Shown: piece by piece, positions 1-64,000 of the stretch
Numbering within the stretch: position 1 is the first letter of the stretch
How the letters are laid out: every line of letters starts with the position of its first letter
NCBI GenBank assembly: GCA_951812735.1
Contig: OX638332.1
Span: 206,508-270,507, forward strand
Direction of reading: 5' to 3'
Length of the DNA: 64,000 nucleotides
Origin: Candidatus Dadabacteria bacterium
GTDB taxonomy: Bacteria > Desulfobacterota_D > UBA1144 > Nemesobacterales > Nemesobacteraceae
Program-made: the position numbers and the translations under genes
Notes under the pieces: generated by a model
Seen by the model: the letters and a program-made list of their open reading frames with translations, nothing else
What the model was told of the DNA's origin: nothing
The model's database searches: none

Positions 1-8
1 TGAAGGAC

Positions 9-386
9 TCAGTCCTCAAGTATAACTACGGCGACTGAGTATTCCCCGTCGTGTGATATGGTGGTGTGAATTCTGCTAAGGCCCTTCTGCTCGGCGATTT
101 CTTTTGTGCTTCCCCGTAGGTCTATGAAGGGTTTTCCGAGTTCGTTTCGCTTGACCGCTATGTTGTGAAACTTTATGCCCCGCCTGAACCCGGTTCCAAG
201 CGCTTTGACGAAAGCTTCTTTGACCGCGTAGTTGGCGGCGTAACTTATGTTCCTGTTTTTACCGTTACTGTTCTGAGCGAGCTCGTCATCGGTGAAGATT
301 TTCCGGAGGAATTTCTCTCCCCATTTCTCAATAAGTTCCTCTATCCGGCTGTTGCGAACCATGTCGATGCCTATGCCTGAAACCAT
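9..386 (-). CDS. acpS: Holo-[acyl-carrier-protein] synthase
   Basis: Transfers 4'-phosphopantetheine from CoA to a serine of acyl carrier protein, which activates fatty-acid synthesis in the cytoplasm. The 125 residues match the usual family length. The N-terminal GIGIDMV motif carries Asp8, and the helix KEAFVKALGTG carries Glu57 and Lys61, the Mg2+/CoA-binding residues of the family. The C-terminal strand THISHD-like segment (TTISHDGEYSVAV) is also typical. It is the last gene of the minus-strand run ftsH-folP-cdaA-cdaR-glmM-pdxJ-acpS, 34 bases after pdxJ. pdxJ-acpS adjacency is common in proteobacteria. The gene is complete although it ends nine bases from the window edge. Confidence 0.95.
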   Translation of the reverse strand: MVSGIGIDMVRNSRIEELIEKWGEKFLRKIFTDDELAQNSNGKNRNISYAANYAVKEAFVKALGTGFRRGIKFHNIAVKRNELGKPFIDLRGSTKEIAEQKGLSRIHTTISHDGEYSVAVVILED

Positions 387-420
387 ATCTTCGTGTCCCG
401 TGACTCCTTATAGAAAAATG

Positions 421-1134
421 CTATAGCAGGTCAATCATGTCTCTTAGGGCCTTTTCCATTCCCGAGAAAATCGCCCGTGAAACTATGCTGTGGCCGATGT
501 TTAGTTCCTCAATCCCATCTACCCTTGAAACCGCTGTCACGTTAACGTAGTTGAGTCCGTGACCGGCGGATACCCTGAGTCGGTGGGAGAGGGCGTCTTC
601 CGTTGATTTTCTGATCTTATCAAGTTCCATCATCATTTCGGTTTCGCCGCGGGCATTTGCGTAGCTTCCGGTGTGAAGTTCAACCATGTCGGCGCCGGTC
701 TGCGCGGAGGCGCTTATCTGGTCGGGGTCGGGGTCTATGAAAATGCTTACGAACAGCCCGGAGCTCTTCAGTTTTTCTATCCCCGCGGCGATTCTCTCCG
801 TATCCCCGCAGACGTCAAGCCCTCCTTCTGTAGTTATCTCCTGTCTTTTTTCCGGAACCAAGGTTACGACGTCGGGGAGCGTCTCGCCCGCAATCTTAAT
901 CATTTCGTCCGTTACGGCCATTTCCATGTTGAGTTTGGTCCGCACCGTCTGCCTCAGCAAGGCAAGATCTCTTTCCTGAATGTGCCGGCGGTCCTCGCGC
1001 AGGTGAACCACCACTCCGCTCGCTCCGGCGAGTTCGGCCGCCACGGCGGCGGCAACCGGGTCCGGTTCTCCTCCCATCCTCGCCTGTCTAAGCGTCGCCA
1101 CGTGGTCAATGTTTACGTTAAGCCTGGTCTTCAT
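421..1134 (-). CDS. pdxJ: Pyridoxine 5'-phosphate synthase
   Basis: Condenses 1-deoxy-D-xylulose 5-phosphate with 3-amino-2-oxopropyl phosphate to give pyridoxine 5'-phosphate, the last ring-forming step of the DXP-dependent vitamin B6 route. A 237-residue TIM barrel of normal length. Visible signatures are [12 protein letters not shown] at the N terminus, [10 protein letters not shown] around residue 45, the [17 protein letters not shown] loop near residue 92, GHGLNYVNV near residue 192 and [14 protein letters not shown] near the C terminus. Its ATG follows the glmM TAG stop with no spacer, so translational coupling is likely. Confidence 0.96.
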
Positions 1135-2514
1135 CTACGGGTTGCCCGCTCCTATGTTTTCACTTATTACCGAAGATACGCGGGAGGCGATTCCGTTTAT
1201 AAGGGTTTCGTCCTCTCCTTCCACCATTACGCGCGCAAGCAGTTCGGTCCCTGAATATCTGAGATTTATTCTCCCTTTTCCCGCAAGGATTTTCTCCGAT
1301 TCCCTGACCAGTTCGACAAGTCCCGGGATCTGCTCAAAGGGCCTCTTCTCCTTGATCTCAAGACTGTTAAGTATTTGCGGGAACATGTCTATTATCCCGG
1401 CGAGCTCGGAAAGGGGCTTCCCCTTTTTCCTCATTATGCTTAGAATCTGAAGCGAGGCGAGCAGACCGTCTCCCGTGGTCGAGTGATCCAGAAACAGCAG
1501 GTGGCCCGATTTTTCACCTCCGAGGTTAGCTCCAAGCTTTCTCATCGCTTCTACCACGTACCTGTCCCCCACGCGGGTTCTTTCAAGCTTGAGTCCCATT
1601 TCGCTTAAGTAGTTCTCAAGGGCCATGTTGCTCATCTGAGTGGCCACCACGGTGTCCGTCGACAGGGTTCCCGTTTCCATCATCTCGGATGAGCAGATCG
1701 CGAGAACATGGTCGCCGTCGACTTCGTTTCCGTTTTCATCGCAGAAAACGACCCTGTCCGCGTCTCCGTCAAGCGCTATTCCTATGTCGGAGCCGCTTCG
1801 CACGACTTCTTCAGAAAGTATCTCGGGCCGAAGGCTTCCGCAGTCAACGTTTATGTTTGTTCCGTTCGGCTCCGTGCCGATTGTGATTACCTGGGCTCCG
1901 AGTTCCTGAAAAATTATGGGCGCGACCTTGTACGCTGCCCCGTTGGCGCAGTCAACCACGACCCTCAGTCCGTCAAGCGTGAGATCCTTGGGAAAAGTGT
2001 TCTTGAGAAACACTATGTACCGTCCGACCGCGTCTTCGACTCTTTTTGCCTTTCCCGTGAGGGGAGGGGGAGTTATCTGTTCTCCTCCAAGAACCATGTT
2101 CTCTATTTCGATCTCCGTTTCGTCCGGGAGTTTAAAGCCCGTGGAATCGAATATTTTTATTCCGTTATCGGTGTAGGGATTGTGGGAGGCGGAGATAACC
2201 ACGCCGGCTGTGGCTCTCATGTTCGAAGTGAGAAAGGCTATCGCCGGAGTCGGCAGGGGTCCAACGAGCAGTACGTCGGCTCCCATGGATGTTATGCCGG
2301 AAGCTATCGCCTGTTCAAATACGTAACCTGAGAGGCGAGTGTCCTTGCCGATGAGTATTTTCACGTGGCCGCCCGTTTTCTCGGACAGGTATTTTGTCAG
2401 CGCTTTTCCAAGAGCAAGCGATATCTCGGGGGTCATTGGATAGGTGTTGGTAACCCCTCTTATTCCATCGGTTCCAAAAATCTTTCTCTCGGGAGATTCT
2501 GATAAAGAACTCAT
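1135..2514 (-). CDS. glmM: Phosphoglucosamine mutase
   Basis: Interconverts glucosamine 6-phosphate and glucosamine 1-phosphate for UDP-GlcNAc, peptidoglycan and LPS synthesis. The 459 residues fit the alpha-D-phosphohexomutase family. The order of motifs is FGTDGIRG (residues 13-20), the phosphoserine loop SASHNPYTDNGIKIF near residue 108, the metal loop DGDADRVVF near residue 249, the sugar-binding GEKSGH near residue 334 and the phosphate-binding RYSGTE near the C terminus. It begins three bases after the cdaR stop. The cdaA-cdaR-glmM cluster is widely conserved, and in other bacteria CdaA, CdaR and GlmM interact physically to tune c-di-AMP synthesis. Confidence 0.96.
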   Translation of the reverse strand: MSSLSESPERKIFGTDGIRGVTNTYPMTPEISLALGKALTKYLSEKTGGHVKILIGKDTRLSGYVFEQAIASGITSMGADVLLVGPLPTPAIAFLTSNMRATAGVVISASHNPYTDNGIKIFDSTGFKLPDETEIEIENMVLGGEQITPPPLTGKAKRVEDAVGRYIVFLKNTFPKDLTLDGLRVVVDCANGAAYKVAPIIFQELGAQVITIGTEPNGTNINVDCGSLRPEILSEEVVRSGSDIGIALDGDADRVVFCDENGNEVDGDHVLAICSSEMMETGTLSTDTVVATQMSNMALENYLSEMGLKLERTRVGDRYVVEAMRKLGANLGGEKSGHLLFLDHSTTGDGLLASLQILSIMRKKGKPLSELAGIIDMFPQILNSLEIKEKRPFEQIPGLVELVRESEKILAGKGRINLRYSGTELLARVMVEGEDETLINGIASRVSSVISENIGAGNP

Positions 2515-2517
2515 GAT

Positions 2518-3474
2518 TTAGGTCTCGGGAGATTCTTCGACAGTGGGTGGTTTGACTTTAACCCTGACACTTGTCGGAGATGTGCTCGTAAGTTTTAGCG
2601 TGCCTGAACTTGGATACTGAACTTTTACCCTGAGTCTTTTCTGCCTGCTCTCACCCATCTCGGCGCCGTCTATGAAAACTTTGACGTCGTTGCTTGTAAG
2701 GTCGTTGATGGTCTTGTAGGGGCCGTTGAATACCAAAGTGGCCTTGAGATCCGAGGTCGTGCTGTATTCGAGTTCTCCGAAATTACGGGGAACTATGTCA
2801 ACGTCCCGAAACTCTTTGGTCAGTATTATGTCTTTTATGTAAACCGTTACGTTTACGTGATTGCCCTCAAGAACTTCCATGTATTGTGAGGGCAATTGCA
2901 GCTGCGCCGGAGCTGTGAACTCAGCTTTTTCGCCTTCGAGTTTTATTTTGGCCGTCTCTATGGTTTCGAGCTTTACAAGCTGAGAAGCAGGTCCTCTTAC
3001 CTGCACTGACTCGGGAACGATCTTTATTTCTTTTGATATCTTGTAACCGGAGTCTGGTTCTCCCAGCACGGGTTTTACCTTGAATTTTTTTGTTATAAGC
3101 TTGTCTATGTTTAGGGAAAGTTTTGCAGGTTTTGCCGCGACTATATCGATTCCCCTTGGAACTACCTGTGATGCCACGCGCTTGAGGTCTATTTTGAGAA
3201 TGCCCTGCTCTGTTTTCTGCAGATCAACGGGAATTGATTTGTTCGAGTGGACGAATGAAGACAGCAGATTTCTCGGTCCTCTAAGAGAGAGGTCAATGCT
3301 GTCAGGTGGGTTGTTTACTATGATAAGGGTTTCGGGCAGACCACTTAGGTGCAGTGGAACCCCGATATCCCTTTCCACGTCGAGTTCGAAGTTGGTAAAC
3401 GCCCAAAGGATTACCGCCAGCGCAAGCGCTATTGTCTTTTTGGCAAGACCTTGAAAAAAAGGTTTTCTCTCCAT
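2518..3474 (-). CDS. cdaR: YbbR/CdaR-like membrane-anchored regulator of CdaA
   Basis: 318-residue protein with one N-terminal membrane segment (about residues 13-28, ALALAVILWAF) and an extracytoplasmic part built of YbbR-type beta domains, visible as repeated V.VRGP/VDIVPRNF-like strands. In Firmicutes the YbbR protein CdaR binds and regulates the diadenylate cyclase CdaA; that role is inferred here from the neighbouring cdaA. Its ATG shares one base with the cdaA TGA, so the two are co-translated. The C terminus is proline-rich and low in complexity. I see no catalytic motif, as expected for the family. Confidence 0.85.
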   Translation of the reverse strand: MERKPFFQGLAKKTIALALAVILWAFTNFELDVERDIGVPLHLSGLPETLIIVNNPPDSIDLSLRGPRNLLSSFVHSNKSIPVDLQKTEQGILKIDLKRVASQVVPRGIDIVAAKPAKLSLNIDKLITKKFKVKPVLGEPDSGYKISKEIKIVPESVQVRGPASQLVKLETIETAKIKLEGEKAEFTAPAQLQLPSQYMEVLEGNHVNVTVYIKDIILTKEFRDVDIVPRNFGELEYSTTSDLKATLVFNGPYKTINDLTSNDVKVFIDGAEMGESRQKRLRVKVQYPSSGTLKLTSTSPTSVRVKVKPPTVEESPET

Positions 3475-4271
3475 CAGGCTTTTCCGGTTTGGGTTATTTT
3501 TAGACTGCCTGGACTCTCGTCGCTGAGTTTGGAAACCAGACTCGGCCTGAGGAGCTTCTCATTGGCGATTCTCTTAAGTTCTCCGCCTGCCGCGAGCGAA
3601 ATCTTGCCCGTCTCCTCAGACACTACTACCACGACGGCGTCAGTTTCCTGCGACAGCGCTATTGCCGCCCTGTGCCTTGTTCCAAGTTCCGTTCCCAGTT
3701 CAAGATCCGTGCTGATCGGGAAAAAGGACCCGGCTGAAACAATGATTTCGTCCTTGATTATCAGCCCCCCGTCGTGAAGAGGGGATGACGGATTGAAAAT
3801 ACTTATGATCATCTCGCTTGATAAGCTGGCGTTAATCGGTCTTCCCGGAAACATCCTGAGGCTTTCCTGCCTCTCAATGGCTATCAGGGCTCCCATCTTG
3901 TTTGAAGAGAGAAAGGAGCAGGCATCCGCCACTTCTTCTATAATCGTTTCGTTTGCGCTGTGTTTCGCGAAGCTGAAAAGAAGAGGTTTCTTTCCTATGT
4001 TCGCAAGCCCCCTTCTTATATCGTCCTGGAAGAGGATGATTACTATCAGTATTACGAAGCCGAGAAAGTGGGTGAGTACCCAGTTAAGCGTGAAAAACCC
4101 CCATTTTCTTGAGACGAAATAGAGAACTACCATTGCCACGAGTCCGATCAGAATCTGTGAGCTCCTGGTTCCCTCTATGGCCTTCAGTATGTAGAAAAAT
4201 ATTATGGCGACGATCAGGATGTCCAGACTGTCTGAGAAGAATCGAAAGTTCTGTATGGTAGAGTCTGTCAT
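3474..4271 (-). CDS. cdaA: Diadenylate cyclase CdaA (DisA_N domain)
   Basis: Membrane-bound synthase of c-di-AMP from two ATP. Three hydrophobic helices fill residues 15-82, followed by the DisA_N catalytic domain. The nucleotide-binding signatures are PLHDGGLIIKD with Asp167-Gly168-Gly169 (the usual motif is DGA, so a mild Ala-to-Gly change) and GTRHRAA with Arg199-His200-Arg201. Length 265 is typical of the CdaA type, as opposed to DisA or CdaS. It lies between folP and cdaR with three-base and one-base junctions. c-di-AMP typically controls K+ transport and osmotic balance; a K+ channel and an antiporter lie elsewhere in the window, but no link is shown. Confidence 0.92.
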   Translation of the reverse strand: MTDSTIQNFRFFSDSLDILIVAIIFFYILKAIEGTRSSQILIGLVAMVVLYFVSRKWGFFTLNWVLTHFLGFVILIVIILFQDDIRRGLANIGKKPLLFSFAKHSANETIIEEVADACSFLSSNKMGALIAIERQESLRMFPGRPINASLSSEMIISIFNPSSPLHDGGLIIKDEIIVSAGSFFPISTDLELGTELGTRHRAAIALSQETDAVVVVVSEETGKISLAAGGELKRIANEKLLRPSLVSKLSDESPGSLKITQTGKA

Positions 4272-4274
4272 CTG

Positions 4275-5162
4275 CTAATTGACCCCGTATATGCTTTTTA
4301 CCATCCGAATCGCCTGCACTGTTTCAAGTACATCATGAACTCTTACGATAGAAATACCTTTGAGCATTGATATTATTACTGAACAAACGGATCCTATCAA
4401 TCTTTGCTCCGCAAGCGGGCTTCCGAGTATTTCCCCTATAAAGGATTTTCGCGAGGTCCCGAGGCAGACCGGAAACCCGAGCCGGCAGAAATCTTCGAGT
4501 CTTCTTATGATTTCGAGGTTCTGCCCGGTGGTTTTCCCGAATCCGATACCAGGGTCAATTATTATGTTCTCCCGCGGTATTCCTGCCGCCACGGCCGTTT
4601 GAACTGAATTCAAAAGAGAGTCCGTTATATCGGGAATAAGCGAGCCGTATTGGGTTTTTTCCTGCATATCCACCGGCCGCGAACTTGTGTGGGTAAGTAT
4701 GATTGCGGCCCCTTTTTCCGATACTTTCTGCGCAACCTGCGGTTCAAAGCTCAATCCGCTTATATCATTTACCATTGAAGCTCCGCATCTAAGAGCTTCC
4801 TCCGCCACAACGGCTTTTGTCGTATCTACTGATATTACCGTGTCAAATTTTTCTGCGGTCGCTTCTATGATCGGTATAACTCTCCGAAGTTCCTCTTCGG
4901 TACTCACGCCCGAAGAACCTGGCCTTGTGGATTCTCCCCCTATATCGATAATATCGGCCCCGTCTTCGATAAGAGAAGCGATTCTCCCAAGAGCCTTTTG
5001 GGGATCGTTGTACTCTCCGCCGTCGTAAAAAGAGTCAGGCGTTATGTTCACGACTCCCATGACAAGGGGTTTTTCACTCAGGTCCAGTTTTTTCGAACCG
5101 AGCTTTATCAAATGAAATTCTGGTGCGTTCTGATTTGCTTTGTGCACTGAGGACCTTAGCAA
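4275..5162 (-). CDS. folP: Dihydropteroate synthase
   Basis: Joins 6-hydroxymethyl-7,8-dihydropterin pyrophosphate with p-aminobenzoate in folate synthesis; target of sulfonamides. The 295-residue barrel shows MGVVNITPDSFYDGGEY near residue 35, DIIDIGGESTRPGSSGVS near 70, SVDTTK near 110, NDISG near 133, IIDPGIGFGKTTGQN near 200, LGTSRKSFIGEI near 234 and the final RVHDV. The usual HMxG strand reads LTHTSSRP here, a variation in a less constrained loop. It sits between ftsH and cdaA, the common order in Deltaproteobacteria. Confidence 0.95.
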   Translation of the reverse strand: MLRSSVHKANQNAPEFHLIKLGSKKLDLSEKPLVMGVVNITPDSFYDGGEYNDPQKALGRIASLIEDGADIIDIGGESTRPGSSGVSTEEELRRVIPIIEATAEKFDTVISVDTTKAVVAEEALRCGASMVNDISGLSFEPQVAQKVSEKGAAIILTHTSSRPVDMQEKTQYGSLIPDITDSLLNSVQTAVAAGIPRENIIIDPGIGFGKTTGQNLEIIRRLEDFCRLGFPVCLGTSRKSFIGEILGSPLAEQRLIGSVCSVIISMLKGISIVRVHDVLETVQAIRMVKSIYGVN

Positions 5163-5231
5163 ACGGTTCTTACTCCCGGTTTCGCAAAGACAGCCGAAAA
5201 ACAGCGGTAGGGTAGGGAAAAGCCACGGGGA

Positions 5232-7082
5232 TCAGACCCTGCCAGTTATATCAAACGGCTTTTTCACTTCCGGCCTGAACTCCTGGGTCTTTGACACCAG
5301 TTCGTCAAGTTCCGCTGAGTCTACAACTTCTTTTTCAAGAAGCAGGGAAGAGAGTTCATGCAGAAGATTCAGATTGTCTTGAAGGAGCTTCATTACCTCA
5401 TCGTAGCTGTCATTTACGATTTTCCTTGTCTCCTGGTCTATCTGCACCGCGGTATCTTCGCTGTAATCGCTTTTTCTCGAGATCTCCCTGCCCAGAAAAG
5501 GCTGCTGTTCCCCTTTACCGAAAGTCACCGGTCCCACGACTTCACTCATTCCCCATTCGCATACCATTTTTCTGGCTATTTCGGTAACTCTCTCAAGATC
5601 GTTGGCCGCACCGCTGGTTCTCTCAGAGAACACCAGTTCCTCTGCGGCCCTGCCTCCAAGAAGCACCTTTACGGTAGAAATCAGATAGGTTCTCGACAGT
5701 GTGTACTTGTCTTCAAGGGGAAGCTGCTGGGTGACTCCAAGAGCCATTCCTCTCGGTATGATTGTTACTTTGTGTATAGGGTCGGCTTCGGGAGTCAGTT
5801 TCGCCACAAGCGCATGTCCGGCTTCGTGATAAGCGGTGATTTTCTTTTCTTTTTCGCTTATCAGCATGCTTTTTCTCTCAACTCCCATGGTGACCTTGTC
5901 TTTTGCGTATTCAAAGTCCTCTATGGAAATTTGTTCCTTATCGTTTCGGGCCGCGTGGAGAGCCGATTCGTTAACGAGGTTCTCAAGATCAGCCCCGGAA
6001 AAACCCGGGGTGGATCTCGCGATTACCGAAAGATCAACATCCTTGGCTATCGGGGTGTTTTTCGAATGAACGACCAGAATGGCTTCTCTTCCCCTGACGT
6101 CGGGTCTCGGGACGACGACCTGACGGTCAAATCTCCCGGGCCTCAGAAGCGCCGGGTCGAGCACATCCGGGCGGTTTGTTGCGGCCATGACTATAATGCC
6201 TTCATTTCCTTCAAAGCCGTCCATCTCAACCAGGAGCTGGTTAAGTGTCTGCTCCCTTTCGTCGTGGCCTCCTCCGAGTCCCGCTCCCCTGTGTCTTCCC
6301 ACGGCGTCGAGCTCGTCAACGAATATTATGCAGGGGGCGTTTTTTTTGGCCTGTATGAACAGGTCCCTGACCCTAGAAGCTCCGACTCCGACGAACATTT
6401 CCACGAAATCACTCCCGCTTATTATGAAAAATGGCACTCCCGCTTCTCCGGCTATGGCTTTTGCCAGAAGGGTTTTTCCCGTTCCCGGGGGACCTACCAG
6501 CAGAACTCCCCTGGGTATTCTTCCTCCGAGCCGTGTGAATTTCTCCGGACTTTTAAGGAATTCCACTATTTCGCTTACTTCCTCTTTTGCCTCTTCAACT
6601 CCTGCAACGTCCTTGAAGGTTATTTTGTTCTGGCCTTCGCCCAGCATCCTGGCACGGTTTTTCCCGAAACTCATTGCCTTTGTGCCCCCGGCCTGCATCT
6701 GCCTCATGAAAAAGACCATGAGTGCGACCAGTATGAAGAGGGGCCCCCAGTTTATGAGTATCTGAGTAAGGGAGCTTTGGTTCCGGCGTGAAAAACTGAA
6801 CTCTATGCCGCTTTGCTCAAGTTTCGCGATAAGGAGTTCTCCCGCGGGACCCGTGGTCGTGAATCCGCGGTCTTCGGGGTCGGCGTTTTTAAGCTCTCCC
6901 CTTATTATGTTTTCGCCGAACTCTATCTTTGCTATCCTGTCATGATCCAGATGTTCAAGGAACTTACTGTAGGATATCTCGGAGTAGACGCTTGCCGAGG
7001 TGTTCATGAACTGGTACACCGCGAACACTCCGACGAATATCGCCACCCAAAGCACAAGGTTCTTAAAAATATTTGCTGACAT
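5232..7082 (-). CDS. ftsH: ATP-dependent zinc metalloprotease FtsH
   Basis: Membrane AAA+ protease that degrades misfolded membrane proteins and short-lived regulators. The order is membrane helix 1 (about residues 6-25), a periplasmic domain, membrane helix 2 (about 108-127), Walker A GPPGTGKT at 197-204, Walker B FVDELD at 254-259, the second region of homology with [18 protein letters not shown] near 303-320, the zinc site HEAGH at 419-423 and the third zinc ligand Asp near 495. 616 residues is standard. A good Shine-Dalgarno (TGAGGAATAAC) precedes the ATG. It heads the run to acpS; the usual upstream tilS is missing and cysK lies upstream instead. Confidence 0.97.
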
Positions 7083-7164
7083 ATGTTATTCCTCAATCTC
7101 TGCGTAGATAAAAATGTCCAAAAAATAAAATAACACAGTTAAAATTCCATTTCAAACCGATTTT

Positions 7165-8076
7165 CTAATCGTAAAGGTCAGTTCCCAGATACATTTCTCC
7201 GCCGTCGCAGAAAGTTACGAGCACCTGAGCTTCGTCCCCAAGCTCTTCTGAGATTCCGAGGGCCGCGCAGAGGCACGCTCCAGAGGATATTCCAACCAGT
7301 ATGCCTTCTTTAGAAGCGAGGGCTTTAGTGCATTTGCGGGCATCTTCTGTAGAGACCGCGTAAATTCTGTCGATTACGCCGGGATCAAGCTTTTCGGGCA
7401 CGAACCCGGGCGATATGCCGCAGATGCCGTGAAAACCTTCTTTTCCCTCGGACAGGGTAGGGCATTCTGCGGGTTCTACTACGACTACCTTGAGTTCCGG
7501 ATAGATTTTTTTGAGTTCAGAGCCCACCCCCATTACCGTTCCCCCGCTTCCGACTCCGCAGACAAACACGTCCAGGCGGCCGGGTATCTGGTTTTGTATC
7601 TCTTTTGCGGTCTCCTCACTGTGAATCACAATATCCGCGGTGTTTTTGAACTGATCAAGAAAGCAGGAATCGGGGCTCTCCTGCTCCATTTCACGGGCTT
7701 TTTCTATCGATCCCCGAAGTCCTTGGCCGGCGGCGGTGAGAACCACCTTTCCCTTAAACGCCCTTATCAACTGGATTTTCTCTTCCGCGGTGTCCTCGGG
7801 CATGACAACCGCAAGGTCGTACCCGCTTGTCCGGCAGCAAAGCGCGAGTCCTATGGCGGTGTTGCCGCTTGACGCCTCGATTACGGTTGTTTTCCCGGGC
7901 TCTATACGGCCTTCCCGCTCCGCCTGCCTTAGCATGGCAATGCAGGCCCTGTCCTTTATGCTGCCCGCGGGATTCAGGTTCTCAAGCTTCGCCCATATCG
8001 TCGAACGGCTCTTTTTCGCTATGCTTTCGAGTTTTATTACCGGAGTGTTTCCGATGCAGTCAGTCAGGTTTGTCAT
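7165..8076 (-). CDS. cysK: Cysteine synthase (O-acetylserine sulfhydrylase family)
   Basis: PLP enzyme that makes L-cysteine from O-acetylserine and sulfide. From the ATG at 8076 it has 303 residues, normal for the family, starting MTNLTDCIGNTPV. The PLP lysine lies in NPAGSIKDRA near residue 40, the substrate loop is EASSGNTAIGLA near 68, the phosphate-binding loop is GVGSGGTVMG near 175 and the C-terminal loop is GISSGA near 262. A longer reading frame opens at a TTG (8133) that overlaps the upstream small gene, but the added 19 residues resemble no cysteine synthase N terminus. CysK versus CysM cannot be settled by eye. Confidence 0.9.
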   Translation of the reverse strand: MTNLTDCIGNTPVIKLESIAKKSRSTIWAKLENLNPAGSIKDRACIAMLRQAEREGRIEPGKTTVIEASSGNTAIGLALCCRTSGYDLAVVMPEDTAEEKIQLIRAFKGKVVLTAAGQGLRGSIEKAREMEQESPDSCFLDQFKNTADIVIHSEETAKEIQNQIPGRLDVFVCGVGSGGTVMGVGSELKKIYPELKVVVVEPAECPTLSEGKEGFHGICGISPGFVPEKLDPGVIDRIYAVSTEDARKCTKALASKEGILVGISSGACLCAALGISEELGDEAQVLVTFCDGGEMYLGTDLYD

Positions 8077-8110
8077 TTGCGTGTTTTTCGCGCGGCTTTT
8101 TCCGCGCCAG

Positions 8111-8132
8111 GTCAATACACTGTCAATACACA
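8111..8132. repeat. Two tandem 11-bp direct repeats at the end of the small gene before cysK
   Basis: GTCAATACAC occurs at 8111-8120 and again at 8122-8131, giving a tandem 11-bp unit that differs only in its last base. The second copy contains the TGA stop of the 70-residue upstream gene. The spacing is one helical turn, so it could be a small regulator site for cysK or just a local slip duplication. Confidence 0.4.
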
Positions 8133-8335
8133 AGAAAAGGGATTATGTCTTTCAGCACACCGGTGTCTTTGCTTTTGATCTCGGCCAGTATCTCTTTTAT
8201 CTGCTCCCACGTCACATCTTCTTTTCTCAGCTCGTTTTTGAGCTTGAGAAGAAGTACTTTTATTTCCTGGTCCGTTACGTTTTTTACGTATGCGCTGAGA
8301 CCGGCCATCGCTTCATTTTCCGCAGAGTGAGTCAT
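8123..8335 (-). CDS. Small helical protein of unknown function, upstream of cysK
   Basis: A 70-residue protein predicted to be mostly alpha-helical and highly charged, with the core QEIKVLLLKLKNELRK followed by EQIKEILAEIKSKD. I do not recognise a family. It lies 46 bases upstream of the cysK ATG on the same strand and would be the first gene of that transcript. Composition and codon use resemble the neighbours, and the frame does not overlap a better candidate, which favours a real gene. No strong Shine-Dalgarno site precedes the ATG. It could be a small regulator or adaptor; nothing in the sequence decides this. Confidence 0.5.
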   Translation of the reverse strand: MTHSAENEAMAGLSAYVKNVTDQEIKVLLLKLKNELRKEDVTWEQIKEILAEIKSKDTGVLKDIIPFLVY

Positions 8336-8362
8336 TGAACTATTTCTGGATTAACATAACCC

Positions 8363-8389
8363 AAAAAGGTTTTTTAAGGTAACCTTTTT
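8363..8389. promoter_or_regulatory. Dyad in the divergent spacer between the small gene and the PBP gene
   Basis: AAAAAGGT at 8363-8370 is repeated inverted as ACCTTTTT at 8382-8389, with a nested AAGGTAACCTT palindrome overlapping the right arm. It lies in the 94-bp spacer between two divergent genes, where a terminator is not needed, so an operator or leader hairpin is more likely. Evidence is by symmetry alone. Confidence 0.3.
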
Positions 8390-8429
8390 TCAAGTTGATT
8401 TCCATCGGAATTATATACTCTCAATACAG

Positions 8430-11021
8430 ATGAATTCTAATAGAGGTATCAATCTGGCGGGCAAGGACCCGAGTAAATTTCTCCATTCCCGTTTTCTGAT
8501 GCCCGTGGTGTTTCTGTCCGCGTTGGTGATCGGGACGCTGGCGGTATACGTCTATTTCTCAAAAGACCTTCCTGATCTGCGTGATCTTACCAGGTACCAG
8601 CCCGTTATTCTAAACGAATTTTATTCATCCGAGGGAGAGCTGATAGCGCAGTCCGGGCTAGAGAGAAGGGCGCTTGTCGACCTCGACAGCATACCGCTTT
8701 ACGTTGTAAATGCCTTCATAGCGGTGGAGGACAGGAGGTTCTACCAGCACAGCGGCGTGGACGCTAAAAGCGTTGTGAGGGCCCTTTATCAGAACCTGGT
8801 TGTGGGGAGAATCGTTTCCGGGGGGAGCACCATTACGCAGCAGATAACCAAAAACCTCATTCTGGGCCCCCAAAAGGCCTACAGCAGGAAAATAAAGGAA
8901 GCAATTCTCTCGTACAGGATAGAAAGGAACCTCTCCAAGGAAGAAATACTGTATCTCTACCTAAACCACATATACCTTGCCGACGGCGTATACGGAGTTG
9001 AGATGGCGAGCCGGAATTACTTCGGAAAGTCGGCAAAAGACATAAATATAGCTGAGGCGTGTCTGCTGGCAGGAATTCCCAGAAGGCCGGAGCTCTACTC
9101 GCCCAGAGTCAATCCCTCAAACGCGCTTAAAAGGCAGAAAACCGTGATAAACATAATGCGCGACCAGGAATTCATAACCGACCGCCAGAAGCGGGAAGCT
9201 CTTGCGTATAAAATAAAAATCGTTCCGAAACAGGAGCCCAGAGGGGAATACATAGCCCCTTACTTTATTGAATACGTAAGGGAATACCTTGAGAGAAGAG
9301 TCGGAAGGAAGGCCTATGAGAAAGGTGGCTACAAGGTTTACACCACCCTTGACATGGATCTCAATCTTGCCGCCTACAAAGCCCTTCGAAGAGGGATACG
9401 CAAGGTTGAAAAAAGACAGGGCAGAACCAGATTCACTATCGCCAGGCTCAGGACGGCTGAGAAGATAGAGGAATTTAAAAAGCAGCAAAGCCACCTTGTT
9501 CTTCAGAACGGGAAAATATACAGGGCTGTTGTAACCGTTATAGGAGACATAGATGAACAGACTTCCTTTGCGACTGTTGAAGTCGGCGGCGAAAAACGAA
9601 GACTGAGTTACATAGTTGACTCCGAGCGGTATTTTCCGGCCCCGCAGGGCAAGTACCTCCTTCCCGAGAAGCTGCATATAGGGGACGTCATAAAGGTGAG
9701 GGTGTCTGTGAGCGACGGCGAGGTAGCTGATATATTTCCCCTGTTTCGCCCGCAGACCCAGGGGGCACTGCTTTCCATGGACACGAGGGGCAACGTTATT
9801 TCAATGGTGGGCGGGTATGATTTCGGACTCTCGAAATTCAACCGGGCGATCCAGGCCAAAAGGCAGCCGGGCTCGGCGTTTAAGCCTTTTCTCTACTCGG
9901 CGGCTATAGACAAGGGATACACCCAGACCAGCAAGCTCCTTGACGTGCCGATTATCGTGGATGACTGGGTTCCCGAGAATTACGATGAAGAATACATGGG
10001 GTCGATTTTCTTCAGGGAATCCCTCGTTAACTCAAGAAATCTTTCTTCAATAAGACTGATCATGGACATAGACCCTGAGTACGTAGCGAGTTATTCCAGG
10101 TACTTCGGCTTTAAATCCAGAATCGGTCCTTATCCATCGCTTGCTCTTGGAAGTTCGGAAGTAACTCTCTTGGAGCTTACAAATGCCTATTCTGTTTTTG
10201 CGAATTTAGGAAGATACAGAAAACCGAACTTCATACTCAGAATCTATGACAGAAACGGAAGCCTCATCGAGGATAACACGGGAGAGATGTACCTTCGGTA
10301 CGAGAAGAAACTGAAGCGGAAAGAGGGTGAAGAGGGAGCCGATGCGTCGGAGCAGTGGGATTACCGAGAACGGGTTTCAACTCAATCCCAAGAGGGTAGG
10401 TCGCAATTTTTAGGTCTTTTCGCCGAAGAACATAGAGATTTTCTTAACTCTGCGGAATTCCGGTTTCTCATTAAAAAGGTCCCCATTCATTACTTCGGTG
10501 AAACGGAGGACTTCGATAGGGTTATAAGTCCCGAGACAGCTTATGTAATGACTGACATGATGAAGGCGGTTATTAAGGAGGGGACGGGGCTGCTTGCCAA
10601 CCCGCTTAACTCCAAAGCTAGAATTGCGGGCAAGACCGGAACCACGAATGATTACACTGATGCGTGGTTCATAGGATACAGCCCAATGGTCGTAACCGGG
10701 GTGTGGGTCGGAAAGGACGATAACACCTCGCTTGGAGACAAGGAGTCGGGATCCTTATCTGCTGTCCAGGTCTGGAAAGAGTTCATGAGCAAGGTGCTTG
10801 ATAAATACAATGACCGCACGGAATTCGAGATTCCAGCCGGCGTAAAAATCATGAACACTCCTCTCGGGGAAATTTCTTACAAGGTCAAACCGAGCATGTC
10901 CAAGGACGAGGTTCTCAGGGGGTTAAGGATGATGGTAGGATCTTCGGAAAAGAAAACAGAGGAAGTAGAGGATTACGATTACAAGATAGATTCTCTTTTC
11001 AGGGAAGATGATGATGAGTAA
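8430..11021 (+). CDS. mrcA: Class A penicillin-binding protein 1A (bifunctional transglycosylase/transpeptidase)
   Basis: Polymerises and cross-links peptidoglycan at the outer face of the inner membrane. One N-terminal membrane anchor (about residues 22-44) precedes a GT51 domain with the catalytic Glu100 in AVEDRRFYQHSG and the GGSTITQQITKN motif at 131-142. An OB-like insert follows, then the transpeptidase domain with SAFK (Ser near 482), SRN near 530 and KTGTT near 734. At 863 residues it is at the long end for PBP1A. The charged stretch near 620-640 (KRKEGEEGAD) is an insert of low complexity. There is no Shine-Dalgarno site; a -10-like TATACT ends ten bases before the ATG. Confidence 0.95.
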   Translation: MNSNRGINLAGKDPSKFLHSRFLMPVVFLSALVIGTLAVYVYFSKDLPDLRDLTRYQPVILNEFYSSEGELIAQSGLERRALVDLDSIPLYVVNAFIAVEDRRFYQHSGVDAKSVVRALYQNLVVGRIVSGGSTITQQITKNLILGPQKAYSRKIKEAILSYRIERNLSKEEILYLYLNHIYLADGVYGVEMASRNYFGKSAKDINIAEACLLAGIPRRPELYSPRVNPSNALKRQKTVINIMRDQEFITDRQKREALAYKIKIVPKQEPRGEYIAPYFIEYVREYLERRVGRKAYEKGGYKVYTTLDMDLNLAAYKALRRGIRKVEKRQGRTRFTIARLRTAEKIEEFKKQQSHLVLQNGKIYRAVVTVIGDIDEQTSFATVEVGGEKRRLSYIVDSERYFPAPQGKYLLPEKLHIGDVIKVRVSVSDGEVADIFPLFRPQTQGALLSMDTRGNVISMVGGYDFGLSKFNRAIQAKRQPGSAFKPFLYSAAIDKGYTQTSKLLDVPIIVDDWVPENYDEEYMGSIFFRESLVNSRNLSSIRLIMDIDPEYVASYSRYFGFKSRIGPYPSLALGSSEVTLLELTNAYSVFANLGRYRKPNFILRIYDRNGSLIEDNTGEMYLRYEKKLKRKEGEEGADASEQWDYRERVSTQSQEGRSQFLGLFAEEHRDFLNSAEFRFLIKKVPIHYFGETEDFDRVISPETAYVMTDMMKAVIKEGTGLLANPLNSKARIAGKTGTTNDYTDAWFIGYSPMVVTGVWVGKDDNTSLGDKESGSLSAVQVWKEFMSKVLDKYNDRTEFEIPAGVKIMNTPLGEISYKVKPSMSKDEVLRGLRMMVGSSEKKTEEVEDYDYKIDSLFREDDDE

Positions 11022-11057
11022 TGAGCGGAGGGGCAGGCAAAAAATTAAAACTAAGAG

Positions 11058-11927
11058 TCATTTATTGAACATTACTGTTCTGTTTTTGTATATCAGAATT
11101 TCTCTGTTGATGTGAGACCAGATTGCTTGTGAAAGAACCTGTTTCTCCAGATCCTCTCCCTTTCTTACCAAGTCATTTATGGAATCGTTGTAGTTTACCC
11201 GTATTACATCCTGCTCTATTATGGGTCCGGAATCCAAATCCTCGGTTACGTAATGACTCGTTGCTCCAACGATCTTGACACCTCTTTTGTAGGCGTTGTG
11301 GTAGGGACGCGCTCCGGGGAAGGCGGGAAGGAAGGAGTGGTGAATGTTAATTATCCTGTTTTTGTAGTGTGAGACAAAATCCTCGGTAAGTATCTGCATG
11401 TACCTGGCAAGCACTATGAAATCCACTTTATAGTCCTTGAGAAGCTCAAGCTGTCTGGCTTCCACTTCCTCTTTGTTATTTTCTACATCCGAGAACACAT
11501 AAAAATCCATGCCGTAGCGGTCAGCAACGGGCTTGAGGTTAAGATGATTGCTTATAATGATAGGAACTTCCACATTCCACTCCCTGACTCTTAACCTGTA
11601 TATGATATCGGAGAGACAATGGGGAAGTTTTGAGACGAAAACCGCCATGCGCAGCGCTTTCCCGGTGAAAAATATGTCGAATTTTATGTCGAATTCTGAA
11701 GCTACTTCTTCTTGGAAACGTTCGGAGAATTCCTCTTTGGGGATGGAAAATTTCTCCATTGCCCATTTTACACGGACAAAGGTGACCATGTCGTCCGTGT
11801 CCATGCAGTGCTGCATTTCATATATGTTACCGCCATGCTTGGATATGTAGTCGATTATTGCGCGGAGAAGACCCGGGCGGTCAGGAGAATGTGTAAGCAG
11901 TACTGCTTGTTCAGAACTTTCTGACAT
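11058..11927 (-). CDS. purU: Formyltetrahydrofolate deformylase
   Basis: Hydrolyses 10-formyl-THF to THF and formate, balancing one-carbon pools and supplying formate for PurT. An N-terminal ACT domain (AVLLTHSPDRPGLLRAI) is followed by a formyltransferase-type domain with the signature NIHHSFLPAFPGARPYHNAY and the downstream VGATSHYVTEDLDSGPIIEQD. The catalytic Asn-His-Asp arrangement of PurU is present (NIHHS and the DLDSG Asp). I chose the ATG at 11927, giving 289 residues; the frame opens four codons earlier at a TTG. It converges on the PBP gene with a 36-base gap. Confidence 0.95.
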   Translation of the reverse strand: MSESSEQAVLLTHSPDRPGLLRAIIDYISKHGGNIYEMQHCMDTDDMVTFVRVKWAMEKFSIPKEEFSERFQEEVASEFDIKFDIFFTGKALRMAVFVSKLPHCLSDIIYRLRVREWNVEVPIIISNHLNLKPVADRYGMDFYVFSDVENNKEEVEARQLELLKDYKVDFIVLARYMQILTEDFVSHYKNRIINIHHSFLPAFPGARPYHNAYKRGVKIVGATSHYVTEDLDSGPIIEQDVIRVNYNDSINDLVRKGEDLEKQVLSQAIWSHINREILIYKNRTVMFNK

Positions 11928-11996
11928 GATTAAGACCAAGCCCCCCGTAGTGGAAATGCCATTATACCTTAAAAAGCGATATAGTCCTACAAGTTT

Positions 11997-12788
11997 CTAA
12001 AACAGCCCTCGCAACAATCCTCCGTCAACCTGAATAGTTGTCCCGGTCATGTAACTTGCTTTCTCAGAAGCAAGAAAGCAGGCTAGGGCGGCCAGTTCTT
12101 CAGGAGTTCCTATTCTTCGCAGCGGAATGTCTTTTTCCATCTCTTCTATGGCTTTTTCGTATTCAATGCCTGACTGGGCGGCTCTTTTTTCCGCAAGCGT
12201 CTTTATCCTGTCCGTGTAAATTCTTCCGGGACAGATGTTGTTTACCAAAATATTGTGTTTTGCCAATTCATTTGAAAGAGTTTTAGAAAAACCTATGAGC
12301 CCGGCACGAGAAGTGTTTGAGAGTATTAGTCCATCTATTGGTTGCTTAACGGCTATTGAGGTTATGTTCACTATTCTTCCCCAGTTTCTCTTCTTCATCA
12401 GAGGGACTACTTTTTTTGCTAGGTAAATACCACTTAGAAGGTTAAGCTCCAGGGCGTTCTGCCAGTCAGGTGATTCGAAGTCGTCAAAAAAGCCGAAAGG
12501 AGGGCCTCCGGCGTTGTTTATGAGAATGTCAATTCCACCGAACGTCTGCACCGTGGTTTCTATTACTTGGTCAACCTGTTCTTTGCTCGTCACGTCAGCC
12601 GCGGAAGCAAGAGCATCCACTGTGAAATGGGTTCTTATTTCTGAAGCGGTGCGCTCTATTTCGTCTTTTGAGCGTGAAAATATGGAGAGATTTACTCCTT
12701 CGTCCGCAAGAGCAAAGGCTATTGCCTTTCCGATTCCCTTGCTTGATGCCGCTACCAAGGCGACTTTTCCCTTTATACCAAGGTCCAT
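11997..12788 (-). CDS. SDR-family protein with substituted catalytic Tyr and Lys
   Basis: A 263-residue short-chain dehydrogenase/reductase fold. The cofactor loop reads VAASSKGIG rather than TGxxxGIG, the NNAGG motif is at 91-95 and the catalytic-region Ser is Ser144 in NITS. Where classical SDRs have YxxxK, 13 residues after that Ser, this protein has Ser157 and Arg161 (SNTSR). It therefore resembles the BKR-like SDR subgroup known to lack the full catalytic tetrad. The substrate is unknown and activity may be altered or absent. It follows the FmdB-type gene by 12 bases on the same strand, so the two are probably one transcript. Confidence 0.85.
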   Translation of the reverse strand: MDLGIKGKVALVAASSKGIGKAIAFALADEGVNLSIFSRSKDEIERTASEIRTHFTVDALASAADVTSKEQVDQVIETTVQTFGGIDILINNAGGPPFGFFDDFESPDWQNALELNLLSGIYLAKKVVPLMKKRNWGRIVNITSIAVKQPIDGLILSNTSRAGLIGFSKTLSNELAKHNILVNNICPGRIYTDRIKTLAEKRAAQSGIEYEKAIEEMEKDIPLRRIGTPEELAALACFLASEKASYMTGTTIQVDGGLLRGLF

Positions 12789-12800
12789 AAGCTACGTTTT

Positions 12801-13160
12801 TTAGTCTTTTGTCTTTTTCTTTGCTTTTTTGGTGTCAGACTTTATTGAGTCATATACCTTGGAAGGGTCGGAAGGGCCGGTTTCTACCGACGTGGCCGAA
12901 GCACCTTCGGAAGATGCGGCTGCATCTGTGGCTGCTTCTGCAGGAGCGTGATCTTTCAGTTCTTTGGGTTCCGATATTTTTTTCTTCCCGTAATCGGTTT
13001 CATACCAACCAGCACCTTTCAGATGAAAAGCGGAGAGAGAGATGATCTTTTTAAGTCTTCCTCCACACTCTTCACACTTGGTGGCAGGTCTATCATTAAA
13101 GCCCTGAAGGATTTCAAAGACACCTTCACACTTTTTACATTGATATTCGTAAATAGGCAT
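12801..13160 (-). CDS. FmdB-type zinc-ribbon protein
   Basis: 119 residues. The first 42 form the conserved FmdB/Zn-ribbon domain with MPIYEYQCKKCEGVFE and a second CEECGG pair, so two CxxC knuckles (Cys8/Cys11 and Cys29/Cys32) bind one metal. The domain is followed by SAFHLKGAGWYETDYG, found in many members, then a low-complexity Ala/Ser/Glu tail and a lysine-rich end. The function of the family is unsettled; despite the name it is not shown to regulate formamidase here. It is the first gene of a two-gene unit with the atypical SDR. Confidence 0.88.
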   Translation of the reverse strand: MPIYEYQCKKCEGVFEILQGFNDRPATKCEECGGRLKKIISLSAFHLKGAGWYETDYGKKKISEPKELKDHAPAEAATDAAASSEGASATSVETGPSDPSKVYDSIKSDTKKAKKKTKD

Positions 13161-13409
13161 GATTGCTCAGTTCTCCAATCTAAGAATATTTCTAGAAAAT
13201 CATCCGGACATATAAGAAAAAATCAAGAACACTGGCAGAATAGGGTGCTTATGGTGGATCCCGTGCATTTGTTCATGGATTTATATAAGTTTACATAATA
13301 TACATTATCGGACATTGAATATTTCTGCTGAGCAACTCGAGATAGTGGCTCATTTGGGATACATTTAGCAATAATCAAAGGTAGTTAGAGATAAAAGCTT
13401 ATAAGTTTT

Positions 13410-14033
13410 TCAGATAATTACGACTATTGCTCTTCCTGGGCCATGAACTCCCAATGTAAGGTTAAGCTCTATGTCCGCCGTCCTGCTAGGTCCGGTTATG
13501 AAAGAAATACACGAACACAGTTTATCATAATTTTCATAAGACTTCCCTAACCTTGCAAACAGAGCATGAATATTTGGGACTATGGTCTCCTTTTTAAGTA
13601 TCGCGATATGTACGGGAGGTAATAGCGAAGTAAGCCTCGGCTGCTTCGGACCGGACAACAATACCAGTGTTCCAGTGTCGGCAATAGCGAAATCAGCCCC
13701 AGTTATTCCTATATCCGTGTTCGCAAGATCGCTTTCAGAGGTAAATTCAAGTGATTTCAAGGATTCCATATTCCAGAAAGAAACTGACTGGGCACCAATT
13801 TCGTGGATAAGTTCATTTATTTTCTCGATCAGGTCTTCTTTCTCTGCGAGTAGATGAACTTCACCGGATACCATCTTAAAATTCTCTATAAAATCGTCTT
13901 CTAACTTGCTTTGATCAATAGAGAATTCGGAATTTGAAAAGGTTTTCTCTCTACCTTTTCTGCTCTTTTCTTCTTTTATTGATGTGAAATTTAGGTTTTG
14001 TAGTATAAATGCCTTTGATCCCTTAGAAATCAT
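13410..14033 (-). CDS. lutC: LUD-domain protein LutC (lactate utilisation)
   Basis: 207 residues from the ATG at 14033. The LUD core is visible in the segment GITGADFAIADTGTLVLLSG near residue 135 and the SLLPPVHIAILKKETIVP strand that follows, ending with a SRTADIE signature. LutC works with LutA and LutB to oxidise L-lactate to pyruvate. The frame opens 13 codons further upstream, but the chosen ATG forms an ATGA overlap with the lutB stop, matching the other junctions of this operon. The N-terminal part is lysine-rich and diverges from typical LutC. Confidence 0.87.
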   Translation of the reverse strand: MISKGSKAFILQNLNFTSIKEEKSRKGREKTFSNSEFSIDQSKLEDDFIENFKMVSGEVHLLAEKEDLIEKINELIHEIGAQSVSFWNMESLKSLEFTSESDLANTDIGITGADFAIADTGTLVLLSGPKQPRLTSLLPPVHIAILKKETIVPNIHALFARLGKSYENYDKLCSCISFITGPSRTADIELNLTLGVHGPGRAIVVII

Positions 14034-15472
14034 CTTAGTACTCCGTTTCTGCCGTGATATTTCTCTTTCCATATTTCTCTGAAGGGTTTTCTCGAGAAAG
14101 CCGGAAAGTTTTTTTCTCTAGTCCACTTTGAAAAAGGATATGGAAGTCCTTGCAATTCATTATCTTTTTGATAGAGACACTGTAGAAAAGCCATCGTTTT
14201 TCCTGCGAGATTATAGTAAAAAGGCTTACTGAAGACGAAACTCCAGATCCGAAAGGCCGTTTTCTCGATAAACCCTGGCAGATTCGCCCTTCCCTTGGTT
14301 TCCTCCACTACTTTTTGCCTCAGAGAAAGAAGTACGTGAGGAAAATCGATCTTTACTGGGCATACATCCCTACAAGCTCCGCAAAGAGAAGATGCAAACG
14401 GCAGATCCGCGGTTTTTTGCGGATCGTTTAGTTGCGGAGTTATTATTGCTCCTATCGGTCCCGAGTAAACCCACCCGTAACTGTGTCCCCCAACCTGCCT
14501 GTAAACCGGGCATACGTTGATGCAGGCTCCGCATCTTATACAGTAAAGCGATTCTCTGGTTTCCTCTGATTTCGCAATCTCACTTCTTCCGTTGTCAAGG
14601 AAAACCAGATGGAACTGCCGGGGACCGTCACTCTCCCCTTCCCTCTTTGGGCCCGTTATGAGAGAGACGTAAGTGGAGGATTTCTGACCCGTAGCGCTTC
14701 TTGCCAGCAGGCTGAGGAAAATTGAAAGCTGCTCGAACCTGGGGACGATCTTCTCTATTCCCATGATGGCCACATGTATATCCGGAAACGTGGTCGCGAG
14801 CCTGGCGTTACCCTCGTTTTCGACTATTGCTATGGTCCCTGTTTCGGCCACGGCGAAGTTAACCCCGGAAATACCCATGTCGGCCGAGAGAAACTTCTCT
14901 CTCAGCTCTTTTCTCGCTATGTTTGTTAGTTCCTGCGGTTCTTCATACTCGGGCACGCCGAATTTCTCGGAGAAAAGCTTTGAGATGTCCTCTTTAGTCT
15001 TGTGAATTGCGGGGGTGATTATGTGGAAAGGATGATCGTCACAGAGCTGTACTATGTACTCTCCAAGGTCGGTTTCCACGGTGTTTATCCCGTTTGATAT
15101 AAGGTGTTTGTTAAGTTCTATCTCCTCTGTGGCCATCGATTTGCTTTTCACGACGTTTCTGACGTTGTTTTCTCTGGCTATGTTGACCACTATTGCCGAG
15201 GCTTCCTCGGCGTCTTTTGCCCAGTGTACCCTGCCGCCCACTCTGGTAACGCTTTTTTCGAGCTCCAGAAGATAGCTATCCAGGTTTTTTATTACTTCTT
15301 CTTTTATTCCCCTGGCTTCAGACCTGAGTTCCTCCCACTCGAAAACCCCGCTTACCGCCTTTTGTCTGGAAGCCCTTGATCTGTCGGTGAAATTCACAAG
15401 AGCCTTTTTCAGCTTGGGATTACCGAGGGCTTCTGCGGAGTTTTTCTTGAAATCTATGCGTTCGGTAATCAT
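14030..15472 (-). CDS. lutB: Lactate utilisation iron-sulfur protein LutB
   Basis: 480 residues. An N-terminal LUD domain (MGISGVNFAVAETGTIAIVENEG-like segment near residue 198) is followed by two 4Fe-4S ferredoxin motifs: CIRCGACINVCPVYRQ near residue 308 and CGACRDVCPVKIDFP near 363. The conserved GGHSYGWVYSGPIGAI lies between them. This is the architecture of LutB/YkgF, the electron-transferring subunit of the non-flavin L-lactate dehydrogenase complex. Both ends are ATGA overlaps (lutA upstream, lutC downstream), so the three are co-translated. Confidence 0.93.
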   Translation of the reverse strand: MITERIDFKKNSAEALGNPKLKKALVNFTDRSRASRQKAVSGVFEWEELRSEARGIKEEVIKNLDSYLLELEKSVTRVGGRVHWAKDAEEASAIVVNIARENNVRNVVKSKSMATEEIELNKHLISNGINTVETDLGEYIVQLCDDHPFHIITPAIHKTKEDISKLFSEKFGVPEYEEPQELTNIARKELREKFLSADMGISGVNFAVAETGTIAIVENEGNARLATTFPDIHVAIMGIEKIVPRFEQLSIFLSLLARSATGQKSSTYVSLITGPKREGESDGPRQFHLVFLDNGRSEIAKSEETRESLYCIRCGACINVCPVYRQVGGHSYGWVYSGPIGAIITPQLNDPQKTADLPFASSLCGACRDVCPVKIDFPHVLLSLRQKVVEETKGRANLPGFIEKTAFRIWSFVFSKPFYYNLAGKTMAFLQCLYQKDNELQGLPYPFSKWTREKNFPAFSRKPFREIWKEKYHGRNGVLR

Positions 15473-16221
15473 TTTAGACCCTCAAAGGCGAGGAGTTCAG
15501 CCAGATGAAACACTTTTACAGGAAGTTTTTTTCTGGATACCAGTCCCTTTATGTTCATAAGACACCCCATGTCGGTTGAAACGACGGCCTCCGCGCCTGA
15601 ATTCATGATTGAGTCCGTTTTTTCCTGGAGCATGGATTTTGATACTTCCGGGTACTTAATGGAAAAAGTTCCTCCAAAACCGCAGCAGGCATCGGCCATC
15701 TTCATTTCAACGAGTTCAACTCCGTTTAGGGATTTAATAAGCTCCCGGGGCTGAGAACTTATCCCGAGTTCCCGAAGCGCGTGGCAGGAATCATGAAAAG
15801 TTACCCTACCCCTGTATGTGGAGTTAAGACTAATAGTTTCTTTTCTCTGGAAAACAAATTCGGAGAACTCATAGATGTTGGATGAAACCTTTTCCACGCG
15901 GGATAGAGCTTCTGGGTCGTCACGGAAAAGCTGCGTGTAATAGTTTCTTACCATTGACACGCATGAACCCGAGGGACACACAATTGCTTCATCTGCATCT
16001 CCGAAGACATCGAGAAAATGACGGGCGACTTTTTCTGCCTCTTTTCTGTGACCGGAGTTAAACGCGGGCTGTCCGCAGCATGTCTGGTTTTGCGGAAATT
16101 CGATTTCAAGTCCCATGCCGGAGAAAACCCTCAGCATTGCTTCTCCCACTTCGGGAAAGAAATTGTCTACTAGACAGCTTATGAAAAGACGGATCTTTTG
16201 TTGTTTTTCTGATGAACTCAT
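15469..16221 (-). CDS. lutA: Lactate utilisation protein LutA (cysteine-rich CCG domains)
   Basis: From the ATG at 16221 it has 250 residues, near the usual LutA/YkgE length. Two cysteine-rich CCG units are visible: CLVDNFFPEVG with TCCGQPAFNSG in the first half, and FHDSCHALRELGI with ACCGFGGTFS in the second. Such domains bind Fe-S clusters and are shared with heterodisulfide reductase HdrB. The chosen start overlaps the fic stop as ATGA. A start ten codons earlier is possible but would lie inside the fic gene. Confidence 0.92.
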   Translation of the reverse strand: MSSSEKQQKIRLFISCLVDNFFPEVGEAMLRVFSGMGLEIEFPQNQTCCGQPAFNSGHRKEAEKVARHFLDVFGDADEAIVCPSGSCVSMVRNYYTQLFRDDPEALSRVEKVSSNIYEFSEFVFQRKETISLNSTYRGRVTFHDSCHALRELGISSQPRELIKSLNGVELVEMKMADACCGFGGTFSIKYPEVSKSMLQEKTDSIMNSGAEAVVSTDMGCLMNIKGLVSRKKLPVKVFHLAELLAFEGLK

Positions 16222-17609
16222 AACGATTTTTTGTTCCAGACTTCCTGCCACGCTTGAAATTCGCGCAGAGTGACCTTATAGCGCGCGCAACTTCCTTCGT
16301 GAATAGCGATTAATTCGTTCTCGGCAATTTCTCTGAATGTTTCCCTATCGGAGAATTCAACGTTTTTTGCGACCCAGTTCTTAATATACTCAAACGCAGA
16401 TTTTCTGTTCATCAAAGCACGAATGGTTTCGCCGACAACATGATAAAGTCCCTCGCGATACCTGATCCGGAACTGATCAGGTTCTCCGATCACTTGTCTT
16501 GCCGCCCTATATCGTGAAGCTGAGGACTCATATGCTTTGATAAAGAGGTTTTTCAGAAGGGCAACTTTTCTAAGTTCGTAGACACCAAGGATGGCTTCAG
16601 TATATGCATCAGTCGGCACTTCTATAAAAGACAGTGGCATAAGGTTTTTCTTAATCAGCGGAATGTTTGCGGCAAGGCGTGACAAACGCTTGTTAATGTT
16701 ATCAAATGGTTGCAAGTAAGGAATCTGTACCATGATGAAAAAGGACTGCTCAAATGGGTCATTGATGGCAGCAGCACTCGCGAGGAGCTGGTCAAAACAT
16801 TCTTCAATCAGTTGAGGCGCTTCGAGTGGGTGGAATGCAGATTTCTCGATTCCTACGCCGATGCGTCGCAGTCTGCCGATCGATTTAGGGTCGGCAAGAA
16901 GATTGTGTGCCAGTAAAGCATGGAGGTTAAAAACGGTGTATCGATTAAAGCCAACTTCCCCTGCGGAATTGACAAGGAACTCAATTGCTTCTTTGTGATT
17001 CAGGATCATCTGGGCTTCCAATTGATCTTTTCCCTCGGCTTCTTTACCGAAATTGATAAGCCGACCGGTTTCAAGCAGTGAATAGGTGTTACCTTCAAGA
17101 CGGCTTGAACTCCATGACATGTCTATGAGCAGCCGGTTAAGAATTTGCTTCGCATGGGCACCCGCAGGTTGTTCCGCCGTGACTTGGGTGCCGATTTTCT
17201 TCAGATGTTCCCTTTCCTTTGAGGAAAGATAGAAACTTGTATTTGGAAGGTAGGAATCAAGAAAATTGCGGTCGTAACCTACTCGCTTCCGCATTTCAAA
17301 GGGCTGGCGAATATGTTTTCGAATTTCAATTGCATCTCCAGAGAATGATTCCCCGAGCTTGACTTCTGTTTTACCGATTTGTCTATATAGACCTTTATCC
17401 GCGGAAACTTTGTACTTTACTCCGCGTTTCTGCCCCTCAGTAAGTAGGCGGCCCTCGTTCACAAGATATTTCAGACGGTACTGGAGCGTGCGACGAGGAA
17501 TTTTCTCATCAAGTTTGTTCGCAATCTCACGGATACCAGTTCCGTTCGGGAACATAGACACGATAGCTTCGATAGCTTGAAACTTTTCTTCCGGTATTCT
17601 CTTTGCCAT
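16218..17609 (-). CDS. Helix-turn-helix/Fic-fold protein with a degenerate Fic motif, first gene of the lut operon
   Basis: 463 residues. Residues 1-70 look like a winged helix (IREIANKLDEKIPRRTLQ, then a basic QKRGVKYKVS wing). The rest is Fic-like: an inhibitory-helix signature SSRLEGN (Ser168, Glu172, Gly173) and a core motif at 300-308 reading QPFDNINKR in place of HPFxxGNGR. The catalytic His is Gln300 and both glycines are lost, so classical AMPylation is doubtful; a QPF-type Fic subgroup is known. It overlaps lutA by an ATGA and follows an array of seven 21-bp repeats. I infer a transcriptional regulator of the lut operon that binds those repeats; a stand-alone Fic protein is the alternative. 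Confidence 0.82.
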   Translation of the reverse strand: MAKRIPEEKFQAIEAIVSMFPNGTGIREIANKLDEKIPRRTLQYRLKYLVNEGRLLTEGQKRGVKYKVSADKGLYRQIGKTEVKLGESFSGDAIEIRKHIRQPFEMRKRVGYDRNFLDSYLPNTSFYLSSKEREHLKKIGTQVTAEQPAGAHAKQILNRLLIDMSWSSSRLEGNTYSLLETGRLINFGKEAEGKDQLEAQMILNHKEAIEFLVNSAGEVGFNRYTVFNLHALLAHNLLADPKSIGRLRRIGVGIEKSAFHPLEAPQLIEECFDQLLASAAAINDPFEQSFFIMVQIPYLQPFDNINKRLSRLAANIPLIKKNLMPLSFIEVPTDAYTEAILGVYELRKVALLKNLFIKAYESSASRYRAARQVIGEPDQFRIRYREGLYHVVGETIRALMNRKSAFEYIKNWVAKNVEFSDRETFREIAENELIAIHEGSCARYKVTLREFQAWQEVWNKKSL

Positions 17610-17639
17610 TTTTTCTCATGTATCGTAAATAAAAATATA

Positions 17640-17785
17640 CGCAATTAAAATACTCTTATGCGCAACTAGAGCATGTCTTTACGCAATCAGATGGCATTTA
17701 TGCGCAACTAAAATGCTGTTAGATGTAATTAAAGCATGTTTTTGCGCAATTATCAACATTTATGCGCAAATTAGATTGTTTTTGA
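17640..17785. repeat. Seven imperfect 21-bp tandem repeats upstream of the fic-lutABC operon
   Basis: The core CGCAA recurs at 17640, 17661, 17682, 17703, (as TGTAA) 17724, 17745 and 17765, so the period is exactly 21 bp five times and 20 bp once. A second conserved block, close to CATGTTTATG, fills the end of each unit. There are no unique spacers, so this is not CRISPR. Two helical turns per unit puts each core on the same face of the DNA, as expected for a multi-site operator. It sits 30 bp upstream of the HTH/Fic start and within the 306-bp gap to the divergent HIT gene, so it could serve both. No gene is seen in this gap apart from a possible 20-codon frame at its right end (17900). Confidence 0.85.
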
Positions 17786-17915
17786 GGGATGATCGTCTAC
17801 TGATCTTGTCAGTTCAAAGCCGCCTATTTTTTATAAATCCATTCATTCTATAGATTAAAAACCCCCGGCGAAAGATTTTTTGACATCATAGAGGAGTTAA
17901 TGGACAATCACAAAC

Positions 17916-18257
17916 ATGAGCACAATTTTCACACAGATAATAAACCGAGAAATTCCAGCTGACATAGTATACGAAGACGAGTTCTGTCTAGCCTTCAGGG
18001 ATATAAACCCCCAAGCTCCCGTTCATGTTCTTTTGATACCGAAAAAAGAAATAGTCTCAATGGCGACTGCTGAGACCGAGGATCAGGCAATCCTGGGACA
18101 TCTTATGGTTAAGGCTTCGGAGATAGCTTCAATGCTGGAGCTCAGCGAGAGTGGATACAGGCTTGTTGTGAACACGAACGAAGACGCGGGACAAAGCGTT
18201 TATCACCTGCACATACACATTCTCGGCGGAAGGAAACTCACTTGGCCTCCCGGATAA
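17916..18257 (+). CDS. HIT-family nucleotide-binding hydrolase
   Basis: 113 residues, the normal size of the bacterial HinT-like group. The N terminus has CLAFRDINPQAPVHVLLIPK and the histidine triad HLHIH (His97, His99, His101) is followed by LGGRKLTWPPG, as in HinT proteins that hydrolyse adenosine 5'-phosphoramidates and related nucleotides. It is alone on the plus strand between the divergent HTH/Fic gene and the convergent ileS. The nearest GAGGAG lies 19 bases upstream of this ATG and only three bases upstream of another ATG (17900), which opens a 20-codon frame in a different phase. Confidence 0.92.
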   Translation: MSTIFTQIINREIPADIVYEDEFCLAFRDINPQAPVHVLLIPKKEIVSMATAETEDQAILGHLMVKASEIASMLELSESGYRLVVNTNEDAGQSVYHLHIHILGGRKLTWPPG

Positions 18258-18305
18258 TTTCATATTGTTGGGGCTGTTACAGATTTATTGCCGCGTAAAA
18301 ACGCA

Positions 18306-21125
18306 CTAGAGCCCGAGCGCTAAGGCATCCCTTTCGCTGAGGAATCTTCCGTTTGACCTTTTCTTTACGGTTTTTCCCCTCTTCCAGGACCGCTCGCATC
18401 TTGGTTCCTGGGAAAGATCTATTAATTCCACGTGGATCTCGTCTCCTGCTGAGACCTCGAACCTGCTTACCCCGCAGAGGTCTTCAAGCTCCGGTTCGAA
18501 CTTCCTTATTTCGTCGTAAATATCCTCTTTTACTGTTACCGAAAGGGCTACATCAAGGGGGTTGTTCATCCCGCCCTCCCCTCGCGCATCTTCGAGGGCT
18601 TTGAGGCATAGTTTCCTTATATCCATAACATCGTTCCAGGTTTTATCGGTCTCAACCTTCTTAACGCGTGGGAATGTTTCAAGGTGTACGTTGGCGTCGT
18701 CATCTTTTCTCAGGGATTTATAAGCTTCAAATGAAGTGTGGACCAGTACTGGAGCGAGAAATTTTATAATTCCTTCGGCCACTTGGTACATAACCGTCTG
18801 GGCGCGTCTTCTTTTCCTGCTGTTTTTACTCTCGCAGTAAAGCCTGTCTTTTATGCACGCAAGGTAAATGGCGCTCATCTCGTCACAGCAAAAAGAGAAA
18901 ATAAGGTCACTTGCCTGTTTGTAGCGAAAACCCGAGTACGCATCCGCGGTTTCGTTCGCGAATCTGGTAAACTCGCAATACGCCCAGTGGTCAATCGAGT
19001 ATCTGTCCTCTTCTTCGAACTCGACGCTGTCTTGTTCTGGGTCGAAATCACTTAAGTTTCCGAGTAGAAACCGTATGGTATTCCTTATTTTTCTGTATTC
19101 GTCCGCCGCGACGTCGAAAAACTCCCAGTCGACCTTTATATCGTTTGAGTAGCTGAGCGAACTTACCCACCATCTGCATATATCCGCCCCGTATTTGCTC
19201 AGTATATCTTCAACTTCAATTGCGTTGCCGCCGGATTTGCTCATTTTCCTGCCCCGGGCGTCCACCATGAACCCATGGGTAAAAAGCGCGCGGAAGGGAG
19301 GCTCTCCGGTCGCTCCCAAGGCTACAAGAAGCGAGGACTGAAACCACCCCCTGTGCTGATCCGAACCCTCAAGGTACATATCCGCCGGGTATCCAAGATC
19401 CCTTGCGTTAAGAACGGAATTCCACGAAGAGCCCGACTCAAACCATACGTCAAAGACGTCACCGCCCTTTAAAAGACCCTCTATGTCCTCTTTTGATTCA
19501 AGCCAGGGCGGGGTTTCCGGGTCATTTTGCGGATCGTAGTTATCAAGAAGTTCATGCGGTTCGGAGAAAAACCACACGTCAGAACCTTTTTCTCTTATTT
19601 TTTCTGCAACGGCGAGAACCATTTTCACCGTCATAACCGCCCTTCCCTCTCTGTCCGTAAAATATGGAAGCGGAAGTCCCCATGATCTCTGTCTTGATAT
19701 ACACCAGTCGGGTCTTGATTCAAGCATTCCGCCGAGGCGGCTTCTGCCCCAGTCAGGATAGAAATCAACATTTTTCCCAACAGCGTCAATGGCGATTTCT
19801 CTCAGTGTTTTTTCGGTCTCGCCAAACGGCTTGTCCATGTGTATGAACCACTGATCCGTTGCCCTGAATATGGTAGGCGTCTTGCTTCGCCAGTCATGCG
19901 GATAGCTATGGACGTAGGGTTCTGAATGAAAGAGGTTTCCGGTGTCGGAGAGTCTTTGTGTTATTATTTCATTGCTTTCCCAGACCCCTTTTCCTCTTAT
20001 CCACTCAGGTACCGTATCATCAAAACTACCGTCTTCTCTAACGGGGCAGTAAATATCAAGTCCTTCCTGAAGACCGGTTCTGTAGTCTTCATCGCCGTGA
20101 CCAGGGGCCGTGTGGACACACCCGGTGCCGGTTGAGAAAGTCACGTAATCGGCCGTGACCAGAACTGATTTTCTGTCAATAAACGGGTGGATGCACGATA
20201 CGCCATGTTCTGAGAATTCTTCTCCCAAGCAGGAGCCGACTTTCTCGTAATCTTCTCTTCCGGATTTACTGAAAACTTCTTCGCAAAGCGCCTCACCAAC
20301 AATGAGATTCTTACCCTCTGGGGATCTGTATAAGCCGTATCTGCCCTTCGGCGCCACGGCAACGGCCAGATTCGCCGGAAGTGTCCAGGGCGTTGTGGTC
20401 CATATTATGAGGTATACCTTTTCTTCCTGCCCCACGTTAAGGGACGGGGGCAGCGCCGACGGGTCATCGATTTCAAACAGCACGTAAACGCTTTTATCTT
20501 CTCTTTCGTGGTATTCAAGCTCAGCCTCGGCAAGGGCGGTGCGGTTTTCGATTGACCAGTGAACAGGCTTCAGATCCCTGTAGACGAGTCCTTTTTCAAG
20601 CAGTTTTGAGAACGCTTCCAGCACTCCGGCTTCATAATCGGGAGTCATGGTCAGATAGGGTTTTTCGTAGTCTCCAATTGTGCCGAGACGGATCATCTGC
20701 TTTGATTGTGTTTTTACGTATTTTCTCGCGTATTTGCTGCAGTTGCGTCTGATTGAGAGTGCCGGCATGGAAGCCGCGTCTTCTCCGAGTTCCTTTAAGA
20801 CCTTGTGCTCTATCGGAAGACCGTGGCAATCCCAGCCGGGAACAAACTCCACGTTGAATCCTTCCATTATCTTTGATCTTACGACCAAGTCTTTCAGGAC
20901 CTTATTAAGCAGGTGCCCCAGATGAATGGGGCCGTTAGCGTAAGGGGGCCCATCGTGGAAAAGGAATTTTTCGCGATCGCGGTTCTTCTCGCGGATTTTT
21001 ATGAAGAGGTTTTCCTTCTTCCAGGATTTCTGGATTATAGGCTCTTTCTGCTGCAGGTTGGCCTTCATCGGGAAATTGGTTCTGGGAAGGTTAAGGGTGT
21101 CTTTGTAGTTTATTTTTTCCTGCAT
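18306..21125 (-). CDS. ileS: Isoleucyl-tRNA synthetase with degraded C-terminal zinc ribbon
   Basis: Charges tRNA-Ile. 939 residues with the class I signatures PPYANGPIHLGH near 60-72 (HIGH type) and KMSKSGGN near 624, the editing-domain TTPWTLPANLAV near 243 and the isoleucine-binding GSDQHRGWFQSS near 585. The usual C-terminal zinc ribbon (two CxxC pairs) is reduced to CERSW at Cys910, with Ser913 where the second Cys should be and no second pair (SERDALAL instead). Its start is preceded, 80 bases upstream, by a hypothetical gene rather than ribF, and lspA is not downstream. Confidence 0.96.
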   Translation of the reverse strand: MQEKINYKDTLNLPRTNFPMKANLQQKEPIIQKSWKKENLFIKIREKNRDREKFLFHDGPPYANGPIHLGHLLNKVLKDLVVRSKIMEGFNVEFVPGWDCHGLPIEHKVLKELGEDAASMPALSIRRNCSKYARKYVKTQSKQMIRLGTIGDYEKPYLTMTPDYEAGVLEAFSKLLEKGLVYRDLKPVHWSIENRTALAEAELEYHEREDKSVYVLFEIDDPSALPPSLNVGQEEKVYLIIWTTTPWTLPANLAVAVAPKGRYGLYRSPEGKNLIVGEALCEEVFSKSGREDYEKVGSCLGEEFSEHGVSCIHPFIDRKSVLVTADYVTFSTGTGCVHTAPGHGDEDYRTGLQEGLDIYCPVREDGSFDDTVPEWIRGKGVWESNEIITQRLSDTGNLFHSEPYVHSYPHDWRSKTPTIFRATDQWFIHMDKPFGETEKTLREIAIDAVGKNVDFYPDWGRSRLGGMLESRPDWCISRQRSWGLPLPYFTDREGRAVMTVKMVLAVAEKIREKGSDVWFFSEPHELLDNYDPQNDPETPPWLESKEDIEGLLKGGDVFDVWFESGSSWNSVLNARDLGYPADMYLEGSDQHRGWFQSSLLVALGATGEPPFRALFTHGFMVDARGRKMSKSGGNAIEVEDILSKYGADICRWWVSSLSYSNDIKVDWEFFDVAADEYRKIRNTIRFLLGNLSDFDPEQDSVEFEEEDRYSIDHWAYCEFTRFANETADAYSGFRYKQASDLIFSFCCDEMSAIYLACIKDRLYCESKNSRKRRRAQTVMYQVAEGIIKFLAPVLVHTSFEAYKSLRKDDDANVHLETFPRVKKVETDKTWNDVMDIRKLCLKALEDARGEGGMNNPLDVALSVTVKEDIYDEIRKFEPELEDLCGVSRFEVSAGDEIHVELIDLSQEPRCERSWKRGKTVKKRSNGRFLSERDALALGL

Positions 21126-21205
21126 TTTTATTTGACTGAAGTGTTTGCGTCTGCGCTGCGGTTCGGGAATTCGGGATTTCCGGTCAGCTCTTCCTGCTTC
21201 GATTA

Positions 21206-21541
21206 TCAGACGTCATCGAAAAAAGATTCGAATTCTTCAAGCAGAGCATTTGAAAACTCTACCCATTCTTCCCATTCGTCCATGTAGTCTCTTGATTCAT
21301 CAACTTTTTTCTTGACGATTATCCCGTTGTTGAATTTTTCCACAAGAAAATACCCGACTTTTTGGAGTTTTTTTTCAAGTATTGAGGAATACTTGTGGAG
21401 GATGAGTATTTTTTCCTCTTCGGCCTCTCTGTATTCTGCAATGAAATAGCCGTTATTCTGGGGTGAAGGCATATCCATTGTTACATGCTTGAACATAGTT
21501 GGATTTATATTCTCAGCCTTCATTGATATATAGAGTTCCAT
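21206..21541 (-). CDS. Hypothetical protein with acidic C terminus, upstream of ileS
   Basis: 111 residues from the ATG at 21541, which has GGAG eight bases before it. The frame opens ten codons earlier at a TTG. No family is recognised. The middle alternates strands and helices (FIAEYREAEEEKILILHKYS, KLQKVGYFLVEKF), and the last 35 residues are very acidic and aromatic (DYMDEWEEW, EEFESFFDDV). There is no signal peptide or membrane segment. It lies 80 bases upstream of ileS on the same strand and may share its transcript. The acidic tail could mimic nucleic acid or bind a basic partner, but this is speculation. Confidence 0.65.
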   Translation of the reverse strand: MELYISMKAENINPTMFKHVTMDMPSPQNNGYFIAEYREAEEEKILILHKYSSILEKKLQKVGYFLVEKFNNGIIVKKKVDESRDYMDEWEEWVEFSNALLEEFESFFDDV

Positions 21542-21593
21542 TCTTATCTCCGCCAAAGGGAAATTGTACAATATTTTTCGAATAATTTCTTGG

Positions 21594-21680
21594 GACCTAG
21601 GTCTATGTTTGTTAATGTAGTATTCGGGTTCATGGGAGAATCATAACTAAGTCTAAAATTTGCTTGCCCTATACGCGTAT
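21594..21680. promoter_or_regulatory. Intergenic region with two perfect 10-bp palindromes
   Basis: The 254-bp spacer between the divergent hypothetical gene and the K+ channel gene holds GACCTAGGTC at 21594-21603 and ATACGCGTAT at 21671-21680, both perfectly palindromic. They may be regulator sites. AT-rich hexamers resembling promoter elements follow at 21686-21710, but no single promoter is convincing. The channel gene has a good GGGAGAAG ribosome site. Confidence 0.3.
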
Positions 21681-21795
21681 TTTTGGTTTATTCTATTTAG
21701 TTTAGTATCGTAGAGATTTTAAAGATAATCTTAAAAACAGAAACCGCCGGGACTGGTCTCTCCGTGGTTTAATCTCAGATTTTTGGGAGAAGAAC

Positions 21796-22476
21796 ATGGA
21801 CAGTAAAAGTAATTTAAATACATCAGAGAGAATCTTACGCCTTCTTGAAAGCTACAGGATGTTCAACTTCATGTGCGCATTATTGATTCTGCTGATTCTT
21901 ACGGCCGTTTTGGAAGGCTATCACTACGCGCATTCGCTGCTAAGCACTTTTGGCATGCTTGTATTTATCGCTGGCGGTTACGCGGCGTGTACAAGCAGAA
22001 GATCATTAAAGATACTGCTGGCCCTCGCCGTACCGTGGCTACTTTGCGAATGGTTTTTTCCGCACAGCATGCTTGTTTATGTGAGTTTCTTCTTCTTTTT
22101 TTACTTGATTGTGCTTCTGGTCAGGATGGTCATCAACTCAGATGAAATAACGTCAAACACCCTGTACGGGGCAGTCTGCATTTATCTTCTACTCGGACTT
22201 ATGTGGGCTACATTATATGGATTTATCAACGAAATTTTTCCCGGGTCTATTTTCTCAGGCATGCTCCCGGACGCATACCACCACCACAAGGAGATAAATG
22301 AATTTATTTACTTCAGTTACACGACGTTAACGACCTTAGGATATGGAGATATAACGTCTGTAACTCCTGTGGGAAGACTAATGGCTGTTTTTGAGGCAAT
22401 GACCGGGCAGCTTTTCCTCGCCTTCCTTGTCGCGAGGCTTATATGCGTTTATTCGTTTAAGTATATAAATAAGTAA
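21796..22476 (+). CDS. Two-pore-domain-type potassium channel family protein
   Basis: 226 residues with about six hydrophobic segments, the last two forming an Ion_trans_2 pore module. The selectivity filter is TTLGYGD (about residues 178-184), flanked by a pore helix (INEFIYFSYTTL) and the inner helix GQLFLAFLVARLICVY. This predicts a K+-selective inner-membrane channel. The four N-terminal segments do not show the regular arginines of a voltage sensor. There is no cytoplasmic RCK domain. Good GGGAGAAG ribosome site. It is followed after 70 bases by the DUF547 gene on the same strand. Confidence 0.88.
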   Translation: MDSKSNLNTSERILRLLESYRMFNFMCALLILLILTAVLEGYHYAHSLLSTFGMLVFIAGGYAACTSRRSLKILLALAVPWLLCEWFFPHSMLVYVSFFFFFYLIVLLVRMVINSDEITSNTLYGAVCIYLLLGLMWATLYGFINEIFPGSIFSGMLPDAYHHHKEINEFIYFSYTTLTTLGYGDITSVTPVGRLMAVFEAMTGQLFLAFLVARLICVYSFKYINK

Positions 22477-22546
22477 TTAGGGAATCTCCCGTTCACTCAG
22501 ATGCTTGAGGCGTTATGTGGTGAATGACTTGCTGTAGAACGCCCCT

Positions 22547-23437
22547 ATGGTACAACGAGAAAGTACAGTTCGCATTGAACCCGGATACAGAATGCAGGTG
22601 GGTTTTGTTGCCGTAATTATTATTGTCACAGTGCTGTTCGTCGGCAACGTAAATGCCGGACCCACCAAGTTGAAATCAATTTTGTTCTGGGAAACCAGCG
22701 ATGAAACCAGCGTAAAGCAGGTAGATCACGGCGCTTGGCAAGATATCCTGACCGCTTATCTGCGTACTACCACCGATAGTTCTGGTATTAACAAGTTTGA
22801 TTACGCTGCGCTTAAGGCAAACGCAAAGGACATCTCAAAGCTGGTCAAGTACCTAAACTACCTGCAGGGAGTTGATCCTAGGACCCATTCCCGGGCGGAA
22901 CAGAAAGCTTACTGGATCAATCTCTACAATGCCCTGACGGTGAAGGTGGTAGTGGACGCTTTCCCGGTTGATTCCATACGCGACATATGCAGAAACCGCG
23001 CTCTGGGTTCGGAATGCTCAGGTCCTTGGAATGAAGTCCATGCCAAGGTAGCCGGTCAGGATTTGACTTTGGACGATATAGAGAATGATATTCTTCGCCC
23101 TATCTGGAAGGATAACCTTATTCATTACGGTTTGAGTTGCGCCAGTTACAGCTGTCCTGATCTTTGCGAGACAGCATTTACGGCTAAAAACACCGACACA
23201 CTGCTCGATACCGGTGCACGTAGGTACATAAACCACAACCGTGGGGTAGATTTTATGGAAGATGATTTTATCATCATTTCCAGTATCTACGATTGGTACG
23301 TGGAGGATTTTGGCAACAACAAGCAAGGCGTTATAAAACACCTCGCTCGTTACGCCGACAAAGGACTTGCAGAACGCTTGAAGAACTTCAATGGAGCAGT
23401 GGATTACGAATACGACTGGAGGCTTAACCGTCCCTAA
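22547..23437 (+). CDS. Secreted DUF547 protein
   Basis: 296 residues. A hydrophobic stretch at 18-36 ending GNVNAG looks like a signal peptide; starting at Met16 (position 22592) would give a more standard leader, so the start is uncertain. The DUF547 domain shows QKAYWINLYNALTVKVV near 123, LTLDDIENDILRPIW near 182, HYGLSCASYSCPDL near 202 and IYDWYVEDFG near 248, the family's conserved blocks with the paired cysteines. The biochemical function is unknown; some members resemble glutaredoxin- or protease-like folds, but I cannot assign one. A periplasmic location is inferred. Confidence 0.85.
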   Translation: MVQRESTVRIEPGYRMQVGFVAVIIIVTVLFVGNVNAGPTKLKSILFWETSDETSVKQVDHGAWQDILTAYLRTTTDSSGINKFDYAALKANAKDISKLVKYLNYLQGVDPRTHSRAEQKAYWINLYNALTVKVVVDAFPVDSIRDICRNRALGSECSGPWNEVHAKVAGQDLTLDDIENDILRPIWKDNLIHYGLSCASYSCPDLCETAFTAKNTDTLLDTGARRYINHNRGVDFMEDDFIIISSIYDWYVEDFGNNKQGVIKHLARYADKGLAERLKNFNGAVDYEYDWRLNRP

Positions 23438-23549
23438 TCCACAACTCTCTAGTTTTCCAGACGCAGTAATAAACTTAAGACCTTTTATCTTAGATCTAGA
23501 ACGAGTAACCGAGAGATACGCTGAAGATATCAGACGCCGTAAAACCTTT

Positions 23550-23580
23550 TTGAAATATTATTCAAACTACCTATTATAAT
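23550..23580 (+). promoter_or_regulatory. Sigma-70-like promoter of the transaldolase gene
   Basis: TTGAAA at 23550-23555 and a perfect TATAAT at 23575-23580, with a long 19-base spacer. The predicted start lies about 30 bases before the ATG at 23617 and upstream of a TAAGGAG ribosome site. Confidence 0.5.
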
Positions 23581-23616
23581 GGTCTGAGAGGATATTTCCC
23601 CTAAGGAGAAAAGATA

Positions 23617-24261
23617 ATGAAATTCTTTATAGATTCTGCGAATCTAGAGGAAATCAAAAGTGCCGCGGCTTTTGGAATAGTGGACGGGGTGACCACAAAC
23701 CCTTCCCTCGTATCCAAGGAAGGAAGCCAGGAGAGCTTTGAGGACCTGGTCAAGGAGATATGCGATATAGTAAAGGGTCCGGTGAGTGCGGAAGTACTCA
23801 GCACCGAGTACTCTGAGATGATCTCGGAAGGCAGAAAACTGGCGGGCATAGATGAGAATATAGTCGTCAAGCTCCCGATGACCGAAGACGGTGTAAAGGC
23901 CACGAAAACCCTCTCAGACGAGGGAATAAATGTTAACGTTACCCTTGTTTTTTCTCCTTCTCAGGCTCTTTTAGCCGCAAAAGCGGGAGCCGCTTACGTA
24001 AGTCCCTTTGTGGGAAGACTTGATGATGTATCGTCAAGTGGAATGGACCTTGTGCTTGATATCTGTGAGGTCTACGCGCACTACGCATACGAAACCGAAA
24101 TACTGGTCGCAAGCGTAAGGCATCCCATGCACATAGTGGAAGCCGCCAAGATGGGAGCCGATGTCGCCACTTTTCCCTACAGGGTGTTTACCCAGCTGTT
24201 CAAGCATCCTCTTACCGATATAGGCCTCGAGAGGTTTCTTAAGGACTGGGGGAAGAAGTAG
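23617..24261 (+). CDS. tal: Transaldolase / fructose-6-phosphate aldolase-like protein
   Basis: 214 residues, the short single-barrel transaldolase type (TalC/FSA/MipB group), catalysing dihydroxyacetone transfer in the non-oxidative pentose phosphate pathway. Motifs are [26 protein letters not shown], the Schiff-base Lys85 in [28 protein letters not shown] and SPFVGRLDD. Whether it acts as a transaldolase or an F6P aldolase cannot be told from these motifs. A TAAGGAG site precedes the ATG. Its last 23 bases overlap the end of tlyA on the other strand. Confidence 0.93.
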
Positions 24262-25006
24262 GCACGATCCAAGAGGCACAGACCAGAAACTCCCGGTTCC
24301 CCTTTGACCCTTTTATGGGAGATTCAATTATACTTTTAACTTTAAATCCTAATTCACTTAAATAAGACGTTATTTTGTCGTTAATTTCTTTTAGTTTATC
24401 CTCGTTTTTTACTATTCCCTTCGCTCCGACATCTTTTCTGCCTACTTCAAACTGGGGTTTTATGAGAGCGATAAGCGTCGCTTTGTCGGCGAGTACGGAG
24501 AGAGCAGGTTCTATTATCATTGTAAGTGAAATAAAAGAAACATCGATTGTGACTATCTCGACTTTTTCTCCAATGTCTTCAGCCTGCAGGTACCTGCAGT
24601 TTATCTTTTCCCTTACTATGACCCGTTTATCATTTCTGAGTTTCCAGTCAATCTGTCCGTGCCCAACATCAAAGGCGTAGACTTTTGATGCTCCGAAGTG
24701 CAGAAGGCAGTCAGTAAAGCCGCCGGTTGAAGCTCCTATGTCGAGGGCGATTTTTTCTCTTGCGTCTATACCGAATTCTGTTAAGGCCTTCTCAAGCTTA
24801 AGCCCTCCCCTGCTTACAAATCTCCTGGGGTCCTGTTCCACAATTACTTCGGAATCTTTTTTTACGGCTGTCCCCGGTTTCTCAACCTTTTTCCCGTCCA
24901 CACTAACCCGTCCCGACATTATAAGCGCTCGGGCTTGGTTTCCGCTTTGGGCCAGGTTTTTTTCAACAAGGAGGCTATCAAGCCTTGTTTTATTCTTCTC
25001 TTTCAC
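24239..25006 (-). CDS. tlyA: TlyA-family rRNA methyltransferase (S4 + FtsJ domains)
   Basis: 255 residues. An N-terminal S4 RNA-binding domain ([22 protein letters not shown]) is followed by an FtsJ-type methyltransferase with the SAM loop [16 protein letters not shown] near residue 92 and the catalytic-region [12 protein letters not shown] near 178. TlyA proteins 2'-O-methylate rRNA cytidines. Its start lies inside the last codons of ispA (17-base overlap), and its end overlaps the convergent transaldolase gene. tlyA next to xseB-ispA is a common arrangement in bacteria. Confidence 0.93.
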
Positions 25007-25883
25007 GCAACCAGACAGCTATTTCTCTTAGAGGGTTCGGGTCTTTTGGAAAACTCTCAAGCTCGACTACGGCTTGGCTTGTAAGTTCAGAAACCTTGGC
25101 TTTTGATGCTTGAATTCCCATAACCGATACGTAGGTATGTTTTTTCGCTCCGGTTTTCTCTGTTGATTCCTGAGTCGTGTCATCACTTCCTGTAACATCC
25201 AGGATGTCATCTTTTATCTGAAAGGCGATACCTATTTTTTCCGAATAGGATTTAAGTCTTAAGAGTTCCCCCTCCCCCGCTCCTGCAAGCATTGCCCCGC
25301 TAAGAACAGAGGCCTCGATCATTTTTGCCGTCTTCATCAGATAGGTATTCGAGATATCTTTAACTGACAGATGTTCGCCCTCATCCATTTCAAGGTCAAA
25401 TGCTTGTCCCAGAACCATTCCCCTTGATCCCGCTGCCTCTGAAATAACTGAAACCACGCGCAATATAAGTTCCGGAGATGTACCCTCCTCGAGGAGTTTT
25501 TCCGTCATCAGACTGAAGGCATCGGTTAAAAGAGCGTCTCCTGCCAAGGTGGCCATGGCTTCTCCGAACACCTTGTGGTTTGTCGGTTTTCCTCTTCTGG
25601 TATCGTCATCATCCATTGAGGGCAGGTCATCGTGGATTATGGAATAGGTATGGATCATTTCAACGGCGCAGGCCGCGGGCAGAGCGTTTTTATGGCTTCC
25701 GCATATAAGTTCCGAGGCCGCAAGGCAGAGAACGGGTCTTAACCTTTTTCCACCCGGATGGATGCTGTAGACAATTGATTGATGGAGTTTTGTTTCGGCC
25801 TCGTCCGGTGGGAGGTATTCCCGCAGGGTGCGATCAACTACCTCTTTTCTTTTGTCGAGATAATCTCTTATATCAAAACTCAT
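24990..25883 (-). CDS. ispA: Farnesyl/geranyl diphosphate synthase (polyprenyl synthetase)
   Basis: 297 residues of the all-helical prenyltransferase fold. The first aspartate-rich motif is DDLPSMDDDD near residue 84 and the second is QIKDDILD near 222, with GGKRLRPVL near 45 as the substrate-binding block. The two-residue spacing inside the first motif fits the bacterial FPP synthase type. It supplies precursors for undecaprenyl phosphate and quinones. Its ATG directly abuts the xseB TAA, and it overlaps tlyA downstream. Confidence 0.93.
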   Translation of the reverse strand: MSFDIRDYLDKRKEVVDRTLREYLPPDEAETKLHQSIVYSIHPGGKRLRPVLCLAASELICGSHKNALPAACAVEMIHTYSIIHDDLPSMDDDDTRRGKPTNHKVFGEAMATLAGDALLTDAFSLMTEKLLEEGTSPELILRVVSVISEAAGSRGMVLGQAFDLEMDEGEHLSVKDISNTYLMKTAKMIEASVLSGAMLAGAGEGELLRLKSYSEKIGIAFQIKDDILDVTGSDDTTQESTEKTGAKKHTYVSVMGIQASKAKVSELTSQAVVELESFPKDPNPLREIAVWLREREE

Positions 25884-26120
25884 TTACTGGTTTTCATCAC
25901 CGAAATCTTCAAGATCGAGAGTGCCGTCGTTTTTTTCCACTATAAGACTTATTTTCTTTTTTACGCTTTCAAGATTTAAGTAGCATTCCTTTATAAGGCT
26001 TGCTCCCCGCTCGAACTTTTCAATGGACTCATCAAGAGGCAGTTTCCCCGCTTCAAGCGTATCGACAATTTTCTTTATTTCATCGAGCAGGTTTTCGAAG
26101 GATTTCATCTCGGAACTCAT
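25884..26120 (-). CDS. xseB: Exodeoxyribonuclease VII small subunit
   Basis: 78 residues from the ATG at 26120, which has GGTGGAGAG just upstream; an earlier start eight codons up would overlap the antiporter gene. The sequence SFENLLDEIKKIVDTLEAGKL with PLDESIEKFERG is the XseB signature, a two-helix hairpin that binds XseA. XseA is not in the window. Between the antiporter gene and ispA on the same strand. Confidence 0.93.
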   Translation of the reverse strand: MSSEMKSFENLLDEIKKIVDTLEAGKLPLDESIEKFERGASLIKECYLNLESVKKKISLIVEKNDGTLDLEDFGDENQ

Positions 26121-26133
26121 CTTCTCTCCACCT

Positions 26134-28008
26134 CTATACTTCAATAATCAGTTCTTTTTCGGGTTCCCTAAGAATATCGGGGCTTGGGGAAAGTGGGTCC
26201 ACATCTAGAATGGATATGATATCACCCACTTCAAAGTTAAAGCCTTCATGATAAACAAAAACCTCGTCGGTTCTTTCCCTCTCCACGATAAGTGGAATCA
26301 GGTGTTCGGGAAGCAATTTCTCAAAATCTATACTATCAATTGTTTCTTTTTTGATCCAGGACCTGAAGACGATATATTGCTTCTCAGTAATTTTCGAATA
26401 TATGTCCATTACGTCAATTTTTTTTCCGAACGCAAGGGGAACCCTGAACCTCTCCATGTCTTCAGTATCGGAAGCACTCGCCAGCCTGTTTAGGAGTGCG
26501 CACACGTTACTGACCTTGAAATCTATTCTCACTAGGCGGCAGGCAAGAACATTCACATGATCGCTCGTTGTAAGAGATATGAGGGTATCGGGGGAAGAAA
26601 TCTCCGTTTTCTCAAGTCCGTCCACGGTCAGACTGTTTCCTTCAACCGCATCTAATCCCTCTGACTTGGAAATCTCAACAAGCCTTCTGTTTGTGTCTAT
26701 TAGGCGAACTTCCTTGCCAGCTCTCTCAAGCAGTCTCGCCAGAAGTCTTGAGAGATTGTTGGCTCCTACCAGCACCACTTTGTTTCTTTTATCGTTAACC
26801 TCAAGCGCTCTCGAGACGATACCTCCCGCACCCCCTTGGAGCAGAACCGAGATCGCTATTGTGAGAAAAACTAGCCCCTGGACGGTATTGCCCCCTTCAA
26901 CTTCATGTTGCTGCAGTTCCAGAGCGATAATCGAAGCTATTGACGCGGCAATTATTCCTCTTGGAGAAACGAACGAAAGAAACAACTTTTCCTTGATAGA
27001 AAGGCCGGAACGTACGCACAGAAGAAATATCTCCACCGGACGCACAACAAAAAGCAGGCCGAACACGACCAAAAGACCATAGATGCCCAGATCCTTTATG
27101 TAGTCAAGTTCCAGGCTTGCCGCAAGAAAAATGAAGAGCAGCGAAATGACGAGAATTGTAAGCTTGCCCTTGAATTTCTTCATTTCCTCTTCCTCGGGAA
27201 TATTCAGGTTTCCGATTATAGCTCCGGAGACGATGGCCGCTACAAGGCCAGCCTCTGGAGTCAACATCTCGGCAAACCCGTAGACTGCGAGTGCGGAGGC
27301 AAGCATGAAAAGATCTACAAAATCCTCCATGTAGATATAGAATCTTTTAACTGCGAAAGTTGCCGCATAACCGCCGAGAAAACCCAAAACCCCTCCTACT
27401 ATAAATTTGTAAGCGACAAGAAGCACTACCTGACCTATCTCCATCATGTGGCCTCCAAATCCAAGGACAAGGCCGGACGCGGTATGGCTGCTTTCGATGA
27501 GGACTATTTCAACTACAAAAATAGCTATCAAAGCCCCAATAGGGTCAATCAGCACTCCTTCGTACTCAAGTATGTGCTTCAGGTTGGGCTTGACCTTGAA
27601 TCTTCTTAGCAGGGGTTGAACGACGGTCGGACCGGTTACGATGACCAGAGAACCGTAAACAAAGGCCATTTCCCAGGAAAGATTGGCCACATAACGCGCA
27701 AAGGCCGCTCCGCCTATCATCGTAATCAACCCGCCCACGGTTATCAGCAGCAGTATTATGTTTCCGTGACTAAGCGCTTCTTCTTTGTTCAGGTTAAGTC
27801 CCGCTTCAAAAAGAACTATCGCTACGCAGAGCTTTATTATTATTTCAAGCCCTTCTCCGAACTCCGAGGGATGGACCAGAGATAAGAATTCCGGTCCTAC
27901 GAGAACCCCGAAAATGAGAAAAAATACGATACTTGGAAACCCTGTCCTGATGGAGAGCATCTGACCGATTACTCCCAACACCAAGGCAAGGGACACCATA
28001 ACAAGCAA
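26134..28008 (-). CDS. CPA1-type Na+(K+)/H+ antiporter with C-terminal RCK-like domain
   Basis: 624 residues. About 12-13 membrane segments fill residues 1-395, including the core TGPTVVQPLLRR, the carboxylate-bearing EGVLIDPIGALIA and SPRGIIAASIAS. A Rossmann/TrkA_N-like domain follows from about residue 412 (NKVVLVGANNLSRLLARLL), then a TrkA_C-like region (EKELIIEV end). The nucleotide loop reads GANNLS rather than GxGxxG, so NAD binding may be changed. The protein exchanges monovalent cations for protons across the inner membrane. Its stop overlaps no gene; xseB follows after 13 bases. Confidence 0.9.
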   Translation of the reverse strand: MLVMVSLALVLGVIGQMLSIRTGFPSIVFFLIFGVLVGPEFLSLVHPSEFGEGLEIIIKLCVAIVLFEAGLNLNKEEALSHGNIILLLITVGGLITMIGGAAFARYVANLSWEMAFVYGSLVIVTGPTVVQPLLRRFKVKPNLKHILEYEGVLIDPIGALIAIFVVEIVLIESSHTASGLVLGFGGHMMEIGQVVLLVAYKFIVGGVLGFLGGYAATFAVKRFYIYMEDFVDLFMLASALAVYGFAEMLTPEAGLVAAIVSGAIIGNLNIPEEEEMKKFKGKLTILVISLLFIFLAASLELDYIKDLGIYGLLVVFGLLFVVRPVEIFLLCVRSGLSIKEKLFLSFVSPRGIIAASIASIIALELQQHEVEGGNTVQGLVFLTIAISVLLQGGAGGIVSRALEVNDKRNKVVLVGANNLSRLLARLLERAGKEVRLIDTNRRLVEISKSEGLDAVEGNSLTVDGLEKTEISSPDTLISLTTSDHVNVLACRLVRIDFKVSNVCALLNRLASASDTEDMERFRVPLAFGKKIDVMDIYSKITEKQYIVFRSWIKKETIDSIDFEKLLPEHLIPLIVERERTDEVFVYHEGFNFEVGDIISILDVDPLSPSPDILREPEKELIIEV

Positions 28009-28278
28009 TAGAGATATCCAACCTTTTTAGGAATTGTGGGCTCTAAAAAGAACCTGTATCGACCAATTATAACCCGAGCGAACTCAAAAATGAAACATAA
28101 ACCACCCGCATAGTACTATTACGTTGAAGGTGAAACGGATAGTTTTTCGGGTCTCTTTTTAGGAAAATTCTCGAAGAAGAACAATCCATACTTCACTCAA
28201 ACTGAATTAATTTGTGTGGAAAAACAGATACGTCCTTTTCTACAAGGCGGTTACAGATTTTAATAATGTCGAAGGGAT

Positions 28279-28355
<77 letters not shown>

Positions 28356-28375
28356 ACAGAAGCAATAAACTAGAA

Positions 28376-28403
28376 ATCCTAATTAAAACCTTGATTATGT
28401 CAA
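28376..28403 (-). promoter_or_regulatory. Promoter of the initiator tRNA
   Basis: Reading on the minus strand, a perfect TTGACA (28403-28398) is followed after 16 bases by TAGGAT (28381-28376). The tRNA begins 20 bases further on. Confidence 0.6.
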
Positions 28404-28467
28404 GCCAAGCAGCGTCCAAACATCCTCGAGTTTATTTCAAGTTCTCTTTCTCAAGACTAGGCTGATT

Positions 28468-29370
28468 TTATCGTGAAAGCCCTGCCCGTTTCATAAGATC
28501 CTGGGCCATAAGTGTTCCTTCGGCAGATGCTTTTTCCGAGTCGCACTCCCAGGTGTTCCTGTAGATTTCTTTTTTCTCCATATCTACAAACACGGAATCT
28601 GCCGATATTTTTCCAAGAGATATATTCGCACAGCACCCGAGCGGAATTTGACAGTCTCCGCCGAAAGTTTTCAGAAAAGAACGCTCGAATACCGCTGCGG
28701 TCTCTGTGTCTGCGTGTGTGATTGCAGATATGAGATTTTTTGTTTCCGTCTCATTTTCTCTGCATTCTACTGCTATTATTCCCTGGCACGGAGCCGGAAC
28801 CAAGTAGTCGCGCGCAAAATATTGAGTAATACGTTTGGAAAGTCCGAGCCGGTTAAGCCCTGCTGCGGCCAGAATTATTCCGTCGAGGTCTTCTGAGAGA
28901 ATTTTTCTGAGTCTGGTATCGACATTTCCTCTTATGGGAACGACTTTGAGGTCGGGAAACCGGAAAAGCAGTTGAGTCTTTCTCCTTACGCTTCCGGTCC
29001 CCACCCTGCCCTCTCCCTGGAGTTGTTCAAGAGCGCTGCCGTCTCTTGAGATAAAAACATCTCTGGGATCTTCTCTTTTTAGCGCGGAACCTATAACAAG
29101 TCCGTCTGGAAGAACCGAAGGCATGTCCTTCATGCTGTGAACGGCAATGTCTATTTCATCCGAGAGAAGGCCCTGTTCGATTTCTTTTACGAAGATTCCC
29201 TTGCCACCTATCCGGGAGATATCTTCTTTGGGGTTTATATCGCCCAAAGTTTTTATTTCCTTTATCTCCGTTTCAAGTGAAGGGAATGCAGTGCGAAGTT
29301 CCGTTTCGACTAGGCGGGCCTGGAACAGGGCGAGTCTGCTACCTCTGGTCCCAATTCTCAGCTTCGTCAT
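28468..29370 (-). CDS. hemC: Porphobilinogen deaminase (hydroxymethylbilane synthase)
   Basis: Polymerises four porphobilinogens into hydroxymethylbilane for haem synthesis. 300 residues with LRIGTRGSRLALFQARLVE at the start, the conserved HSMKDMPSVLPDGL near 78, RGNVDTRLRKI near 146 and the cofactor-attachment region GGDCQIPLG with the dipyrromethane Cys near residue 241. It overlaps the 3' end of hemA by 32 bases, so the two are co-translated. Confidence 0.96.
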   Translation of the reverse strand: MTKLRIGTRGSRLALFQARLVETELRTAFPSLETEIKEIKTLGDINPKEDISRIGGKGIFVKEIEQGLLSDEIDIAVHSMKDMPSVLPDGLVIGSALKREDPRDVFISRDGSALEQLQGEGRVGTGSVRRKTQLLFRFPDLKVVPIRGNVDTRLRKILSEDLDGIILAAAGLNRLGLSKRITQYFARDYLVPAPCQGIIAVECRENETETKNLISAITHADTETAAVFERSFLKTFGGDCQIPLGCCANISLGKISADSVFVDMEKKEIYRNTWECDSEKASAEGTLMAQDLMKRAGLSR

Positions 29371-30667
29371 AAATATCTATTGCGTCCTGCGCGGCGTCCA
29401 CCGGGCCAAGCTCAAAAAGTCTTCTTGTCACCTCAGAGTAGAGAGCCGCTTCGTAACCGGACGTTCTTTTCTTTAGATTAGTAACAGGGTCGTGAAATAT
29501 TTTTCCGATTATGGAATTCGCGAGACTCTCTATAATTTCTTTCTGCGTACCGGTACCACCCTCGAGTCTTCGAAGCGCCTTCTCGACCTCAGTCTTTTTT
29601 ATCTTCTCGAATTTTTGCTTGATATCAATTATGACGGGGAAGACCTTAAGGCTTTCCATCCAGTCGTTAAAGCCTTTTTCCACGGTTAGGACTATTGTTT
29701 CGGCTTTTTTGAGATTCTCTTTTCTGGAATTTAAGTTCTCACCCTGAACCACTCTCAGATCGTCTATGTCGTAGAGATAAACTCCGGGAATTCTGTTTAT
29801 TTTCGGATCGATATCGCGTGGAACAGCTATGTCGATCATAAAGATCGGATCGTTTTGCCTGAGTTTAAGAGACTGTTTTATGTGTTCGCTTCTTATTATA
29901 TAGTCAGAAGACCCGGTTGCAGTCACAAGAATATCAATGTCTTTCAATCGGTAGAGCATTTCCTCGAACCTGATGGGTTTGCCTCTCAGGGATTGGGAAA
30001 GTTTTTCTGCGTTGCGGAAATTTCTGCTCGTTATGTAAAGTTCCTTTATGTTGTTCGAAACAAGATGTTTCGCGAAGAGTTCTCCCATTTCCCCGGTTCC
30101 CACCAGCATGACAGTCCGATTCGCGAGGTTCTCAAAGATTCTTTTGGCAAGCTCCACTCCTAGGTAGCTTATCGATACAGCCTGAGAGGAAATTCCCGTC
30201 TCGGCTCTCACTTTTTTTCCAGCGAAAAAAGCCCTGTTAAAGAGCCTGTTGAGTATAAGCCCGACTGTGTTCTCGGAACGCGCCACGCTATATGAGTTTT
30301 TGAGCTGGTTAAGAATCTGGGTTTCCCCGATTACCATGGAATCGATGCTGGCTGCCACCTTGAAAAGGTGTCTAACCGCGTCAGACCCCACGCGGGTATG
30401 TATATAGGGATAAAGGCTTTGGCCGGGAAGCTTGTGAAAGTCGAGAAGAAAGGACTTGATTTCTTCTTCACATTTTCCGCGATTCTCAGTTGCCGCATAG
30501 ACCTCAACGCGATTACATGTGGACACAATGCAGCATTCAAGCACGTTTTCCCTCAAGCGAAGGATCCCAAGTGCTTCTCGCAGGTCCGTGTCAGAGAAAG
30601 AAAATCTTTCCCGTACTTCCAGCGGGGCTGTCTTGTAACTGATTCCTATTGAAACTATTTCTACCAT
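29339..30667 (-). CDS. hemA: Glutamyl-tRNA reductase
   Basis: First committed step of C5-pathway tetrapyrrole synthesis: NADPH reduction of glutamyl-tRNA to glutamate-1-semialdehyde. 442 residues with the catalytic Cys51 in IVSTCNRVEVYA, the NADPH loop VGTGEMGELFAKHL near residue 190 and the C-terminal helical dimerisation domain. hemA-hemC order is standard. No hemL or hemB is seen. The spacer to the upstream SDR is 30 bases. Confidence 0.96.
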   Translation of the reverse strand: MVEIVSIGISYKTAPLEVRERFSFSDTDLREALGILRLRENVLECCIVSTCNRVEVYAATENRGKCEEEIKSFLLDFHKLPGQSLYPYIHTRVGSDAVRHLFKVAASIDSMVIGETQILNQLKNSYSVARSENTVGLILNRLFNRAFFAGKKVRAETGISSQAVSISYLGVELAKRIFENLANRTVMLVGTGEMGELFAKHLVSNNIKELYITSRNFRNAEKLSQSLRGKPIRFEEMLYRLKDIDILVTATGSSDYIIRSEHIKQSLKLRQNDPIFMIDIAVPRDIDPKINRIPGVYLYDIDDLRVVQGENLNSRKENLKKAETIVLTVEKGFNDWMESLKVFPVIIDIKQKFEKIKKTEVEKALRRLEGGTGTQKEIIESLANSIIGKIFHDPVTNLKKRTSGYEAALYSEVTRRLFELGPVDAAQDAIDIYDEAENWDQR

Positions 30668-30697
30668 CTGCTTATCCTAAACCAGGTTCTGCACAAA

Positions 30698-31402
30698 CTA
30701 TAAACTACCCGTGGACGGAACTATATCAATTTCATCTATATTCGCTTCAGAGGGCTGATTTATGACTGAGAGAACAGTCTTTGCCGTAACTTCAGGAGAC
30801 ATCATCTTTGTCTTATCCCATTTTCCGCCAAGAGAATCCCAGATGTCCGTTCTTGTCGGACCCGGCAGGATGGCGGACACTTTTATCCCCTTGTTTCTTA
30901 ACTCTTCTCTAAGTGAATTGGTAAAGCCCAAAACGGCAAACTTCGAAGCGCAGTAGGCGGCCCATCCGGGAAAACCCTTTTTAGAAGCGTTCGAACCGAT
31001 GTTCACGATATGGCTTCCCCCGGACATAAGTGGAAGCGCGTGTTTCACCATGAGAAAGGTTCCTCTCGCGTTTACGGACATCATCTCATCCCACTGCTCG
31101 GTGTCGGTTTCCTCTACCGGACCCGTGTAAACGACGCCCGCATTGTTAATCAGCACATCAATTTTTCCTTTTTCTTCGCCGACACTCGAGATAAATTTTC
31201 TGATTTCCTCCTCGGCCGATATATCGATCGAGGAAGCCATGAATTTTCCGGTAAAAGATGATAATTCGGCCTCAAGGGAAGCTACGCTCTCTTGGCTTTT
31301 TGAACAAAGCGCCGTAAAAAACCCCGCCTCAAGCAGCTCAACTGCAATGGCTCTTCCTATTCCTCTTGCCGCACCGGTTACTATCGCGATTTTCTCAGCC
31401 AT
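30698..31402 (-). CDS. SDR-family reductase, possible sepiapterin reductase-type enzyme
   Basis: 234 residues from the ATG at 31402, a classical SDR. The cofactor motif is TGAARGIG, NNAG is present, the catalytic Ser is in NIGSNAS and the catalytic Tyr and Lys are in YCASK. It overlaps the last codons of the PTPS paralogue by eight bases, so it is co-translated with two PTPS genes. Sepiapterin reductases, which follow PTPS in tetrahydrobiopterin synthesis, are also SDRs of this size, so a pterin substrate is a reasonable inference. A generic 3-oxoacyl or sugar reductase cannot be excluded. Confidence 0.85.
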   Translation of the reverse strand: MAEKIAIVTGAARGIGRAIAVELLEAGFFTALCSKSQESVASLEAELSSFTGKFMASSIDISAEEEIRKFISSVGEEKGKIDVLINNAGVVYTGPVEETDTEQWDEMMSVNARGTFLMVKHALPLMSGGSHIVNIGSNASKKGFPGWAAYCASKFAVLGFTNSLREELRNKGIKVSAILPGPTRTDIWDSLGGKWDKTKMMSPEVTAKTVLSVINQPSEANIDEIDIVPSTGSL

Positions 31403-31826
31403 CCTGTTTTTCCTCAAAATACTCAAAATAGCTTTTCGGATTTTCCCAAATCTTTATATTATTAAGCTTGCCCGGGATGATTCCCGTGAATTTCTGCCAC
31501 AGGTATTTTCCGATGTTCTCAACAGTTGATATGTTCTCTTGAAAGAAGGGAATATCCCTGTCTATCCACTTGTAGTTTAGCTCTTCGATTATGGGTGCCG
31601 CCCGTTTTTCAAAATCAGTACGGTTTATGACCATGCCCGTTTCATCGTCTATCTCCCCGCTTATAGCCACTTCCACAGTATAGTCGTGTCCGTGCCCCGC
31701 GGGATTCGCACACTTGTCAAATATGGCGAAGTTCTCTTCATCTGACAACCCCTCCATAAAAAGCCTGTGGCTTGCAGAGAATCTGAATACTCTTGTAAGA
31801 AGCACCTGCTCGTTTCTTTTCAGCAT
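31395..31826 (-). CDS. PTPS paralogue A: keeps the catalytic Cys, lacks the Asp-His pair
   Basis: 143 residues, very like animal 6-pyruvoyl-tetrahydropterin synthase along its whole length (FRFSASHRL, LSDEEN, GEIDDETGMVIN). Zinc ligands His20, His45 and His47 are present and the catalytic Cys39 is in KCANPAGHGH. The second half of the triad, normally LDHKNL, reads LNYKWI (Asn84-Tyr85), so the Asp and His are missing. The pterin-binding Glu in KIWEN is kept. It starts inside the end of paralogue B (7-base overlap ATGCTGA). It probably needs paralogue B for activity. Confidence 0.92.
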   Translation of the reverse strand: MLKRNEQVLLTRVFRFSASHRLFMEGLSDEENFAIFDKCANPAGHGHDYTVEVAISGEIDDETGMVINRTDFEKRAAPIIEELNYKWIDRDIPFFQENISTVENIGKYLWQKFTGIIPGKLNNIKIWENPKSYFEYFEEKQDG

Positions 31827-32254
31827 TTTTGGTAATCGACGAAAAGTTCGTCCGTTTCATATACCCTTATCTTGTGAAGACGGCAGTCATCCCTCTCAAG
31901 AATTTTCTCCTCGACCGCCTCCCAAAGAACCTTGGCTATGTTTTCCGTCGTTGGTATAAGATCCTGAAAGCGGGGATTATCCTCGTTCAGGTTCTTGTGG
32001 TCAAAATCAGCCAGAACCGATGAAACGATCTGCTTCAGGTCAAAGAGATTGATTATCATCCCTGTTTCCGGATTTATATCTCCCTCCACCGTAACTTCAA
32101 GCACGAAATTATGTCCGTGTCCGCCCGGCAGACTTGATTTGCCGTAAAATTCACGGTTTTTCTCCTCGCTCCAGTCCTTGTTCCAGTACCTGTGAGAGGC
32201 CGAGAATTCGACTTTTTTCGTTATGAGCTTTTTAAAAGACATAGATCCGATCAA
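31820..32254 (-). CDS. PTPS paralogue B: keeps the Asp-His pair, lacks the catalytic Cys
   Basis: 144 residues of the same family as its downstream neighbour (VEFSASHRY, GDINPETGMIINL, PTTENIA, RVYETDE). Zinc ligands His21, His46 and His48 are kept, as are Asp85-His86 in FDHKNLN and the pterin-binding Glu. The catalytic Cys is replaced by Ser40 (GKSSLPGGHGH). As a homo-oligomer it would lack the thiol. It lies 39 bases after nuoM on the same strand and overlaps paralogue A. In animal PTPS the Cys and the Asp-His come from adjacent subunits, so a mixed A/B hexamer would rebuild complete sites. Confidence 0.92.
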   Translation of the reverse strand: MIGSMSFKKLITKKVEFSASHRYWNKDWSEEKNREFYGKSSLPGGHGHNFVLEVTVEGDINPETGMIINLFDLKQIVSSVLADFDHKNLNEDNPRFQDLIPTTENIAKVLWEAVEEKILERDDCRLHKIRVYETDELFVDYQKC

Positions 32255-32293
32255 GCCGGCAAACAGTCTCCCAAAGACCAGCCGACTATAGTT

Positions 32294-33853
32294 CTAAGGT
32301 CTGTTTTTCTGGGTCTCCGGCACTATGGCGTCGGCGCGGAAAGCTTCTTGCTGTGTCCCGTCTATTATTCTTGTTATTGTGGGTTCCATTTTTGAAAGAA
32401 ACGGTTGCGGATAGATTCCCATAAGAAATATCATCACGGCAAGTGGAATCATAAGGGCTATCTCTCTTGGATTAAGATCCTTAAGCCCCATGTTTATTTT
32501 CTTTACTATAGGTCCGAACATCACCCTCTGGTATGCCCAGAGCATATAGACGGCTCCGAGCACAAGCCCGGTGGCTCCAAGTGCTGCGTACAGATAACTC
32601 TCCGCGAACACTCCAAGCAGAATCAAAAATTCTCCGATAAAGCCGTTTAAAAGGGGAAGTCCTATGGAAGAAAGCATGGCAATCATGAAAAACAGCGCGA
32701 AAATCGGCATAACTTTCGCGAGTCCACCAAATTCCGAAATCATTTTGGTGTGACGTCTTTCATATATCATCCCCACGAGAATAAACAAAGCTCCGGTGGA
32801 AAGACCGTGACCTATCATCTGGTAGATTCCGCCCTGTACGCCGTGGAGGTTAAAAATGAACACGCCCAGCATTATAAGCCCCATATGACTTACGCTTGAG
32901 TAGGCAACCAGTTTCTTAAGGTCTGTCTGCATGAAGGCCACCATAGCTCCGTAGATTATCCCGATGATTGAAAGGATTATGAGAACTCCGGTATATGCTT
33001 CTACGGCTTCCGGGAAAAAAGGAATGAGAAATCTTATCACCGCATAGGTCCCCATCTTAAGCAGTACGCCCGCCAGTATAACGCTTCCGGGCGTGGGGGC
33101 TTCGACATGGGCGTCGGGAAGCCAGGTATGGAACGGAAACATCGGAACCTTGATTGCGAAAGCCAGGAAAAACGCTAGAAATACAAGTCCCTGGGGACTC
33201 AGTATGCCGTCGAAGAAAAGACTGGTTCTTTGGAGATCAAATAGATTCATTGACGCAAAACCGAACTGGTCTATGTGAGCGTAGTACATATAGATGATCG
33301 CGATCAGCATAAGTCCGCTTCCAAGCGCCGTATAGATGAAGAATTTTATTGCCGCATAGATTCTTCTTGCGGATCCCCAGATCCCTATGATGAAATACAT
33401 GGGAATCAGCACTGCTTCCCAGAATATGAAGAAAAGGATCATATCAAGCGCGGTGAAAGTTCCTATAAGCGCCGATTCAAGGAAAAGAGTAAGACATAGA
33501 AACGCTCTCCATCCGCCTTTAATCGCGTTCCAGGAGCAAAGAACCGTAATCGGGAAAAGGAAAGTCGTGAGAAGCACGAGCAAAAGGCTAAGACCGTCGA
33601 CTCCCAGGTGATAAGATATTCCCAAGTCTGTAAGCCAAGGGATCTTCTCTTGAAACTGCATGGTGGAGAGCGAGCCGTTGAACCGGAAAAAAAGCGGCAG
33701 CGAAATCACGAATTCAGCCAGTGTTACCACAAAGGCGACTGTTTTTAGCTGGTAATCGGAAACCTTCTGGAAATATGGAAGAACCGCAAGAACCAGGGCT
33801 CCCAGGAGAGGAAAAAATACGAGCAGGGACAGAATGTTGTTATCGAGACTCAC
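32294..33853 (-). CDS. nuoM: NADH-quinone oxidoreductase subunit M, not flanked by other nuo genes
   Basis: 519 residues with about 14 membrane segments. Proton_antipo_M features are the helix with FIFWEAVLIPMYFIIGIWG near residue 140 (the key Glu), FHTWLPDAHVEAPTPGSVILAG near 235 (the discontinuous helix with conserved His and Lys-type residues), and GLPLLNGFIGEF near 405. Normally nuoM lies between nuoL and nuoN. Here an LLM oxidoreductase lies upstream and a PTPS gene downstream, so it is isolated. The sequence looks intact and under selection. It may serve a complex I encoded elsewhere, or a related cation-translocating complex. Confidence 0.93.
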   Translation of the reverse strand: MSLDNNILSLLVFFPLLGALVLAVLPYFQKVSDYQLKTVAFVVTLAEFVISLPLFFRFNGSLSTMQFQEKIPWLTDLGISYHLGVDGLSLLLVLLTTFLFPITVLCSWNAIKGGWRAFLCLTLFLESALIGTFTALDMILFFIFWEAVLIPMYFIIGIWGSARRIYAAIKFFIYTALGSGLMLIAIIYMYYAHIDQFGFASMNLFDLQRTSLFFDGILSPQGLVFLAFFLAFAIKVPMFPFHTWLPDAHVEAPTPGSVILAGVLLKMGTYAVIRFLIPFFPEAVEAYTGVLIILSIIGIIYGAMVAFMQTDLKKLVAYSSVSHMGLIMLGVFIFNLHGVQGGIYQMIGHGLSTGALFILVGMIYERRHTKMISEFGGLAKVMPIFALFFMIAMLSSIGLPLLNGFIGEFLILLGVFAESYLYAALGATGLVLGAVYMLWAYQRVMFGPIVKKINMGLKDLNPREIALMIPLAVMIFLMGIYPQPFLSKMEPTITRIIDGTQQEAFRADAIVPETQKNRP

Positions 33854-34003
33854 GTTCAGGCGGACCGAAGCAAAAAGAATAAAATTGCCGTAATTATACT
33901 TCTATAAAATACCGTTCTCAACCACGCAAGTGAAAAAATTCCAGTTTCAGCCACAGGTCTCGGAAAAATGATTGATTATGGAAAGAGGTAGAGATTACGG
34001 AAA

Positions 34004-34046
34004 ACCAAAAGAGCGGAGAATATCGGCTATTGTCTGCTCTTTTGGT
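34004..34046 (-). terminator. Hairpin downstream of the LLM oxidoreductase gene
   Basis: Perfect 11-bp arms ACCAAAAGAGC (34004-34014) and GCTCTTTTGGT (34036-34046) with a 21-base loop that can pair further in part. It lies 12 bases beyond the stop of the minus-strand gene and is followed there by TTTT. The rest of the 204-bp gap to nuoM holds nothing I recognise. Confidence 0.6.
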
Positions 34047-34057
34047 CTACAAAAAAC

Positions 34058-34990
34058 TTAAGAATAAGCTTTAGCTGTTATCTCCATTACCTCTACATTG
34101 CTCTGTTTTCCTACCGGTCCGGGAACCAATATGGCGAGATCGACCCCGGCTGCGAAATGCTCTTCAAGCTTTTTCTTGCAGTTATCCGGAGTGCCGGCAA
34201 GCGCCACCGAGTCTATCAGTTCATCGGTGAAAACTTCGGCCGGATTCGCTCCATCCTGCACTTGATCGATTATATCCCCGAAACCTATGTTTCTTATGAG
34301 TCTCTGGTAAAAAGGAAACCTGGCGTATGGACCGAGTCCTCTTTTGGCTGCGGCGATTGCCGCGGCTCCATCATCCGAGACAAAAGACGGAATGCCGTTT
34401 GTAATCGATATCGTCGAGGGATCCCTTTCCGCTCCCGCGGCGCCCGAAGCAACATGCTCTTTTAAGGTAGCTATATAGGCGGGAGGGCATAGATACGGCA
34501 TTATGCCGTCGGCAACCTCTCCGGCAAGCTCCGCTGCGGCTTTGGTAAGTCCCGCTATATAGACCGGGAGGTCCATTTCTCTTTTAAGAGAAAGCCTTGG
34601 AGACGTTCCGTCGGCAAACGCCCTCACTTCTCCGACATAGCTTCTCATCGCCTCAATCGGGTCTCCCATGTCTATATCGTATCTACCGTTAACTGGCTTA
34701 TGACTGACTCCGAGTCCGAGAACCATTCTTCCTCCAGTTATTTCCTGTATAGTCAGCGCCGTCGCGGTAGCAACTACGGGCTGGCGCATGTATATATTGG
34801 CTATCCATGTTCCAACGTTTACCCTCTCCGTGCACTCCGCGAACACCTGGGCGTTGGTTATAGCACTGTAAGGCGGCACTTCCGGAGAGAAAATACCGTC
34901 AAAGCCCGCTTCTTCCGTGATTTTTGCTAATGCCCTTAGATCACTTACACTGCAGCCCCAAACCGGCGAAGTTGTCGCAATTCTTCCCAT
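34058..34990 (-). CDS. LLM-class (luciferase-like) flavin-dependent oxidoreductase
   Basis: 310 residues of the bacterial luciferase-like TIM barrel. Typical features are the N-terminal EEAGFDGIFSPEVPPYS, RVNVGTWIANIYMRQPV near 90, LTIQEITGGRMVLGLGVSH near 118 and GLTKAAAELAGEVADG near 185. Such enzymes use FMN or F420; nothing here tells which, and substrates range widely. An AAGGAGG ribosome site precedes the ATG. It follows a radical SAM gene by 21 bases on the same strand, so the two are probably co-transcribed. Confidence 0.88.
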   Translation of the reverse strand: MGRIATTSPVWGCSVSDLRALAKITEEAGFDGIFSPEVPPYSAITNAQVFAECTERVNVGTWIANIYMRQPVVATATALTIQEITGGRMVLGLGVSHKPVNGRYDIDMGDPIEAMRSYVGEVRAFADGTSPRLSLKREMDLPVYIAGLTKAAAELAGEVADGIMPYLCPPAYIATLKEHVASGAAGAERDPSTISITNGIPSFVSDDGAAAIAAAKRGLGPYARFPFYQRLIRNIGFGDIIDQVQDGANPAEVFTDELIDSVALAGTPDNCKKKLEEHFAAGVDLAILVPGPVGKQSNVEVMEITAKAYS

Positions 34991-35011
34991 TTCATCCTCC
35001 TTGAGTTTTTT

Positions 35012-35908
35012 TCAGTACTGGTTTACCACGTCTCTGTAATAATCCGGACGAAGGAAAGCTTCGTCTCTGGTTTTTAACACTTCTCTTATCTCTTCAAGAA
35101 CTTTGTTTTTTTCCTCGGGGAATTTCGCCCTGACAGGAAGATAGTTTGATATGTGGTTTGAATAGAAATAGCCGTCGGAAAGCTCCGTATTCTCCACCAG
35201 GGTCTCAAGTTCCTCTATCATCTGGAATTTGTCCGGAAGTTCAAAGAGACCTTCCTGCCACTGTCCGTAAATCGGTGCCCCGGGACGAAGTTGAAGCGAA
35301 AGAGCTCCGACATATTCTGGGTCGCATTCCGTAAGAAGTTTTCCTGTAGCCGATGCATGTTCCCTGCTCCTGTCTTTCCCGCCGATGCCGAGGAGGACCA
35401 TGACAGAATTCATTATACCGGAAGCCTTAAGTTTTCTTGAGGCTTCAACGGTCTCGGCAAAATTTGCTCCCTTCTCTATTCTCTCGAGCACTACGTTGTC
35501 TCCGCTCTCAAAACCTATGTAGACCATCGTGAGGCCGTTTTCTCTAAGGCGTGTGAGGTCTTCAATTGATTTTCTGAGTATATCCCCCACGTTTGCGTAC
35601 ATGGTAATTCTCTCAATATCCGGAGCTTTTTCATGGAGATAGTCCATTATTTCCATAAGCTTTGCCGTGGAGAGCACAAGCGCGTTGCCGTCCGCTATGA
35701 AAACCCTCCGTTCAAGCGACCCATTGCGCTCGGCGGCATCGATAATCTCTTTTATCTCGCCCATAGGTCTCACCCTGAATTTCTGGGTTTCTTTCCTGTA
35801 CATTGCGCAATAGGTGCACTTGTTGTGAGAACAGCCGATGGTAGCTTGCAGAATAAAGCTTTTGTGTTCGCTTGGAGGACGGAAAAAAGGAGTTACGTAT
35901 TCATTCAT
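35012..35908 (-). CDS. Radical SAM protein (C-x4-C-x2-C type)
   Basis: 298 residues. The cluster motif near the N terminus is CSHNKCTYC (Cys26, Cys31, Cys34), with four rather than three residues after the first Cys. This spacing occurs in the coproporphyrinogen-oxidase-like/Elp3-related group. SAM-binding features FIADGNAL and GFESGDNVVL follow. The product is unknown. It begins without a Shine-Dalgarno site and is the first gene of a pair with the LLM oxidoreductase. Radical SAM proteins of this group are common in anaerobes and in lineages that make unusual cofactors. Confidence 0.85.
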   Translation of the reverse strand: MNEYVTPFFRPPSEHKSFILQATIGCSHNKCTYCAMYRKETQKFRVRPMGEIKEIIDAAERNGSLERRVFIADGNALVLSTAKLMEIMDYLHEKAPDIERITMYANVGDILRKSIEDLTRLRENGLTMVYIGFESGDNVVLERIEKGANFAETVEASRKLKASGIMNSVMVLLGIGGKDRSREHASATGKLLTECDPEYVGALSLQLRPGAPIYGQWQEGLFELPDKFQMIEELETLVENTELSDGYFYSNHISNYLPVRAKFPEEKNKVLEEIREVLKTRDEAFLRPDYYRDVVNQY

Positions 35909-35991
35909 TACTGTAAGAACTTAACAAAATTTCGATATCTGTTCAACAATACTTTGCAATGAGATAGAGCATAGGTTATTCTTCCGCCATC

Positions 35992-36108
35992 ATGTTTGAT
36001 CTTGAACCGCACGAAAAAGAAGGGTTTAAATACATACTCGGCGTACCGCTGCTTATCGGGCTCATAATGGTAATCGCTTTTCTGACGCACATCGTGCTTA
36101 ATCCCTAG
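35992..36108 (+). CDS. 38-residue single-span membrane protein
   Basis: An open frame ATG to TAG encoding MFDLEPHEKEGFKY followed by a hydrophobic segment GVPLLIGLIMVIAFLTHIVL and a short polar end. The N-terminal 14 residues are charged and the next 22 form one membrane helix, so the protein is a plausible small integral membrane protein, probably N-in by its acidic/basic head. The minus-strand frame opposite it (35908-36120) is low in codon quality and looks like a shadow. No clear Shine-Dalgarno site. It lies in the gap between divergent and convergent minus-strand genes and ends four bases inside the end of the next gene. Confidence 0.5.
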   Translation: MFDLEPHEKEGFKYILGVPLLIGLIMVIAFLTHIVLNP

Positions 36109-36578
36109 CTTGCTCCCCACCGGGTTATCCGCAGCATAAGTTCACGGATTTTGATCTCTACTCCGGTGCTGTCTCGGAAAAGATATCCCCCGTTTTTCCT
36201 CTCTTCCCAGGTCACTCCGAGAAGTTTCAGGTTCTTTTTCGGTTTTTGCGAGCCGGAATCGATCTCCCTTCCCACGAAAGTAACGGCGTTTTCTCTCCCG
36301 CAAAGAGCCATGATGAGTTTTGAAGTTCCAAAAAAGATTAAAAATCCAGGGGTCTTTGGTTCAGTATCAAAAACCACGTGCATAAAAACAGGGGGAAGAG
36401 AGAGCACGCTGATTGCGTGTTGGCCGTATTCCTTGTTTAGGGATTCAACGTAGGCCTCGAAGCTGCGGCAGAGAAAACCTGAGACTTCTTCTGTTTCCCT
36501 GCATACTTCATCAGAGTCTGCAGAGGTTTTTTCTTTCTCGTAAAATTCAGCAATCCATGGCTGTTTTTCCGTTTCCAC
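36105..36578 (-). CDS. Hypothetical protein
   Basis: 157 residues from a GTG start with AAGGGTG upstream. No family recognised. A helical, acidic N-terminal half (EKEKTSADSDEVCRETEE) leads to mixed strands (ISVLSLPPVFMHVVF, PGFLIFFGTSKLIMAL) and a basic C terminus (KIRELMLRITRWG). No signal peptide or membrane helix. The hydrophobic central strands and conserved-looking SFEAYVESLNKEYG helix suggest a folded domain, possibly a small ligand- or nucleotide-binding protein. It is divergent from hflX and convergent with the 38-residue frame. Confidence 0.7.
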   Translation of the reverse strand: METEKQPWIAEFYEKEKTSADSDEVCRETEEVSGFLCRSFEAYVESLNKEYGQHAISVLSLPPVFMHVVFDTEPKTPGFLIFFGTSKLIMALCGRENAVTFVGREIDSGSQKPKKNLKLLGVTWEERKNGGYLFRDSTGVEIKIRELMLRITRWGAS

Positions 36579-36730
36579 GGTACATCACCCTTATCCTTAC
36601 AGTTTTCAATCCGGATCTTGAAACAAAAAAGTCTTGTCATTCTCGGTGTTTAAGACCTGAAAATCGACAGGTTTTTCTAATTTTCCACTGAAAATGCTTC
36701 AATTTTTTCGCGCAATATAATAATATATGG

Positions 36731-38467
36731 ATGAAGGGGAAACAAAAGATAGATAAACTCTACGGAAACACCTCGGGCCTCACCAGAAGCTACCAGAAGG
36801 ACATACTCAGAATATACAAGAGGAAAATCCCCCAGGATCGCCTGGTAACCCCCGAACTCACCCGAACCCTTTTAGCCTTCTCAAGCGAACTCAAAAGAAC
36901 CATAACAGTACTTATTAACCGCAAGGGAAAGATCGGATTCGTTTTCATCGGGGAACCTTGCGATTTGCCTTTTGAAAAACTGCTCGGAAGGAGGAGAAGA
37001 GCGAAGTACAGACTCAGGGGCTTCCGCGCCGTAAGAACCAACCTCAAGGGATCAGGTCTTACAAATTCCGATCTTATAACTCTGGCAAGCGAAAGACTTG
37101 ATCTGGTGGCTTCAGTGTCTGTCGGTCAAAACGGTTCAGCCGGAGGCTTTGAGTACGCAAACCTTGTTCCACCGAATGGAGAGAATCAGGCGAAATGGGA
37201 AATTTCAAAGTTTTCTGACCTGGGTCGAATAAATATTAATCTCGAACAGGAAATAAATGGCATAGAACAGTCCTTAAGGCACGCTTTTCTAAAGAACGGA
37301 GGCAAGGAAAACAGGGAGGGAGTGATGCTCGTGGGGTTCAGCACGAAGTTTCGCTATCTGGCTGAAAAATCTTTAGAGGAACTTAATTCTCTGGCTCTCT
37401 CCGCCGAGAAAGTGGTGCTCGACAAGGTGGTTCAGATAAAGAAGAACATCGATCCCCGTTATCTTGTCGGCAAAGGGAAACTCAGGGAGATCGCCCTTCA
37501 CGCCAAGCACCTTGGAGCCGACACCATAATTTTTGACACTGAACTTACCCCTGCCCAGGCAAATGCTATCGGAGAGGAATCCGGTCTTGATATAATGGAC
37601 CGAAGCCAGCTGATAATACAGATATTCGCAAAACACGCAAAGACAAACGAAGGAAAAATTCAGGCGAGACTTGCAGAGTTCCAATATAATTTGCCGAGAC
37701 TTAAAGGTAAGGGAACGGCTTTTTCCCAATTGGGGGGCGGAATAGGCACAAGAGGTCCCGGGGAAAAGAAGCTTGAGCAAGAAAGAAGAAACATAAGAAA
37801 GCAGATCGAGCAGCTCGAAAAACAGATCGACGGTCTCTGCAGAAGACGGGAACACACAAGGAAAAACAGAAAAACCTCAAAAATTCCGACCCTGTCTTTT
37901 ATCGGATACACAAATGTCGGCAAATCCACTCTTTTTAACCGCCTGACCAAATCCTCTATCGTTACCCAAGACAAGCTTTTCTCAACCCTGAACCCGACAA
38001 CAAGAAGAGTTATGCTCCCTGGAGGAAAACGTGTGCTCATGACTGATACCGTGGGCTTTATAAGCAAGCTTCCCAAGGAACTCATAAACGCGTTCAGAGC
38101 TACGCTTGAAGAGATAGGAGAAGCTGATTTGCTGCTTCACATCGCAGATGCCAGCGATCCCGAGATCAGGGAAAAGATAGATTCTGTAATGAAGATAGTG
38201 GAATCCATGGAATTCGAATATATACCAAGCATTCTTGTATTTAACAAGCTTGATCAGGCTGATGCAGAAACAGAAGCAGCGCTTAGGGAAGCATTTCCTA
38301 AAGTGCCTCTTGTCTCGGCAAAAAATGGGAGAGATTTCAGTAAATTACTTCTCTATATAGAGAAAGTCGTTGAAGAAATCGTAGATAATACGAAAGTTAG
38401 TGATTTTAACCCGGAAGGAAGATTCGAAGACACAGCCCTGTCCCCCTTGCTGCATAGTCCCTTTTAG
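36731..38467 (+). CDS. hflX: GTPase HflX, long form
   Basis: Ribosome-associated GTPase that splits stalled 70S ribosomes in stress. 578 residues; the extra N-terminal region (about 1-195) is longer than in the E. coli enzyme and is rich in basic residues (FEKLLGRRRRAKYRLRG). The HflX domain begins near 200 (MLVGFSTKF, NIDPRYLVGKGKL), with GERKLELDRR-like GPGEKKLEQERR near 342. The G domain has G1 GYTNVGKST near 391, G3 DTVGF, G4 NKLD and G5 SAKNG. A TATAAT ends ten bases before the ATG and no Shine-Dalgarno site is visible, so the mRNA may be leaderless. Confidence 0.93.
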   Translation: MKGKQKIDKLYGNTSGLTRSYQKDILRIYKRKIPQDRLVTPELTRTLLAFSSELKRTITVLINRKGKIGFVFIGEPCDLPFEKLLGRRRRAKYRLRGFRAVRTNLKGSGLTNSDLITLASERLDLVASVSVGQNGSAGGFEYANLVPPNGENQAKWEISKFSDLGRININLEQEINGIEQSLRHAFLKNGGKENREGVMLVGFSTKFRYLAEKSLEELNSLALSAEKVVLDKVVQIKKNIDPRYLVGKGKLREIALHAKHLGADTIIFDTELTPAQANAIGEESGLDIMDRSQLIIQIFAKHAKTNEGKIQARLAEFQYNLPRLKGKGTAFSQLGGGIGTRGPGEKKLEQERRNIRKQIEQLEKQIDGLCRRREHTRKNRKTSKIPTLSFIGYTNVGKSTLFNRLTKSSIVTQDKLFSTLNPTTRRVMLPGGKRVLMTDTVGFISKLPKELINAFRATLEEIGEADLLLHIADASDPEIREKIDSVMKIVESMEFEYIPSILVFNKLDQADAETEAALREAFPKVPLVSAKNGRDFSKLLLYIEKVVEEIVDNTKVSDFNPEGRFEDTALSPLLHSPF

Positions 38468-38501
38468 GTTTTTCTAAAGATTTCGTATTAAATCTGCACA
38501 C

Positions 38502-38540
38502 AAAAAAAGGGGATGCCCGTTTCCAGGAACGTCCCCTTTT
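38502..38540. terminator. Bidirectional terminator between hflX and the RHH-like gene
   Basis: AAAAGGGGA at 38505-38513 pairs with TCCCCTTTT at 38532-38540, with a nested inner hairpin around CGTTTCC/GGAACG. A run of A precedes and a run of T follows, so it can work on both strands for two convergent genes. Confidence 0.75.
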
Positions 38541-38565
38541 CTAAACTCTTTTTACTTCCAGAATC

Positions 38566-38757
38566 CTACCAAGGCTTAGACGCGTCGTCTTGTCCCTTTA
38601 GGTTCTTGATCCACTTTGAATCGTCATAATCCGAAGTGCCGAAAGTAAGCGCCAGAGTGGCGATTATAACGCCGACCTCAGCGTTGCCGGTTTGCTCGGC
38701 TCTTTTCTTGATCTTATTGTGAATTGGATCTGGAATATTCAGTGTTATCTCTGCCAT
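38566..38757 (-). CDS. Small protein, ribbon-helix-helix-like
   Basis: 63 residues from the ATG at 38757, which has AGGAGG eight bases upstream; the frame also opens two codons earlier at a TTG. The N terminus AEITLNIPDPIHNKIKKRAE has the strand-then-helix pattern of ribbon-helix-helix (CopG/Arc) DNA-binding proteins, followed by GVIIATLALTFG. It may be a regulator or the antitoxin half of a system, but no toxin-like partner is adjacent: the same-strand neighbour is a nitroreductase 33 bases upstream, probably in one transcript ending at the terminator. Confidence 0.65.
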   Translation of the reverse strand: MAEITLNIPDPIHNKIKKRAEQTGNAEVGVIIATLALTFGTSDYDDSKWIKNLKGQDDASKPW

Positions 38758-38790
38758 TATCAAAACCTCCTGGTTGATCTTTGATAAAAA

Positions 38791-39804
38791 CTAATCGGCA
38801 TCCCCAATGCCTTTTTCCTTCCTGTACTCCTGGATTCTCTCCCTCTTTACCGTTGGTTGAAGGGTAAAGCCTGAAGGGTCACGGGATGCTCCCGCGGCCG
38901 AAGCCTGAACTACATCGAGGCTCAGTGAATTAAACTTCTTATCTCCTGCGACCTCTCCGAGTTGAGACTCTTCGAGTTCCCAGTCGGTAAGCCACTCGTC
39001 TCCGAGACCGAAACGCTTGGTAAGTCTGTTAATTTCCTCAAGCCTTCCGGGAAGGGGTCCTGCCGGCTGAAGCATGTTCAGCTCCTCAAGAAGACTTATT
39101 ACCTCAGGATCTCTTGGGAAAGGGTTCCCTACACGTTTCTCAAAGAACATGGTCTCAAAGGGAGGACGACATCTCGCCCCGCCACCCTGCATATCCTCTG
39201 CGGGATAGCCCATGGTCATAAGCCAGCTGAACACGTAAGTGTCTGGAAGACCGAACTTCGCTTTGGTGTTCCTTCTGGCTCCGCCGCTTGCGCCGTTAAG
39301 ACAGGTCCCAAGACCCAGCGCCGTCGCGGTAAGTATCGCGTTCTCTATCGCGTTTCCAAGATCGATTGCGGCGAGTCGGTGCAATATAGCGTCGGGAAGC
39401 AGTCCGGGAAGCGGGAACAGGTTGGATACCCTGTCATATTCCCAACCGTGCGCCTTGTCAAGCGCTCCAGTTCTCATAAGATCATGGATTGACTGACCCT
39501 GCGTGTCGTAGTTGGCCATGTCATAGCACCAGAACACAAGCACAGGAGCCATCTGCGTGGTGATCTGACTCCAGTCGGATATGAACTCCCATACGTCAGG
39601 ATCCTCGTCCCTGTATACAACTATTGCTCTTTGTCCATTGAAGTTACCTGCCGAAGGAGCAAGTCTGGCGGCTTCCAGTATGGCCTGAACCTTCCACTTC
39701 TCAACGGGCTGATTCGGCTCATACCACCTAATGGACCTTCTTGTTCCTATCGCGCTGAAGGTGTCCATGACACTAACTTCGCTGGCACTTGGTACGTTAC
39801 TCAT
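38791..39804 (-). CDS. Nitroreductase-family FMN protein with long C-terminal extension
   Basis: 337 residues. The nitroreductase core (about 15-215) shows TRRSIRWYEPNQPV, the FMN-binding APSAGNFNGQR near 52 and GLGTCLNGASGGARRNTKAKFGLPD near 166. A helical, charged extension of about 120 residues follows, beyond the usual 190-220-residue family length. Members reduce nitro compounds, flavins or other electron acceptors, or modify cofactors. It begins after an AGGAGG site and is divergent from the thiolase gene. The partner and substrate are unknown. Confidence 0.85.
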   Translation of the reverse strand: MSNVPSASEVSVMDTFSAIGTRRSIRWYEPNQPVEKWKVQAILEAARLAPSAGNFNGQRAIVVYRDEDPDVWEFISDWSQITTQMAPVLVFWCYDMANYDTQGQSIHDLMRTGALDKAHGWEYDRVSNLFPLPGLLPDAILHRLAAIDLGNAIENAILTATALGLGTCLNGASGGARRNTKAKFGLPDTYVFSWLMTMGYPAEDMQGGGARCRPPFETMFFEKRVGNPFPRDPEVISLLEELNMLQPAGPLPGRLEEINRLTKRFGLGDEWLTDWELEESQLGEVAGDKKFNSLSLDVVQASAAGASRDPSGFTLQPTVKRERIQEYRKEKGIGDAD

Positions 39805-39917
39805 ATTAACCTCCTATCTGGGTGTTTTTTATTCAGAGTTAAACTCCTTAAAACTCTCCAGACATCATACCATTAAATTACAAAAATTTCATTATCGAAA
39901 ATCAAAATCTATCAAAT

Positions 39918-39944
39918 TTTACAACGCAAACGATTTGGTATACA
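39918..39944 (+). promoter_or_regulatory. Extended -10 promoter of the thiolase gene
   Basis: TTTACA at 39918-39923, then TGGTATACA ending at 39944, an extended -10 with spacer 15. The thiolase ATG is at 39984 with AGGAGG before it. Confidence 0.45.
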
Positions 39945-39983
39945 TTTTATGCCGAACTTAAGCGCAAGCAGGAGGAATTATCA

Positions 39984-41138
39984 ATGAGAGATGTTTACAT
40001 CATAGGAGTGGGAAACACCGCCTGCGGAAGATTTCCCGACAAAGCAGCTCACGAACTGGCAAGAGAAGCCGCATGGGCCGCGATACAGGATTCGGGAATT
40101 CATGCGCGAAAAATAGAGATCGCGTTTTGTGGCCATGTCTACCAAGGTATGGGAGTCGGCCAGAGGGCACTTAAGGAAATAGGACTTGTCGGACAGCCGA
40201 CCATAAACGTGGAGGGAGCCTGCGGAAGCGGAACGCTTTCTCTTTGGGAAGCATGGCGAACCATAGCCTACGGTCAGTACGACATAGCCCTTGCTCTGGG
40301 TGTTGAGAACCTGAGCAGAATTCTCTCAGGAGGTCCCCTGCCTCTAGAGGAAGACGACCTTGAGGTTTCCATTGGAATGGGAATGCCGGGGCTTTACGCC
40401 ATAAGGGCTTCGAAGTACATGAGCGAATATGGAGTTACCTTGGAGCAGTTGGCCGAAGTTGTTGTAAAAAGCCGCTACCATGCCTCGCTCAATCCTCTTG
40501 CCCAGTACAGAAAGCCTACCACGGTAGAAGAAGTATTGAGCGCGCCGATGATTGCTGACCCGCTTACGCGCAACATGTGTTGTCCAGTGGGTGACGCGGC
40601 TGCAGCTGCGGTGCTTTGCTCCGAAGAACATGTCGGAGAGCTTGCTAAAAAAATGCCGATAAAAATCCTCGGTTGTGTTGCCCAGTCGGGCAAGTACAGC
40701 AGTCCCACAGGTCTTACCTGCGATCCTTCCGAGAACGTCTGGAGGACTTCCCAGATGGCTTACGAAATGGCGGGACTAGGGCCCGAGGACATGGACGTAG
40801 CCGAAATCCACGATGCTTTCTCAATAGCGGAGATGATGGTTGTTGAATCCCTAGGCTTCTGCGAAAAGGGAGAAGGAGCAAGCATGATAGATGAAAAAAG
40901 TACGTGGGTGGGTGGCGACAAAGTCGCGGTCAATCCAAGCGGCGGTTTGCTCTCAAGGGGACATCCTGTCGGAGCTACCGGACTTCTTCAGACTGCTGAG
41001 ATCGTAAGGCAGTTGAGAGAAGAAGTCGAACCCGAACGTCAGGTGAAAGACGCAAAAGTCGGCATCATCGAAACCATGGGAGGCGCTCAGCCCGCCATGG
41101 ACGGAATCACCTGTGTTGTTAGCATTCTTGGGAAGTAG
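39984..41138 (+). CDS. Thiolase-family acetyl-CoA acyltransferase (SCP-x-like)
   Basis: 384 residues of the thiolase fold, probably degradative or SCP-x-like, cleaving or forming a beta-ketoacyl-CoA. Cys80 in NVEGACGSG is the acyl-binding residue, followed by His in EIHDAFSIAEMM near 274 and the C-terminal GGLLSRGHPVGATGLLQ near 318 with the second catalytic His. The C terminus keeps the GIIETMGGAQPAMDG block. AGGAGG is close upstream. It is divergent from the nitroreductase. The usual second Cys of the classical thiolase C-terminal CxG motif is not obvious, so the ketoacyl chemistry may differ, as in the SCP-2 thiolase branch. Confidence 0.88.
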   Translation: MRDVYIIGVGNTACGRFPDKAAHELAREAAWAAIQDSGIHARKIEIAFCGHVYQGMGVGQRALKEIGLVGQPTINVEGACGSGTLSLWEAWRTIAYGQYDIALALGVENLSRILSGGPLPLEEDDLEVSIGMGMPGLYAIRASKYMSEYGVTLEQLAEVVVKSRYHASLNPLAQYRKPTTVEEVLSAPMIADPLTRNMCCPVGDAAAAAVLCSEEHVGELAKKMPIKILGCVAQSGKYSSPTGLTCDPSENVWRTSQMAYEMAGLGPEDMDVAEIHDAFSIAEMMVVESLGFCEKGEGASMIDEKSTWVGGDKVAVNPSGGLLSRGHPVGATGLLQTAEIVRQLREEVEPERQVKDAKVGIIETMGGAQPAMDGITCVVSILGK

Positions 41139-41147
41139 TGTGCTAAC
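41118..41147. promoter_or_regulatory. CIRCE-like inverted repeat over the thiolase stop
   Basis: GTTAGCA (41118-41124) and TGCTAAC (41141-41147) are inverted 7-bp arms separated by 16 bases. They resemble the HrcA operator CIRCE (TTAGCA...TGCTAA), whose half-sites are normally separated by 15 bases, and the thiolase stop codon lies inside. clpB, a known HrcA target in some bacteria, begins 185 bases further on. Confidence 0.35.
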
Positions 41148-41162
41148 GCCGTAATCGGCGTT
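41145..41162 (+). terminator. Hairpin after the thiolase gene
   Basis: AACGCCG (41145-41151) and CGGCGTT (41156-41162) form a tight stem with a four-base loop, six bases after the thiolase TAG. The following CTTCCAGTTTCC tail is only moderately T-rich, so intrinsic termination may be weak. Confidence 0.5.
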
Positions 41163-41186
41163 CTTCCAGTTTCCCGGTTTTTATTC

Positions 41187-41242
41187 CGCAACACCGAACA
41201 CATTGCGCGGAGCCGTTTCAGCTTCGCTCCGAGACTGTTGCG
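41187..41242 (+). promoter_or_regulatory. Nested stem-loop in the clpB upstream region
   Basis: Outer arms CGCAACA (41187-41193) and TGTTGCG (41236-41242); inner arms CGGAGC (41208-41213) and GCTCCG (41226-41231). The outer pair is followed by a T-rich stretch. It could be an mRNA leader structure of clpB or a second terminator. I see no other gene or motif in the 193 bases between thiolase and clpB. Confidence 0.35.
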
Positions 41243-41331
41243 TAATTTTGTTTTCTCTCTTTCTCCTCACGGTTTCCGATTTTCAAGTAATTTCTTGATT
41301 CCGCACAAAGAAGAATTATTTTGTGTTTGAG

Positions 41332-43917
41332 ATGATTTCACCTGAAAAATTCACTTTGAAGGCTCAGGAAGCGATCCTAGAGGCTAGAAGTGCGGCGAGC
41401 GACAGCGAAAATCAGGTAATTGACCTGCCGCATCTGTTCGCAGCCCTTGTAAGCCAGCCCGGAATGCCAATCAGGATTCTGGAGCAACTGGGGTCCGATT
41501 TCCGGGTGCTTGCGCAGACGGCCGCGGAGCAGATATCCAAGCTTCCCAAGGTCAAGGGAACGTCTGATCAGATATATATGAGCAGAGAACTCGATTCTGC
41601 AATTCGGTCGGCCGATAAGGAAGCAAAAGATCTTGGAGACGCGTATGTAAGCACTGAACACCTATTGCTTGGAATTGTTTCCCAGGCCACCGGAGAGCTG
41701 AAAGACGGATTCTCCGGATTGAATGTAACCAAGGAAGGGATTTTAAAGGCGTTAAAAGAACTGAGAGGTAACCAAACAGTGAACACACAGAACCCTGAAG
41801 ACACCATGGAACCGCTTCGCCAGTACGGAAAGGATTTCACCGAACTTGCCCAAAGCGGAAAGATAGACCCCGTTATAGGAAGAGACGATGAGATAAGAAA
41901 TGTGATTCGTGTACTTCTTCGAAGAACAAAGAACAATCCGGTACTCATAGGAGAACCTGGAGTGGGAAAAACTGCCATAGTCGAGGGGCTTGCCCAGCGT
42001 ATAGTTGACTCTGACGTTCCGGAAGGACTTAAGGACAAAAAGCTGATTTCCCTCGATCTAGGATCGCTGCTTGCCGGGGCTAAGTACAGAGGACAGTTCG
42101 AAGAACGGTTCAAAGCAGTACTCAAAGAGGTTACGGAATCCCAGGGAGAAGTAATTCTTTTCATAGACGAGATACACACCGTCGTTGGAGCCGGGGCAGC
42201 CGACGGAGCTATGGACGCGTCAAACATGCTCAAGCCGGCTTTGGCACGAGGAGAACTTCACTGTATAGGGGCAACCACTCTTGATGAATACAGAAATCAC
42301 ATAGAAAAAGACGCCGCCCTTGAGCGCAGATTTCAGCAGGTCTATGTTAATGAACCTTCTGTTGAGGAAAGCGTATCGATTCTAAGGGGTCTTAAGGAAA
42401 AGTACGAAGTTCACCACGGCGTAAAAATCAAGGATGAGGCCCTAGTTGCTGCCGCCCGGCTCTCAAACAGATATATCTCCGGGCGGTTTCTGCCCGATAA
42501 GGCTGTTGACCTCATGGACGAGGCCTGTGCACGGCTAAAAATGGAAATTGACTCCGTACCAACGGAAGTAGATGAGATAAAAAGAAAAATAATGCGCCTT
42601 GAGGTAGAAAGGGAAGGATTTAAAAAAGAACAGGCCCCCGAACTTCTTGGAAAACTTGAAGAGGTCGAAGAAAGTCTTTTGGAACTGAAAAAGGAAGCAG
42701 CAGCGCTTGAAACGCACTGGCAAAAAGAAAAAGACTGCATATCCAGGATAAGAAAAACCAAAGAAGAAATAGAAAACAGCAGGATGATAGCGGAAAGAGC
42801 GCAGAGAGAGGGAGATTTCTCCCGCGCATCGGAATTTCTTTACGGCAGGATCCCCGAGCTTGAAAAAACAATGGGGAGTCTGAACACAGAACTCGCTGAA
42901 ATACAGAGCCATAGAAAGATGCTTCGCGAGGAAGTAGGAGCGGAGGATATAGCTGCGGTCGTATCGAAGTGGACAAGGATACCCGTATCAAGCCTGGTTG
43001 AGGAGGAAGTCAAGAAACTCGTTCACATGGAGGAAAGACTTTCCAAGCGGGTGGTGGGACAGCCTGAGCCGATAAAATTGGTTTCAAACGCGCTTCGCAG
43101 ATCAAGGGCCGGGCTCTCTGACCCGAAAAGACCCATAAGCTCTTTCATGTTCCTCGGACCCACCGGGGTCGGGAAGACGGAACTTGCCAAATCACTTGCC
43201 GAGTTCATGTTTGATGATGAAAACGCGATTGTCCGGATTGACATGAGCGAATATATGGAAAAACACTCCGTATCAAGACTGATTGGAGCACCCCCTGGGT
43301 ACGTCGGGTACGAGGAAGGAGGCCAGCTTTCGGAGACCGTGAGAAGGCAGCCCTACTCCGTAGTACTTTTTGATGAGATAGAAAAAGCGCACGCCGATGT
43401 GTTTAACTTGCTTCTTCAGATTCTTGACGACGGAAGACTCACCGATGGGCAGGGGAAAACGGTAGATTTCAGAAACACTGTGATAATAATGACCTCGAAT
43501 CTCGGAAGTCACCATATACAGGAGTCTTCAGGAGATAGCGAGGAGATGGAAAGTAAAATAAACGAGATGCTCAGGAATTATTTTCGCCCCGAGTTCCTAA
43601 ACAGGATTGATGAAGTTGTTATATTCGGCGGTCTGAAAAGAACCGACCTTATGAAAGTAGCAGAGATCCAGGTTGGACATCTAAAAGAGAGGCTTGCGGA
43701 AAAAAACCTCGGCATAGAATTCTCAGAGAAAGCCATTGCCAAGCTGGTTGATATTGGCTACGACCCTGTTTTCGGAGCCAGGCCGCTTAAACGCGCCGTA
43801 CAAAAGTATGTCCAGGACCTGCTCGCAAATGAAATACTGAAAGGAAATTTCAAGGATTCAGACACTGTAGGGGTAGAACTGGACAAAGAAGGGAATTTTA
43901 TTTTCGGGAAGAAGTAA
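41332..43917 (+). CDS. clpB: ATP-dependent chaperone/disaggregase ClpB
   Basis: Dissolves protein aggregates with DnaK/DnaJ. About 861 residues from the ATG at 41332 ([14 protein letters not shown]), preferred over the GTG three codons earlier because it matches the family N terminus. Order: Clp_N repeats; AAA1 with Walker A GEPGVGKT near 206 and Walker B FIDEIHT; the coiled-coil M domain (about 400-520); AAA2 with GPTGVGKTE near 609 and [11 protein letters not shown]; and the end [22 protein letters not shown]. 193 bases of upstream DNA hold a hairpin, a nested stem-loop and a CIRCE-like repeat. Confidence 0.96.
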
Positions 43918-43924
43918 CCGCATG

Positions 43925-46465
43925 TCAAAGCTCAAACTTGGTATTTAGAAACAATGTCCGTCCCAAGATGGAATCCAGGTACAACACCTGATCTTCACCT
44001 TGATCTGGACGGGATTGACCTTCGTTGCCGATATTCAACATGCCTCCGGTAAGCTCAAACCAGTTGAAGCCAAATGCTTTTTTCCAGTTAAGCGTGATGT
44101 CGTGCCCGATCCAGCGCCGGTAGCGTTTAGTCTCGTCATTGTTCCGGAAACCTGAAACCGCATGGGTGTTCCACTGCATGGTCAGATCGTTGCGGCCAGC
44201 GCGGAGAAGAATGTGCAAACGGTTGCGGGGAATATCTCCAGACTGAACTTGTCCGGCTATCCGCCTCTCGTAATTCATTACCCTCAACCAGTTGACATTG
44301 AACATGAAATTTGCCCAATCGGTCTTCAAGTCGGTTTTAATTCCGACGTCAACCCCGTCAACATCTGACTCTCCGCTGTTAGTAAAGAAGTTCTCAATTC
44401 TGCTTAACCGGCCGTCAGGACGTATGACTTTAACCGAGGGATAATCACCCAGTTCTCCTCTTCTTTCAAGACTTACGATAAGCTGCGGATCCAGCATGCT
44501 TGGTATGTCAGAAGTCCGCAGGCGAAACCACTCGGCGTTGGCATAAAATCGACCCCAGCCCGCCGAAACCCCGGCTGCAAAACTTTCGGTCTTATCCGGT
44601 TCCAAGCTCGGGTTAGCATCTTGAGTAAGTTCCACCTGCTCTCTGGAACAATCAGCTGTCACCGTATCCGCATCGCACACAAACGGGTAAGAGACAGATT
44701 TTTTTTCATACAACTCAAACAGCCCCGGGAAACGTGATCCCCGGCTCCAGGAAGCGCGAAGAGCCAGATTTGGCGTTACCCGATACAGAGCTGCTATACG
44801 ATGCGAGAATATTGTCGGTAGATCACTCGAATTCTCGTACCGGCCAGCCAGCGAAAGATCCAACGTATCGCCCAACGGTGCCGACATATGGCCGAAAACA
44901 CCTAAACGCCGGCGATCTATTTCTATAGAATTCAAAGTCTCTCCCAATATCTCTTCAGAGTCGACCAAATAGTCGTGGCGGTTGAAATATTCGTAGGTAT
45001 TGGTTTGTTTGTCGTACGCAAGCTGCAAACCTGTCTCCCAGTCAAGTTCGTTGCCTAAAATTTCAAACAAATGGCCATGGAGTGCCAGAGTGGTTTCAAT
45101 GTGGTGAAAATCTTTTTTCACATCTCTTCGCAGACTGCTTTCACTGATTGCCATTGTATGTTCTGCGGTTTCGGAGAGGGGGTTCTGAATATCATAATTT
45201 CCGTCACTAATGACGGCATTAATTGTCGGTCCGTGAATGTGAGTATGGCCTTTATCGATATAACTGTGATGGTTGTAGTGAATATCCCCGTGATAGCCTA
45301 TTTCACCTCCGATTTCACCTTCGATACCTACTTCAAGATCGTAATCTCTGGTATCTGTGTTCCATTGGCGGTTTCCATGCCCTAAAAAACTATGTTCGAC
45401 CATGATTTCCTGTGGGAAATTGCTGTTGTCAAGACCTTCGATATTGTTGATTATCTCTTGTTTCAGCATTTCGGTTGGCACAAAGGAAAAACCAGCAGAC
45501 TCAGGCGCCCGAAGCAGCCTTGTCTTTGATCTAGCCGCTCGGCCTTTAATATGAACAGCGGCTATGTTCCCAATGGGGTATTGGAAATTCATAAATACGT
45601 GATCGCTTTCTCTGCGCTGCAAATGCCATGAAATATCGGCATAGGCAAAACCGCAAACACTCCCGGATGTTTTGCCTGGGGGGTTTGTCAATATCCCTGT
45701 ATACACATTTTCGTCACAGTCGTTAAGCGGCCTTGCTATTTTTTCCCCGTCAGTTCCCGTAAGGAACAGGGTATTACCGCCTATCGACACGCCTTGGGTA
45801 CCAGCAAAGGAACCACCAGGGGTATATATCGCACGGCTGTAATCCCGATCTGCATCGCGGACTTCATTTCGTCGAAATATTTCTGCGCCGACGCTTAAAT
45901 GGCCCTGACCAAGGCTGTCACCCCAAAGCATGCTTAGATGTTCGGAATCGCCGCCTTCAGCGCGTGGACGTGAAATGCCCGATTGAATTTCAAGGCCTTT
46001 ATAATCTTTTCTGAAAATTATATTTATGACGCCGCTTGAGGCTTTTCCGATGTGAGGAGCACTTGCGCTGTCCTTAAGAATCTCGATACGTTCAATCGCT
46101 GAGATGGGTATGAGATCAAAGTCAATGTCAAAACTCGAGGCGTGTCGCCCATTTACCGCGACCGCGAAACGACCGGGTCCCAGGATAAAAGGTCTATGTG
46201 AACCGAAATCATTAAAACTCGATCTTTCCGAAAGCAGGTCGCTTAGTTTGGTTATACCGGAAAGTTCGATGTCTCGCTTGGTAATAACCACTACGGGGTG
46301 AAGCCTATCTGACATGACTTCCGAATACAGGCGACTACCCACAAGGATTTCTTCTTTCTCATTATCCTCTCGAGCCATTGTGTGTCCTGCCGTCAGAATC
46401 AGGAGCGTGAAAACGACGGTCAGAACCACAGTCAGATTGCCCGTTTCACAAAACTTGTGAGTCAT
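43925..46465 (-). CDS. TonB-dependent outer-membrane receptor
   Basis: 846 residues. A signal peptide (hydrophobic 11-28, cleavage near AGHTMA/RED) is followed by a TonB-box-like EEILVGSRLY segment, a plug domain with RDIELSGITKLSDLLSER near 62 and SSGVINIIFRKDYKGLEIQSG, and a 22-strand barrel ending FLNTKFEL. The C-terminal residue is Leu where most outer-membrane proteins end in Phe. Transport substrate unknown (siderophore, vitamin B12, carbohydrate are all possible). It is convergent with clpB, seven bases apart. Confidence 0.92.
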   Translation of the reverse strand: MTHKFCETGNLTVVLTVVFTLLILTAGHTMAREDNEKEEILVGSRLYSEVMSDRLHPVVVITKRDIELSGITKLSDLLSERSSFNDFGSHRPFILGPGRFAVAVNGRHASSFDIDFDLIPISAIERIEILKDSASAPHIGKASSGVINIIFRKDYKGLEIQSGISRPRAEGGDSEHLSMLWGDSLGQGHLSVGAEIFRRNEVRDADRDYSRAIYTPGGSFAGTQGVSIGGNTLFLTGTDGEKIARPLNDCDENVYTGILTNPPGKTSGSVCGFAYADISWHLQRRESDHVFMNFQYPIGNIAAVHIKGRAARSKTRLLRAPESAGFSFVPTEMLKQEIINNIEGLDNSNFPQEIMVEHSFLGHGNRQWNTDTRDYDLEVGIEGEIGGEIGYHGDIHYNHHSYIDKGHTHIHGPTINAVISDGNYDIQNPLSETAEHTMAISESSLRRDVKKDFHHIETTLALHGHLFEILGNELDWETGLQLAYDKQTNTYEYFNRHDYLVDSEEILGETLNSIEIDRRRLGVFGHMSAPLGDTLDLSLAGRYENSSDLPTIFSHRIAALYRVTPNLALRASWSRGSRFPGLFELYEKKSVSYPFVCDADTVTADCSREQVELTQDANPSLEPDKTESFAAGVSAGWGRFYANAEWFRLRTSDIPSMLDPQLIVSLERRGELGDYPSVKVIRPDGRLSRIENFFTNSGESDVDGVDVGIKTDLKTDWANFMFNVNWLRVMNYERRIAGQVQSGDIPRNRLHILLRAGRNDLTMQWNTHAVSGFRNNDETKRYRRWIGHDITLNWKKAFGFNWFELTGGMLNIGNEGQSRPDQGEDQVLYLDSILGRTLFLNTKFEL

Positions 46466-46563
46466 TGTTCACTCTTTTTTTTTACCAATCACTTGCGAGA
46501 CGCATCAATGAATACTTTATCTTTCCTCCTTACCTCAATCGAACTTCACTGCTGAAAAGGGCT

Positions 46564-46621
46564 GCAAAAAGACTTTTGCGCGGATACAGAGCGGCTTGTT
46601 GACTACAGGGAATTTGTTCCC
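46564..46621. other. Two small hairpins in the proS-TonB receptor gap
   Basis: GCAAAA-AGAC-TTTTGC at 46564-46579 and GGGAA-TTTG-TTCCC at 46608-46621. The second is followed by a T run on the plus strand, although both flanking genes read minus. They may form part of the receptor's leader or the end of the proS transcript. Nothing else is seen in this 163-bp gap. Confidence 0.3.
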
Positions 46622-46628
46622 GGTTTTT

Positions 46629-48362
46629 TCATTTTTCTTCAGCCAAAAGAGCCGCTATTTCTCCCGAGACTTCTTCCACGTCCACGGTTACCCTCTCGCC
46701 GGAGTTCCTGTTTTTTATCTCTACTTTGCCTTCTTTGAGATTTCTTCGCCCGATTGTAACTTGAATGGGGATTCCGAGCAGATCCGAATCCTTAAATTTC
46801 ACCCCGGCAGTTTCTGCCCTGTCATCAATCAGAACATCCGCTCCGTCGCGAAGAAGCGTTAAGTATATTTCCTCCGCCGCATCCTTCACGTCCTGCTGTT
46901 TCATATTTATCGGAAGCACGGAAACTTCAAACGGAGCCAGGGGGAAGGGGAATTTTATTCCGTACTCATCGTTATTCTGTTCTATGGCCGCTGCTACTGT
47001 TCTTCCTATTCCTATCCCGTAGCAACCCATAACAAGCGGTTTTTCCGCTCCGTTCTCGTCTACATAGGTAGCTCCCAAGGCTTCGCTATACTTGGTTCCC
47101 AGTTTGAAAACATGTCCGACCTCGATGCCCCTTGACGCCTTAAGAATCCCGTCTTTGGAAACGGGGCACGGATCCCCTTCCCTTGCCACCCTTATATCCG
47201 CGTAGGAATCAGCTTCAAAATCCCTCCCGGGGTTAACACCAATTATATGGTAGTTGCTCCTGTTGGCCCCCGTCACGGCGTTTTTCATGTTGCGAACGGA
47301 CTTGTCCGCAACAACCTTTACCTTTTTTCTTTTAAGTCCCACAGGTCCGCTGAATCCGAGGGGCCCACCCGAGACCTCCAAGATTGTCTGTGGATCGGCG
47401 AGCTCTGTGATATCACATCCAAGAAAGTTTCTAAGCTTGGTCAGACTGAGTTCTGTATCTCCTCTCACAAGAGCAACGACCGGTTCGGTTTCCGTCCTTA
47501 CTATAAGGGTTTTTATAAGTTCTTCCGTACCGACTTTTAAAAACTGCGCCACATCCTCAACCGTCTTAAGATCCGGGGTATGGATCTCGGAAATCCCGTC
47601 AAGCCCGGAGGTCGTTCTCAGCCCTTCCCTTTCGTCTTCTGAAACGCCGATTTTCGCAAGCTCGAGGTTGGCGGCGTAATCGGCTTCCGTGGAGCTCATT
47701 ATCACGTCTTCCCCGGTGTCGGCAATCACCATGAACTCATGAGAAAAACTTCCGCCTATGTTTCCTGAATCAGCGGAAACCACTCTGAATTCAAGGCCGC
47801 ATCTCTCAAATATGCGCACATAAGCGTCGTACATCGCCTGATAAGAGCGATCAGCCGCCTCATCTGAAACGTCAAAGCTGTAGGCGTCTTTCATTATGAA
47901 CTCGCGCGCCCTCATAACTCCGAACCGGGGGCGGATCTCATCCCTAAATTTCGTTTGGATCTGGTAAAAATTAACGGGAAGCTGCTTGTAGGAACGAATC
48001 TCCTTTCGCACTATGTCCGTTATTATTTCCTCATGCGTGGGTCCCAGGCAGAAATCACGCTCGGCGCGGTCCTTAAAGCGAAGCAGTTCCTTTCCGTAGT
48101 AATCCCACCTGGCACTTTCGATCCAGGGTTCGGCGGGAAGCACCGCGGGCATTAGAAGCTCGATTGCCCCGGCCCTGTTCATTTCCTCCCGTACTATGTT
48201 CTCGACTTTTCTTATGGATCTCAGCCCCAAAGGAAGGTAGTTATAGATCCCGGCCGCGAGTTTTCTTATCATGCCGGCTCTTACCATAAGCTTGTGACTT
48301 ACAATCTCGGCATCCGAAGGATCTTCTTTAACCGTGGGTATGAAATAAGAAGAAAACCTCAT
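46629..48362 (-). CDS. proS: Prolyl-tRNA synthetase, bacterial type
   Basis: Charges tRNA-Pro and edits mischarged Ala-tRNA-Pro. 577 residues with the class II motifs 1 and 2 (GAIELLMPAVLP; FRDEIRPRFGVMRAREFIMKDAYSF near 140), a YbaK-type editing insertion in the middle (about 225-395), motif 3 MGCYGIGIGRTVAA near 443 and the anticodon-binding domain. AAAGGAG precedes the ATG. It follows ispG by 63 bases on the same strand; ispG-proS order is common in bacteria. Confidence 0.96.
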   Translation of the reverse strand: MRFSSYFIPTVKEDPSDAEIVSHKLMVRAGMIRKLAAGIYNYLPLGLRSIRKVENIVREEMNRAGAIELLMPAVLPAEPWIESARWDYYGKELLRFKDRAERDFCLGPTHEEIITDIVRKEIRSYKQLPVNFYQIQTKFRDEIRPRFGVMRAREFIMKDAYSFDVSDEAADRSYQAMYDAYVRIFERCGLEFRVVSADSGNIGGSFSHEFMVIADTGEDVIMSSTEADYAANLELAKIGVSEDEREGLRTTSGLDGISEIHTPDLKTVEDVAQFLKVGTEELIKTLIVRTETEPVVALVRGDTELSLTKLRNFLGCDITELADPQTILEVSGGPLGFSGPVGLKRKKVKVVADKSVRNMKNAVTGANRSNYHIIGVNPGRDFEADSYADIRVAREGDPCPVSKDGILKASRGIEVGHVFKLGTKYSEALGATYVDENGAEKPLVMGCYGIGIGRTVAAAIEQNNDEYGIKFPFPLAPFEVSVLPINMKQQDVKDAAEEIYLTLLRDGADVLIDDRAETAGVKFKDSDLLGIPIQVTIGRRNLKEGKVEIKNRNSGERVTVDVEEVSGEIAALLAEEK

Positions 48363-48425
48363 CCGTCTTTCTCCTTTAAAGCAATTTAAAATTCAGCAGG
48401 GAAGCAGTTTAGTGGGGTTTTAAGT

Positions 48426-49484
48426 TCAGTTGACGTAGTTTTTTTCTATTTCCTTAACAAGTTCCCCGACCAAATCGGCTTCTCTGAAAGATTTTATTAA
48501 TTTTCCGTCCCGATAAAGCATTCCCTTTCCCCTTCCCCCCGCTATTCCTATATCGGCTTCCGCGGCCTCACCAGGCCCGTTAACAACGCAACCCAGTATG
48601 GCGACTTTAACCGGTCTTTGGAGGTTAAAACCGGAAACACCTTGCTCAACTTCCGAGACAAGTTTTTCAAGATCGATTTCAAGCCGTCCGCATCCGGGAC
48701 ACGAGATAAGTTCGATCCCGTTGTTCCTCATTCCCAGGGACCTCAGTATGTTCATCCCCACAACGATTTCTTCCACCGGATCGCCCGTTAAAGAAACCCT
48801 GATTGTGTCTCCTATACCTTCGGCTAGGAGCGCCCCGATTCCTATCGAGGATTTCACAGTTCCCATTCCAGGGGTTCCAGCTTCGGTAACTCCCAGGTGG
48901 AGAGGATATTCGGTTTTTTCCGCGAGCATTCTGTACGCAGCGATCATTTTCCTTACGTCGGTGGATTTAACGGAAATCTTTATGTCGTAAAAATCAAGGT
49001 CCTCGAGTATGCGCACATGCCTCATCGCGCTTTCAACCAAGGCTTCCGCGGTGGGGTGGTCGTACTTTCTGAGTATGTCTTTTTCAAGAGAACCCGAGTT
49101 TACGCCTATTCTTATGGGAACTCTTCTTTCCCTGCAGGCATCAACCACGGCCTTTATTCTGTATCTGGCACCGATGTTTCCGGGATTTATTCTCATCCCG
49201 TCAACTCCCTGCTTTATTGATTCAAGGGCAAGTTTGTAATCAAAGTGTATGTCTGAAACCAAGGGGATTTTTATCTCTTTTCGTATCGCTCCCAAAGCCT
49301 TTGCGGCATCCATGTCCGGAACGGCGACCCTGACGATGTCACAACCGGCCTCCTCAAGCCTTTTTATCTGGGAGACTGTAGAGGCGACATCTCTTGTGTC
49401 GGTAATGGTCATTGACTGAACCGATACGGGAGCTCCCCCGCCTATTTTCACGTCACCGATTGATATCTGCCGGGATTGTCTCAT
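48426..49484 (-). CDS. ispG: 4-hydroxy-3-methylbut-2-enyl diphosphate synthase (flavodoxin)
   Basis: Reductive step of the MEP isoprenoid pathway, converting MEcPP to HMBPP with a 4Fe-4S cluster. 352 residues. N-terminal TIM barrel (GGGAPVSVQSMT, GCDIVRVAVPD) and C-terminal cluster domain with SCPGCGR near 260 and ILGCVVNGPGEA near 298, giving the three cluster Cys. Strong TTGACA...TAGCAT promoter just upstream; the predicted transcript starts about six bases before the ATG, so it may be essentially leaderless. Confidence 0.96.
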   Translation of the reverse strand: MRQSRQISIGDVKIGGGAPVSVQSMTITDTRDVASTVSQIKRLEEAGCDIVRVAVPDMDAAKALGAIRKEIKIPLVSDIHFDYKLALESIKQGVDGMRINPGNIGARYRIKAVVDACRERRVPIRIGVNSGSLEKDILRKYDHPTAEALVESAMRHVRILEDLDFYDIKISVKSTDVRKMIAAYRMLAEKTEYPLHLGVTEAGTPGMGTVKSSIGIGALLAEGIGDTIRVSLTGDPVEEIVVGMNILRSLGMRNNGIELISCPGCGRLEIDLEKLVSEVEQGVSGFNLQRPVKVAILGCVVNGPGEAAEADIGIAGGRGKGMLYRDGKLIKSFREADLVGELVKEIEKNYVN

Positions 49485-49496
49485 GACTTGCGGAAA

Positions 49497-49525
49497 ATGC
49501 TATTGAATAGTTAATATAGTGTCAA
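49497..49525 (-). promoter_or_regulatory. Promoter of ispG-proS
   Basis: On the minus strand, TTGACA (49525-49520) and TAGCAT (49502-49497) are separated by 17 bases. The -10 element ends 13 bases before the ispG ATG. Confidence 0.65.
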
Positions 49526-49621
49526 GAAAGCGTAAGGCCGAATATACGTTCTGAAGAATTTTTCAACTCAGTTAATATCCTAAAGGTCTTTATTTCTTTT
49601 GAAGAGTCCGACAAAGGACAA

Positions 49622-49667
49622 GAAACAACCTGGATGGCACGGAGAAAAGCCGGTCCAGACAGGTTTC
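49622..49667 (+). promoter_or_regulatory. Structured leader upstream of the SufT-like gene
   Basis: GAAAC-aa-CCTG (49622-49632) pairs with CAGGTTTC (49660-49667) around a 27-base insert that contains GGC/GCC and TGGA/TCCA pairing options. It lies 43 bases before the SufT-like ATG, in a 225-bp spacer with no other gene. It matches no riboswitch consensus I can recall. Pairing may be chance. Confidence 0.3.
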
Positions 49668-49709
49668 TTACAGTTAGTAATAAAGAAGAAAACCAGGAGG
49701 CAAGAAATC

Positions 49710-50114
49710 ATGGGGATAAAAAAAATAATTCAGATAGACAGGGGCGGTTCCTCGAAAGATAAAAGCGGCGTGTCTTTTACCAAGTTTGAAAAGAAGAAAA
49801 AATCCGAAGACAGCCCCGAAATAACAGAAGAAATCGTCTACGGTGCTCTTAAGGATGTGTACGATCCCGAGCTTCCCGTGAGCATAGTGGATCTTGGGCT
49901 TATTTACGATACCAAGATTTCCGGGAAAAACGTCCAGATCAAGATGACCCTTACTACCCCCGGGTGCTCTATGGGAGCACAGATAGCAGGCCAGGCCGAG
50001 ATGGCCCTTAAAAACGTGGGAGCCGATAACGTTCTTATAGAAGTAATATGGGATCCTCCCTGGAACCCCGACATGATATCCGAAGAAGGAAAAAAGAAAC
50101 TGGGTATCACTTAA
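49710..50114 (+). CDS. SufT/MIP18-like (DUF59) Fe-S assembly protein
   Basis: 134 residues from the ATG at 49710, preceded by CAGGAGG. The frame opens 37 codons earlier, but that part resembles no DUF59 protein. A lysine-rich N terminus (KFEKKKKSED) leads into the DUF59 domain with DPELPVSIVDLGLIY near 61, the Cys in TLTTPGCSMG near 91 and WDPPWNPDM near 118. MIP18/SufT-type proteins aid Fe-S maturation of target enzymes. The gene ends 15 bases before mrp and is probably co-transcribed. Confidence 0.9.
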   Translation: MGIKKIIQIDRGGSSKDKSGVSFTKFEKKKKSEDSPEITEEIVYGALKDVYDPELPVSIVDLGLIYDTKISGKNVQIKMTLTTPGCSMGAQIAGQAEMALKNVGADNVLIEVIWDPPWNPDMISEEGKKKLGIT

Positions 50115-50129
50115 GGGGGGATTTTCCGC

Positions 50130-51176
50130 GTGGAACTAACCAGAGAACGGATAATAAAAGTCCTCAAGAGTGTTAACTATCCTGGATTCAACCGGGACAT
50201 AATATCTTTCGGCCTCGTGAAGGACATTCTTGTGGAAGGTTCGAAAGTAACCCTCTCCATAGTGCTTCCCAAACCCGATCAGAAGCTTCAGTCTGCAATT
50301 GAAGAGGAAGTCCGAAAAGCCATCTTCGGCATACCCGGAGTTGAAGACCTCTCGATGAAGATCGGCTCGCGACCGCAGAAGCAGATAACCGCCGACGCAG
50401 GTGGCGAAAAGAGCAAGCTTCCAGACATAAAGTACTACATAGCTGTCGCAAGCGGCAAGGGGGGAGTAGGCAAATCAACGATAGCGACCAACCTTTCCCT
50501 GGCAATTTCCAAGAAAAGAGAGAAAGTCGGGCTTATGGATGCCGACATATGGGGACCGAGCGCTCCCTTAATGATGGGCATAAGTGAAAAACCCCGAGCG
50601 ACTGCCGACGACAAGATCGTCCCCATAGAAAAATTCGGTCTCAAGGTGATGTCCATCGGGTTTCTCGTGAACGAGGAAGACGCCGTGATATGGAGAGGAC
50701 CCATGGTGCACGGAGCGATAAAGCAGTTTATTGAGGACGTTGAGTGGAGCGGAACCGATTATCTGGTAATTGACCTTCCTCCGGGTACGGGAGACGCCCA
50801 GCTTTCTCTGGCACAGACAGCTCCAATAAGCGGAGGGGTCATAGTAACCACTCCGCAGGACGTAGCCCTAGTGGACGTGAGAAGGGGGATACTGATGTTT
50901 AATAAACTCAATATTCCCATTGTTGGAATAGTGGAGAACATGAGTTATCTCGATATGCCAGATGTAGACGGGAAGATCGACATATTCGGCAGGGGTGGAG
51001 GAAGACGGATGGCGGAGAAGTTTGAAGTCCCGTTTCTGGGAGAGATCCCCATTGATCCCAGGATAAGAATCGGCGGAGATAATGGAACCCCCATTGTGGA
51101 ATCTGACCCGCAAAGCGCCGCTGGGAAGGCCTTTTTTGAAATCGCAGACAGAATACTTGAATCCATAGAAAACTGA
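50130..51176 (+). CDS. mrp: Mrp/ApbC-type Fe-S carrier ATPase lacking the CxxC motif
   Basis: 348 residues from a GTG. An N-terminal DUF59 domain (1-90) is followed by a ParA/Mrp P-loop, ASGKGGVGKSTIATNLSLA, with deviant Walker A near 108-115, and DLPPGTGDAQLSL near 212. The usual C-terminal CxxC that holds the bridging cluster (CPxC after MSY) reads MPDVDGK, as in a subgroup of bacterial and cyanobacterial Mrp proteins. It could carry a cluster by other ligands, or act differently. The AAGGGGGG site is 11 bases upstream. SufT-like and Mrp side by side suggest one Fe-S delivery unit. Confidence 0.92.
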   Translation: MELTRERIIKVLKSVNYPGFNRDIISFGLVKDILVEGSKVTLSIVLPKPDQKLQSAIEEEVRKAIFGIPGVEDLSMKIGSRPQKQITADAGGEKSKLPDIKYYIAVASGKGGVGKSTIATNLSLAISKKREKVGLMDADIWGPSAPLMMGISEKPRATADDKIVPIEKFGLKVMSIGFLVNEEDAVIWRGPMVHGAIKQFIEDVEWSGTDYLVIDLPPGTGDAQLSLAQTAPISGGVIVTTPQDVALVDVRRGILMFNKLNIPIVGIVENMSYLDMPDVDGKIDIFGRGGGRRMAEKFEVPFLGEIPIDPRIRIGGDNGTPIVESDPQSAAGKAFFEIADRILESIEN

Positions 51177-51225
51177 CCGGCCGACACAACCACTCTGTCG
51201 ACTTTTAATAGATCCTGAACCAATC

Positions 51226-51268
51226 ATCTGATCCCGCAGTCAAAGATCTAGACAACTCTTGATCAGAT
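51226..51268. repeat. 8-bp inverted repeat after mrp
   Basis: ATCTGATC (51226-51233) and GATCAGAT (51261-51268), 27 bases apart, in the 187-bp mrp-dnaJ spacer. No T run follows, so it is not a clear terminator. Significance uncertain. Confidence 0.25.
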
Positions 51269-51363
51269 TTAAGAAGACTTTCAAAAAAACATGACCCTAG
51301 CCAATTCCCCTGAATCTCAAGTAAAATTGTAAAAAGCATGAAAAAACCGGGGTTTTTATTTTC

Positions 51364-52314
51364 ATGAACACAGAAAAAGATTTTTACGCAATACTCGGCC
51401 TGTCACGGAACGCAACGCAGGACCAGATAAAAAAAGCGTACAGGAACCTCGCCAGGAAACATCACCCCGATATGAATCAGGGAGATAAAAGATCCGAGGA
51501 GAAATTCAAAGAGATCCAGCACGCTTACGAAACTCTTTCCGACCCGGAGAAGAGAAAAACCTATGATATGTTCGGGACAGCCGGTTTTGGAGGACAAAGA
51601 CCGGGAGGCGGTGGAAGTTACAGGCAGCATTCCCGGGGTTTTCCGGGCATAGACGAGATCTTCAAAGATATCTTTTCCCAGGGAGGTGCATCCTACGGTA
51701 TGGGTGGAGCCGGGGGAGGTTTCGGGGATATCTTCGATTTCGGCACCACGCGACAGCAACCGAGAAAACCGAGAAACACCCGGCATGCCGTAACCCTTGA
51801 TTTTGAAACCGCCGTAAAAGGGGGAGAAAAAGAACTTCTCGTAAAATCCCCGGAGGGTGAAACGAAAAAAATAACGGTCAAGATCCCTGCAGGAGTAAAA
51901 ACCGGTTCCAAGGTAAGACTGCCGGGTAAGGGGGAACAACTAAACTCCATGGCCGGGGACCTGATACTCGAAATAAAGGTTTTGTCCCACCCGGTTTTCA
52001 GAAGAGAGAATGACGATATATACATTGATCTTCCCTTAACGGTTTATGAGGCTGCCTTGGGAACGCTGGTCGACGTGCCGACCGTGGAGAGCCCTGTAAA
52101 ACTTACGATTCCTCCAGGGGTTGGAAGCGGCACAAAAATGCGACTTAAAGAAAAAGGGGTTAGGAATCCCAAAACCGCCAAGAGGGGAGATCAGTTTGTG
52201 GTTGTTCAGATAGCAATGCCGCAGGAATCCGATAAAGACATGGAAGACCTCATGAGCGAGATAAAGGAAAAATATCCCTACGACCCTAGAAAAAAATTCC
52301 GCCAGTATCTATAA
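51364..52314 (+). CDS. cbpA: CbpA-type DnaJ co-chaperone
   Basis: 316 residues. J domain at 4-70 with HPD at 34-36, a Gly-rich stretch (GFGGQRPGGGG to GGFGDIF) and two DnaJ_C beta domains, but no zinc-finger CxxCxGxG repeats, which marks the CbpA/DnaJB class. It stimulates DnaK ATPase and loads substrates. No dnaK or grpE is adjacent; clpB, its disaggregase partner, lies 7.5 kb upstream. The DUF1844 gene follows after 49 bases. Confidence 0.93.
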   Translation: MNTEKDFYAILGLSRNATQDQIKKAYRNLARKHHPDMNQGDKRSEEKFKEIQHAYETLSDPEKRKTYDMFGTAGFGGQRPGGGGSYRQHSRGFPGIDEIFKDIFSQGGASYGMGGAGGGFGDIFDFGTTRQQPRKPRNTRHAVTLDFETAVKGGEKELLVKSPEGETKKITVKIPAGVKTGSKVRLPGKGEQLNSMAGDLILEIKVLSHPVFRRENDDIYIDLPLTVYEAALGTLVDVPTVESPVKLTIPPGVGSGTKMRLKEKGVRNPKTAKRGDQFVVVQIAMPQESDKDMEDLMSEIKEKYPYDPRKKFRQYL

Positions 52315-52363
52315 TTGATCCGGTGGAGTTAAGAACATACCTAATCAAGGAGAGTGCTTTACT

Positions 52364-52627
52364 GTGAGTGAAGAAAGAGATGAATTAACAATGGATTTTT
52401 CGGGGTTTATTCTTTCGTTAAATGCCTCTGCTCTTATTCACTTGGGAGAAATTCCCGACCCGCACTCAAAAAAAAGAGAAGTTAACATTCCCGCCGCCAA
52501 GCACACCATAACCATACTCGAAATACTGGCGGAGAAAACCGAGGGGAACCTTACAGAAGAGGAAAAGCAGCTTCTCGACGACATGATTTACAACATCCGC
52601 ATGAAATACGTAAAGTCCCTGAGCTGA
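52364..52627 (+). CDS. DUF1844 protein
   Basis: 87 residues from GTG. The pattern DFSGFILSLNASALIHLGEIPDP followed by two helices, IPAAKHTITILEILAEKTEGN and EEEKQLLDDMIYNIRMKYV, is the DUF1844 family, known mainly from Deltaproteobacteria and related groups. Function unknown; mostly helical, no membrane segment or metal motif. Plus-strand neighbour of the dnaJ-type gene and convergent with pfkB, ten bases apart. Confidence 0.9.
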   Translation: MSEERDELTMDFSGFILSLNASALIHLGEIPDPHSKKREVNIPAAKHTITILEILAEKTEGNLTEEEKQLLDDMIYNIRMKYVKSLS

Positions 52628-52636
52628 TTTTCTCTT

Positions 52637-53539
52637 CTACATAGTCGAGAGTTTCAAAAACTCTTCGTATCTTTTCTCTATTTCCTCTTTCTGAAGCGCC
52701 CCAAGACGCCTTACGCTGAAGTCCTCAACCGTGAAAGAAGCCAGGACACTTCCGTAGGCCACCCCTTTTTTAAAGCCGGCGAAGTCAAGATCCTTATCCC
52801 GAGACGCCACATAACCCATAAACCCTCCGGCAAAAGTGTCTCCGGCCCCCGTGGGGTCAAGCACTTGTTCAAGCATGTAACTGGGGGCGAAAAACACATC
52901 TTCCCAAGAAAAAAGCAAAGCTCCGTACTCTCCTCTTTTCACGATCAGAAATTCAGGCCCCATGTCCATTATCTTCTTCGCCGCTCTAAGTATCAACGGT
53001 TCTTCGGATAGTTGTCTTGCTTCAGAGTCGTTTATTATGAGAATGTTAACTTTGTCGAGAAGTTTTTTAAGCTCTTCAAGCTTGCTCTCTATCCAGAAAT
53101 TCATGGTGTCGCAGGCCACAATGCGGGGCGAATTCACCTGTTCAAGAACTTTCATCTGTATTTCGGGGTCCGTGTTGGCCAGAAAAAGGTAATCGGCATC
53201 TCTGGATTTCTCGGGAACCACGGGGTCAAACGACCCAAGAACGCCAAGGGTTACGGAGACGGTTTCCGGATCCTTCATGTCATAGGCATATCTGCCTTCC
53301 CACCTGAAAGTTTCTCCGTCACCGACTGCTATTCCCTCCGTATCGACGCCCCTTGAGTGAAGCAGCTTGGAATAGGCAGCAGGAAAATCGTCTCCTACGG
53401 CCGAGACCATATGAACATCCGTGAAATTTCGGGCCGCAAGAGAGAAATAACAGGCGGACCCCCCAAGAACATCCTCTTCTCTTCCAAAAGGCGTTTCTAT
53501 GGTGTCAATCCCTACTGAACCTACGACAACAATACTCAT
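52637..53539 (-). CDS. PfkB-family carbohydrate/nucleoside kinase
   Basis: 300 residues of the ribokinase fold. The N-terminal GSVGIDTIETPFG and GGSACYFSLAARNF and the C-terminal DPTGAGDTFAGGFMGY (catalytic Asp in GAGD, near residue 240) are family signatures. The substrate is a sugar or nucleoside, not resolved. It follows mtnP by eight bases as the last gene of a five-gene operon, so it may act on 5-methylthioribose 1-phosphate, ribose 1-phosphate or adenosine produced in methylthioadenosine salvage; this is inference. Confidence 0.9.
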   Translation of the reverse strand: MSIVVVGSVGIDTIETPFGREEDVLGGSACYFSLAARNFTDVHMVSAVGDDFPAAYSKLLHSRGVDTEGIAVGDGETFRWEGRYAYDMKDPETVSVTLGVLGSFDPVVPEKSRDADYLFLANTDPEIQMKVLEQVNSPRIVACDTMNFWIESKLEELKKLLDKVNILIINDSEARQLSEEPLILRAAKKIMDMGPEFLIVKRGEYGALLFSWEDVFFAPSYMLEQVLDPTGAGDTFAGGFMGYVASRDKDLDFAGFKKGVAYGSVLASFTVEDFSVRRLGALQKEEIEKRYEEFLKLSTM

Positions 53540-53547
53540 TTGAACCT

Positions 53548-54402
53548 CTACATATATTTTTTTACAATAAGCTCAAGTCTGTTTTTAGTCTCTTGAGTTA
53601 CGCGCTCCGGGGATGTTATCAGTGAACAGCCCAGGGCATTGGCACAGGGACATTCCCTTTCTTCCGGAATAATGTCAACAACGGCGGCCAATGTCTTTTT
53701 CGCCGCATCGACGTTTTTGTTCATGATTTCGATTATGTCTGAGACCGTGACATCGTCGTGATTTTCTTTCCAGCAGTCATAATCCGTGCAAAGAGCTATC
53801 ACGGAATAGCAGATCTCGGCTTCCCTTGCGAGTTTTGCTTCAGGCATCGCAGTCATTCCTATCAGGCTTGCTCCCCATCCCCTGTAGAGATGGCTCTCCG
53901 CCCTGGTGGAGAACTGGGGGCCTTCGATACAGACATAGGTTCCTCCCGAGTGAACTGTCCCGCTAAAACCAAGCAATCCCTCTTTAAGACAGTCCGAAAG
54001 CACCGAACACATGGGCTCGGCCATAGAGACATGCGCTACCATATCATCTTCGAAGAAGGTAGAAGGCCGCCTTTTTGTGTTATCAATAAGCTGGTCGGGT
54101 ATTACGATGTGTCCGGGTTCTATTTCCTCTTTTAAACTTCCCACCGCGCTTACGGATATAATCCACCCGACCCCCATGGCTTTCATCGCGTATATGTTCG
54201 CCCGGAAATTTATCTCCGACGGGGATATCGTGTGTCCCGTTCCGTGTCTTGGAAGAAAAACCATGCGCACACCGCCAAGAGTTCCAGTGATGAGACTTGA
54301 GGATGGACTGCCCCACGGAGTTTCCACAGAAACACTTTTAACATCCGAAAGCCCCTCCATTTCATAAAGGCCGCTTCCGCCCATTACTCCTATGGTTTTC
54401 AA
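53548..54402 (-). CDS. mtnP: S-methyl-5'-thioadenosine phosphorylase
   Basis: Splits 5'-methylthioadenosine, a by-product of polyamine and SAM metabolism, to adenine and methylthioribose 1-phosphate. 284 residues with GVMGGSGLYEMEGL, RHGTGHTISPSEINFRANI near 56, EGPQFSTRAESH near 160 and MTAMPEAKLAREAEICY near 192, typical of MTA phosphorylases. Its ATG overlaps the rsmG stop as ATGA. The downstream pfkB gene may handle a product. Confidence 0.94.
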   Translation of the reverse strand: MKTIGVMGGSGLYEMEGLSDVKSVSVETPWGSPSSSLITGTLGGVRMVFLPRHGTGHTISPSEINFRANIYAMKAMGVGWIISVSAVGSLKEEIEPGHIVIPDQLIDNTKRRPSTFFEDDMVAHVSMAEPMCSVLSDCLKEGLLGFSGTVHSGGTYVCIEGPQFSTRAESHLYRGWGASLIGMTAMPEAKLAREAEICYSVIALCTDYDCWKENHDDVTVSDIIEIMNKNVDAAKKTLAAVVDIIPEERECPCANALGCSLITSPERVTQETKNRLELIVKKYM

Positions 54403-55061
54403 ACTTTAGTCTCCATCGGCTGGTACGCCGGTTTTGTTACAATAATCACCCTGTTTTCACCTGAAAAAGGCAGTTTGAGTTCTTTTGTGAAAAGAAGTTC
54501 CATATCTTCGGGATACCGATTCGCGTAATCTTCCCACTCGTCTTTTCCCCGAGGCCCCTTCATTATAACCATCTCCCCTTCGATATCCAGATACGGAGCA
54601 CCCAGAGCAATGACAGCATCTATACTTCCAACTGCACGGGAAGTCACCCGGTCAAAAGACCTGTTCATCCCCTCGGTCAGGTCTTCAGCCCTGGCGTGGT
54701 GAATATCGACACTTGAGAGCCCCAGAGACCTTTTCGCGTGTTTTAGAAAAGCGACTTTTTTCCCCACTGACTCAACAAGCGTAACGCGAAGGGAGGAGTC
54801 GTAAATAGAGAGTGGAATTCCGGGAAAACCAGCTCCCGTTCCTACATCAAGCACTCTTGAACCCGGAGGCACAAACTCGGCTACGGTAAGGGAATCAATC
54901 AGGTGCTTGATTATAATTTCCCGGTCGGTCAGAACCGAAGTCAGGTTCACGCGCTTGCCCCACTTGCGCAACAGGTCAACATAGGAAAGGAAGAGATCGG
55001 TCCTGAGGTCCTTGATGCCTATCTGTTCTGCACCTTCTCTTAGAAGTTGTTCATTCGTCAT
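54399..55061 (-). CDS. rsmG: 16S rRNA (guanine-N7)-methyltransferase G
   Basis: Methylates G527 of 16S rRNA. 220 residues from ATG at 55061, with the SAM loop DVGTGAGFPGIPLSIYD near 66 and LKHAKRSLGL near 105, typical of RsmG/GidB. The frame also opens four codons earlier at a TTG. It is not beside gidA here, but in an operon with trmI. ATGA with mtnP, and it begins inside the end of trmI (11-base overlap). Confidence 0.93.
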   Translation of the reverse strand: MTNEQLLREGAEQIGIKDLRTDLFLSYVDLLRKWGKRVNLTSVLTDREIIIKHLIDSLTVAEFVPPGSRVLDVGTGAGFPGIPLSIYDSSLRVTLVESVGKKVAFLKHAKRSLGLSSVDIHHARAEDLTEGMNRSFDRVTSRAVGSIDAVIALGAPYLDIEGEMVIMKGPRGKDEWEDYANRYPEDMELLFTKELKLPFSGENRVIIVTKPAYQPMETKV

Positions 55062-55851
55062 CTTCACTTGCAAGTGTGTCTACGCCGCTCATTCCCTTGA
55101 AGGCAAAAGTAAGAAATCCCGTGTGTGCCACGGTTCTGTTATCCGGGCGGGTTTTCCCCCTTTTTACCTGGTAGTTTCTCATTATGAGCTCCACGGTTTC
55201 AATTCTCACAAACCCGGTTTCCTCAAGCACTTCCGCGGCCCTTTCCACCTGGTTATAGGTCGGGGAAATACTTGCGATTCTCCCACCTGGGGCAAGAGCT
55301 TCGTAGGACGCCGGAATTCCGTACCATGGAGAAGGAAGGTCAAGTATCGCAACGTCGACGTCCCTTTCCTTAAAACCTTCTCTGGCATCGCCACAGTTAA
55401 ATTCCACGTACTCTGAAAGTCCTGCCCGCCGCACGTTGTCTCGGGCGTTATTCATGAACTCTTCCCTTTTCTCGTACGTATAGACTCTCCCCGAAGGAGC
55501 CACTGAATTCGCAAGCGCGATTGTGAGGGCTCCTGAGCCGGTAGCGGCTTCAACAACTCTGGTTCCCGCCCTCACATCCGTTTTAAACAGGATCAGCGCC
55601 GCATCCTTGGGATAAACGATCTGTGTTGCCCTTCTTACCTTCATCACCCTCTGTTCAACAGTCGGGTTAAGAAGCACAAAATCGTTTCCGAGACTCGAAA
55701 CTATTGTTTCTCCCCATCCTTTTCCAATCGCTGAGGAAAGATCCAGTATTCCCATATGAGAGCTGAAAGACTTCCCCTCTTCCACAACTACCATAAAACT
55801 TTTATCGTCGGGAGAAACCAGCACGATCGTGTCACCAGATTCTATTTTCAT
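55051..55851 (-). CDS. trmI: tRNA (adenine-N1)-methyltransferase TrmI-like
   Basis: 266 residues. An N-terminal beta domain precedes a Rossmann methyltransferase with the motif EAATGSGALTIALAN near 100 and VAILDLPSPWYGIPASYEAL near 170, as in the TrmI family that makes m1A58 in tRNA. Its ATG overlaps the stop of the upstream MFS gene by four bases. In bacteria TrmI occurs mainly in Actinobacteria, Thermus and scattered lineages. Confidence 0.9.
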   Translation of the reverse strand: MKIESGDTIVLVSPDDKSFMVVVEEGKSFSSHMGILDLSSAIGKGWGETIVSSLGNDFVLLNPTVEQRVMKVRRATQIVYPKDAALILFKTDVRAGTRVVEAATGSGALTIALANSVAPSGRVYTYEKREEFMNNARDNVRRAGLSEYVEFNCGDAREGFKERDVDVAILDLPSPWYGIPASYEALAPGGRIASISPTYNQVERAAEVLEETGFVRIETVELIMRNYQVKRGKTRPDNRTVAHTGFLTFAFKGMSGVDTLASEDDE

Positions 55852-57014
55852 GAAAGTCGCTTCGCCCTCCCCGCGCTTATGAAATATTTATAGGTAAAGA
55901 TAATACACCCCGCGAGGATGAAGATTCCCGTTGCCGAATACATGTTGGAAAAACCGTAATCGCGCGCTATGAGCCCGAGACCAAAGGCAAAAAAGTTTAT
56001 CCCGATGCTAAACGACATGTTAAACGCGCCCATAGCCGCTCCCCTCTCATCATCAAGCGCCCTGTCGATAATCATTGCGCTTACGGTGGGATAGAGAATT
56101 CCGTAACCCAGGCTGAAAACAAAAGAGACCAAGATGGCGCTCAAAGTGGAACTTATGGAAGAAATCATAAGCAGGGATACAATCATGATAATCATTGAAG
56201 GCAAAGCTATTTTCTTTCTCTCGACAATATCCGGAAGCTTTCCGCCCAGAACCCTGATTAATATCACGGTTATGGAATATGTAAGAAAAAAACTCCTCGC
56301 GTGAATTTTATTTTCCTCAAGAAAAACGGAGAAAAAATTGAGCATGCTTCCAAGTCCCACGGCAATTATAAGATTGGTCAGCAGAAGTACACGGAATCTT
56401 CCGGAGAAAACAACATCAAAGAATCCGCTGAAAATGGGTTTTCTGGATACCTTAAAGCTTCCCTCCCGCGAGAGGAAACAAAGAAGAAAGGCAAGCAGGC
56501 TGAACAAGGAAGTATAGAGAAAGAAGATTGAGTAACTGAATCTTTCGATTACAAATTCTCCAATAGGAGGTCCGACCGAGTAGGAAGCTATCGTGAAGGC
56601 GCCGAAAATACCAAGACCGTAAGCCCTTACCTCGCTTGGAACATAATCGGAGACTGCCGTAGCGGCAGAGGTGAAGAAAAAAGCGAAGGCAACTCCCTGC
56701 ATGAGTCTCAGGATAAATATTTTCACGTCAACATCCGATATGAAAATGTAGAGAAGGGAGATCAAAAACATCAAAAAGGAACCTGCGAGCATGAATTTCC
56801 TTCGCCCGTAATGATCTATCAGGAAGGCTACAAAGGGAATGGCTCCTATTGAAGTTATGCCGAAAGTTCCCATAACGTAACCTATACGGGCCTCGTCACC
56901 TCCAAGATCCCTTACGAAAAGCGGAAGCAGGAAAAAAGAGGAAAAATTGCAAAAGAAGAAAAAGTTTCCAAGAGTAACCAGGGAGAAGTCTCTGTATTTC
57001 CGTAGGAAAAGCAT
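55848..57014 (-). CDS. MFS transporter, twin 1
   Basis: 388 residues with 12 predicted helices. It is closely related along its whole length to the gene at 57506-58678: both start with an (R/E)(K/Y)(R/K)DFSL(V/I)TLGNFFF segment and share SFFLLPLFV(R/K)DLGGD and the FFTSAATAVS motif. The substrate is unknown; the A-loop reads DHYGRRKFM, close to the GxxxDRxGRR motif. It heads a run to trmI-rsmG-mtnP-pfkB with overlaps at each step. No signal peptide. Confidence 0.9.
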   Translation of the reverse strand: MLFLRKYRDFSLVTLGNFFFFCNFSSFFLLPLFVRDLGGDEARIGYVMGTFGITSIGAIPFVAFLIDHYGRRKFMLAGSFLMFLISLLYIFISDVDVKIFILRLMQGVAFAFFFTSAATAVSDYVPSEVRAYGLGIFGAFTIASYSVGPPIGEFVIERFSYSIFFLYTSLFSLLAFLLCFLSREGSFKVSRKPIFSGFFDVVFSGRFRVLLLTNLIIAVGLGSMLNFFSVFLEENKIHARSFFLTYSITVILIRVLGGKLPDIVERKKIALPSMIIMIVSLLMISSISSTLSAILVSFVFSLGYGILYPTVSAMIIDRALDDERGAAMGAFNMSFSIGINFFAFGLGLIARDYGFSNMYSATGIFILAGCIIFTYKYFISAGRAKRLS

Positions 57015-57096
57015 CGTAGAGTTGACCTGAAAAAAAAGAAAGTAAGAAACGGAGTTTACATGATTTTATGGTTTCTATCAGGACGGCTATGGTTTT

Positions 57097-57124
57097 TTGA
57101 CATGGAAGAGACCCGTGATATAAT
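57097..57124 (+). promoter_or_regulatory. Consensus sigma-70 promoter of the tRNA-Lys/tRNA-Glu unit
   Basis: Perfect TTGACA (57097-57102) and perfect TATAAT (57119-57124) with a 16-base spacer. The tRNA-Lys starts 12 bases further, as expected for a strong stable-RNA promoter. Confidence 0.88.
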
Positions 57125-57136
57125 ACGGCATCTTCT

Positions 57137-57209
57137 GAGCCGTTAGCTCAGCTGGTAGAGCAACTGCCTTTTAAGCAGTGGGTCACAGGTTCGAATCCTG
57201 TACGGCTCA
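57137..57209 (+). tRNA. tRNA-Lys (TTT)
   Basis: 73 bases, acceptor GAGCCGT/ACGGCTC, D-loop AGCTGGTAGAG, anticodon loop CTTTTAA with TTT, T-loop GGTTCGAATCC. CCA is not encoded (followed by TTTTT), unlike the two other tRNAs in the window. Confidence 0.97.
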
Positions 57210-57219
57210 TTTTTCCGTC

Positions 57220-57297
57220 GTCCCCGTCGTCTAGTCAGGCCTAGGACATCGGCCTTTCACGCCGGTAACAGGGGTTCAAATCCCCTCGGGGACGCCA
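57220..57297 (+). tRNA. tRNA-Glu (TTC)
   Basis: 78 bases with encoded CCA. Acceptor GTCCCCG/CGGGGAC, anticodon loop CTTTCAC with TTC, T-loop GGTTCAAATCC. It follows tRNA-Lys by ten bases and shares its promoter. Confidence 0.97.
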
Positions 57298-57400
57298 GAG
57301 AAAATTTCCAACGATACCTTTAAAAACCGTAGTAAGAACAGACGATTACGACTTTTGATTAAAGCGGTCTCTATACAGCAGGACCCATTGCACGTTATTT

Positions 57401-57416
57401 TCGGGATTTTTCCCGA
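57401..57416. terminator. Hairpin between tRNA-Glu and MFS twin 2
   Basis: TCGGGA (57401-57406) and TCCCGA (57411-57416) with a four-base loop. Flanked by T upstream on the plus strand and by AAATAA downstream on the minus strand. Could end the tRNA unit or the MFS gene; neither has a clean T tract. Confidence 0.35.
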
Positions 57417-57505
57417 GAGTGTTGGGGTGCAACACCGGGTTTTCTCGCTGCTGCCAAGTAAATTCCCTTGTCGGGAACAGAAAGAAAGAGATCTCTTTCC
57501 TTGGT

Positions 57506-58678
57506 TTATTCTACTGCTACTTCCTCACCCATTATTGCAGTTATGTAGTACTTATAGGTAAAGATAACGCACCCGGCAACCAGGAACATCGCGGTTGTCA
57601 AATACATGCTGAAGAAACCGTAATCGCGCACTATTAGTCCAAGAATAATGGCAGAAGAGTTTATCCCTGTTCCGTAAGCCATATTGAATATACCCACGGC
57701 GGTTCCCCTCTCGCCGGGATGTGCTCTGTCAATAACCATTGTATTTACCGTGGGGTAAGCAAACCCATAACCTATGCTGAACACCAAAGAAAACAGAATC
57801 AGATGAGTATAGGAGTCCACAAAAAAAGCTATGGGCATTGAGACAACCATCATAAAGAGTGCTGGCAGAGCTATCTTCCTTCTCTCTATAGCATCCGAGA
57901 ACCTTCCTCCAAAGACCCTGATTAATATGGCTACCACTGCATATATAACAAAGAAAATTCCCATTTGGAGACCCTGTTCTTTGAGATGAACGTGGAAGAA
58001 ATGAACCAGAGAGCCAAGCCCCACGGCAATCATCAGGTTTGTAAGGAAGAGTACGCTGAACCTATCAGAGAAAAGAACCTTGCGGAATCCCTGAAAGATG
58101 TGGCCACTGAGAACGCCACGGCTTGTTTCTGTCGTGAAAAAACAAAGTATAAACGCAACCAGCTGGAAGCTCGAGGCGTAGAGAAAAAACGTATGGTAAC
58201 CGAATTTCTCAATGAGAATTTCTCCAAAAAAAGGCCCGATTGAAAAGCAAGCTATAGTGGTAATGCCGAAAGTAGTAAGGCACGAATGCCTTATACTCCT
58301 GGGAATGGTGTACGAAACCGCTGTAGCTGCAGAAGTAAAGAAAAGGCCAAATGCAATACCCTGCAAAAGCCTCAAAGCGTACATTGCTGCGTTAATATCC
58401 GATATAAACAGGTAAAGAATGGAGAACAAAAACATCAGGGCCGAACCCAAGAGCATAAAGAGTCTCTGCCCGTAACGGTCTATAAGAAAACCGGAAACCA
58501 GAGCGGTGCTGACTGAGGCTATACCGAAAACCCCCATCACGTAACCAATAGAGGCCGCGTCACCCCCTAGGTCTTTTACGAAGAGCGGTAGCAGGAAAAA
58601 CGAGGTGAAACCACATTGGAAGAAAAAATTTCCGAGAGTGATCAGAGAAAAATCTTTGTATTCTCTTATAAACTCCAT
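57506..58678 (-). CDS. MFS transporter, twin 2
   Basis: 390 residues with 12 helices, clearly homologous to the MFS gene at 55848-57014 (shared N terminus (F/E)(R/I)(K/E)YKDFSL, FFLLPLFVKDLGGD, FFTSAATAVS and SIGYGFAYPTVNTMVIDRA against SLGYGILYPTVSAMIIDRA). The A-loop is LIDRYGQRLFM. Substrate unknown. The duplicated pair flanks a tRNA-Lys/tRNA-Glu unit on the other strand. The 230 bp upstream hold no gene I can see. Confidence 0.9.
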   Translation of the reverse strand: MEFIREYKDFSLITLGNFFFQCGFTSFFLLPLFVKDLGGDAASIGYVMGVFGIASVSTALVSGFLIDRYGQRLFMLLGSALMFLFSILYLFISDINAAMYALRLLQGIAFGLFFTSAATAVSYTIPRSIRHSCLTTFGITTIACFSIGPFFGEILIEKFGYHTFFLYASSFQLVAFILCFFTTETSRGVLSGHIFQGFRKVLFSDRFSVLFLTNLMIAVGLGSLVHFFHVHLKEQGLQMGIFFVIYAVVAILIRVFGGRFSDAIERRKIALPALFMMVVSMPIAFFVDSYTHLILFSLVFSIGYGFAYPTVNTMVIDRAHPGERGTAVGIFNMAYGTGINSSAIILGLIVRDYGFFSMYLTTAMFLVAGCVIFTYKYYITAIMGEEVAVE

Positions 58679-58908
58679 CTCTGTGCCTGTTTTAATTAAA
58701 AAAAATCAAAAGGTAAATTTTACACGATTTTATGTTTTGTGTTGATAGTTCCGGTCAAACTTCTAGTAAGGCATTGAATTACATACATAGCTTTTCATAT
58801 AAAAATGCTCCACAAAGAAGTTTGTTATGAGTGGAGACCGTGGAGTGGAGTTACGGAAAAATCCATGGTCTGGATAATAACTTTTTCAGTTGAAAACGGC
58901 TGTCAATC

Positions 58909-60468
58909 CTACAGATACTTTTCGTATTCCTTTTCGAAAAGATCTGTCAGTGCTCGGGCCTTGCGGTCATACTCTTCGGAATCATCCCATGAAAGCCTGG
59001 GCTGAAGAAGAGTAGAATCAACTCCTGGGCACTCAACAGGCACGGACAAATCAAGTATAGGAATTTTGACAAACTCCTTGTTTTCAAGCGAACCGTTTAC
59101 TGCGGCAGTAACAAGAGCTCTTGTGGACGGGAGAGGCATTCTCTTGCCAACCCCAAAAGGTCCGCCGGAGATCCCGGTGTTTAGAAGCCAGACGTTTGCC
59201 TCGTGTTTCTCCATTCTTTCTTTCAGCATTCTGCCGTAGAACTTCGGGGGTCTTGGAAGAAAGGGAGACCCGAAACACGAACTGAAAGTCGCCTGGGGTT
59301 TGCTAACCCCTCTTTCCGTACCGGCAACTTTCGCCGTGTAACCCAGAAGGAAATAACGCATGGCCTGGTCGGAATCAAGTTTCGATATCGGGGGCAGAAC
59401 TCCGAAAGCATCATAGGTCAACATGAAAATACTTTTCGGAATGCCGCCCATGCCCTCCGGAACTATATTCTCAAGCATATCAATCTGATAAGCCCCGCGG
59501 GTGTTCTCAGTATACTTGTCGCTGTCAAAGTCTATCTTTCCTGTTTCCAGGTCAAGTTCAACGTTCTCCAGAACCGAACCGAAATTAAGCGCTGCATGGT
59601 ATATCTCGGGTTCTGTGGCCGGACTAAGCTTTATGGTTTTTGCATAACAACCACCCTCGAAATTGAAAACTCCTTTATCAAACCAGCCGTGCTCGTCATC
59701 TCCGATAAGTGCCCTTTCAGGGTCGGCAGAGAGCGTGGTCTTGCCAGTTCCCGAGAGTCCGAAGAAAAGCGCTACGTCCCCATCCTTTCCAATATTTGCC
59801 GAACAGTGCATGGGGAAAACGTTTTTTTCCGGAAGAAGAAAGTTCATTGCGGCAAAAACGGATTTTTTCATTTCTCCAGCATAGCGCGTCCCCCCGATAA
59901 GGGCGATTTTTCGGCTCAAGTTAAGAAATATGAATGTTTCGCTGTTAAGACCGTAGCTCTCGGGGTCCTCCGCCTTGAAACCCGGGGCAGAGATGACTGT
60001 AAAACCAACTTCCCTGTGAGGAAGTTCGGAAGCGTCCGGTCTTATGAAAAGATTGTTTACGAAAAGATTGTGCCAAGCAAACTCGTTTATTACCCTTACG
60101 TTTGTTCTGTGGTTGGGATTGGCACAAACCTGCAGGTCTCTTACAAAGATGTCTTTTCCTTTGAAATAATTCATCACTTCCTTATAAAAGTGATCAAATA
60201 TTTCCGGTGACACAGGCTGATTTACCGCTCCCCAGTCTATATCCTTTTCAGTAGAAGGTTCCTTTACCACGAACCTGTCCTTGGGAGATCTTCCAGTATG
60301 GGGAGAGGTAAAGCCTACGAAAGTTCCCCGCTCGCCAACGTGTCCTTCGTTTCTTGCAATTGCCTCTTCATAAAGCCTGGGAACAGAGAGATTGTAGTAA
60401 ACCCCGGAAGGATTTTCAAGCTGATGTTTTTCTGAAAGTTCCTTTTCAATCGAAAAATTTTCGGACAT
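58909..60468 (-). CDS. pckA: Phosphoenolpyruvate carboxykinase (ATP)
   Basis: Converts oxaloacetate and ATP to PEP, CO2 and ADP, the entry to gluconeogenesis. 519 residues from the ATG at 60468, which has GGAGG just before it; the frame also opens five codons earlier at a TTG. Signatures are the kinase-1a loop GLSGTGKTTLSADP near 244, GDDEHGWFDKGVFNFEGGCYAK near 264, and the substrate-binding Arg and Lys in RYAGEMKKSVF near 203. The nucleotide loop distinguishes the ATP from the GTP type. Confidence 0.96.
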   Translation of the reverse strand: MSENFSIEKELSEKHQLENPSGVYYNLSVPRLYEEAIARNEGHVGERGTFVGFTSPHTGRSPKDRFVVKEPSTEKDIDWGAVNQPVSPEIFDHFYKEVMNYFKGKDIFVRDLQVCANPNHRTNVRVINEFAWHNLFVNNLFIRPDASELPHREVGFTVISAPGFKAEDPESYGLNSETFIFLNLSRKIALIGGTRYAGEMKKSVFAAMNFLLPEKNVFPMHCSANIGKDGDVALFFGLSGTGKTTLSADPERALIGDDEHGWFDKGVFNFEGGCYAKTIKLSPATEPEIYHAALNFGSVLENVELDLETGKIDFDSDKYTENTRGAYQIDMLENIVPEGMGGIPKSIFMLTYDAFGVLPPISKLDSDQAMRYFLLGYTAKVAGTERGVSKPQATFSSCFGSPFLPRPPKFYGRMLKERMEKHEANVWLLNTGISGGPFGVGKRMPLPSTRALVTAAVNGSLENKEFVKIPILDLSVPVECPGVDSTLLQPRLSWDDSEEYDRKARALTDLFEKEYEKYL

Positions 60469-60637
60469 GTTTTTTGCCTCCAAATTCCCTATCGCTCATG
60501 GACTTACGAATAATGAAAGATGTCGGGGGAAATCAACTGTTTTATTAAAGGATTTGTAAGATATACAAAGTTTCCCTTTTTGCAAGAATAAAAGACAACT
60601 TTTGTAGAATCCGCAAGGTCCGCAAAAGGAACTGAGT

Positions 60638-61540
60638 TTAGGTCTTTGCCATAACCTCCGATACCCACTCGCCTATGGTCTCTATAGACTCTTCGGGGTT
60701 CTCTACGCAGTCGTGTTTGGCCCCAGCTATATAGCGCAGCGTAACATCTTCATTGCCCGCCTCGTTCATTATGTCTTTAAGCTCCTTGGGTTCCCATACA
60801 TCAACGATGTCATCTTCTGCTCCGTGGATAAACAGAACGGGGATTTTCACATCCCCTATGATCTCGCAGGTTTTCGCGTGGTAGGCATGGGGTCCTCTCA
60901 TGAACCACCAGGTCCTGTATGTGAACATCTCGCCATCAACCGGGTTAAAGGAATCGCCCCAGGCCCTGTAGACAATAAACACCTGATCGTTCTTTTTTTT
61001 CTCGGGATTCGCCCCCAGCACCTCTCTGGCTTTGAGGTAAATAGCCTCATAAGAAGGAATACTCCTGTTTTTCTCAAGTCTTCTCTGCTGAGAATAGGGA
61101 AGAGAATAGGAACAGCCCTCAAGTATAAGCCCCTTTATTCCAAAAGAACCGGTCTTAGATGCGTAGTAGACGGCCATGTTGGCCCCAAGGCTGTAGCCCA
61201 GCATGAAAATGTTACGAAAGCCTTCTTTTCGAAGAATGTTCACCGATTCCTTCATCTCATGAATTGTGTCGGGGAAAATCCCCTCCCCCATTATCTGACC
61301 CATAAACGCCATGCGGGTATTCACAGAAAGCGTGCTTATGTTTTTTTCCTTAAGAAGCGGGGGGAGCCTGACCGGAGTTCCTCTCGTTAGAAAATGTCCC
61401 AGTACTCCGTAGAGATTTATGATTATGGGAGATTCGTAGAGATCTTCTTCTGACTCAAACTCGGGGGTAACAAGAAGGGAATTCACTTCGAATCCATCTT
61501 CAGTCTTGTAAGTAAGAAGACTCTTTTGTTCGTTCACCAT
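60638..61540 (-). CDS. Alpha/beta hydrolase, tandem copy 1
   Basis: 300 residues from the ATG at 61540, the same length as its tandem neighbour; the frame opens nine codons earlier at a TTG inside the end of that gene. The nucleophile elbow is GYSLGAN near residue 116, the acid may be the Asp in HGAEDDIVDV near 232 and the base the His in AKHDCVEN near 279. No signal peptide. Substrate unknown. Strongly related to copy 2 (shared W.. TYRTWWFMRGPHA/TYKTWWFLAGPEA block). Confidence 0.85.
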   Translation of the reverse strand: MVNEQKSLLTYKTEDGFEVNSLLVTPEFESEEDLYESPIIINLYGVLGHFLTRGTPVRLPPLLKEKNISTLSVNTRMAFMGQIMGEGIFPDTIHEMKESVNILRKEGFRNIFMLGYSLGANMAVYYASKTGSFGIKGLILEGCSYSLPYSQQRRLEKNRSIPSYEAIYLKAREVLGANPEKKKNDQVFIVYRAWGDSFNPVDGEMFTYRTWWFMRGPHAYHAKTCEIIGDVKIPVLFIHGAEDDIVDVWEPKELKDIMNEAGNEDVTLRYIAGAKHDCVENPEESIETIGEWVSEVMAKT

Positions 61541-61547
61541 CGCAGAA

Positions 61548-62450
61548 TCAGACGAATCTTCTGTCAAGCCATCTCACTATGATGTCGCCCATTTCCTCTT
61601 CCTTTCCATCGAGATTGTGACCGGTGTTAAGATAGTAGGCGGAGACATCATCGTTTCCGTTATCTATGGCTATCTGTGCTAGGTTGTGGGTTTCATCGGG
61701 CTTTACGAACGCGTCGTTCCAGCCCTGTATAAGAAGAATCGGCAGTTTTATGTTCTCTATCTGCTTATAGCTCTTTACGGCCATTGCCTCAGGGCCGGCG
61801 AGAAACCACCATGTCTTGTAAGTGTATATCTCCGTGTGCTCCGGGCGGTAGGAGTTTCCCCTTGCCTTGGAAATAAGGATTGTTCTATCCTGTTCCGAAT
61901 CATGCGGGCTATCGCCTAGTATCGTCTTCGCCTCTTCATAAACCTCATCGTAAGAAGGTTGACTTCCCCACTTGTTCCACCTTCTCTTTATTGAGTCAGG
62001 AATCGAATATGGAGTTGCAAGGGCGATTACACCCTTTACCAGGTCCAGCTCATCAGAATCTGGCTGGCGGCTTTTCACCGAAAGATATCTGAGAACCACC
62101 CCACCCCCCAGACTGTAGCCCGAAACTATGATTTTCTCATAACCGATCTCCCCCAGGTATTTCACTACACCGTCTATCTGTGGAATGGTGTCGTCCACTA
62201 TTCCAAAACCGAAGAAGAGCCCGAAATTGGCCATTCTGGTATTTATCGAGATAGACGAATAGCCGGCCTTGGCCAGCATCGGTGGCAAAAACCTCTGGCT
62301 TCCGTCAAGAAAGTTCCCCAGAAATCCGTGAACATGAATTATTATGGTCTTTCTCTTGTCAGAATCGTTGTTAAGCGCTCTGTAGTATAGGGCGTTAACT
62401 CTTCCTTTTCCTACGGGTACGGAAATCAGTTCCTGTTCTACGTATTTCAT
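61548..62450 (-). CDS. Alpha/beta hydrolase, tandem copy 2
   Basis: 300 residues. The nucleophile elbow is GYSLGGG near 116, with the acid in QGWNDAFVKPDE near 237 and the base in NTGHNLDGKE near 278. A cap region between carries the TWWFLAGPEAMAVKSYKQ block shared with copy 1. Cytosolic by sequence. The two are probably one transcript and arose by duplication. Substrate unknown; ester, peptide or acyl hydrolases are all possible. Confidence 0.85.
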   Translation of the reverse strand: MKYVEQELISVPVGKGRVNALYYRALNNDSDKRKTIIIHVHGFLGNFLDGSQRFLPPMLAKAGYSSISINTRMANFGLFFGFGIVDDTIPQIDGVVKYLGEIGYEKIIVSGYSLGGGVVLRYLSVKSRQPDSDELDLVKGVIALATPYSIPDSIKRRWNKWGSQPSYDEVYEEAKTILGDSPHDSEQDRTILISKARGNSYRPEHTEIYTYKTWWFLAGPEAMAVKSYKQIENIKLPILLIQGWNDAFVKPDETHNLAQIAIDNGNDDVSAYYLNTGHNLDGKEEEMGDIIVRWLDRRFV

Positions 62451-62537
62451 TGTCAGACGCGGGGGTTTTTAAAAAACACAGATATTATAAAGATCAATCG
62501 GGCAAGTCAATAGGCATTTGTCTTTGGAGTGGCAAAT

Positions 62538-62774
62538 TCAATGATCCGTAAACTGCATTGTGACTGAATCAGGGTTTTCCATCAGAAAGTCCGCTTTTTT
62601 CTTTGCTTCCATCCAGTCAGACACTTCCCCGATTTTTACAAGCGTGTCCTCCTTTGTGGCTTTCAGAAAAAGATCTCCTGTTTTCTTGTCCCAGAAAATC
62701 TGCCAGTTATCACCCCGAAAACCTCTTAGCCACCCGAAGGGGAAAAATCCGGAATAGTCAGCACTGGATTTCAT
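62538..62774 (-). CDS. Small protein of unknown function downstream of nth
   Basis: 78 residues from the ATG at 62774, with GCAGGAGAAA ten bases upstream. The frame extends 72 codons further upstream, but that part lies in the nth coding region. The chosen start gives a compact SGFFPFGWLRGFRGDNWQIF, a FLKATKEDTLVKIGEVSDWMEAKKKA helix-like end. Family not recognised. It follows nth by 52 bases on the same strand. Confidence 0.6.
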   Translation of the reverse strand: MKSSADYSGFFPFGWLRGFRGDNWQIFWDKKTGDLFLKATKEDTLVKIGEVSDWMEAKKKADFLMENPDSVTMQFTDH

Positions 62775-62826
62775 CAGTTGTTTCTCCTGCAGAAGTGTTT
62801 TCTGAAAAATCTTTTCATTATGATCA

Positions 62827-63477
62827 TCATGACACGTAAAGCTGTTTGAAATACAAGCATATACCAGATATGCCGCACTCTGAGCAAAGCGGCTTTCTGG
62901 CCTTGCAGATAGTTCTTCCATGGTCACCGAGGGAGTTTGAAAAAAATGTCCAGTCTTTTTCCGGAATACACTCCCTAAGATCAAATTCAATTTTAACGGG
63001 GTCGGAATTGCACGTAAGACCGATACGGCGGCTTAACCTCATTATATGGGTATCAACTATGATTCCGGGTTTCCTGAAATAATTCCCGATTATAACATTT
63101 GCCGTTTTTCTTCCAACCCCCGGAAGCCTGACCAGGTCTTCCATTTCGCATGGGACTTTCCCAGCATGCGTTTGTACTATCTGCCTTGAGCAGTTTATTA
63201 TCGCTTTTGCCTTGTTTTTGTAAAAACCCGTTGATCTTATGTCGTTTTGCAGTTCTTCTTCGGACGCCTGCGAAAAAGCATCTAGATCCGGATATTTCCG
63301 GAAAAGTCCCGGGGTTACCATGTTTACTCGTTTATCCGTGCACTGAGCGGAAAGAATAGATCCAACCAGAAGCTCTCCCGCGTTTTTAAAAACAAGGTGA
63401 CATTTCGCGTCGGGATAGTTTTTTTTAAGGAATCGAAGCACTTTCCGTGCCTTCTCTTTTAAATCCCGGATACTCAT
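62827..63477 (-). CDS. nth: Endonuclease III (base-excision DNA glycosylase/AP lyase)
   Basis: Removes oxidised pyrimidines from DNA. 216 residues. The helix-hairpin-helix LVRLPGVGRKTANVI carries the catalytic Lys124, Asp142 is in VDTHIMRLSRRIGL, and the 4Fe-4S ligands follow C-x6-C-x2-C-x5-C (Cys191, 198, 201, 207), all present. Length and cluster are standard. The gene stands alone except for the small downstream gene. Confidence 0.96.
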   Translation of the reverse strand: MSIRDLKEKARKVLRFLKKNYPDAKCHLVFKNAGELLVGSILSAQCTDKRVNMVTPGLFRKYPDLDAFSQASEEELQNDIRSTGFYKNKAKAIINCSRQIVQTHAGKVPCEMEDLVRLPGVGRKTANVIIGNYFRKPGIIVDTHIMRLSRRIGLTCNSDPVKIEFDLRECIPEKDWTFFSNSLGDHGRTICKARKPLCSECGISGICLYFKQLYVS

Positions 63478-63556
63478 TTCGAACAGCGAAAATATATACG
63501 CGAAACTTCGCAGGGAAGATTAAAGGTGCTCTCCTCAGCACTTTCTCAAAGACATA

Positions 63557-63590
63557 AGAAAAGGGGACTTGAGCTTCTCAGGTCCCCCTT
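63557..63590 (-). terminator. Rho-independent terminator of the ferredoxin gene
   Basis: Reading on the minus strand, a GGGGGACCTGAG/CTCAAGTCCCC stem-loop with a short AAG loop is followed by TTTTCTT. It lies 29 bases beyond the ferredoxin stop. Confidence 0.75.
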
Positions 63591-63618
63591 TGGTTTCTTA
63601 ACTCTTTTTTGCTGAAGC

Positions 63619-63885
63619 TCATTCACTTCTGGCCGGTTCAAGGCCTTCTTTGCCCTCAAAAAAGTCTGTGTTTATATCAATAAACTTCTGCCATTTTTCG
63701 GGCAATTCGTCTTCGTGAAATATGGCATCCACCGGACAGGGGTCAACGCACGCTCCGCAGTCTATACATTCATCGGGATGGATAATCAGCTGATCATCCC
63801 CCTCATATATGCAATCAACCGGACACGCTTCGACACAAGCTTTGTCCTTCACTCCGATACATGGCTCGGCAATTATGTATGCCAT
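63619..63885 (-). CDS. fdxA: 7Fe ferredoxin (3Fe-4S plus 4Fe-4S)
   Basis: 88 residues. Cys9, Cys17 and Cys50 fit a 3Fe-4S site (CIGVKDKACVEACP), while Cys21, Cys40, Cys43 and Cys46 (CIDCGACVDPCP) fit the 4Fe-4S site. Cys25 is an extra. This is the FdxA/7Fe ferredoxin type with a C-terminal helical tail. GGAGG precedes the ATG. It is isolated, so the redox partner is unknown. The last 115 bases of the window, upstream of it, hold no gene I can identify. Confidence 0.95.
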   Translation of the reverse strand: MAYIIAEPCIGVKDKACVEACPVDCIYEGDDQLIIHPDECIDCGACVDPCPVDAIFHEDELPEKWQKFIDINTDFFEGKEGLEPARSE

Positions 63886-64000
63886 CTTTCAAACCTCCGA
63901 CTTGGCGCGTTGCCTCTCTATAAACTTATTCTTTTATACTAACTAAAGCTTCTCCAAATAAAAGACTCTTGAGAAGAAGCTGCTTTACTCTTCAGGTGGT

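Follow-up and report, generated by a model that had tools for sequence, protein, structure and literature searches.

Complementary active-site losses in a tandem pair of PTPS/QueD-family genes from Candidatus Dadabacteria point to a two-subunit enzyme

Can two neighbouring genes of the 6-pyruvoyl-tetrahydropterin synthase (PTPS)/QueD superfamily (COG0720), each lacking a different part of the catalytic Cys/Asp/His triad, together encode one working enzyme? The question is raised by a pair of overlapping genes, here called B (the upstream copy) and A (the downstream copy), in the window analysed, which is the whole stretch of 64,000 nucleotides taken from a Candidatus Dadabacteria contig (OX638332.1). 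The triad of animal PTPS is called "an intersubunit catalytic triad motif" in the title of Burgisser et al. 1995 (cited in PMC7546909 and PMC2229834), and PTPS is a dimer of trimers with its sites between adjacent monomers (PMC7546909). As the triad is intersubunit, and as the Cys-less copy keeps Asp-His and the copy without Asp-His keeps its Cys, a single shared site formed by the Cys of A and the Asp-His of B would best fit the residues found at this locus.

Two overlapping genes and the residues they keep

Both predicted proteins match the Pfam PTPS profile PF01242 over nearly its full length, A with 97 bits and B with 120 bits against a curated cut-off of 22.4 bits, and among solved structures the closest relatives of both are human and rat PTPS. 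Aligned to rat PTPS, A reads KCANPAGHGHDY and LNYKW, and B reads KSSLPGGHGHNF and FDHKN. All three zinc-binding histidines and the Glu equivalent to the pterin-binding Glu133 of rat PTPS are present in A and in B, and no complete triad occurs within either polypeptide, A being without the Asp and the His and B without the Cys. The whole-length kinship with animal PTPS and the three histidines noted in the preliminary description are thus borne out by the Pfam matches and the alignment, as is its reading of A, by a residue table against rat PTPS. The two open reading frames lie on the minus strand where it had placed them, and both their coordinates and the overlapping bases were checked (Table 1). 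For B the residues were correctly named and the numbering was not. B begins at the ATG at 32242, since MSFKK is conserved from there throughout the genus and conservation does not extend upstream to the TTG at 32254; the TTG is probably not used, and B numbered from the ATG has Ser36 and Asp81-His82 rather than Ser40 and Asp85-His86. The start of A is two bases out of the reading frame of B. Translational coupling through the seven-base overlap is possible, and the overlapping start and stop codons would keep the synthesis of A and B matched.

Table 1. Positions in the window of the paired genes, their diagnostic codons and the adjoining reductase gene
Feature	Position	Strand	Description or basis
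Paralogue B (upstream copy, copy 1)	31820..32242	-	PTPS/QueD-family; PF01242; without catalytic Cys
Paralogue A (downstream copy, copy 2)	31395..31826	-	PTPS/QueD-family; PF01242; Cys39 kept
B, codon of Ser in place of Cys	32135-32137	-	alignment to rat PTPS
B, intact Asp-His	31997-32002	-	alignment to rat PTPS
A, catalytic Cys39 codon	31710-31712	-	alignment to rat PTPS
A, Asn84-Tyr85 replacing Asp-His	31572-31577	-	alignment to rat PTPS
B stop / A start overlap (7 bases, ATGCTGA)	31820..31826	-	sequence
SDR (short-chain dehydrogenase/reductase), third gene of the operon	30698..31402	-	ATG start, profile matches
A stop / SDR start overlap (8 bases)	31395..31402	-	sequence

A and B score under the cut-offs of the NCBIfam QueD and PTPS models, the QueD equivalog TIGR03367 giving 48 and 69 bits for the pair against a cut-off of 89. 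The fold is shared with QueD (E. coli 4ntk), as is the likely pathway role on genome evidence, but QueD is the product of one gene with a CxxxHGH motif, whereas the pair comprises two genes with a spacing of five residues. The motif CxxxxxHGH, which marks PTPS-II, the biopterin subfamily (PMC5041015), is matched by A (C-ANPAG-HGH) and not by B (S-SLPGG-HGH). Whole-length similarity, the zinc histidines and Glu, and this motif of A are shared with animal PTPS (PTPS-II; human 3i2b, rat 1b66); the animal enzyme, however, is a homohexamer encoded by one gene with a full triad in each chain, whereas here the Cys and the Asp-His are on separate proteins. PTPS-I, II and III differ in the reaction that they catalyse (PMC5041015). 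An identity as PTPS-III, the folate enzyme, was rejected, as B has no Glu of the ExxHGH type and the window genome has FolB.

Distribution and direction of the losses

PF01242 was searched across 148 genomes, and A and B are the sole copies in the window genome. Within the genus, which comprises 14 genomes, the adjacency of B and A is kept in 13, the fragmented genome G010 showing none, and the residues are identical in all 13 members with a detected pair (Cys and Asn-Tyr in A, Ser and Asp-His in B), so the split is not a chance event. Strong purifying selection acts on the two genes, the median dN/dS in the genus being 0.06 in B and 0.08 in A. Elsewhere in this order, the pairs show a gradation of states. 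Neither copy has lost a triad residue in the pairs of lineages f2, f4 and f5 and of the class-level f8. All f3 pairs lack the upstream Cys, and their downstream copy combines its Cys with Asp-His in some members and with Asp-Tyr or Glu-Tyr in others; in f7 and in the other genus of the window's family the upstream Cys is lost and the downstream copy has Asp-Tyr. Tyr is the usual replacement of the downstream His in this order, and in the window genus the Asp of A has been lost too (Asn84). These graded states indicate that the His of A is gone only where the Cys of B had already gone. To the question whether the two losses always occur together, the answer is yes for the genus and no for the order, where many f3 pairs join a B that has no Cys to an A whose triad is full. 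Such full-triad copies (A in f3, both copies in f2, f4, f5 and f8) had been named in advance as evidence against the predicted obligate heteromer; on our reading of the sequences, they mark the evolutionary path to the split and are not a refutation. In three f8 genomes (L071, L073 and L076) there is, besides the pair, a third, single PTPS with a full triad (LCNNxNYHGHNY, DHKN).

Using a profile of the upstream copies, tandem pairs and fusions were found in Acidobacteriota, Nitrospirota, Chloroflexota, Rokubacteria, Methylomirabilota, Planctomycetota, Bacillota and others. In a domain tree of few columns and many weak forks, 33 of 38 upstream copies cluster, and most downstream copies do likewise; this grouping by position across phyla suggests that the tandem arrangement is old. 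From 126 different pairs, 16 of Nitrospira type, in which the second domain is without zinc ligands, were excluded, leaving 110 to be counted. When the states are coded in the order upstream Cys, upstream Asp-His, downstream Cys, downstream Asp-His (1 = kept), these 110 pairs with intact zinc ligands fall into 52 of 1111, 25 of 0110, 14 of 0111, nine of 1110, and five each of 1011 and 0011. The reverse split, 1001, occurs in none of the 110, against 25 for 0110, and in none of them has the downstream Cys been lost, or the Asp-His been lost from both copies together. All 25 split pairs keep the upstream Asp-His, the downstream Cys and, in both copies, the three zinc histidines and the Glu. They come from this order, from the natural fusions L078 and L201, from Bryobacterales (L145 and L170) and from L085, and parsimony on the tree has the split arising about six times, the downstream Asp-His having been lost at least twice within this order. 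In the two fusions, domain 1 has no Cys and an intact Asp-His, and domain 2 has the Cys with Asp-Tyr or Asp-Phe. The upstream Cys is replaced by S, A, N, D or L in different lineages and the Asp-His by NY, DY, EY, DF, DQ, AH or RH, a variety that argues for decay rather than new chemistry. A Fisher test of Cys loss in B against Asp-His loss in A gives p = 2e-6, a value that ignores relatedness and is not taken as proof; a phylogeny-corrected independent-pairs test of upstream Cys loss against downstream Asp-His loss, with few informative pairs, was not significant.

The wider set of pairs has the gene order of the window, in many cases with folE and an SDR gene after the pair, whereas most of the pairs in Acidobacteriota, Chloroflexota, Nitrospirota and elsewhere have full triads in both copies or have lost one element, the full split being found in some lineages. 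The preliminary description knew of no such split in bacteria. The split recurs in other bacteria, and tandem or fused pairs are widespread; a literature search that left most subscription journals outside its reach turned up no account of a PTPS or QueD of heteromeric or tandem kind. In three relatives (L047:3728-4570, L070:3642-4475 and L074:3952-4779) a single in-frame stop codon, directly before the second ATG, separates the two copies, which are thus one mutation from fusion. A different outcome is seen in the 16 Nitrospira-type fusions, in which the first domain is complete and the second has no Cys and is without most or all zinc ligands (L124, L125, L128, L130, L131, L133, L139, L141, L158, L160, L169, L174, L176, L182, L184 and L186).

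A probable shared active site and its alternatives

We infer, with reasonable though not high confidence, that A and B are the subunits of one heteromeric enzyme of PTPS/QueD type with sites made from the Cys of A and the Asp-His of B, the complex, the sharing and the reaction all being read from sequence comparison. That complementary loss has led to a heteromeric site is well supported by the comparative sequence data: the split arose independently several times and always in one direction, it recurs in natural fusions, and the gene overlap is conserved. An old tandem duplication would have provided two PTPS copies, whose redundant half-sites may then have decayed stepwise, the Cys of B first and the His of A second, leaving each copy dependent on the other. 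Working sites would be expected only where the Cys of A faces the Asp-His of B, and interfaces pairing the Ser of B with the Asn-Tyr of A would be dead. The existence of full-triad A copies and of intact pairs in the same order implies that obligate sharing is a derived condition reached by steps, the Cys of B going first. Pairs with a Cys-less B and a full-triad A, and pairs that have lost only the downstream Asp-His, also indicate that not every lineage need depend on heteromerisation. As such, the obligate heteromer originally proposed gains from the recurrence, direction and fusions as regards its heteromeric site, and the word obligate applies only to derived lineages. Since the PTPS ring has three subunits, there is no simple way for A and B in a 1:1 ratio to alternate within it; the alternatives are an A3 ring stacked on a B3 ring, mixed rings or a four-membered ring.

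Confident AlphaFold2 models were obtained for the L078 fusion (pTM 0.89) and for a pair from a relative, translated across the one stop codon between its copies (pTM 0.90), the joint in the latter being artificial; since A is out of the frame of B in the window, the read-through was built from the relatives with one in-frame stop (L047, L070 and L074). In Foldseek searches both models match uricase over both modules, and the read-through model also matches GTP cyclohydrolase IB. The models suggest a single barrel in which the two copies are neighbours, an arrangement that the chain tether itself favours. Uricase and GTP cyclohydrolase IB likewise have two tandem T-fold modules, and the pair models align over both, but these enzymes catalyse other reactions, show 7-10% identity and carry both modules on one chain, not on the products of two genes as here. 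In bimodular QueF the motif and the catalytic residues lie in different halves.

It could instead be that A alone is a working homomer, with Tyr85 in the role of His or with a slower site that has no relay, and that B is a dead structural or regulatory subunit. This would agree with the retention of the downstream Cys in 110 of 110 pairs, with Tyr being the usual replacement in this order and with the rat PTPS relay His mutants, some of whose activity is reportedly left. A dead subunit, however, would have no reason to keep Asp-His, as B does in 25 of 25 split pairs, and no single new residue takes the place of His, since elsewhere it is F or Q, or the Asp is lost and the His kept; in the window genus the Asp is lost as well. 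We therefore regard a homomer of A as unlikely. Slightly less probable again is that the two proteins catalyse separate reactions, B as a Cys-independent Zn/Asp-His enzyme of lyase or aldolase-like type (compare PTPS-III, with Glu for Cys) and A as some other pterin enzyme. PTPS-I, II and III are known to differ in reaction, and queuosine together with a possible reduced pterin for the SDR might need two enzymes, but the Glu of PTPS-III is absent from B, the Cys position holds unrelated residues between lineages, the same split is present in natural fusions, and with FolB in the window genome there is no folate gap to fill. Relaxed selection, with the genus losing the pathway and both genes decaying, would accord with the disappearance of folE from the operon in this genus and is nonetheless very improbable, given FolE2 in 14 of 14 members, the retention of QueC, QueF and TGT, the conservation of all other active-site residues and a dN/dS of 0.06-0.08, which largely refutes it.

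If A and B do share their sites, the pairs form a natural series, from both copies intact, through one loss and two complementary losses, to fusion, which would show a homomer becoming an obligate heteromer by reciprocal half-site decay. Whether they represent a widespread and overlooked two-subunit or fused QueD/PTPS class, with the thiol and the Asp-His on separate subunits that came to depend on each other about six times, always through decay in this direction, and that assemble in a mixed ring necessarily different in symmetry from the classical homohexamer, we consider an evenly balanced question.

Pathway role and genomic neighbourhood

Gene co-occurrence indicates that the pair is probably QueD, the 6-carboxytetrahydropterin synthase of queuosine synthesis. 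This assignment is the most likely because A and B are the only PF01242 proteins of a genome in whose genus QueC, QueF and TGT are present, because the sister lineage f6 lacks the set together, and because distant genomes with a fusion have QueC. Two complete f6 genomes are without the pair, QueC, TGT and a genuine QueF, and have kept FolE and FolB; five distant genomes in which the fusion is the only PTPS-like gene all have QueC, that gene count resting on a profile search in four of them. An apparent wholesale loss of the queuosine pathway was seen in G019 and G023 of f6, a small-genome lineage of the same order. Aromatic amino-acid hydroxylase (PF00351) was found nowhere in this clade, and an explanation through a biopterin-dependent hydroxylase was set aside on that account. 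The likeness to animal PTPS thus holds for sequence and not for an animal-type biopterin function, for which QueD is the likelier substitute on gene co-occurrence. The substrate would most likely be 7,8-dihydroneopterin triphosphate from FolE2, and the product 6-carboxytetrahydropterin for queuosine. The PTPS-II motif of A and the unexplained SDR leave room for a reduced pterin, so that 6-pyruvoyl-tetrahydropterin might be an alternative or added product, made for the adjacent SDR. If the role as QueD is correct, the missing QueD step would be found in genomes annotated with only "PTPS"; caution is advisable, as annotators may label such genes inactive or as biopterin enzymes.

In other lineages too the pair is closely followed by a member of this SDR family, usually with folE in between, the order in relatives being PTPS1-PTPS2-folE-SDR. 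Sepiapterin reductase (2bd0), which is not the top PDB match, aligns with the SDR from end to end. No full match to folE (PF01227) was found in the 14 genomes of the genus, and FolE2 (PF02649) is present in all 14; GTP cyclohydrolase IA is replaced in the window genus by IB (FolE2), encoded elsewhere in the genome. In the sister genus folE lies between the pair and the SDR gene (L043:4608-5872), and in the window genus, with the SDR gene at 30698-31402 of the window, it is cleanly gone. Upstream of the pair, beyond nuoM, the window contains genes for a luciferase-like monooxygenase and a radical SAM protein (34058-35908), and the same two genes are directly upstream of the pair in a class-level relative (L067:4761-6634), which makes a conserved neighbourhood of these two genes possible.
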